From IMG/VR virus record IMGVR_UViG_3300035633_000504, positions 1 through 30,533 of that record: a stretch of 30,533 bases of DNA; one strand, written 5' to 3'. Every line of letters starts with the position of its first letter. The first letter of the stretch is position 1. The translations under genes were made by a program, and so were the position numbers. The notes under the pieces were generated by a model, which had not been told where the DNA came from, made no database searches, and saw only the letters and a program-made list of their open reading frames with translations. Below are positions 1 to 30,533 of this stretch, in pieces. This DNA is from a virus.

Positions 1-2
1 AT

Positions 3-911
3 TTTTTACCCATTTTATCTAAAATAGGTATAATGGTAAAATGCACCGAATCTGTATCACCATATTTAGATATATCACATTCAATACCATATGTTTCTTT
101 CGCATATTCATCTATTATTTCAGCAGATTTTTTAATTACAGAAGAAGCTTACAAAATAGCTAATGAAATGCAAGCATATTTAAATGAAGCTATTACTATG
201 TGGGCTGAAGAAGATTTACATTCTGATGATAGTAGGTTATATTTTAAAAGAGAGACTATTTGTCCATCTGTAATATATGAATCTAAAAAACATTATATTA
301 TGCATATTGCAGATAAAGGTGAAGGTGATCCCGAGCCTTGCGATGAGATGAAATACGTTGGCGTAGAAGTAGTAAAAAGCACGATGTCCAATGAAGTAAA
401 GAAACTTCTAAAGGGTATTATAGAATCTATTATGAAAGTTGGAAATGAGATTGACGCTGAGAATATTTATAGAGATGCATATGCAAAATATAAAGAACTT
501 CCAATTGAAGATATAGCGTTTAGATCAAATATTAATAATTACGAAACATATGAATTAAGAAGTAAAGGATTTCAAGTAGCAAAAAGAACACCAGCGCATG
601 TTAAAGCCTCTATATATTACAATAAATTGTTGAAATTGTTTAAAATAGATGGTATATATAATAGTATCGGTTCCGGTAATAAAATTAAATGGTTTTATTG
701 TGAGAGTAATCAATACGGCATAGAGAATTTTGCATTTGCAACAACATATCCAGATGAATTTAAAGGTGTAATAGAAGTAAATCATAAGAAAATGTTTAGA
801 AAAGCAGTAGGTGAAGCAGTAGATCGTATATATAAATGTGTAAGTTGGAGCGCAGTAGATATTCAAAATGAAGTCACTACTAATATCTTGCAATTGTTCA
901 AGCAAGATTAA
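3..911 (+). CDS. 43: Family B DNA polymerase, C-terminal part (T4 gp43-like), left end off window
   Basis: This is the palm and thumb end of a replicative DNA polymerase that copies the phage genome. The frame is open from base 3; the first ATG is at 33. Counting from that ATG, residues about 70-180 follow T4/RB69 gp43: an FKRE segment, then the KKHY motif at 85-88 (KKRY in RB69, a primer-template contact), then MKYVGVEVVKS (T4 LKIMGLETQKS). The C terminus LQLFKQD resembles the clamp-binding tail of gp43. The region aligning with catalytic motif C (DTDS) lies at residues 4-7 but reads CTES, and the ten residues upstream do not look like polymerase. Either an intron or split-gene junction lies here, or motif C is degenerate. 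Family assignment is firm; the true 5' structure is not visible. Confidence 0.85.
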   Translation, partial: FLPILSKIGIMVKCTESVSPYLDISHSIPYVSFAYSSIISADFLITEEAYKIANEMQAYLNEAITMWAEEDLHSDDSRLYFKRETICPSVIYESKKHYIMHIADKGEGDPEPCDEMKYVGVEVVKSTMSNEVKKLLKGIIESIMKVGNEIDAENIYRDAYAKYKELPIEDIAFRSNINNYETYELRSKGFQVAKRTPAHVKASIYYNKLLKLFKIDGIYNSIGSGNKIKWFYCESNQYGIENFAFATTYPDEFKGVIEVNHKKMFRKAVGEAVDRIYKCVSWSAVDIQNEVTTNILQLFKQD

Positions 912-936
912 ACTTAATTAAATTGAAAGGAAATTA

Positions 937-1350
937 ATGAGTAAGAACCTAGTTGTTTTTCTAGATACTGTTCAAAGAACTATCATCGGTGAGGTTGTGG
1001 ATTGTGATGATGATGATATTTTGAAGATTAAAAATCCTGTTGTGGTTAATATTGTTCCTATGATGGACCCACAAACAAAACAACCAAACGGGAATATGTC
1101 TTTGCAATTGATTCCTATCTTTTTTAAAGAATTCCAAGCAGTTAGGGAAGAACCCGTCTTCTTTAATTATCATAGAAAAGATATTACAGCTATTGATCCA
1201 TTTGAACATGGATTTGATTTCAAAATGTTAGGTCAATATGACAACATCTTTAATCCGCAAATTGCAGTTCAACCACCCCAAGGTGTAGTACCACCTTCTC
1301 AGCCACAAGCAACTCCTCCAAATACTATTAAATTATTCGAAGACGATTAA
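937..1350 (+). CDS. Small Sm-like (LSm-type) beta-barrel candidate with Pro-rich tail
   Basis: The protein has 137 residues and starts 26 nt after the polymerase, behind an AAAGGA ribosome site. Residues 1-75 show an alternating hydrophobic beta pattern (LVVFLDTVQRTIIGEVVDC, then DDDILKIKNPVVVNIVP) that resembles the Sm/LSm strand order, in which a strand with a turn glycine is followed by an acidic loop. Sm-like proteins of phage origin are known, so an RNA-binding ring is possible. Residues 105-130 are rich in Pro and Gln and probably disordered. The last residues, NTIKLFEDD, resemble the polymerase tail NILQLFKQD and could bind the sliding clamp. The fold call is a pattern-based inference; function is unknown. 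Its place between polymerase and uvsX suggests a replication or regulation role. Confidence 0.7.
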   Translation: MSKNLVVFLDTVQRTIIGEVVDCDDDDILKIKNPVVVNIVPMMDPQTKQPNGNMSLQLIPIFFKEFQAVREEPVFFNYHRKDITAIDPFEHGFDFKMLGQYDNIFNPQIAVQPPQGVVPPSQPQATPPNTIKLFEDD

Positions 1351-1351
1351 T

Positions 1352-2467
1352 ATGGCAATAACAGATATTTTTAAAGGTGTTGATGAATTAAACCCAGATA
1401 GTGCATGGTTAGATGAAAATGCACTATCTGTGGTTGATGAATGGATTGATACTGGCTGTTATGCATTAAATGCTGTATGTTCAGGATCTTTATATAAAGG
1501 TGTACCTAAAGGTAGAATAATTGGTTTTTCTGGGCCTTCTGGTTGTGGAAAAACCATGCTGATTAATAAGATCATTGGCAATTTCCAAAGAGAAAGTGAT
1601 GATCATTATGCAGTAATATTCGATACTGAATTTGCTTTAGATAAAGATTCTGCAGCGTCTGTAGGTGCTGATCCATCTCGGATAAAATATTATCCAATTG
1701 AAACTGTATCTGATTTAAAATTGCAATGTACTAAATTATTAGATAATATAATTCATAAAGGCAATGAAGTACGTGGCAAAATAATTATTGGTATAGATTC
1801 ATTAGGTAATGTTGCTGGTAAAAAAGAATCTGATGATACTAAAAAAGGTAAAGATGTTGCAGACCAAGGATTAAGAGCTAAAGATATTAAAAGTTTATTG
1901 AGAGCTTTGACATTTAGGGCAGCTAAAGCAAATGCTGCTATTATCTTTGCAAATCATGAATATGATAATCCAAATGCAATGTATCCATCTTTGATTAAAA
2001 ATCAAGGTGGTGGTAGAGGCCCTTTATATTTAGCTTCGCTCTTAGTTCAATTATCACAAGTAGCTAAAAAGAAGGATAAAGAATGGGCTCAAGAAGAAAT
2101 TATAGCAGCAGCTTCTTCAAAAGGCATTGTAGGTAAAATACTCCATGTATTAACAGCTAAGAATAGATTTATTCCACAATATCTAGCTGTTGATTTATGG
2201 TTAAATTTTAAAAAGGGTTTAAGTAAATATTATGGTTTATTTGAATTAGCAAAAGACTTGGGTGTAATTGAAGGTGATAGGACGTTTACATTCCAAGGAG
2301 AAAAGCTTGGGTATGAAAAAAACTTTACTATGAATCCAGACATATGGAAAATGATTATGCCTGAATTGGAAAAAGCCGTTAATAAAGAATTTTCGTATAG
2401 TAATACAAAGTATGAAGACTTGAAAGAAGAAGTAGAAAAAGAATTAGAAGAAATGAAAGGAGAATAA
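1352..2467 (+). CDS. uvsX: UvsX, RecA-like recombinase
   Basis: This ATP-dependent strand-exchange protein coats single-stranded DNA for recombination-dependent replication and repair. It has 371 residues, close to T4 UvsX (391). Walker A is GPSGCGKT at 61-68. The DTEFALD segment at 91-97 matches T4 DSEFGIT. Walker B is IIIGIDS at 144-150, followed by LGNVAGKKESDD, almost the same as T4 LGNLASKKETED. The segment FANHEY near 200 and GGGRGP near 220 fit the RecA DNA-binding loop region. The C terminus is acidic, as in other UvsX proteins. It starts 1 nt after the upstream stop codon, so translation is probably coupled. In T4 the partners are UvsY and gp32; gp32 is in this window, and no UvsY was recognised. 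Confidence 0.95.
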   Translation: MAITDIFKGVDELNPDSAWLDENALSVVDEWIDTGCYALNAVCSGSLYKGVPKGRIIGFSGPSGCGKTMLINKIIGNFQRESDDHYAVIFDTEFALDKDSAASVGADPSRIKYYPIETVSDLKLQCTKLLDNIIHKGNEVRGKIIIGIDSLGNVAGKKESDDTKKGKDVADQGLRAKDIKSLLRALTFRAAKANAAIIFANHEYDNPNAMYPSLIKNQGGGRGPLYLASLLVQLSQVAKKKDKEWAQEEIIAAASSKGIVGKILHVLTAKNRFIPQYLAVDLWLNFKKGLSKYYGLFELAKDLGVIEGDRTFTFQGEKLGYEKNFTMNPDIWKMIMPELEKAVNKEFSYSNTKYEDLKEEVEKELEEMKGE

Positions 2468-3252
2468 TGCGTATATCTCATGAAGTGCCGAAATGTATGT
2501 TAAATGCATCACGTAAATTTAACGATTACGATTATGCTTTAGTCCATCTATTCGAAAGAGATCAAGAATATTATGATTTTTTTAAGAAATCATTAATAAC
2601 ATTAGGAAGAGATGTTCTTTTAGATAACTCGTTATTTGAACTTGGTGAAACATTTGATCCGAATAAATTTGCTGTATGGATTGATCGTTTGCATCCAACT
2701 GAATATATTATTCCAGATGCATTTAATGACTGCACTGAAACTATAAGACTTGCTCGTCAATGGGATAAGGATTTTAAAAATATTCCAGGCAAGAAAATTG
2801 CAGTAATACACGGCACTACATACGATGAATATAAGCATTGTTATCGAGAATTATATCCTATTGCAGATAAAATTGCTATAAATTTTGCAGATAGCTATTT
2901 CTATAATACAGGTGAAGGTGAAACTACGGCATTACGTATTGCAAATGGTAGACAAAAATTAATTGATCGTTTAATAGATGATGATGTTTGGGATAAATAC
3001 AGGCCTCATCATTTATTAGGCGCCACTGTTCCTCAAGAATTTAAACATTATAGATATCTTGCAAGCATAGAATCAATTGATACATCTAATCCAATTGTTC
3101 ATGGTGCACGTAATATTTTATATAGTAGGAATGGATTAAGAACAAAGCTCTCTGTTAAGTTAAACGATATATTTTATGAAGATATTAGCCTTGAAACCTT
3201 TGTAGATATTTTATATAATGTTAAAAAGTTCAGAGATATAATTTATGATTAA
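2467..3252 (+). CDS. tRNA-guanine transglycosylase-like (DpdA-like) protein, candidate DNA 7-deazaguanine inserting enzyme
   Basis: The 261 residues read like a TIM-barrel member of the TGT superfamily. LLDNSLFELGE (51-61) fits the TGT motif TDSGGFQ and supplies D53. IIPDAFNDCTET (81-92) fits the next conserved Asp strand. IAVIHGTTYDEY (111-122) fits TGT IVQGGxxxDLR. HHLLGATVPQEF (181-192) fits YLMGVGTPEDL. SIDTSNP (203-209) with D205, then HGARN, fits the nucleophile motif FDCVLPTRNAR. The Cys-rich zinc site of tRNA TGTs is absent. Phage DpdA proteins of this superfamily swap guanine in DNA for preQ0-type bases, and a FolE2 gene lies 4.7 kb downstream. It overlaps the uvsX stop by 1 nt behind a GGAG site. 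Superfamily is likely; DNA as substrate is inference. Confidence 0.65.
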   Translation: MRISHEVPKCMLNASRKFNDYDYALVHLFERDQEYYDFFKKSLITLGRDVLLDNSLFELGETFDPNKFAVWIDRLHPTEYIIPDAFNDCTETIRLARQWDKDFKNIPGKKIAVIHGTTYDEYKHCYRELYPIADKIAINFADSYFYNTGEGETTALRIANGRQKLIDRLIDDDVWDKYRPHHLLGATVPQEFKHYRYLASIESIDTSNPIVHGARNILYSRNGLRTKLSVKLNDIFYEDISLETFVDILYNVKKFRDIIYD

Positions 3253-3261
3253 GGAGTTGTT

Positions 3262-3843
3262 ATGCGTGTTGCAATATCAGGAGCACAAAGCGTTGGCAAA
3301 AGTACTTTAATCAAGCGTCTTTTCGAAGATGATGAGATTAAAATCAGATTCAAAAAATTTGGTAATGTTGCAAGATCCATTAAAAAAGAAGGGTTTGATA
3401 TCAACGAGGATGGGGATGATGCTTGTCAAAGGCTTGTTATGGCAAAGCATCTTGAATATTCTGCATATGACAACGGCATTTTTGATCGATGTGCTTTAGA
3501 TGGCTTGGCTTATACTGTTTATTTACATCGTCGCGAGATGATTGAAAAAAATACTTTAATAATTGCAGAGTCTATTTTTGAAAACACTCATTATGATATC
3601 AATATTTTTATTGAACCTGAATTTCCGATTACTAAAGATGGTGTAAGAAGTAACAGTAGTGCTTTCCAATATGAAATAAATGAGATATTTGAAGAGTTAA
3701 TCGATTTGTATCGCTTATTTGTTATCAGACCAACGGGAACTGTTGAAAATAGATATCGAATGGTTAAAAGCGCTATAGACGATATTACAGAAAAAGAACG
3801 TGATAAATTTGAATTGTTTCCAAGTGATCCAATAGATGCGTAA
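3262..3843 (+). CDS. P-loop NTPase/kinase of the NadR-AAA_28 type
   Basis: The protein has 193 residues behind a clear AAGGAG site. Walker A is GAQSVGKS at 7-14, directly at the N terminus as in nucleoside and nucleotide kinases. A second conserved block, GIFDRCALDGLAYT (72-85), gives the D-R pair typical of the NadR/thymidylate-kinase-like group, where it sits near the phosphate-acceptor site. An INIFIEPEF strand and an arginine-rich stretch (ENRYRM) follow. The likely role is phosphorylation of a nucleoside, nucleotide or related small molecule in phage nucleotide metabolism; the substrate cannot be read from the sequence. Its neighbour is the TGT-like gene 9 nt upstream. Its last codons overlap the helicase start by 8 nt, so the two are co-translated. 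Confidence 0.75.
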   Translation: MRVAISGAQSVGKSTLIKRLFEDDEIKIRFKKFGNVARSIKKEGFDINEDGDDACQRLVMAKHLEYSAYDNGIFDRCALDGLAYTVYLHRREMIEKNTLIIAESIFENTHYDINIFIEPEFPITKDGVRSNSSAFQYEINEIFEELIDLYRLFVIRPTGTVENRYRMVKSAIDDITEKERDKFELFPSDPIDA

Positions 3844-5188
3844 GTTTTCAATTGACCATGACTATTTCGAATATATTATTGCGTTAAATTGTACATCTAA
3901 TGAAGAGTATATTGGATTAATATTTGATAAATTAAATATTGATTATATACATAATAAAGATGTTAAAAATTACCTTTCAATAATTTTTGATTTTTTTGAA
4001 CGTAATAATGCAATTCCAACACCCTCAGAAATAAAGGTATATCTTAGTGAGAACGATTTAAAATTGTCTTTTAAAAATGTAATATCTAAATTTAAAACAT
4101 TAGATACAGAATATAATTTTACAGAATTAATACATACAACGGAACAATATTTAAAAGAAAGTGCAGTATATCATGCTTCTTTAAATGTAGCTACAAAATT
4201 TACAGATAAAGAAGCTGATATTAAACCAACAGAAATATTAAGTTTATTTGAAGAGGCATGCAATGTATCATTAACCGATAATTTAGGACATGATTATTTT
4301 AATGATGTAGATAGGCATATTGAAGATTTATCAATACTCGAAAATCATATTTCAACAGGTTATGAATGGTTGGATACAACTTTAGGTGGAGGGCTCCTCG
4401 AAAATGGAAGAGCCCTTTATTTATTTATGGGACCAACAAATTCTGGTAAATCTATTATTTTAGGTAATATTGCAAATAATATTATAGCACAAAATAAAAA
4501 TGTAGTGATTATTTCATTAGAAATGTCAGAAATGGCTTATGCAAGAAGAACAAGTAGCCAAATATCACGTATACCATATGCAGAGCTTAGAAATGAAACC
4601 ACAGCATTAAAAGATTTTTTAGATGACTATTCAAAAAATCATATGGGTTCAAATCTATTTATAAAAGAATATGCACCCAAAAGTGTTACTACAGTACAAA
4701 TAAGTCAATACATTAAAAAATTAATGGTGAAAAAGCAATTAAAAAAGATTGATACACTAATTATAGACTATTTGACATTGTTAGCTCCAAAAAAATCATT
4801 AGGGAGCATGTATGCAGACGGTAAATCTATTGCTGAAGATGTTAGGGGATTAAGTTATATTTTTGAATGTCCCGTAATAAGTGCAGGGCAGTTAAATAGA
4901 ACAGGATATAATACTGAACGTGCTGACGTAACAACTTCCGGTGAAAGCTTAGGGATTCCGCAAACAGCAGATGCACAATTTCATATTAGAAGAACTGAAG
5001 CAGAAAAAGAATTAGGGTTACTTACATTAAGTGTAGAAAAAAGTAGATTTGGAAAAAATTGGGGCTCTAAATCATTTAGAATTGATTTTGATACATTGAT
5101 TTTAGTAGAAAATGAGGGTATATTTGAAAACAATGATGAAATGAGTGAAAGTGTATCAATCTTAGATAGATTGAGTGATGAGGAGTAG
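3836..5188 (+). CDS. 41: Replicative DnaB-type helicase (T4 gp41-like)
   Basis: This hexameric 5'-3' helicase unwinds the fork and works with primase. The 450 residues match T4 gp41 (475) in length and layout: a helical N-terminal domain (1-150), a linker, then the RecA-like core. STGYEWLDTTLGGGL at 173-187 is the usual entry to the core. Walker A is GPTNSGKS at 199-206. VVIISLEMSEMAYARR at 223-238 matches gp41 VLYISMEMAEEVCAKR. Walker B is LIIDYL at 308-313. ISAGQLNR near 350 is the DnaB motif H3 region. The start codon lies inside the end of the kinase gene (8-nt overlap). No separate primase is visible in the window. Confidence 0.93.
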   Translation: MRKFSIDHDYFEYIIALNCTSNEEYIGLIFDKLNIDYIHNKDVKNYLSIIFDFFERNNAIPTPSEIKVYLSENDLKLSFKNVISKFKTLDTEYNFTELIHTTEQYLKESAVYHASLNVATKFTDKEADIKPTEILSLFEEACNVSLTDNLGHDYFNDVDRHIEDLSILENHISTGYEWLDTTLGGGLLENGRALYLFMGPTNSGKSIILGNIANNIIAQNKNVVIISLEMSEMAYARRTSSQISRIPYAELRNETTALKDFLDDYSKNHMGSNLFIKEYAPKSVTTVQISQYIKKLMVKKQLKKIDTLIIDYLTLLAPKKSLGSMYADGKSIAEDVRGLSYIFECPVISAGQLNRTGYNTERADVTTSGESLGIPQTADAQFHIRRTEAEKELGLLTLSVEKSRFGKNWGSKSFRIDFDTLILVENEGIFENNDEMSESVSILDRLSDEE

Positions 5189-5189
5189 T

Positions 5190-6086
5190 ATGAATTTATT
5201 TGTATGGACGCATCATGATTTAGATGGAGCAGTTAGCTATTTAATTATAAAATGGTTATTTGGTGAAGACTATAATATAAAATATGCGACGACCAATCCA
5301 ATGACTTTTAGAGAGGATTATCTTCATTGGTTAGCTACTGATGATGAAGATTATGAAAAAATGTTTATTTTAGATTTAGACATATCTGAATTTAAAAAAT
5401 TAGTGGATTTGCCTAATGTTGTAATTATTGATCATCATGAATCTCATTTAAATTGTAAATATATCAATGCAAAATATAATGTAAAATTATATAAATCTGC
5501 CTGTGCTTTATTGTATTCAATGTTTAAAGATAAATTTAAATTCACTCCAGAGCAAAAAGCTTTAATTTCTTTAGCTACAGATTATGATTGTTATGAATTG
5601 AAATTTAAAGAGTCTCGTATATTAAATACTGTTTTTTGGGACACTCAAGGTAAATTTGAAACTTTCATTAAAACTTTTGAAAATGGGTTTTCTGCTTTCA
5701 CTAAATCTCAAATAAACATATGGAATCTGCATCAACAAAATCTAAGAAAAATGCTTAAAACTGCAGAGTTTTTTGGTGCTAAAAATATAAATATTTCTGG
5801 ACAGAAGTGTAGTGTAATAGCAGCAAAAGCAACAAAATTTATTAATGAAATAGCGGAATTCATTTTTGTAAAAACTAATGCAGATGTAGCAATGATAGTA
5901 AACACAGAAACAAATCATGTAAGTGTAAGACGCAATAAAGATTCAGAAGTAAATATTCTTCCTTTTACCACTGATATATGTGAAGGTGGTGGCCATAAAG
6001 AAGCTGCTGGTGGAAAAATTACACCAAAATTTCTGGAATTTACAAAAAAATTACTAAATATAAACAATGAGAAGCTTGGACTATAG
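5190..6086 (+). CDS. DHH/DHHA1 phosphoesterase (NrnA/RecJ-like nuclease)
   Basis: The gene encodes a metal-dependent phosphoesterase of the DHH family, which includes RecJ 5'-3' exonuclease and the nano-RNase NrnA. From the ATG at 5190 (298 aa) the motifs appear in order: THHDLDG at 7-13, LDLD at 61-64, DHHESH at 81-86, DYDCYE at 131-136, and the DHHA1 substrate motif GGGHKEAAGG near 266-275. GTG 5175 and ATG 5178 also lie in frame, but 5190 has a GAGGAG ribosome site four bases upstream and puts the first motif at the usual distance from the N terminus. In T4 the genes next to 33-59-32 include RNase H (rnh), which removes RNA primers. A DHH nuclease in this place could do the same job. Exact substrate is uncertain. 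Confidence 0.88.
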   Translation: MNLFVWTHHDLDGAVSYLIIKWLFGEDYNIKYATTNPMTFREDYLHWLATDDEDYEKMFILDLDISEFKKLVDLPNVVIIDHHESHLNCKYINAKYNVKLYKSACALLYSMFKDKFKFTPEQKALISLATDYDCYELKFKESRILNTVFWDTQGKFETFIKTFENGFSAFTKSQINIWNLHQQNLRKMLKTAEFFGAKNINISGQKCSVIAAKATKFINEIAEFIFVKTNADVAMIVNTETNHVSVRRNKDSEVNILPFTTDICEGGGHKEAAGGKITPKFLEFTKKLLNINNEKLGL

Positions 6087-6378
6087 CAATAATATACCTG
6101 ACAATATATTTTCTGAAAAAGAATTAGATGAAATTATATTAAAAGTAGGTTCTTTGTTATCCATTCTTCACAATAAAAAAACAAATCAAGTAAAATTATT
6201 ATTAGCAACATTGCAGGATGAAGTATTTGCAAAATGTTTTATGGAATTAACAGGTATTAACAATTTACAGTTATTAGTAGGCAGTATAGTAAGACGGTAT
6301 CCAACATTGTATAAATCAAAAGTAATTCAAAAAGAATTAGGTGTTACAAATGACAGAAAACGAAAAAAGAATATATAA
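6067..6378 (+). CDS. Small protein in the T4 gene 33 position (function not recognised)
   Basis: This 103-residue protein overlaps the end of the DHH gene by 20 nt and the start of the next gene by 29 nt. It is mostly helical and ends in a basic tail (NDRKRKKNI). In T4, gene 33 (late-transcription co-activator, 112 aa) lies just before 59 and 32, so position and size suggest gp33. Residue similarity to T4 gp33 is not convincing, and the C terminus lacks the hydrophobic-acidic clamp-binding tail that T4 gp33 has. KVIQKELGVTNDRK near the end could form a helix-turn-helix. Treat it as a conserved small replication-block protein; the gp33 idea rests on synteny only. Confidence 0.6.
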   Translation: MRSLDYSNNIPDNIFSEKELDEIILKVGSLLSILHNKKTNQVKLLLATLQDEVFAKCFMELTGINNLQLLVGSIVRRYPTLYKSKVIQKELGVTNDRKRKKNI

Positions 6379-6997
6379 TGCATATTTAGCAACCACAAGA
6401 TCAATTCAAAATAAACCATTCAGAATCAGAAAAGATTTTTCAAAATTCCCTGAAGATAAATTATACCACGTTCAAAGAATTGCTAATTTCTTTAGACGAT
6501 TTCCTCACATAAATATTGAGGATTATTTTAAAGCTCCTTTTATAATATATCCAGAAGAAACAGAAACTTTTGGATTAGACTTCTTTTCTAGTATGAGAGC
6601 TATACGAATTTATACTTTATATATGAAAAAATTGGATAGTCAAAATCCTGATAATCCTGAAACATTAGAAATCATTAAAAAAGGTTTAAAATTTATAGGG
6701 TTTTTCTGTATAGAAAATGAAATATCTGTAGATAATTATTTAACACATAAAGAATATGCTGCATACAGTTGGTTAAAGCATTATAAAGAGAGACATATCA
6801 GTATTTATTGTTTATTGGGGTTTGATAATTTCACAGAAATATTATATAATATATCTAAAGATTTGAGAGAATTATTTTTAAATGATTTAGAGAAGGATTT
6901 GGTTAAATATAAAATGCAATTTATGAAATCTAAAACCGCGAAGAAATTAGTAAATCGTGGATTAGTAAAAATGAGAGAAGTAATAACGTACGTATAA
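6350..6997 (+). CDS. Probable gp59-like helicase loader
   Basis: The chosen start, ATG 6350, lies eight bases after an AGG; an in-frame GTG at 6341 is possible. The 215 residues match T4 gp59 (217) in length, in predicted all-helical character and in a scattered pattern: an N-terminal IYNAYL segment like gp59 VYKLYL, and HISIYCLLGFDNFTEIL near 144-160 like gp59 IISFETFILLDSFLNII. It sits immediately before gp32, as gene 59 does in T4. gp59 loads gp41 helicase onto forked, gp32-coated DNA, and both partners are encoded close by. The call combines weak sequence likeness with strong synteny. It overlaps the previous gene by 29 nt. Confidence 0.6.
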   Translation: MTENEKRIYNAYLATTRSIQNKPFRIRKDFSKFPEDKLYHVQRIANFFRRFPHINIEDYFKAPFIIYPEETETFGLDFFSSMRAIRIYTLYMKKLDSQNPDNPETLEIIKKGLKFIGFFCIENEISVDNYLTHKEYAAYSWLKHYKERHISIYCLLGFDNFTEILYNISKDLRELFLNDLEKDLVKYKMQFMKSKTAKKLVNRGLVKMREVITYV

Positions 6998-7006
6998 GGA
7001 GAAAAA

Positions 7007-7993
7007 ATGAATAATGTACAAAGTATGTTTGAAAGTATTAAATCTGGATTAAAAGAAAGTGAAGGTAAAAACAATAACTTTAAAAATATATTGCGATTGG
7101 AACGCGATAATACGTATAAAGTAAGATTGATTCCAAATGCAAAATCCCCAAAAGATACTTTCTTTCATTATTATCACCACGGTTGGACTAGCTTAGCAAC
7201 TAATGGCTATGTTGACATTATCTGTCCTACTACATGGGGCGATCGTTGTCCTATTTGTGAGCATCGCTTCAAATTGTGGCGTAATGCTACTTCAGATGAC
7301 GACAAGGATTTAGCACGTAAAATTAAGCGCATGGAAAAATGGCTTGTAAATATTTATGTAGAAGAATGTCCTCCGCGTCCTGATAATATCGGCAAGGTTA
7401 TGATCCTTCGTTATGGTGTTAAGATTCAAAATAAAATTTCTGAAGCCATGGAAGGCGAGGATAGTGAAGACTTTGGTCCTCGTATTTTTGATCTTTCTGA
7501 AGAAGGTTGTAGTCTGCGAATTAAAGTAGACACACAAATGTTCAATAATAAGAAAGTCAATAATTATGATAATTCAAGATTTCTTTTCCCTAGTGCTATT
7601 GAAGATATGACGGAAGAAAGAATAGAAGAAATCTATAATGAATGTTTTGAACTTCCTGATTTTATCGAGCATTCAACACCTTCTGAATTACAGAATATGC
7701 TTGATGTTCATTTGTATTGCAAGGTAGAAGAAGAAGCTGCAGCAGACAGCGAAGAAGTAAAAGCAGATATTAGTGAAGCTATTGATGCTGTAGCAGATTC
7801 TGATGATGAAGATACATCTGATGATGAAGACGATCAATTACCTGGTTTGGAGCAAGTAGAAGAAATTGATACAGTTGAACAAGCTGAAGAAATTCTTGAG
7901 AATCCAAAGAAAACTAGGGCGACATCAAAGAAAAGCAAAAAATCAACTAAAAAGGCAACAGAAGATTTAATTAATGATCTTGATAATATCTAA
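7007..7993 (+). CDS. 32: Single-stranded DNA-binding protein (T4 gp32-like)
   Basis: The protein coats ssDNA at the replication fork and coordinates recombination and repair proteins. It has 328 residues (T4: 301). FKNILRLERDNTYKVRLIPN (25-44) opens the OB fold. The zinc site has C73, C81 and C84 in CPTTWGDRCPIC, with H58 (or H57) upstream as the likely fourth ligand, matching the His-Cys3 site of T4 gp32. The C-terminal third is a long acidic, low-complexity linker (many Asp/Glu), then a Lys-rich patch (KKTRATSKKSKKSTKK), and it ends DLINDLDNI, like the T4 tail DLDDLLNDL that recruits partner proteins. A strong AAGGAG site precedes the ATG, consistent with high expression. The Lys-rich patch within the tail is unlike T4. 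Confidence 0.93.
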   Translation: MNNVQSMFESIKSGLKESEGKNNNFKNILRLERDNTYKVRLIPNAKSPKDTFFHYYHHGWTSLATNGYVDIICPTTWGDRCPICEHRFKLWRNATSDDDKDLARKIKRMEKWLVNIYVEECPPRPDNIGKVMILRYGVKIQNKISEAMEGEDSEDFGPRIFDLSEEGCSLRIKVDTQMFNNKKVNNYDNSRFLFPSAIEDMTEERIEEIYNECFELPDFIEHSTPSELQNMLDVHLYCKVEEEAAADSEEVKADISEAIDAVADSDDEDTSDDEDDQLPGLEQVEEIDTVEQAEEILENPKKTRATSKKSKKSTKKATEDLINDLDNI

Positions 7994-7995
7994 TA

Positions 7996-8829
7996 ATGCC
8001 ATCGATTAAAACAAAAGAAGATCTTCCGGATATTCAGAATCAAACTTCTGGGTATCCGAAGATCCCTATTAAAAAAGTAGGGATTAAAAATGTTCGGGTG
8101 CCACTTTCTGTTATAAAGAAAGATGGCACTACGAATAGTTGTTCATCTAATATTTCTATTTATACAAATTTAACAGGTGAATACAAAGGGACTAATATGT
8201 CTCGATATCGAATTTTAATAGAAGAATTATTAATTGATAGACATTTACTTCTGCATGATTTTATTAAAGTCCTTTTAGCAGAAACTAAAAAACGCTTAGA
8301 AGCAAATAATGCTTATGTAAAAATTTGTTTCCCTTATTATTTAGTACAAGAATCTCCTGCTAGTAAAATTAAATCATATATAGATATTGATTGCGTAATT
8401 GAAGGTAAATTGATAAATGATCAAACCAAAACATATGTTACTATAAAAGCTCCTTATACATCTTGTTGTCCATGCAGTAAAGAGATATCTTCATATGGGG
8501 CTCATAATCAACGTAGTTTTGCAAGTGTAACCGTTGAATTAAATAATAATTCACCGCTTATGTGGATAGAAGACATATATGAAATGGTTTTAAAATGTTC
8601 ATCAGCTCCTATTATAAATGGGTTAAAAAGAACAGATGAATCTTTTCAAACAGAATTAATGTATGAAAATCCAAGATTCGTTGAAGATGTTGCTCGTTTA
8701 ATAAGTATTGAATTAGATAGAGAGATGAGTCATAGAATATCTGATTATGTAGTAGTAGTGGAGCATGAAGAAAGCATCCATACTCATAATGCAGTTGCTA
8801 TAGTAACAGCAGGGAGAAATTTATTATGA
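7996..8829 (+). CDS. folE2: GTP cyclohydrolase IB (FolE2)
   Basis: FolE2 converts GTP to 7,8-dihydroneopterin triphosphate, the first step of both folate and preQ0/7-deazaguanine synthesis. The 277 residues have the usual length and T-fold layout: KKVGIKNVRVPLSV near the N terminus, the KGxxMSR block at 64-70, the signature CCPCSKEISSYGAHNQRS at 157-174, ENPRFVEDVAR at 214-224, and HEESIHTHNAVA near the end. By comparison with characterised FolE2, C158 and H170 are the metal ligands and C160 is catalytic. The usual HMSR reads NMSR here (N67). The gene follows gp32 by two bases with no obvious ribosome site, so it is probably translationally coupled. With the TGT-like gene upstream it points to deazapurine DNA modification. 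Confidence 0.92.
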   Translation: MPSIKTKEDLPDIQNQTSGYPKIPIKKVGIKNVRVPLSVIKKDGTTNSCSSNISIYTNLTGEYKGTNMSRYRILIEELLIDRHLLLHDFIKVLLAETKKRLEANNAYVKICFPYYLVQESPASKIKSYIDIDCVIEGKLINDQTKTYVTIKAPYTSCCPCSKEISSYGAHNQRSFASVTVELNNNSPLMWIEDIYEMVLKCSSAPIINGLKRTDESFQTELMYENPRFVEDVARLISIELDREMSHRISDYVVVVEHEESIHTHNAVAIVTAGRNLL

Positions 8830-9527
8830 AAGAAGATGACGTAAGGGCAGCACAAATGTTGGCTGGTTTAGTTCAAATAGAAACTAATAAAATTAAGCAA
8901 GACATGCAAGCAGGTGGTACACATAGGACACAACCTCCTCAACGTCCTATTGTAACACAACAACCTGGTATGCCACCTACTCAATTGTCTAAATATGGGA
9001 TTAATGATATTAATATTCGCTCCGTTCTTCATTATAATGAGCATCCAGATGCTGAACGTTTGTATCCCCGTGAAGTGCCTCCCGCAATGCAGCAACCACC
9101 ACCTCCACAATCGATGCCACAACAGCAGCAACAGCCACCTCCTCCACAACCAATGCAGTCACAACAGCAACCACCATCAGATATGTCTTATGCAGTGGGA
9201 CAAATACAGCAATTGACTGCACCTGAAAGATCTCCTTCAATACCCCAACAGCAGCAGCCTCTACAATCACTCCCAGATTCGCAACAGACAGAGTTTAATT
9301 TTGTGGAAAAAGCCGAAAAACAAACAGAACAATCAATGCTTGAAAAAATTAATAATAGATTAGCATTGATTGAATCTAATTATAATAATATAATATCTTT
9401 GTTAAAAGAAATAAAAGAAAATACTAAAAAAAGAAAATATACAAAAAAGAAGAAAGAAGAAAATGCGGAAATTCCGTATTATAACAGTACTGCAACAACT
9501 ACAGAAACATATAAGGATCAGCAGTAA
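8826..9527 (+). CDS. Gln/Pro-rich, mostly disordered protein with C-terminal coiled coil
   Basis: This 233-residue protein of unknown function overlaps the folE2 stop (ATGA). Residues 1-25 are predicted helix. Residues 30-165 are dominated by Pro and Gln with runs such as QQPPPPQSMPQQQQQPPPPQ. Residues 165-198 have heptad spacing (MLEKINNRLALIESNYNNII) suggesting a short coiled coil, followed by a very basic stretch (KKRKYTKKKKEE) that may bind nucleic acid. The small block LHYNEHPDAERLYPREVP (68-85) is the only conserved-looking piece in the middle. The Gln/Pro stretch is encoded by CAA/CAG/CCA/CCT repeats, which could vary in length between relatives. No family was recognised. Confidence 0.7.
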   Translation: MKEDDVRAAQMLAGLVQIETNKIKQDMQAGGTHRTQPPQRPIVTQQPGMPPTQLSKYGINDINIRSVLHYNEHPDAERLYPREVPPAMQQPPPPQSMPQQQQQPPPPQPMQSQQQPPSDMSYAVGQIQQLTAPERSPSIPQQQQPLQSLPDSQQTEFNFVEKAEKQTEQSMLEKINNRLALIESNYNNIISLLKEIKENTKKRKYTKKKKEENAEIPYYNSTATTTETYKDQQ

Positions 9528-9778
9528 TGGATATGGAGAAGCTCAGAAAGCAAGCTCTCGCGAAAAATGATCCTAAATTGCGAGAGCAAATGTTGCTAGA
9601 AGAAAAAATAGAGCAACTTACCCAGCGTATTGAAGAATTAGAAAAAACAAATGGCGTATTTAAAAAGTATATCCGTAGTAATATAGCACCCAAAGATTAT
9701 AAATGGAGACAATTGTATGAAAACCTTTGTAACGAACAAATCGCTGATGGTAAAAAAGTTCCTAACTCCGATAAGTAA
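9527..9778 (+). CDS. Small coiled-coil protein, unknown
   Basis: The 83-residue protein overlaps the previous stop codon (TAATG). It is highly charged. Residues 5-45 (KLRKQALAKNDPKLREQMLL, then EEKIEQLTQRIEELEK) show heptad-like leucine/isoleucine spacing typical of a coiled coil. Residues 50-70 (IAPKDYKWRQLYENLCNEQI) look like a small folded helix. Its 3' end overlaps the sliding-clamp gene by 62 nt in another frame. Position suggests a role linked to replication or the clamp, but no family was recognised. A second in-frame ATG at 9533 could also serve as start. Confidence 0.6.
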   Translation: MDMEKLRKQALAKNDPKLREQMLLEEKIEQLTQRIEELEKTNGVFKKYIRSNIAPKDYKWRQLYENLCNEQIADGKKVPNSDK

Positions 9779-10457
9779 AATTTCTGAGCAATGTACTCTC
9801 CATATCACACCAGATTGTATATATTCATTAGCAGCACAAGATTCTAAAGCCATTTTATACTGTAAAATAAATACAACACAAAATATTACTGCTAAATTAA
9901 ATTTTAACAATATAAAAAATATAATTAAAATTTTCAATTGCATTAATGACGATGATATCAAACTTCAAATAAATGATACTGATAGTGTTATTAAATATAG
10001 GTCACCTTCGATGTCCTTTACGCACCATCTTGTAGTAGATGAAGTTATGCATAAGATGCCAATTAGCAAGGACAGGATAGATTCCTTTGAGTATCAAGGC
10101 AAATTTAACTTGCCTATGACTAAGATTATAGATATTTTAAAAGGTGATATATATGGTGCTGATGAGTCAGGCATATCAAAAACCTATTTATTCATAAAAG
10201 ACGGTAAAGTATATTTTGAGTTAACAGATAAGTCACGAGATGATCAAAACAGCATTATTTTCCTGGCTTCAGAACATTATCAAGGAGAATCCCCTAATCA
10301 ATCTTTTGCTTTTGACCTAAATATTTTTAGATTAATTGAACATGATAAGAATATTATACCAACAATTTCAATCAATACTGAATATAAGGTTATTAACATT
10401 ACTTTAAGTGATGATAATAGAGAATTGCAATATATAGTTCCAACATTTGTAAAATGA
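9717..10457 (+). CDS. 45: Sliding clamp (T4 gp45-like)
   Basis: This trimeric DNA clamp tethers the polymerase and, in T4, activates late transcription. It has 246 residues (T4: 228). The N terminus MKTFVTNKSLMVKKFLTPISK aligns in pattern with T4 MKLSKDTTALLKNFATINSG, and two repeats of the clamp fold are suggested by the strand pattern around residues 22-115 and 120-246. SIIFLASEHYQGE followed by SFAFDLNIFRLI is the typical second-domain end. ATG 9717 is supported by GGAG at 9705-9708 with eight-base spacing, although this start lies 62 nt inside the upstream gene. A later Met at residue 11 would truncate the first helix. The clamp loader (44/62) is not in this window. Confidence 0.8.
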   Translation: MKTFVTNKSLMVKKFLTPISKISEQCTLHITPDCIYSLAAQDSKAILYCKINTTQNITAKLNFNNIKNIIKIFNCINDDDIKLQINDTDSVIKYRSPSMSFTHHLVVDEVMHKMPISKDRIDSFEYQGKFNLPMTKIIDILKGDIYGADESGISKTYLFIKDGKVYFELTDKSRDDQNSIIFLASEHYQGESPNQSFAFDLNIFRLIEHDKNIIPTISINTEYKVINITLSDDNRELQYIVPTFVK

Positions 10458-10466
10458 GGATATATT

Positions 10467-10778
10467 ATGTCAAATAAAATTTCAACTTTGGGGTATTTCA
10501 AAAAAAGACTTAAAAGCTGTGGATACGAAATCTTAGATGTATTCAAAGATTATGGAGAAATGGATTCTAGAGTATGGACTATTTTAATTAATCCTGGCAA
10601 AGAAAGTATTTATTGCACATATAACCAAAATGTTAATCGTGTTGGCGATGATTATTTTAGTTTTTATGATAATGGGAGATATATTCGCAATTTAAATATT
10701 GCTACAGATTCTATAGAGGTCATTGTTAATCATTTGATGGAAAGAAACATTAAGCCAGTAGATAAAAAATCATCATAA
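10467..10778 (+). CDS. Conserved-looking small protein, unknown
   Basis: The 103-residue protein lies 9 nt after the clamp gene with a GAGG site seven bases before the ATG. Its composition is that of a folded alpha/beta protein: an N-terminal helix (STLGYFKKRLKSCGYEIL), then strands (WTILINPGKESIYCTYNQN and DYFSFYDNGRYI), then a C-terminal helix (SIEVIVNHLMERNI). No catalytic motif is visible and no family was recognised. It is likely co-transcribed with the clamp. Confidence 0.65.
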   Translation: MSNKISTLGYFKKRLKSCGYEILDVFKDYGEMDSRVWTILINPGKESIYCTYNQNVNRVGDDYFSFYDNGRYIRNLNIATDSIEVIVNHLMERNIKPVDKKSS

Positions 10779-10791
10779 CATAAGTATTTAC

Positions 10792-11151
10792 ATGAGCAAT
10801 AATGATCAACAAACGAATCAAAAGTATCTCGAAAAAATCTTACAGAAAATGTATGATGATACGAAATCTTCAGAAAAAGGCACTCAAAAGAGTGTTGAAG
10901 AAAATTCTGAAGATTTAGAACAATTATTAAGTCTCGCTCTAAAAAAATATCAAGACGAACAAGATTTAGAAGATAAACAAAAAGATATATCTCATATAAA
11001 ATATTTACTTTCTGAATATTTAAATGATTTTATGATTATTGGTCATAATTTAAAGGGTGAACGTGTGGTTATTCGGGTTGCTAAAACGCCGAAAGATTAT
11101 GATGCTTTAATTAGACTCTTTGAAAGGGTCTTTTCAGATTTTATGATTTAA
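10792..11151 (+). CDS. Small acidic helical protein, unknown; last gene of the replication block
   Basis: This 119-residue protein has no obvious ribosome site before its ATG. Residues 1-65 are charged and probably helical or partly disordered (many Glu, Asp, Lys, Gln). Residues 70-119 look folded (LLSEYLNDFMIIGHNLKGER followed by VVIRVAKTPKDYDALIRLFE). The stop codon overlaps that of the convergent hub gene on the - strand by three bases, so there is no intergenic space and no independent terminator between the two transcription units. No family was recognised. Confidence 0.65.
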   Translation: MSNNDQQTNQKYLEKILQKMYDDTKSSEKGTQKSVEENSEDLEQLLSLALKKYQDEQDLEDKQKDISHIKYLLSEYLNDFMIIGHNLKGERVVIRVAKTPKDYDALIRLFERVFSDFMI

Positions 11152-13631
11152 AATAATTTAGAAATAAATCCACCTATTCGTGCAGCGGTATTTACTACCC
11201 GAGCTACATTTCCTATAGGTGTTCCTTTAAATATACTTGCAACTCTGCCTGATACATTACTCACTGTTCGAAATATATTGCCACCACTTCCGCCCTCACT
11301 ACTACCTCCTCCACCCCCACTACTACCTCCTCCGCCACCTGTGACTGCTGCAGCCATTCCAGGCACCCAAAATCCAGGGCATTCGTTATTAGGCGTAGGC
11401 GAACCCCCATTACATTTGGCCATAGCTCTTTCTCTTACCATAATACAATCAGGCAATAATTCCCAAGGAGGATGTCTGTAAAAATGAACATGAGACCCAC
11501 ATCCAGAAGCTGCTGTTGTTGGAGACCATTTTTCAACAGATGTTAAATGTAAGAAATGCAATTCGCCTTCTAAATGAGTTGATCCTGTTACTGTTAAATT
11601 ATCCCTTACACCTAAATTACCATCAGCTAAAATAACATGTCTTTCATTTTTACTGTAATTAGGAGATAAAGATATTATTTTGCCTCTTAAATCTAAACGC
11701 TCACCGCCATCAATGACTACTTCGTTTTGGGAGCCTATGTTAACTTGCTCGCCTGTAAAATTTACGATAGTTCCGTGTAAATCTAGTGGGCCTGTTGTTC
11801 TGATATTTATGCCTTTACTTCCAACATTTAAAGTATATCTATTACCAACAGTTACATTCCAATCACCACCTGGTAATTTATCAACATCTACATATTCTAT
11901 TACAGGAGCAGTTTCCATGTGTGTATATGTACCTTCAGGCGCTACATATACACCATTATCTCTTATTTTGCCAATAGGATCTCTTCTAAAACTTAATAAG
12001 TCATTAAATGTTGTTCCAATTGTTGTAACTTTACTACCTGCAATAGTTTCTAAACTATCACCTCCTTCACCATATTCAGCTTCAAAGTCGAGTATTTTTC
12101 TTTGATTTTCACGTATGATATTTACTATTTCTGGATCTTCTGTATCTTCTGCATCAGGAAAATGGGGAGACCAATCAGATGGAGGATTATAAGATTCTGT
12201 ATTAAAATCATCTTGATAACCATTGCCGGTGTTTTTCCACATTAGTATGCCATTATCCCATACTACTTCTCCACCTATTTTATCCCAAGATTTCGTCTTA
12301 CTGCTATACCATTTCCATTCTTTGCCTACAGGATCCCATTTTAATTTTTCATCTGCCCATATACCATCTTGAGTAGAAGGACTCACACCACTACCGCCGC
12401 ATGTATAACATGGTGCACCTAGTTTTTCACTACTTCCTTGGCATACTGGACAAACATCAGGTTCACCATCTTTTTTCTGTAACTCAGATACATATGCAGC
12501 ATTATCATAACTATTACGTGGATCTTCTGCCTCTAAAGCAGTTCTCATAATTTCAAATAATAATTTATATTGATGAGTTTCCTCTATTATTTCTTTGATT
12601 TTTTCTGTAGCTTGTTGCTTTTTAATATAATCACCAATCGTAAGATATCTATCTCCAAAGATTATATTATCTTGGGTTTGTGCTACAAAAATGCTTTGAT
12701 TTTTCTTTACAGTAAAAAATTGGTCACCTATTACTAGTTTTTGATCGTTATTGACGGCTAATTCACTGTTAGTAAAATTATTAAATTCTTTAAATGATCC
12801 ACTAAAATGTGTTAATTTTACTATTTCTTTTTTATCTGTGTCAATAAACTCTAATGAGTGTTTATTTGAATTAAATACATGCTTTGCTCTAAATGTTTTA
12901 ATGTTGTGATCTATAACATTGTCACCTTCAGCTACTTCACTTAATTCTTCATTAGATAAATTTTCATATGATTCTGGATAATCAAAAGAAGTAAAGTCTT
13001 CCCTTTTCTCATCAGAATCTGTATTCATTGAATATATGCGTTTCCAATCTTCTACACCATATGAAATAGACCAAACAACAGGATATTGAGGATCACCATC
13101 TTGAAAAAACACCCATACATGTGCGCCCACATTAGGGAGAGTAAATAAACCTCTAGCTAAATTTGAATAATTTGATGGCGAATATATTGTGCCATGTGGG
13201 TTAGTGAATCTATTTAAACCTGTATCTCTATTATTATTAGCAAAGGCATCCGATACGCGGTTTTCTGCTGTAAAATTTTGAAGAGGTCTAAATCCTTCTG
13301 AATATGAATCCCCTTCCCAATGATTTGAATCAGATACAGTTCCATGTTTTGTAAACGCATTATATCTGCCAGATGCACTACCTCCAAACATAGGCATAGC
13401 TATTTCTGCCCACGGGAGATCTTGTTTTAACTTAGGCAAAATGAGATCAAGGTCTGGATTAGTTTCTTTATCTAAAAAAATGAATTTTTTATCTTTAACT
13501 AATGCATCCCAATTTTCATATACTGTTTTATTTACAGCTGGTACAAAAACTTTTACACGTCCTCGTTTTTGAGGATCGTTATTTTGTATGACGATACCTA
13601 AATAATGTGAATTGTATAGTTCTTCTGGCAT
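11148..13631 (-). CDS. 5: Baseplate central hub/spike protein, gp5-like (VgrG-type OB fold plus beta-helix)
   Basis: The protein forms the membrane-piercing spike under the tail tube. It has 827 residues (T4 gp5: 575). Residues 8-35 and 70-80 (YLGIVIQNNDPQKRGRVKVF, LPWAEIAMP) with 165-192 (LPNVGAHVWVFFQDGDPQYP) are the gp5/VgrG OB-fold signature. No lysozyme domain was seen. Instead there is a Cys4 cluster, C394-x2-C397 and C408-x2-C411 with QGS/GGSG turns, like a DnaJ-type zinc ribbon, then a Trp-rich WDPVGKEWKWY segment. Residues about 590-690 have the short strand repeats of an intertwined beta-helix. GSHVHFY at 722-728 is followed by a Gly/Ser linker (765-784) and a 43-residue amphipathic tail. 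An AAGGA site precedes the ATG. Confidence 0.87.
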   Translation of the reverse strand: MPEELYNSHYLGIVIQNNDPQKRGRVKVFVPAVNKTVYENWDALVKDKKFIFLDKETNPDLDLILPKLKQDLPWAEIAMPMFGGSASGRYNAFTKHGTVSDSNHWEGDSYSEGFRPLQNFTAENRVSDAFANNNRDTGLNRFTNPHGTIYSPSNYSNLARGLFTLPNVGAHVWVFFQDGDPQYPVVWSISYGVEDWKRIYSMNTDSDEKREDFTSFDYPESYENLSNEELSEVAEGDNVIDHNIKTFRAKHVFNSNKHSLEFIDTDKKEIVKLTHFSGSFKEFNNFTNSELAVNNDQKLVIGDQFFTVKKNQSIFVAQTQDNIIFGDRYLTIGDYIKKQQATEKIKEIIEETHQYKLLFEIMRTALEAEDPRNSYDNAAYVSELQKKDGEPDVCPVCQGSSEKLGAPCYTCGGSGVSPSTQDGIWADEKLKWDPVGKEWKWYSSKTKSWDKIGGEVVWDNGILMWKNTGNGYQDDFNTESYNPPSDWSPHFPDAEDTEDPEIVNIIRENQRKILDFEAEYGEGGDSLETIAGSKVTTIGTTFNDLLSFRRDPIGKIRDNGVYVAPEGTYTHMETAPVIEYVDVDKLPGGDWNVTVGNRYTLNVGSKGINIRTTGPLDLHGTIVNFTGEQVNIGSQNEVVIDGGERLDLRGKIISLSPNYSKNERHVILADGNLGVRDNLTVTGSTHLEGELHFLHLTSVEKWSPTTAASGCGSHVHFYRHPPWELLPDCIMVRERAMAKCNGGSPTPNNECPGFWVPGMAAAVTGGGGGSSGGGGGSSEGGSGGNIFRTVSNVSGRVASIFKGTPIGNVARVVNTAARIGGFISKLF
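11298..11339 (-). repeat. Two 21-bp tandem units encoding the Gly/Ser linker of the hub protein
   Basis: ACTACTACCTCCTCC starts at 11298 and again at 11319, giving two 21-bp units that differ at few bases. On the - strand they encode Gly5-Ser2 runs at about residues 765-778 of the gp5-like protein. Such repeats can change copy number by slippage. Confidence 0.6.
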
Positions 13632-13639
13632 ATCATTCC

Positions 13640-14983
13640 TTAAATTGGTTCAAATATACTATCATCTACTTCTGTACTATTGTCAAGTGTTTTCATTGTA
13701 TTAGAATCAGAATATAATAATAATTCACTATTACGTCTTGGGAATGTTTCCTCACTGCCCAATGGTTTGCCCCATGCTATTAATTTAGAAGAAGCATATG
13801 CATTGTCAAGAATTGGTTGTAGATATTGAACATATACATGTATCAAAAAATCACCATTATTATAATAATCATTTAATCGCATTAATGTATCTTTTAATCC
13901 GTAAATCTTATTACCCTTTTCAGGCCACCCTTCATTTTTAATTCTAAAAAACCAATGATACCAATCATTATTTAAATTAACACCATGAGCTGTATTATAT
14001 TCAATTGGTCTGCTTTGAGATGCTATTCCACCATTGACGGGTGCTGTAGTTTGAATCCATGCACTAGGTAAATTGCGAGGTACCCCGCTAATAGCAGCAT
14101 TACCACCATTCTGAATTGTTTTAACAGCAGCATGGCTTAATTTAAATCTTAAATCTTCACTTATATAACTAACACTACGCCATGGTTCTGTATTTCTCTT
14201 TATAATATCCGTTGTTAATATAGAAGGTGTGCCCCAACTTAATACATCTATTGTAGATGAATCTGCATTGTGGAGAACTGTATTAAGACCCATTTTCTGA
14301 GAATATTCTTTCCAGTAATTATAAATTTGATTTGTTTTCCATTTATTTACAATATATTCTGTTATTGCGGGATGAGTATCTTTTAATACATGTATCCAAT
14401 TTCGTACACCACTAGCAGTCTTAATAGGCAAGAGATCTGCGCCGTCTTTTTTAAATGCTAAATGATTATTTATATCTAAAAATAGGTCGATTAATTCTTG
14501 GACAGAATTTGGCTTTTGTTTAGCGCCATCTATTTCATTCATCAATTTAATACTATGATCGATATCTGGAATATAACCACCAGGATATTCTACAGGAAAA
14601 TTTTCAATATCTTTATCCATACCATCGCCTGCTTTAGTCCATTTCTCTATTTCAGCATGCATTGGCATTCCGCGAATAAATTCAATGAATCCTTTATTTA
14701 TTCTATCTAATTGAGCTTCTTCAGCGGACTCTTCTGTTGGAAATTTTGTTATAGCTATATATTTTACATTATCTATTGAATCTAAATCTGTTACTCCTGA
14801 TGCAGATGCTTCTCCGCTAATTTCTGAAGAACGTAATCGTGCTGAAGCCGCCGCAGTTACTTCATTTAATGAAATATTTCCAGTTTCTGTTGTGGTTCTA
14901 GTCTCTGTTTCAGTTGATTGTTGTGTGCGCTGTGATAAAATATTTTCAACTTGAGATAATCTTACTGTAAAAACATCAGCCAT
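13640..14983 (-). CDS. Baseplate-block structural protein, unknown
   Basis: The 447-residue protein lies between gp27-like and gp5-like genes and overlaps the former's stop (TAATG). Residues 1-70 are Ser/Thr/Glu-rich and low in complexity (RTQQSTETETRTTTETGNIS). Residues 75-430 look globular, rich in Trp and Tyr (WYHWFFRIKNEGWPEKGNKI). KDGADLLPIKTASGVRNWIH and YIVNKWKTNQIYNYWKEYSQ suggest helical bundles. No enzyme motif is evident. From its place in the hub operon it is probably a hub or wedge accessory protein or a hub-attached effector. No T4 counterpart was recognised at this place. Confidence 0.7.
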   Translation of the reverse strand: MADVFTVRLSQVENILSQRTQQSTETETRTTTETGNISLNEVTAAASARLRSSEISGEASASGVTDLDSIDNVKYIAITKFPTEESAEEAQLDRINKGFIEFIRGMPMHAEIEKWTKAGDGMDKDIENFPVEYPGGYIPDIDHSIKLMNEIDGAKQKPNSVQELIDLFLDINNHLAFKKDGADLLPIKTASGVRNWIHVLKDTHPAITEYIVNKWKTNQIYNYWKEYSQKMGLNTVLHNADSSTIDVLSWGTPSILTTDIIKRNTEPWRSVSYISEDLRFKLSHAAVKTIQNGGNAAISGVPRNLPSAWIQTTAPVNGGIASQSRPIEYNTAHGVNLNNDWYHWFFRIKNEGWPEKGNKIYGLKDTLMRLNDYYNNGDFLIHVYVQYLQPILDNAYASSKLIAWGKPLGSEETFPRRNSELLLYSDSNTMKTLDNSTEVDDSIFEPI

Positions 14984-16836
14984 TATACTATATCCTCATT
15001 TTCTTCTAGTAAATAATCAAACGCATGGATCTTTACAAGTGTTACTTCATTAATATATTTTCTAAATTGAAAAATATGTTTTAAACTGATAACTAAATAT
15101 TGTCCATTTAAATCATAATCATATTGGGTGTCACTTTGTTGTAAAATCCTATCTACACCTACAAATGATCCTACTTGCCGACTAATCATACCTCTTATAG
15201 TTAAAGACAAGTTATTATTAAGCATAATTGCTTGGAATAGCGATTTGTTGCGACCACCGACCGAACAATTGCATATAGGGTCTTCTGTTGTTCCACGGCA
15301 AATTTGATTCTTTATACTGCGTTGTTCTTTTTTAGTCATATTAAGTTTGAATATGGGAAAATTTCTACCCATCAATTGAGACACGTAATTATCCAAAAAA
15401 TATTTTTCAGTTGTCGCAACGTCATTTTGTGCATGATCGCAATTAAACTGTTTTCTTCTATGCCAATGTGAATACACAGGTTTAGACAATAATGCTTTTG
15501 CATTATCTAAGCCAGCCATTTGTGAGAATCTATAATTTGTAATTTTACCCCATTCTTCTGCTTTAGTATCAATACGCTGATCTGGTTCTTCTTTAAAAGG
15601 CGCTTTAAATGGAGTAGTCGTTTCTTCGTCTGCTAATTCTTCAAAAAACCAATGCTCCCATTGTAGTGGTCCTGGATTATTTGCATCTTTACCTGCTTGT
15701 TCAAAATATTTTTTAAAAGGTTGAAATGTTAATTTTTGATTGAACCTATCCCATTTTAATACACAGTTATCAGAAGTATCTTCACTTGAATGACATTGTA
15801 AAAGGTAATCAAGATTTTCCCATGCTGTCCAATTAGCTTTGTTAGTATAATTTATTTTACCCGTTCCCCAATCCCATTGTTCTTCATCAAATGGAACGTT
15901 TAATTCAGTCAATAAAGAAGCTATGGCTTCACCTGTGAACATAGATCGTTCATCATCAGTAGCATGAGCAATAGGTGATGGAGGTATCTCAGATTTAAAT
16001 CTTGTGCCTCTTGCAGTACTCCAATCCACATTAGTTTCATATAATGTTTGGAAATTCTTATCCCAAAAATAGATGCGTTTAAGTTTCTCATAAGTATTAG
16101 CAGATGGTAAATCTTCTACATCATAAATTATACCATGTAAATAATATGTCCATATCTCTTGGTCAAATTCACCAAATACTCTTCGGATTATACTTTTAAA
16201 TGCGTCGCTTGGTTCTATTTGAACTAATACTTCATCACGACAGTCAGATCTAAAATGATATGAACCTTGCAATTCGTGGGATCTTTCAAGTCCTTCCATT
16301 GCATTATTTAAAATCATCTGACCTTTATGAGGCCACATAAGCAAATCTTCTTCTAATACTAATTGTTTTATTGCTTCTGGTCTTAATTCATAAGGTATTT
16401 GTTCATGATTAAAAAGTACAACTCTGATTTTCCAATCTTGCCCTCCTATTACGTTTGATGGGGGTTCAATAGCTTGAATCATTTCTGACTCTACAGCATC
16501 AGGAAAATCTGCTTTAACAGAAATACTACCAGTGCTATCATCTAAACGATCAGCTGGATCTATACTAGCAGATGCACCAAATTCACTTATTGTTGCATTC
16601 CCGCTTTTGCTTGCACTATTTGCAGGATCTTGTGGAAATTTCCCTCCGAAAACTTGCTCAATACCAGGAATATTTCGTAAAGGATTTGTTAATAAATCAA
16701 AAGTACTTCTACCTGCTTGTGTTAGATTATTTAAAGCTTTTGTGACAATGGGTGCATTTGATAGAGGACTAATTTTAGTTATATAATTATTTTCCCCATC
16801 AACTGCTGGTGCTATAATACTAGGAGGTTTTGGCAT
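14983..16836 (-). CDS. 27: Baseplate hub protein, gp27-like
   Basis: This protein likely forms the trimeric hub ring that joins the tail tube to the gp5 spike. It has 617 residues, longer than T4 gp27 (391), with an extra N-terminal Ser/Ala/Pro-rich region of about 130 residues. The gp27/gpD-type signature is visible: DWKIRVVLFNHEQIPYELRP at 139-158, a tube-like first domain, then FTGEAIASLLTELNVPFDEE and NWTAWENLDYLLQCHSSED (the 'find a coordinate frame and evaluate' block), DRFNQKLTFQPFKKYF, and the closing strand YDLNGQYLVISLKHIFQFRK. A Cys-rich loop (CRGTTEDPICNC) lies in the second half. Its start is next to the gp53-like stop. Assignment rests on pattern and on gp5 synteny. Confidence 0.75.
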   Translation of the reverse strand: MPKPPSIIAPAVDGENNYITKISPLSNAPIVTKALNNLTQAGRSTFDLLTNPLRNIPGIEQVFGGKFPQDPANSASKSGNATISEFGASASIDPADRLDDSTGSISVKADFPDAVESEMIQAIEPPSNVIGGQDWKIRVVLFNHEQIPYELRPEAIKQLVLEEDLLMWPHKGQMILNNAMEGLERSHELQGSYHFRSDCRDEVLVQIEPSDAFKSIIRRVFGEFDQEIWTYYLHGIIYDVEDLPSANTYEKLKRIYFWDKNFQTLYETNVDWSTARGTRFKSEIPPSPIAHATDDERSMFTGEAIASLLTELNVPFDEEQWDWGTGKINYTNKANWTAWENLDYLLQCHSSEDTSDNCVLKWDRFNQKLTFQPFKKYFEQAGKDANNPGPLQWEHWFFEELADEETTTPFKAPFKEEPDQRIDTKAEEWGKITNYRFSQMAGLDNAKALLSKPVYSHWHRRKQFNCDHAQNDVATTEKYFLDNYVSQLMGRNFPIFKLNMTKKEQRSIKNQICRGTTEDPICNCSVGGRNKSLFQAIMLNNNLSLTIRGMISRQVGSFVGVDRILQQSDTQYDYDLNGQYLVISLKHIFQFRKYINEVTLVKIHAFDYLLEENEDIV

Positions 16837-17189
16837 TATTGACTCTGTATTTCATTTAAGATACTTCTTACTGTATTAGCAGTTAAGATTTTTAATTCTG
16901 TTCCACCTGTCGGATCATCTGTTGGATCATATACTTTATTGACAGCACAAATAACCCACCATAATTTAACGTTTTTATAAAATTTCCAAGCCAATCCAGG
17001 CCAGGTTTCACCGTGCATAACTCTATATACTGAATAAACACCTGTGTCTAAGTTATCAGGAAAATTCACCTTTCTTAATATATTATAAAAATACCATTCA
17101 TTATCTGAATCAAAATATACATTAAATATATTTTCATAATTTTGAGGCTTGATTTTATGTGATATTTCAGGGACTTCGTTATGTTTCAT
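16836..17189 (-). CDS. 53: Baseplate wedge protein, gp53-like (LysM-like core)
   Basis: The 117-residue protein contains the LysM-type segment that marks gp53: VYSVYRVMHGETWPGLAWKF at 51-70, then KLWWVICAVNKVYDPTDDPT at 75-94, followed by GTELKILTANTVRSILNEIQ. In T4, gp53 (196 aa) clamps wedges together around the hub. The version here is shorter and close to just the core. Start and stop overlap both neighbours by single bases, so it is embedded in a translationally coupled operon: gp48-like, gp53-like, gp27-like, unknown, gp5-like. Confidence 0.8.
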   Translation of the reverse strand: MKHNEVPEISHKIKPQNYENIFNVYFDSDNEWYFYNILRKVNFPDNLDTGVYSVYRVMHGETWPGLAWKFYKNVKLWWVICAVNKVYDPTDDPTGGTELKILTANTVRSILNEIQSQ

Positions 17190-18265
17190 TATTGAGGCCC
17201 TCCAGGTAAAGCATTACCTTCAGGTTTGCCAAATATTCGCTCACGAAGATTTGATAATCCTTCACCTAAATCTTCAATTCCTTCAGATACTTGATTTCGA
17301 GCATGTTCAGCCATTGGGCCTACTTCGCGCCAAAAACGTTCTGTTTGTTCTTGTAAATAATCTACATTCTCTTTAATATTAGAATTCTCATAAGATGTTA
17401 TGACACCAGAATGTAATACACCATCTTTAGATTTACCATGCCAACCCTCATTAAATAAAAATCTATCTTCATGAAATAATTCAAATATCTTAATTGTGAC
17501 ACGATATCCATCTGGTACATTAATAGGCCCACCTACTACATCACCATTCGATTGAATTTGTGGACCATATCGTGAAGTCCAATTCATGTTACCAATATTT
17601 TTTACATCCAAACCTGTAATTACAGCAACTGGTGCATAACGAATACCTGGTATTTGTACTTCATACAACGAAGGAGGTGTATGATTTAATGGATTATGGC
17701 GTAAATGCAAATTTTTTGTTATCAGTGTTCTTAAAAAATCTCGATTTTTATTAACATCAGTAACATCTACTGTATTTAATAAATTAAATGTAAATGTATA
17801 TTCTGTGGGTGACGGTCCTTCCCATGCCTTTGGCACTGATATACCAGCAGCAGGAAATACAACCTTAGCTAAATTTTCTGCAAAGTCTCTAATGGCTTCA
17901 TATTTTTTTAAAATACCACCAGAGCCTCTATTTTCCGCCCATGCTTGACTTATTGTATGATTGTACTCTTCATAATAAGGCAATACATAATTGTTACCTG
18001 TTGGTTTACCTATATACAATCCTTCATATAATGAAATGGGATTTTCTGGAGATGATGCTATTTCTAAGGCTGATCTGTCGCCTTCTTTAATTTGTCTGCT
18101 ATAACTTTCCCATTGGCGCATCCAATAATTAATAGTACCTAAAATAGCACTGAATGTCTGTTCATACTCATATAGATATATACGTGGAATATTATTTTCC
18201 ATATAATCTTCTGACATATCAGATGCTGTCCATCTAAAATCTTTTTTAAAATGATATTCAGGCAT
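17189..18265 (-). CDS. 48: Baseplate tail-tube cap, gp48-like
   Basis: This protein would form the platform between hub and tail tube. Its 358 residues match T4 gp48 (364). The diagnostic tube-like block is YTFTFNLLNTVDVTDVNKNR followed by a leucine-rich FLRTLITKNLHLRHNPLNHT, then YEVQIPGIRYAPVAVITGLD and VPDGYRVTIKIFELFHEDRF. The N-terminal third is helical and the last 50 residues (from about 305) form a charged helical tail. A good AAAGGAG site lies before the ATG. It could instead be the gp54 equivalent; a separate tube-like protein at 21852-23108 is the better gp54 candidate. Confidence 0.77.
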   Translation of the reverse strand: MPEYHFKKDFRWTASDMSEDYMENNIPRIYLYEYEQTFSAILGTINYWMRQWESYSRQIKEGDRSALEIASSPENPISLYEGLYIGKPTGNNYVLPYYEEYNHTISQAWAENRGSGGILKKYEAIRDFAENLAKVVFPAAGISVPKAWEGPSPTEYTFTFNLLNTVDVTDVNKNRDFLRTLITKNLHLRHNPLNHTPPSLYEVQIPGIRYAPVAVITGLDVKNIGNMNWTSRYGPQIQSNGDVVGGPINVPDGYRVTIKIFELFHEDRFLFNEGWHGKSKDGVLHSGVITSYENSNIKENVDYLQEQTERFWREVGPMAEHARNQVSEGIEDLGEGLSNLRERIFGKPEGNALPGGPQ

Positions 18266-18275
18266 TTAATCTCCT

Positions 18276-20642
18276 TTAAGTAATTGGTGGTCTGCCCATT
18301 GAAAAAGCCCATGCTCTGTTTCTTAATATGTATGCAGGATCTCTAACGTCAGTATCAGCATATCCTGGCGCTGGTTCAGCGATAGCATCATTATTAGATG
18401 GAGTGGTTGCTGCAGCTACTGCCCCTGCAGTTTCTTTTGTAACATTTATTAATTCATCAATTTTTTTAAGTAATGAAACATTGTTACTTGATTGATCTCT
18501 TGTGCGAAATTCATTTAAAGAATTTATAACATGTTCAAATTCAGAATTATCTTTTAATAATAAGACATTATCTTTTTTATTAAAAGGCATTTTAACCCCA
18601 GAACGCCATATAGCATCATCTGCTTTTTCTGTTGTATGCATTTTTCTGGTTTTAGCTTCCCATGCAGCTTTTTCTTTTCGTTTTTTAATAGCAAATGCTG
18701 CACCTTTTTTTCTTTTTACAGGCACGCCTCCCTCTGTCATTTCAATTTCTTCGTCATCAATTGATGATATTAAACTTAATGCACCTTTACGTTCATTCTC
18801 TAATTCTTCAATCATGCTCATATAATCTTCTTTTATATTAGCTAAACGTTCATATTCCACTCCGGATGCATGTTGCATTAACTTTAAATATCTTTCGACT
18901 AAATCTCTTTTATGTTGAATTTCTTCTGCCAAAACTTGCTCGCGTTTATATGCCGCTTTTTCTCTCTCTTCTTCAGGCATTCCGGCAATTCGTTCTTCTT
19001 CTGCCTGCGATCCTTTTATTAGGCGTTTAACACGTTTTCGTTCTTCACCTTCAAAGAATTGTCGTTTCGTAGAATCCCACCACAATGTAATGTCAGTTAT
19101 GAATTGGTACATTCCTTCAAATATAGATTCGAATGTATCTGTAAATGCTTCTGCTAAATCTTTCCATGTTGTACCAAGAGGCTCTAATAATTCATCCGCA
19201 TATTGTTGTATTTCTTCATCTGTTTGAGCAGTAACAATTTTAAATATTTGGTCTATTAACCATACAAAATTATTGAACCATTCTTGATCGGATAACCAAT
19301 TTGCAAATGTTTCTTGATATGATTGTATTGTTTGTGCTACTTTTGAGCCTCCGAAATATCCTGCTATTGCCCCTAATGCAATACCAAGTAAGCCACCTAT
19401 AATAACTCCAGGAATACCACCCACACTACCCATTATAGCACCAATACCACCCCATTTTATTGATTGCATTATAGCATTTTTTAACCCACCTTCACCACCA
19501 CCTAATGCTTTGCCTACAGCTGCATTTAAATTAGTTGTACCCCATTCTTCTCCCTTAAACCAACCAGTAAATGCATCGATAGCAGTCCATCCTAATAATG
19601 CTAATAATGCAACTTGAGGCGTTTTAGATATTAGTGCAGAAATACTTGCAGGCAATGCGCCCAATCCCATCGCTCCTGCTACACCTAAAATAGCAGAGCC
19701 AAGCCATCCTAATATTGTACTAACTGCTTCTATAGGATCATCCCCAAATATTTTTTGTATCCAAGATTCCTCTGCTGCCCCAGGCAAATCAATAGAAGTA
19801 GTTGGTATGTTTTTCATTATTGCTATTAAATCTTTTTCAACATCTTTGCCTATACTTTTAATAGAAACATCAACTATTTTATCTTCTACTAATGTTTGAA
19901 ATCCACCTCTTTTTCTTTGTGTGCCTTTTAATTTAGAACCAGATGTATCTTCTATTTCAATATTATCTGCTTTTGATCTAAGCCTGTTTATCAAATCTTC
20001 TTGCGCTGATATCCATTCTGTTTTTAATTCTTCCTGTGTTTCATCGTCTATTGCAAATAAATCATATATCGTTATTTTATCTTTAATGTCCAATGTAATA
20101 TCATCTAATTTTTCAATTATATTATTAGTGATATCAGTCATGCGCATTTTGTTTTCATTTGCTAAATCTTCTTCATACCCCATTATGGCATCAAGATTTA
20201 TCGGGGATTCTTCAAATGCAGCTATTCTATTACGATTGGCCTCTATTAATGCATCTGATGTTTCAATAAATATATCTTCTATATTTTTTGTAATATTAAT
20301 ATTATCAACAGTTACATTATCAATGCTCTCTTTGAATTTGCTTACAACACTTTCGGAAAACCCGTCTAGTTCTTCATCAAAATCTGCTAATACTCGTTCT
20401 TGAATACTATCATTTATTTTAGCTGTATCAATTGTAATGGGATCTATTTGAGATGGACGAGGGCGCATCATATTCATCATAGGTTGAATAACTTGTTTAT
20501 AAAAGTCATTTGCAAACCTATCATTATCATGAATACCTTCTTGAATCATATCTAAAAGGTCATCTTTAGTAATTTTCTCGCGTGGTCCCTGCTCGGGGCT
20601 AGGTCCAAACACATTCTCAAATAAATTTTCAAGATCAGCCAT
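18276..20642 (-). CDS. 29: Tape measure protein (T4 gp29-like)
   Basis: The protein sets tail length and is expelled on infection. It has 788 residues (T4 gp29: 590). Residues 1-290 are predicted long helices with many Asp/Ile/Asn. Two strongly hydrophobic, Gly/Ala-rich segments lie at about 307-360 (ILGWLGSAILGVAGAMGLGA and VALLALLGWTAIDAF) and 397-432 (IGAIMGSVGGIPGVIIGGLL and on). These are typical of membrane-inserting tape-measure regions. From 520 on the sequence is highly charged coiled coil (RVKRLIKGSQAEEERIAGMP, KRKKGAAFAIKKRKEKAAWE). It follows the tail chaperone with its frameshift extension, the classic arrangement for tape measures. An AAGGA site lies at 20651-20655, nine bases before the ATG. 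Confidence 0.85.
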   Translation of the reverse strand: MADLENLFENVFGPSPEQGPREKITKDDLLDMIQEGIHDNDRFANDFYKQVIQPMMNMMRPRPSQIDPITIDTAKINDSIQERVLADFDEELDGFSESVVSKFKESIDNVTVDNINITKNIEDIFIETSDALIEANRNRIAAFEESPINLDAIMGYEEDLANENKMRMTDITNNIIEKLDDITLDIKDKITIYDLFAIDDETQEELKTEWISAQEDLINRLRSKADNIEIEDTSGSKLKGTQRKRGGFQTLVEDKIVDVSIKSIGKDVEKDLIAIMKNIPTTSIDLPGAAEESWIQKIFGDDPIEAVSTILGWLGSAILGVAGAMGLGALPASISALISKTPQVALLALLGWTAIDAFTGWFKGEEWGTTNLNAAVGKALGGGEGGLKNAIMQSIKWGGIGAIMGSVGGIPGVIIGGLLGIALGAIAGYFGGSKVAQTIQSYQETFANWLSDQEWFNNFVWLIDQIFKIVTAQTDEEIQQYADELLEPLGTTWKDLAEAFTDTFESIFEGMYQFITDITLWWDSTKRQFFEGEERKRVKRLIKGSQAEEERIAGMPEEEREKAAYKREQVLAEEIQHKRDLVERYLKLMQHASGVEYERLANIKEDYMSMIEELENERKGALSLISSIDDEEIEMTEGGVPVKRKKGAAFAIKKRKEKAAWEAKTRKMHTTEKADDAIWRSGVKMPFNKKDNVLLLKDNSEFEHVINSLNEFRTRDQSSNNVSLLKKIDELINVTKETAGAVAAATTPSNNDAIAEPAPGYADTDVRDPAYILRNRAWAFSMGRPPIT

Positions 20643-20653
20643 TATTAATCATC

Positions 20654-20669
20654 CTTTTAAATATTTAGG
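20654..20669 (-). promoter_or_regulatory. CCTAAATATTTAAAAG element before the tape measure gene
   Basis: An identical copy, on the - strand, of the element at 29806-29821. It ends at the ribosome site of the tape measure and overlaps the last codons and stop of the frameshifted chaperone. The leader would be too short for an ordinary promoter-to-gene distance, so its function is uncertain. Confidence 0.3.
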
Positions 20670-21768
20670 TCTGAAGGTATATTTAATCCATCAGGTATAG
20701 GTCCATCATCTGGCATAGATAATGGGTCATGTATTTGTGTACCATTCCTTGCTTGTTGTTGGCGTTTTCTTGTTTCTTCTTGTTCTTTCTCGAAATACCC
20801 CCAATATATACGTCTTTCGATTGGAGTTAAATTCTCTACATATCTTGCTTCAAACCCAATGCCTTTTACTAAGCAATAAATCTCTTGATATATCGTATGA
20901 AGATTTTCACTTAGTATAAGCTTTAAGAAATTGTAAAAAAACCGCCATCTACCCCTAACTTCTTCTCATAAGTTTCACCATCAATATCAATGTTTACAAT
21001 TGTAATTTTATTAATTTCTTCTTTGACTTTACTAATATATCCTATAATGCTTTTTAATAATTTCGTTTTGAAACGTTCAATCAATTTAATTCTATCTTTG
21101 AAACTAAATTCTTTCCATTTAGTTATAGGTACAAATTGATCTTCTTGTTTAATAGATACTTTTGATATATACTTAACTATTTCATTAATATATATATCAC
21201 CAATTAGCTCGCGCATATCATGGCTTGTTTTAACGTCTTGTTTGATTACATCTACATGTTCACGCATTTCTTTCTCTAAGCGATACTCATCACCAACAGT
21301 GAGCATGTCACATTCAATTTTAAAATATTCATCTTCAAATTCTTCTGGATTTATATCTGACAATGTTGATTTAACTTCATTGTAAAGTTTCATCAAATCA
21401 ATTTTTACTTTCATTGGAGATTTATCTTTTAATTGCAGATCGGTATCGAGTTCACCGCCAATGTTTACAATTCTTAAACCTAAAATAAGAGTTAATTTAT
21501 CAATTAATGTCAATTCATCAATGTCGATTGATTCTGCACAATTTTCTTTTAATATATCACGCATAGTAAATATAAATTCTGTTTTGAATACAGGAGAATC
21601 AATAATGGATTTAGCTAATCGTTTTTGTTGTGATGTGTTAATATCGCGAAATCTAACTTCTCTTTTTAATGATGGAACCCAATAACCTGATGCGTATGCA
21701 TCTTCATTTTTTGTAATTTCTTTTAATATTGAATCGATTGAATCAAAATCATCCTTAACTTCGTTCAT
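20657..21768 (-). CDS. Frameshifted (-1) long form of the tail assembly chaperone
   Basis: Reading the chaperone to its tandem TTT TTT codons (complement of 20940-20935) and slipping back one base gives TAC as the next codon and opens 92 further codons, to a TAA at 20657-20659, for a product of about 370 residues. The extension begins YNFLKLILSENLHTIYQEIY, continues through ARYVENLTPIERRIYWGYFE and a Gln/Arg/Glu-rich helix, and ends PSDLNI. It has no start codon of its own before a late Met, yet it has protein-like composition and fills the whole gap before the tape measure. This is the G/GT arrangement known from many tailed phages. The sequence supports it directly; actual frameshifting is inferred. 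Confidence 0.8.
20923..21768 (-). CDS. Tail assembly chaperone / baseplate hub assembly protein (gp26/gp51-like), frame-0 product
   Basis: The 281-residue protein starts behind a GGAGA site at 21776-21780. SGYWVPSLKREVRFRDINTS (27-46) matches the start of the T4 gp26/gp51 baseplate family ('VPS..KEV.FR...'). The rest is helical and charged (RLEKEMREHVDVIKQDVKTS, KFSFKDRIKL-type segments). By position, directly upstream of the tape measure, it is expected to act as a tail assembly chaperone, like lambda G. Its last codons are GGT TTT TTT ACA ATT TCT TAA, containing the slippery run described in the next entry. In the unshifted frame it ends only three residues after the slip site. Confidence 0.8.
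   Translation of the reverse strand: MNEVKDDFDSIDSILKEITKNEDAYASGYWVPSLKREVRFRDINTSQQKRLAKSIIDSPVFKTEFIFTMRDILKENCAESIDIDELTLIDKLTLILGLRIVNIGGELDTDLQLKDKSPMKVKIDLMKLYNEVKSTLSDINPEEFEDEYFKIECDMLTVGDEYRLEKEMREHVDVIKQDVKTSHDMRELIGDIYINEIVKYISKVSIKQEDQFVPITKWKEFSFKDRIKLIERFKTKLLKSIIGYISKVKEEINKITIVNIDIDGETYEKKLGVDGGFFTIS
20935..20941 (-). promoter_or_regulatory. Slippery heptamer T TTT TTT for programmed -1 frameshifting
   Basis: Seven T residues (A on the + strand) follow GGCGG. In the chaperone frame they read as the last base of GGT plus TTT TTT, the canonical X XXY YYZ slippery form. Both Phe tRNAs can re-pair perfectly after moving back one base. The unshifted frame stops four codons later, and the -1 frame stays open for 92 codons. 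Confidence 0.8.
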
Positions 21769-21811
21769 ATTTGTATCTCCTGTATAAGTAATTAATAATA
21801 AGGTCTAAATT

Positions 21812-21821
21812 TAATTATTTA
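21812..21821 (-). promoter_or_regulatory. Candidate late promoter upstream of the tail chaperone gene
   Basis: TAAATAATTA on the - strand, about 44 bases upstream of the chaperone ATG, inside the 83-nt divergent gap at 21769-21851. On the other strand of the same gap, TTTAAATA (21825-21832) precedes the + strand tube-initiator-like gene and could be its own late promoter. Confidence 0.45.
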
Positions 21822-21851
21822 AATTTTAAATAAAATCAATAAGGAATAAAC

Positions 21852-23108
21852 ATGGCTGATATAGGTTCATTTTTAGTATCATTATTCCAACCTAACGGGC
21901 TGCATGCTAGTTTTTGGGAAAAGATGACAGCATCTTCCAATACATTAGCCATGTCTCAATTGTGGATGTGTAATATATCTAGAGATACTGTTGAAAATGT
22001 TAATGGTGAAATAGATTTAATTCTTCCTGAAGCTGAACGTGGATGGAGTATAAAAGCAGATAAGCAAATTGCTACAAAAGCAAGTTGGTGGATGGGCGGA
22101 CAATATTGTTTTCTTGTAAAAGGTATGAATATACCACAAGATGGATTAGATGTTAGTAGAGCAGGTGTTGAAAAATCAGGAACGATCAAGGGGCTTATAG
22201 GCTCACAACGTAGAGAGTTAGAAACCGCTAAAATACATTTTTATGAAACTAATCAATCATTTGTTGATTTATTTTTAAGACCTTGGGCTATTTTAGTCGG
22301 ACATAAAAGTTTAAAATATTTTCCTTTGCGTTGGGATATAGAATTAGTATGTTTACAAAAAGCACCAGGCGCGCCTATAGTTCGTAAAAAGTTTATATTA
22401 GAAAATGCTTGTCCCATATCAGTCGATGGTGAAGAATATAATTATACAGCAGATGCTTTAATGAATAGACAAGTAGAATTTGCATACTCAAAGTATAGAG
22501 TTGAAGCTACTGTAGGTACTGATCAATTATATATTCCCCATATATTAATGGTATTGCAAATACTAGGCGAATCGAAATATGGAAGAACGTTTAATATTTT
22601 AAATAATTTATTAGTTGATGTATTAAATTCAGCTCAATTAACTCCAGCGATAGCTAGACTTACAAACAATCCGTTAATTGCAGCATTAACACAGCAAGGT
22701 GGAGATATTAGGGGTGCATTAGAACAACTTGCAGTTGAAGGTGTCTCAGGCGCAGCTGCTACATTAGGTGATCTTTTACCTGGAGTATTAGGTGCAAGTG
22801 AAGTGGGTACACAACAAAGGGGACCTTTACCAGATTTTGGTGCTTTGTTTCAGAATTTTAATCTTCTTAGATCCTTGGGGTTTGGTAATAATACAACAAC
22901 AGCCAATCAAGTGGCTGAACAAGCGGCGAATGATGCTGCATCTACTGTAGGTCAAAGTATAAACCCAGGTGTAGATCTGAGTAATTTAAGTGATGAGCAA
23001 CTTCAAGGATTAAGAGAAGGCATACAAAGAGCACGTGAAGCAGTAGAAAGAGGCGAATCTTCTACATGGGGTCTTACTGATGGTTTAAATGAAATAATTA
23101 GGCCATAA
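21852..23108 (+). CDS. Tail-tube-like baseplate protein (gp54-like tube initiator candidate)
   Basis: The 418-residue protein is transcribed alone on the + strand between two - strand tail blocks. Residues 100-215 carry the gp19/gp54 tube-fold pattern: IHFYETNQSFVDLFLRPWAI, LRWDIELVCLQKAPGAPIVR, KKFILENACPISVDGEEYNY, ADALMNRQVEFAYSKYRVEA. The C-terminal half (from 250) is Ala/Leu/Gln/Gly-rich and probably helical or disordered. In T4, gp54 (320 aa) nucleates tube polymerisation on gp48, and a gp48-like gene is nearby. An AAGGA site at 21841-21845 sits six bases before the ATG. The C-terminal extension has no T4 parallel that I recognise. Other tube-fold roles remain possible. Confidence 0.7.
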   Translation: MADIGSFLVSLFQPNGLHASFWEKMTASSNTLAMSQLWMCNISRDTVENVNGEIDLILPEAERGWSIKADKQIATKASWWMGGQYCFLVKGMNIPQDGLDVSRAGVEKSGTIKGLIGSQRRELETAKIHFYETNQSFVDLFLRPWAILVGHKSLKYFPLRWDIELVCLQKAPGAPIVRKKFILENACPISVDGEEYNYTADALMNRQVEFAYSKYRVEATVGTDQLYIPHILMVLQILGESKYGRTFNILNNLLVDVLNSAQLTPAIARLTNNPLIAALTQQGGDIRGALEQLAVEGVSGAAATLGDLLPGVLGASEVGTQQRGPLPDFGALFQNFNLLRSLGFGNNTTTANQVAEQAANDAASTVGQSINPGVDLSNLSDEQLQGLREGIQRAREAVERGESSTWGLTDGLNEIIRP

Positions 23109-23112
23109 AATA

Positions 23113-23144
23113 AAAACCCCTTCAGTTAAATATGAAGGGGTTTT
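23113..23144. terminator. Bidirectional rho-independent terminator
   Basis: AAAACCCCTTCA (23113-23124) and TGAAGGGGTTTT (23133-23144) form a perfect 12-bp stem with an 8-base loop. A and T flanks on both sides let it work in both directions. It lies between the convergent ends of the tube-initiator-like gene (+) and the tail tube gene (-). Confidence 0.93.
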
Positions 23145-23165
23145 ATACATAATATGTAATGCAAA

Positions 23166-23720
23166 TTATGGTAGAATTGAACCATCCCAATCGTCACGTT
23201 GCCACCATTGATAAGCTAAAGTAGCTTGCATAGTTCTTTCAGTACCGTTACCTGTTTGATCATATTCAATATCACCCAATGCAACAGGCCAAATACCAAC
23301 CAATTTAATTGATCTTGCAGGTGTTCCATCTCTTCTGTGAACAATCAACCTTGCAATTGAATCAATACCTTTAGGTGCATAATTACCCGTTGAAGGTGTT
23401 CCTCTATCTGGAAATGCACTAAAGATTTGTGACTGCCAATTAACTAAACGTTCTCGCAAGTCTAATTCTACATCACAACGGAATGTAACAGCCCAAGCAT
23501 CAGAGCCTGGAAAGTGCGCAGACCCTGGTACATTAAATTGCAATCCCATAAATGGAACTGGAATATTATGCACTGAATATCCTGGTAAAACTGCTGTTGT
23601 AATATATACATTATCGTTATGATCAAAAATACCAGCCAAGTCAACTACACGTAATTGAAAATCACGTGAAAAGTCACGATTTACAGCTTGACTGTAAAAA
23701 TTATGTATTCCCATACCCAT
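23166..23720 (-). CDS. 19: Tail tube protein (gp19-like)
   Basis: This is the major subunit of the inner tail tube. It has 184 residues (T4 gp19: 163). The pattern follows gp19: FQLRVVDLAG at 21-30, ITTAVLPGYSVHNIPVPFMG (38-59 region, T4 CKATALPAGIVEKIPVGFMN), AWAVTFRCDVELDLRERLVN followed by WQSQIF (T4 VTVMNDEAHDARQKFVDWQS), and IKLVGIWPVALGDIEYDQTG (T4 IEIKGLWPTNVGELQLDWDS), ending in LAYQWW. The AAGGAG site at 23729-23734 is strong, eight bases before the ATG, fitting a highly expressed structural protein. Sheath and a second tube-like gene lie upstream in the same direction. Confidence 0.93.
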   Translation of the reverse strand: MGMGIHNFYSQAVNRDFSRDFQLRVVDLAGIFDHNDNVYITTAVLPGYSVHNIPVPFMGLQFNVPGSAHFPGSDAWAVTFRCDVELDLRERLVNWQSQIFSAFPDRGTPSTGNYAPKGIDSIARLIVHRRDGTPARSIKLVGIWPVALGDIEYDQTGNGTERTMQATLAYQWWQRDDWDGSILP

Positions 23721-23735
23721 AATGATTTCTCCTTG

Positions 23736-23747
23736 TAATTATTTACC
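23736..23747 (-). promoter_or_regulatory. Candidate late promoter upstream of the tail tube gene
   Basis: On the - strand the sequence reads GGTAAATAATTA directly before AAGGAG and the tube ATG. It shares the TAAATAATTA core. The leader would be very short, so the element might have another role or the transcription start may differ from the T4 rule. Confidence 0.4.
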
Positions 23748-23755
23748 TTCAGGGC

Positions 23756-26554
23756 TTAAATTAATTCCTCAAAGTTCGCATCTGTGCGAGTTGCAATAAA
23801 GTTAATCAAAATGAATTCGGCCACACGTACAGGTTTAATGTAAATGTCAACTACTAATTCATTGCGATCGATTACATCTGGTGTGTTATTTCTTTCATCA
23901 GAAACAATCAGGTAATCATATACACCTTCATTATTCTTCGCAAATTCAAAGATTGGTCTTAAAGCAGTTTTAAGACGTTCACGTGTAAAGATTGTATTTT
24001 GTTCAAATACAAAGTAACGCGCAATTCTCAATGTTGCTTTTTCTAACCATAAGAACAATCTTCTTACATTAATACGATTAAATGCAGAAGGTTTTTGTAA
24101 CAATGTCTTCTGACCCCAAATAACATAACCATCACCAGGCCAATAAACTGTTGGATTAATACCAATCTTATAAAGCATATCACGTTGACGTTGTATTGGA
24201 TTAACACCAAGATCAACAACATCTCTTACAATACCTCTTGTTAAGCCTGCAGGAGCAAACCAAGGGAAGAAATTAGTATCAGTTTCAATCATCAATCTTG
24301 ATACATAACCTGATGGTGGAACCCAAATGAATTTACCTGATACTGTATCTGTGATTTTATACCAGTTCGCATATGTACATGCATAACTTGAATTAGCAGC
24401 ACCATACAAGTTTTTCAAAGGCCAATAAATATGTTGTGGGAAATTCTTGTTTTTATTATCAAGAACTTTTCTTACACCAGGACCTTGTACGAAAATGTAT
24501 CTCAATGGATCTGCAATGTATAGTAAGTCTTGGCGAACCGTCATAGCAAATGAATTGAAGATGTTATAAATTGTTTCATACAAATCACTTGCTTCAGATG
24601 CTGACCCAGTTTTTTGATCTAACAAGCCTTCACTATCTTGATCAAATGCATGAGGGTTGTGAATACCATTTACAAATACGTGGTCATCAAAGATTTCATC
24701 AACACGATTAAATGTCACTGAATTAGTAGCATTTGCAGGCCAGTTGTTCATGTCAAGATTCATACCAGTCCAAATTGTGCCCAATCCAGCTTCTGGCATA
24801 AGGTCTACACGAATTAATTCTCTGTTTTCAACAAGTGTTAATGCTCTTTCTAATTTGCGAGGCAATTCACCAATAAGCTTTTCACTGCGAGTGCGGCAAC
24901 TTACATATTCACCTACACCATACATTGAATCGCCATTACTTATATATGAACTACCATTACCCAAATTAAACAATGCAAGATCAGTGTTATTTGGTTGTGC
25001 GGGATCTGTAGGTTCAGAACTTCCATAAGTAGTGCCTTCAATAAGATTATTACGGCCTGCCATTTTAACACGTACGCGTTTTAGTGGTTCACCTGTTTGA
25101 GGATCAAACCAAGCATTTGTACGATCTTCTTTAGCCATATATGGATTGACAAACATATTCATTGAACGTGAATTGTCATTGACAATATCTTCAATATAGA
25201 AGTTTAATGCTTGTCCGCCTCTCTCATTTTGAATTGTTCTTGTTTCATCAAAAGAACCCATAAGCACTTCAGAAAGAACAGAACCAAGGATGCGATCTTC
25301 AGCATTATATTGCGTTGGACGTAATCTGAACAATGAAATTACAACACTATCTGTATAGCCATCTCTTTCATCATTTGCAAAGTTGAATGAAGGGGCATTT
25401 TCAATAATTTCTGATACACTACCAGCATGCTTAATGAATGAACCAGTCAATTGGAAATCCAATTTATCTGTATTTAATTCTACCCATTCACTTTCACTTG
25501 TATATTCATTGAAAGATTTAGCTTTGCTAATAACATCAAAATTAGAACCTTTTGTAAATTTTGAGTTATCTGCAATTGTTACATAATAACCGGCGAATTG
25601 TTCATCAATTGTTGTTCTTGCTTTATTAACAATAATGAAACCAGAATATCCAACACCTGAAAGAGCTGTTATTTGGTCTGGAGTAGTTCCATTTGGAGTT
25701 TTATTTTTCCAAACAATACCACCTTGTAACCATTGATCATATGTATCATCATCAATAGTTTTGTGATATGGTTGTCCAATATAATAACTACTTGCTTGTT
25801 CTAGCGGAATTCCACTATAACCAGTAGCTGTATACCAATCATAACCAATTGTAGATGTGCCTGTTGCATATGCATTTAATGTTGTAAGAATTTCAATAGC
25901 AGCTGTTTCATTTGAAAAATCGTAATTAACAGTTGCATAGAAATTCGGATTTGTACATGACAATAAGTTTGTATTAGTACCCGATACAGCAAAAGTCATA
26001 TCTGAAAGTGAACTCACTGTACCTGTATCAGTATATTGGATACTTACATTTTCAAAATCCATTGTTAATGAATCTTTATCAACGTAAATAAATCCACTCG
26101 CACTATTAGCGGCATAAAAACTATGTTCACCATATAAACGATTACCCGGATTGCTAATGTCAAATAAAGGCACACCTGATACTGCAGTCCCAGATGTTCC
26201 CGTCACATAATCTTCTGGATCTGAAGGTACTGCATATACAGGGAATAACAAAGCACTGTAATCATTTGTAAAGCCATCACCACTACCAGAACCATAAGGA
26301 ATTCTTGTAGTCATTAATGAGCCTCTTGTTATTAAAATCTGTTTACATGTATTGTAGAAATAACGTTCTGCTGCGTTTGTTGGTACCCCGTAAATTTGTT
26401 CCCATTCTTGTAAAGAAGTAACATTAATTAGTTCATCTACCGGTCCTTGTGGAGTATAGCCAGCAGCGAATGTAACAGTTCCCACAGGTAATTCTGTCAC
26501 ATTTGACAAATCTATTTCCCGTATTTCTACACCAGGACTTTCAATTGTACGCAT
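23756..26554 (-). CDS. 18: Contractile tail sheath protein (gp18-like)
   Basis: This sheath subunit contracts to drive the tube into the host. It has 932 residues, much larger than T4 gp18 (659). The N terminus ESPGVEIREIDLSNVTELPV and VTFAAGYTPQGPVDELINVT, followed by EWEQIYGVP, is the classic sheath start. The C terminus, with INVRRLFLWLEKATLRIARY, FVFEQN, TRERLKTALRPIFEFA and DYLIVSDERNNTPDVIDRNE, is the conserved sheath core and handshake region. The central part (about 120-520) is Thr/Ser/Gly/Tyr-rich and likely holds extra surface domains, which would account for the greater length. A GGAGA site and an upstream ATAAATA element support the start and separate transcription. Confidence 0.95.
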   Translation of the reverse strand: MRTIESPGVEIREIDLSNVTELPVGTVTFAAGYTPQGPVDELINVTSLQEWEQIYGVPTNAAERYFYNTCKQILITRGSLMTTRIPYGSGSGDGFTNDYSALLFPVYAVPSDPEDYVTGTSGTAVSGVPLFDISNPGNRLYGEHSFYAANSASGFIYVDKDSLTMDFENVSIQYTDTGTVSSLSDMTFAVSGTNTNLLSCTNPNFYATVNYDFSNETAAIEILTTLNAYATGTSTIGYDWYTATGYSGIPLEQASSYYIGQPYHKTIDDDTYDQWLQGGIVWKNKTPNGTTPDQITALSGVGYSGFIIVNKARTTIDEQFAGYYVTIADNSKFTKGSNFDVISKAKSFNEYTSESEWVELNTDKLDFQLTGSFIKHAGSVSEIIENAPSFNFANDERDGYTDSVVISLFRLRPTQYNAEDRILGSVLSEVLMGSFDETRTIQNERGGQALNFYIEDIVNDNSRSMNMFVNPYMAKEDRTNAWFDPQTGEPLKRVRVKMAGRNNLIEGTTYGSSEPTDPAQPNNTDLALFNLGNGSSYISNGDSMYGVGEYVSCRTRSEKLIGELPRKLERALTLVENRELIRVDLMPEAGLGTIWTGMNLDMNNWPANATNSVTFNRVDEIFDDHVFVNGIHNPHAFDQDSEGLLDQKTGSASEASDLYETIYNIFNSFAMTVRQDLLYIADPLRYIFVQGPGVRKVLDNKNKNFPQHIYWPLKNLYGAANSSYACTYANWYKITDTVSGKFIWVPPSGYVSRLMIETDTNFFPWFAPAGLTRGIVRDVVDLGVNPIQRQRDMLYKIGINPTVYWPGDGYVIWGQKTLLQKPSAFNRINVRRLFLWLEKATLRIARYFVFEQNTIFTRERLKTALRPIFEFAKNNEGVYDYLIVSDERNNTPDVIDRNELVVDIYIKPVRVAEFILINFIATRTDANFEELI

Positions 26555-26581
26555 GATATCTCTCCTATAAAATTAGCTTTA

Positions 26582-26593
26582 TAATTATTTATG
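26582..26593 (-). promoter_or_regulatory. Candidate late promoter upstream of the sheath gene
   Basis: On the - strand the sequence reads CATAAATAATTA, 27-39 bases before the sheath start codon. ATAAATA matches seven of eight bases of the T4 late promoter TATAAATA. A start site six bases downstream would leave a leader of about 26 nt with the GGAGA ribosome site. The core TAAATAATTA recurs before three other - strand genes. Confidence 0.55.
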
Positions 26594-26613
26594 TTTTTTT
26601 GAACAACGATTAG

Positions 26614-27231
26614 TTATTCATCACAATTAATTCCGTTGATTCCACATAGTAATTCTATGTCAAGTTGATTAAATACAAAAACTGCATTGCATGTTAATTC
26701 TTCTGTATTTCTATAATCATATTGCAACTCCCCTACAGCAGTAGGAAATGCATATTTAAATGTGAATTTTACTTTTCTGTTATTATATTCATCTAAACCA
26801 AATACAATAAGATCTGTTACATAGTGATATTGATCTGGTGTTATTTCATCAGGCACACCATCTGGAAGAATATTGGGACTTGCATACATAGCATCTAAAT
26901 TATGTGCTAATAATTGTTGCCATTGCCATATTACCCAATAATTCTTAAATTCATTGTCTACTTCAAAATCTAAACGTAAAGGATCATAGGCAGGCCTGTC
27001 GTGAGAAGTTATATTATAGTTTTGTCCATATATATGTAGTGGATGTGCTGGTACATTGGATTGTGGTATATTAATATTGCGAAGAGAAAATTGTAAAGCA
27101 TCTAAATTAAAAGTTTTATTAGAGCGTAATTTTCTTGTATTCAATGTTTTTAATACTTCAGGTATTGTGAGTATTAAAACAAATTTATTGGGACTAAATT
27201 TATTTAAAGACGGTTGTGTTTTATCTGCCAT
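26614..27231 (-). CDS. Second tail-tube-like protein (gp19 superfamily paralogue)
   Basis: This 205-residue protein sits between terminase and sheath. It shows the same fold pattern as gp19: KFVLILTIPEVLKTLN, a FSLRNINIPQSNVPAHPLHI strand pair, LRLDFEVDNEFKNYWVIWQW (the VDWQS-type helix) and VKFTFKYAFPTAVGELQYDY (T4 GLWPTNVGELQLDWD), with NAVFVFNQLDIELL at the end. The true tube gene is the one at 23166-23720, so this could be a tube-end or tube-terminator protein, a neck component or a minor tube subunit. It overlaps the 3' end of the terminase gene by 11 nt, so it is coupled to packaging gene translation. Tube-fold assignment is fairly confident; the specific role is not. Confidence 0.75.
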   Translation of the reverse strand: MADKTQPSLNKFSPNKFVLILTIPEVLKTLNTRKLRSNKTFNLDALQFSLRNINIPQSNVPAHPLHIYGQNYNITSHDRPAYDPLRLDFEVDNEFKNYWVIWQWQQLLAHNLDAMYASPNILPDGVPDEITPDQYHYVTDLIVFGLDEYNNRKVKFTFKYAFPTAVGELQYDYRNTEELTCNAVFVFNQLDIELLCGINGINCDE

Positions 27232-28975
27232 GATTCACTGGCTCCCATCCTTGTGATAATAATGTGTGAAAACTATCTCCTCTATTTATTTCTGCGTCCA
27301 TTCCCATAGATGCTGGTAGAGGTGCGTCTGGTTCTTGTTGGAAAAATTCATCCAGTCTCATAAATGTAGGAGGATTAACTGTATATGTTCTTAATCGTGC
27401 TGGTTTACCATTTTCATCAAATAACATTATTTCATAATATCTTTCCGCAACGTTTTCTATTAATAATAATAGACACCAAGCCATTGCCATAACACGATCA
27501 TCAAATATATTTTCTCCTTTAGCTTTTTTCCATGTACCGTTCGGATACTTAATAAATGTTTTAAATTCATTTATTGTATTTGTATCATAAAATCTTACTT
27601 GTCTTAAAGAATTAATCCAATAACGCATATTAGATACAGCTGTATATTTTGTATTGATATGTGAATGAGCACCCATTCTTATGTCGCCATATCTTGCATT
27701 TTCTGGGTTATAACTTACAATATTACTATAATGGTGTTTATGATATAGAAAATTAATTACGTCGGATCCACAGTTATTTCGTTCAATTACCATTGGAGGA
27801 CAACCCCAATGTCTTCCTATCTTATCTAATTTAAATGCAAAATGAACTGTATCGATCATATTATCATGATATACAGCTACTTGTTTGATTTCAGATAAAT
27901 CTGTAAAATCTAAAACTTGAACAACCGAAGCAGCTTTACCAATACCCTCACCCACATCTACACCAATACCATAAATTTTTCTTTCATCTGGTTGTTCCCA
28001 AATTTTATAATGACCATCATCAAATGACATTAATGGTTGTCTGCAATTTTGATTTAATTCATCCAATACTTTATAATCAATAGCGGCATCCCCAGTTTCT
28101 AAAAATGCGTTATTGAATTCTTGCTCAAACATTTGAATATCGCCACCTAAAAGATCGATTTGATCTCTTTTCCATAATTTTCCTCTATTAGGCAATTCCC
28201 ACCAATGTATCTTTTCAGCATGCCATCTAAATCCATCTTTAGCATATTCATTTTTTTCTGCTTGTGTGAAAATAGAATGGAACATATTTCCAGTTCCGCG
28301 TGGAGTTGACACGGCAAATACTTTAGTTTTACGTGAAGAAGAAATGGTAGGAATAATAGAAGCCCAAAATTCTTGCATAATATGTTCTTCTACGTGAGCC
28401 ATTTCATCAATAATTAAACAGTTGATAGATTCACCACGAAGAGACGATGCAGAAGTAGTTGAAATAGCTACGGATGAATCATTACCAAATATAATCTCTT
28501 TTTTGCCGTATTGTTTTACACCAGCTTTTAACCAATTAGGTAATTGTCTGTATGCAGTGGCTACACGTTTAAGAATTTGGATAGCAGTATTCTCTTTATT
28601 GGCTACAATAATAACACGTTTATCATCGAAGAAGGAAGTATACCATAAAGCATATATTGTCATGAGTGTAGTTTTTCCAGCCTGACGCGAAGAACATACA
28701 ATAACAAAGCGATGTTTAATTAAAGAACGAAGAATGCGTTTTTGAGGTTTGTATAAATTAATCCTCATCTTACCATTATCTAAGTTTACAATGTGAAAAT
28801 AATTTTGTGCAAAATGTAAAATATCTTTACGACATTTTACAATTTCTCGTAACATTTCTGTAGACCATTCAAAATTAGCATCATGCCTAGGTAATCTATG
28901 ATCTTTTAAATATTTTTGTTCTTCGCGAAGGATGTCATAAACCTCACTTGCGGAATAATCATCATTTTTACTCAT
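27221..28975 (-). CDS. 17: Terminase large subunit (gp17-like)
   Basis: This is the ATP-driven packaging motor and genome-cutting nuclease. It has 584 residues (T4 gp17: 610). LYKPQKRIL at 74-82 is the adenine-binding region. Walker A is SSRQAGKTT at 95-103. Walker B is LIIDE at 187-191 with the catalytic Glu. The coupling motif is STPRGTG at 223-229. The nuclease domain has D340 in GIGVDVGEG, E398 in MVIERNNCG, and D492/D493 in IFDDRVMAMAW, the three acidic metal ligands. The start is supported by GAGAG at 28981-28985. It is divergent from the HNH gene and starts the unit terminase, tube-like protein, sheath, tube. No small terminase was recognised nearby. Confidence 0.96.
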   Translation of the reverse strand: MSKNDDYSASEVYDILREEQKYLKDHRLPRHDANFEWSTEMLREIVKCRKDILHFAQNYFHIVNLDNGKMRINLYKPQKRILRSLIKHRFVIVCSSRQAGKTTLMTIYALWYTSFFDDKRVIIVANKENTAIQILKRVATAYRQLPNWLKAGVKQYGKKEIIFGNDSSVAISTTSASSLRGESINCLIIDEMAHVEEHIMQEFWASIIPTISSSRKTKVFAVSTPRGTGNMFHSIFTQAEKNEYAKDGFRWHAEKIHWWELPNRGKLWKRDQIDLLGGDIQMFEQEFNNAFLETGDAAIDYKVLDELNQNCRQPLMSFDDGHYKIWEQPDERKIYGIGVDVGEGIGKAASVVQVLDFTDLSEIKQVAVYHDNMIDTVHFAFKLDKIGRHWGCPPMVIERNNCGSDVINFLYHKHHYSNIVSYNPENARYGDIRMGAHSHINTKYTAVSNMRYWINSLRQVRFYDTNTINEFKTFIKYPNGTWKKAKGENIFDDRVMAMAWCLLLLIENVAERYYEIMLFDENGKPARLRTYTVNPPTFMRLDEFFQQEPDAPLPASMGMDAEINRGDSFHTLLSQGWEPVNHGR

Positions 28976-29007
28976 AACTTCTCTCTTGAAATAAAGTAGT
29001 TCTCCTT

Positions 29008-29019
29008 TAATTATTTAAT
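29008..29019 (-). promoter_or_regulatory. Candidate late promoter upstream of terminase
   Basis: On the - strand the sequence reads ATTAAATAATTA, about 32-44 bases upstream of the terminase ATG. It contains the same TAAATAATTA core as the sheath, tube and chaperone upstream regions, and lies in the 47-nt divergent gap before the HNH gene. Confidence 0.45.
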
Positions 29020-29022
29020 AAA

Positions 29023-29316
29023 ATGAGAAAAAAAATACAAAGAATCATAAATAATTCTGGTTCAAGGCCATGTGATGTATGTGGCGAAGAATGTATTTTA
29101 GTACAGCATCATATTAGAGGAAGAAAAATTATTAATGCAAATGCAGCATGGAATATTGCTAATATTTGTCCTAACTGTCATGCTAAAATACATAATGGAA
29201 TAATAATTTTAGAAAATTGGGTTCAAACAACAAATGGAAAAGAATTAATTTGGCATTATTATAAAGATGAATCTATAACAGGCGATGATGCTAAACCACA
29301 TTTATTTGGAGATTAA
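29023..29316 (+). CDS. HNH endonuclease
   Basis: The small 97-residue HNH nuclease has CDVCG at 17-21, the HNH start HHIRGRKI at about 33-40, a central Asn (AAWNIANICPNCHAKIH) and a second zinc pair CPNC at 49-52 ending in the catalytic HAKIH. The two CxxC pairs make a structural zinc site. It is divergent from the large terminase, separated by only 47 nt. HNH nucleases next to terminases aid packaging or cos cleavage in some phages, and others are free-standing homing enzymes. With no intron visible and T4-like headful packaging expected, the role is open. No clear ribosome site precedes the ATG. Confidence 0.88.
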   Translation: MRKKIQRIINNSGSRPCDVCGEECILVQHHIRGRKIINANAAWNIANICPNCHAKIHNGIIILENWVQTTNGKELIWHYYKDESITGDDAKPHLFGD

Positions 29317-29318
29317 TA

Positions 29319-29795
29319 ATGTATTTTAATGAAGATTATTTTAAAATGTCAGAGGAAGAACAAAAAAAACATGATGAGATAAAAAAAGAATCTATGACAA
29401 CCTTAGATAAAGAGGTTTATGATAAATTTAAAAATGTAATTAGTGTTTTTTGGTCTGAGAATGAAAAATCAAAAACTGAAAAAGATGGGCGTAAAAAGTT
29501 AATGGACGACATTCTTGAAAAAATAATGGAACAATGGCACAGCCTTACTATAAATGAAGCTAATGATATTTTCGCGCAAGTCACTAAATTACGTAATAAT
29601 GGACGATCTATCAAAAATATGACAGCAAATATGAATGATATATGTATTGTTTATAATAAACGCATTAGTGAATTAGAACATGCCACATCACATTTAAATA
29701 CAAAAATAGATACATTAATACAAACTCTTAAAGAAGAAAATCAAAAAACTATATGGCAAAAAATTGTTTCTTTATTTAAATCGTCTAAAAAATAA
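29319..29795 (+). CDS. Charged helical protein, unknown
   Basis: The 158-residue protein starts two bases after the HNH stop codon, with GGAGA seven bases upstream of the ATG. It is almost entirely predicted helix and very rich in Lys and Glu. The segment from about 110 to 145 (RISELEHATSHLNTKIDTLI) shows coiled-coil heptads. The C terminus WQKIVSLFKSSKK is an amphipathic basic helix. No enzymatic motif is seen and no family was recognised. A small-terminase or assembly-factor role would fit the location but has no direct support. Confidence 0.65.
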   Translation: MYFNEDYFKMSEEEQKKHDEIKKESMTTLDKEVYDKFKNVISVFWSENEKSKTEKDGRKKLMDDILEKIMEQWHSLTINEANDIFAQVTKLRNNGRSIKNMTANMNDICIVYNKRISELEHATSHLNTKIDTLIQTLKEENQKTIWQKIVSLFKSSKK

Positions 29796-29805
29796 ATTTA
29801 AAAAC

Positions 29806-29821
29806 CCTAAATATTTAAAAG
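29806..29821 (+). promoter_or_regulatory. CCTAAATATTTAAAAG element before the acidic protein gene
   Basis: The 16-base sequence CCTAAATATTTAAAAG lies 20-35 bases upstream of ATG 29841 and is identical to the one before the tape measure. It includes TAAATA, like a late promoter core, and an inverted TAAATATTTA. A promoter is the simplest reading. Confidence 0.4.
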
Positions 29822-29840
29822 AGTATATGGGAGTTTTATA

Positions 29841-30533
29841 ATGAATAATAATGATGTTAAAAAACTTGGAGATCTTTATGTTGAATCAGTTGCTAAAGGC
29901 ACTGTAGATACAAACATGAAGACAGGTAAAGGATTTGAAAATGATCAAGCCAAAGCTTCAAATCAAGGTGTGAATAGTCCCGCAGCTAAAGACACAGATA
30001 ACCCTGAAGAAGCTGAAGAAAAATTAACAACAAAACGCCAAAATGTTATGGGAGAGGATAACGATATGGAAATGCCTGAAAGTAAATTCGATAAGCTTTG
30101 GAAACAAACTCTTGAAGAAGCTTATGGTGACGTTGAAGATGATGAAGAATTCAACATGGAAGAGGGAGATTACATGCCTCCAGAAGGTGGTATGGAAAAT
30201 GAAATGGATGAAGAAGATTTAGAAGAAGAAGTAGATGTAGCCACATCTCTTAAAGAAGCTATTTATCAATTGATTAAAGTAGCAGAGGCCGTTGGTGCAT
30301 ATGAAGAAGACATGAGTGAATATGCAGAACCGGAAATGGAAGGCGACATGGACGAAGAAGAAATGGGCGGAGAAGAATTTCCAGGTGGGGAAGAATTAGC
30401 AGGTGAAGCAGCACAAGCTAAATTGAAGCCTCTCAAAAATACTGCTCCAAAAATGCAGAAGAAATCAAACATGAAAGTGCAATCAGCATTTTCAAAAACT
30501 TCTGGTAGTGGAGCAAGCAAAGGCGGCCCAGGA
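29841..30533 (+). CDS. Acidic protein, 3' end off window (possible prohead core/scaffold)
   Basis: The reading frame is open from ATG 29841 to the window edge (at least 231 codons), with GGGAG at 29829-29833 seven bases upstream. After a short Lys/Asn-rich N terminus, the segment SKFDKLWKQTLEEAYG (about 81-96) looks like a small helix. Residues 96-190 are extremely acidic with Glu/Asp/Met/Gly runs (DEEDLEEEVDVATSLKEAIY). From about 195 it turns basic and Lys/Ser/Gly-rich (KPLKNTAPKMQKKSNMKVQS). Acidic, low-complexity proteins near packaging genes of T4-like phages include prohead core proteins, so scaffold is a reasonable guess. Alternatively it is a disordered virion protein. The real end is not visible. 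Confidence 0.7.
   Translation, partial: MNNNDVKKLGDLYVESVAKGTVDTNMKTGKGFENDQAKASNQGVNSPAAKDTDNPEEAEEKLTTKRQNVMGEDNDMEMPESKFDKLWKQTLEEAYGDVEDDEEFNMEEGDYMPPEGGMENEMDEEDLEEEVDVATSLKEAIYQLIKVAEAVGAYEEDMSEYAEPEMEGDMDEEEMGGEEFPGGEELAGEAAQAKLKPLKNTAPKMQKKSNMKVQSAFSKTSGSGASKGGPG

Follow-up and report, generated by a model that had tools for sequence, protein, structure and literature searches.

The stretch of viral DNA analysed here (30,533 nucleotides, the whole of IMG/VR record IMGVR_UViG_3300035633_000504; referred to as the window) carries on its minus strand the gene for a short tail-assembly chaperone of 281 residues, TAC-N (20923-21768). The gene is located just upstream of a 788-aa ORF (18276-20642, minus strand), which probably encodes the tape measure protein, the presumed client of the chaperone, as judged from its position, its length and weak matches to PHROG families, among them phrog_1047, named tail associated lysin. 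Two window genes match the tail tube family phrog_45: 21852-23108 (E 1.6e-4), which lies on the plus strand amid minus-strand tail genes, and 23166-23720 (E 1.2e-24).

The 3' end of the chaperone gene reads GGC GGT TTT TTT ACA ATT TCT TAA on the minus strand. The slippery heptamer T TTT TTT (20935-20941) lies in the chaperone frame and is followed by an A, with three sense codons remaining before the stop. From position 20941 the -1 frame stays open to a TAA at 20659-20657, comprising the two phenylalanine codons and 92 new codons, and it forms the putative C-terminal, gp51-like domain of a long chaperone form, TAC-NC (20657-20941, minus strand). Within this extension, ATG, GTG and TTG are absent except for one ATG, the 75th of its 94 codons. 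The preliminary description, made from the sequence alone, had placed the heptamer close to the chaperone stop and the open frame down to 20657 with no early start; both placements are accurate. A chance origin of the T run was considered: the AT-rich window holds 22 T7 runs, fewer than the shuffled expectation, and T7 by itself is not rare there, but the site is conserved in relatives, and this is the strong evidence. An in-phase T TTT TTT occurs at the chaperone site and nowhere else among the 5,351 minus-strand codons of the window. At the window's base composition, the chance of a 94-codon open frame is approximately 0.0006-0.001.

Remote homology of the two parts to gp26 and gp51

Single-sequence searches leave the chaperone without a name. 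Taken alone, the window protein falls below threshold in Pfam and PHROG, tblastn searches of 50,697 phage records with the chaperone or the extension as query returned nothing, and a scan of viral contigs with the single chaperone sequence was likewise empty. Relatives forming a clade with the window were recovered via the sheath, the tail tube and an alignment of the chaperone. Three of nine clade chaperones match PF12322, the best at 6e-11 (relative L002), and the clade chaperone alignment matches the gp26 alignment in a profile-profile comparison (E 1.9e-8). A structure search with the AlphaFold model of the window chaperone, which has a mean pLDDT of 77 (moderate confidence), retrieved viral baseplate hub assembly proteins from T4-like phages; a fold search against solved structures in the PDB gave no match. 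The extension matches the second half of the phrog_634 profile, 'baseplate hub assembly catalyst' (T4 gp51), at E 6.7e-7, as do the extensions of six of eight clade members counted in all, and it aligns with cyanophage gp51 in a profile-profile comparison with hhalign (E 1.2e-8). Its model is weak, and a fold search with it gave no significant match. By these profile matches, the window chaperone is a remote homologue of gp26 (PF12322) and the extension belongs to the family of the gp51 C-terminal part, so the early label 'tail chaperone' was right in kind.

The same profiles relate the two T4 proteins to each other. T4 gp26 and T4 gp51 both match PF12322, and only gp51 adds the phrog_634 region; on this evidence they are paralogues, gp51 being the continuous, fused long form and gp26 the short form.

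Conservation of the slippery site and the extension

In the window's clade, the junction can be read in ten sequences, counting the window itself, and each has an in-phase T TTT TTT followed by A at the homologous place; one more contig (L002/L022) stops at GAT TTT TTT A. These clade proteins share the heptamer while being as little as 32% identical. The motif FFYxFLK opens the extension in every member, and conservation runs from the slippery codons onward. Read in the -1 phase, the first 12 codons of the extension show substitutions in the ratio 124:59:178 at codon positions 1, 2 and 3, a third-position excess that is a coding pattern. Conservation of T7 and of the extension in relatives, proposed at the outset as a check, is thus borne out in the clade. 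In one contig (L026, 3139-3160) the chaperone frame is broken inside the gene, away from the slippery site, possibly by a sequencing error.

The arrangement extends well beyond the clade. In S-PM2, S-RIM8, Melnitz-1, PhiW-14, Cr30, phi-ST2 and ZPAH1, the heptamer at the end of gp26 is T TTT TTC or T TTT TTT and in phase, and it marks the point from which the -1 frame stays open as gp51. In Aeromonas phage ZPAH1 the gp51 part (L030, 2184-2363) is unannotated despite its T TTT TTC and -1 frame. A further 80 viral contigs with cyanophage-type loci were collected via the downstream gp51 motif, and 79 of them have T TTT TT[C/T/A] in phase at the homologous place; the odd locus, L090, lacks a gp26 frame there. 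Across all 80 loci the heptamers are TTTTTTC (71), TTTTTTT (7) and TTTTTTA (2), counts that come from related sequences and do not represent independent events. Because the search alignment opened with FF, the retrieval itself favoured the two phenylalanines in part, but it did not select for the preceding T or the codon choice. The base ahead of FF is T in 75/75 cyanophage-type loci, compared with a background of 73%, and the first phenylalanine codon is TTT in 77/77, compared with 79%.

The family is not uniform, since a -1 frame also occurs in Ackermannviridae, where the junctions read GTTTTC or ATTTTC and no canonical heptamer is present. Unannotated gp51-like -1 frames follow gp26 in Serratia phage 3M (L017, 3163-3366) and Klebsiella phage T765 (L028, 2229-2405).

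Candidate stimulators of frameshifting

An upstream Shine-Dalgarno (SD)-like element is a more consistent companion of the heptamer than a downstream stem. Averaged over the cyanophage-type set, anti-SD pairing dips to -6.9 kcal/mol for the 8-mers that end 7 nt before the heptamer. At this element, glutamate is written GAG in 46/58 cases, compared with 31% elsewhere. In gp26 genes of the cyanophage type (L010-L016, L032-L111) the element reads GAGGG and precedes the slippery site by approximately 7 nt. In the window, the SD-like TAGGGGTAG (20949-20957, minus strand) ends at the same place, 7 nt before the heptamer, with an anti-SD duplex of -6.5 kcal/mol, and is a candidate stimulator. Most other members of the window's clade also have an SD-like element, at 4-21 nt; because its position there is not fixed, a role as stimulator in this clade is only suggested.

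Downstream, the search for a stem or pseudoknot that had been proposed earlier revealed no conserved structure. A possible RNA stem-loop of uncertain role is present in the window (20861-20921, minus strand), 13 nt past the heptamer, with a folding energy of -16.4 kcal/mol and a z-score of -3.6 over 75 nt and -0.5 over 60 nt. It has no counterpart in the close relatives L018, L021, L023 and L025, and no consensus structure was found in a 34-sequence alignment of cyanophage-type loci. In E. coli dnaX, -1 frameshifting takes place on an A-rich heptamer with an SD-like stimulator ahead of it and a defined hairpin downstream. The window and the cyanophage-type set resemble dnaX in the SD-like element, 7 nt upstream of the heptamer in both, and differ from it in the T-rich site and in the lack of a conserved hairpin across the window's family.

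Proposed synthesis of two chaperone forms

The locus very probably makes two chaperone forms, TAC-N and TAC-NC, by -1 ribosomal frameshifting. Frameshifting itself, its frequency, its stimulator and the chaperone function of its products are what we infer from the sequence, as follows. Most ribosomes would read the gp26-like TAC-N of 281 residues and stop at 20923. Some would slip one base back on T TTT TTT, where the phenylalanine tRNAs in the P-site and A-site would pair anew with UUU UUU, and would read on to 20657, yielding a TAC-NC of approximately 370 residues whose C-terminal domain is gp51-like and helical. By analogy with gpG and gpGT of lambda, the tape measure protein, the product of the next gene, may be coated by many copies of the short form, and a few copies of the long form may recruit tail tube subunits. 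The preliminary description had read the locus as a programmed -1 frameshift, and the conservation of both heptamer and extension, together with the homology of the two parts to gp26 and gp51, supports that reading. Further support comes from T4 gp51, in which the two domains form one continuous protein, and from the lack of the heptamer in short genes that have a separate long partner (see below).

It is highly unlikely that the extension is instead a separate gene with its own start, perhaps expressed by translational coupling. Such a gene is what the annotation of cyanophage gp51 implies, since public records of cyanophage-type phages usually list gp51 as a short ORF of its own that begins further downstream, and one relative (L003/L027) does have an ATG near the extension start, at about codon 11. 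The only canonical start in the window's extension, however, is the one at codon 75. No start codon is common to the clade extensions; the positions of starts differ among relatives, yet the residues ahead of any start are conserved, and the independent ORF that the preliminary description had named as contrary evidence is thus not a shared feature of the relatives. A separate gene would also leave the in-phase heptamer unexplained, and T4 and a sister group of the clade (see below) have both parts fused in one frame.

The long form could also arise if RNA polymerase, rather than the ribosome, slipped on the T run, an explanation that is as improbable as a separate gene. A T7 homopolymer can be slippery for polymerases, and the protein outcome would be identical. 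Cyanophage-type sites, however, are mostly T6C, which is short for polymerase slippage, and the run always keeps the X XXY YYZ phase. None of the ten clade members has more or fewer than seven T, and in the cyanophage-type set the run is accompanied by the SD-like element 7 nt upstream. Least credible of all, to the point of being excluded, is an error of sequencing or assembly that splits one continuous gene, as the early description had allowed: homopolymers are error-prone and the heptamer sits at the frame break, but the same T7 recurs in nine other, independent clade contigs and an equivalent site is present in cultured, finished phage genomes.

Probable replacement of the frameshift by two genes

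T4 and related phages encode gp26 and gp51 in two separate genes that have diverged. A second two-gene arrangement is found in a sister group of the window's clade (tail tube identity 31-40%). Here two tandem chaperone genes lie ahead of the tape measure position (L121, 6736-8444; L124, 6532-8155; L128, 6323-7901; also L130, L131, L132, L135-L138, L140 and L141). The first, long and continuous, contains both domains, and the second, a short one, stops at the point that corresponds to the end of the window's chaperone. The extension domain is weakly recognised in the long genes of L130, L132, L135, L138 and L005, and the reading of the first gene as a fused long form rests on the better cases L121, L124, L131, L136, L137 and L140. 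Long fused chaperone genes with no recognisable short gene or tape measure adjoining were observed in L126 (6504-7400) and L125 (2694-3584); the large ORF after the L126 chaperone resembles ribonucleotide reductase.

Where a separate long partner exists, the short gene lacks the heptamer (0/17, compared with 10/10 in the window's clade; Fisher p 1e-7, calculated on sequences that are related). In the short genes of T4, L135, L138, L140 and L141 the two phenylalanines are kept and written TTC TTT. In the chaperone tree, T4 gp51 groups with the branch of T4 and the cyanophages, and the long genes of the tandem pairs group with the window's branch. A single duplication common to T4 and the sister group is rejected by a tree test (AU p 0.0098); the duplication in the sister group may have come either before or after its lineage parted from the window's clade, as the test does not reject the later date (p 0.18). 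Frameshifting would be the older state, given its wide distribution. The best reading, and a likely one, is that this older state gave way at least twice, independently, to a pair of genes, one long and one short: in the T4 branch, and as a tandem pair in the sister group, with the heptamer absent from the short gene each time.

Discussion

The layout recalls that of lambda, where the gene preceding the tape measure gene undergoes a -1 shift close to its end and yields a short and a long chaperone, gpG and gpGT (Levin 1993; Xu 2004, 2013, as summarised in PMC5009743). No sequence homology is claimed; the window has another slippery sequence and a contractile, T4-type tail. The same 2016 review (PMC5009743) describes the G-T frameshift as a feature conserved widely among long-tailed phages, with T4 as the exception. 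The T4-like tail assembly chaperones were identified by Vladimirov, Gautam and Davidson (2022, Virology 566:9-15), as reported in PMC10885494 and PMC12846349. According to the PRFect paper (PMC10885494), which cites that work, some T4-like phages carry a short gene and a fused long gene; according to the Adele paper (PMC12846349), which also cites it, T4-like TAC-N genes have poly-T -1 signals. As far as these citing papers convey it, the mechanism is already published for T4-like phages, poly-T signals included, and the window is therefore a divergent new member of a known family.

The earlier remark that gp26 and gp51 are separate genes in T4-like genomes and that frameshifting is not standard there holds in its first part for T4. 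In its second part it does not stand: the two T4 genes are themselves a short and a fused long paralogue, cyanophage-type gp51 is the -1 continuation of gp26, and the family has been in the literature since 2022. With the T4-like chaperones so described, the window shares the gene family, the gp26 and gp51 domains and, in non-T4 members, the poly-T signal. It differs in belonging to a deep clade that stands well apart from the branch of T4 and the cyanophages, in a site that reads T TTT TTT A where theirs is mostly T TTT TTC, and in an extension approximately 25 residues longer at the C terminus. The TAC locus of Vandenendeviridae and Andersonviridae (PMC12846349) is also alike in its poly-T -1 shift between TAC-N and an unannotated C-terminal part; it belongs to other families, and its GTTTTT motif is a shorter T run. 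The GTTTTC and ATTTTC junctions of Ackermannviridae are nearer to this motif than to the window's site. The literature that could be searched contained neither the second, tandem conversion to two genes nor the SD-like element, which is no proof of novelty.

In conclusion, these results place the two-chaperone logic of the lambda type in a deep, uncultured branch of T4-like phages. They also point to a gap in annotation, as gp51 in such phages is most likely the tail of a frameshift product and not a gene of its own. The repeated switch between frameshifting and two genes offers a natural experiment on the purpose of the frameshift, which would be to hold the ratio of short to long chaperone constant.
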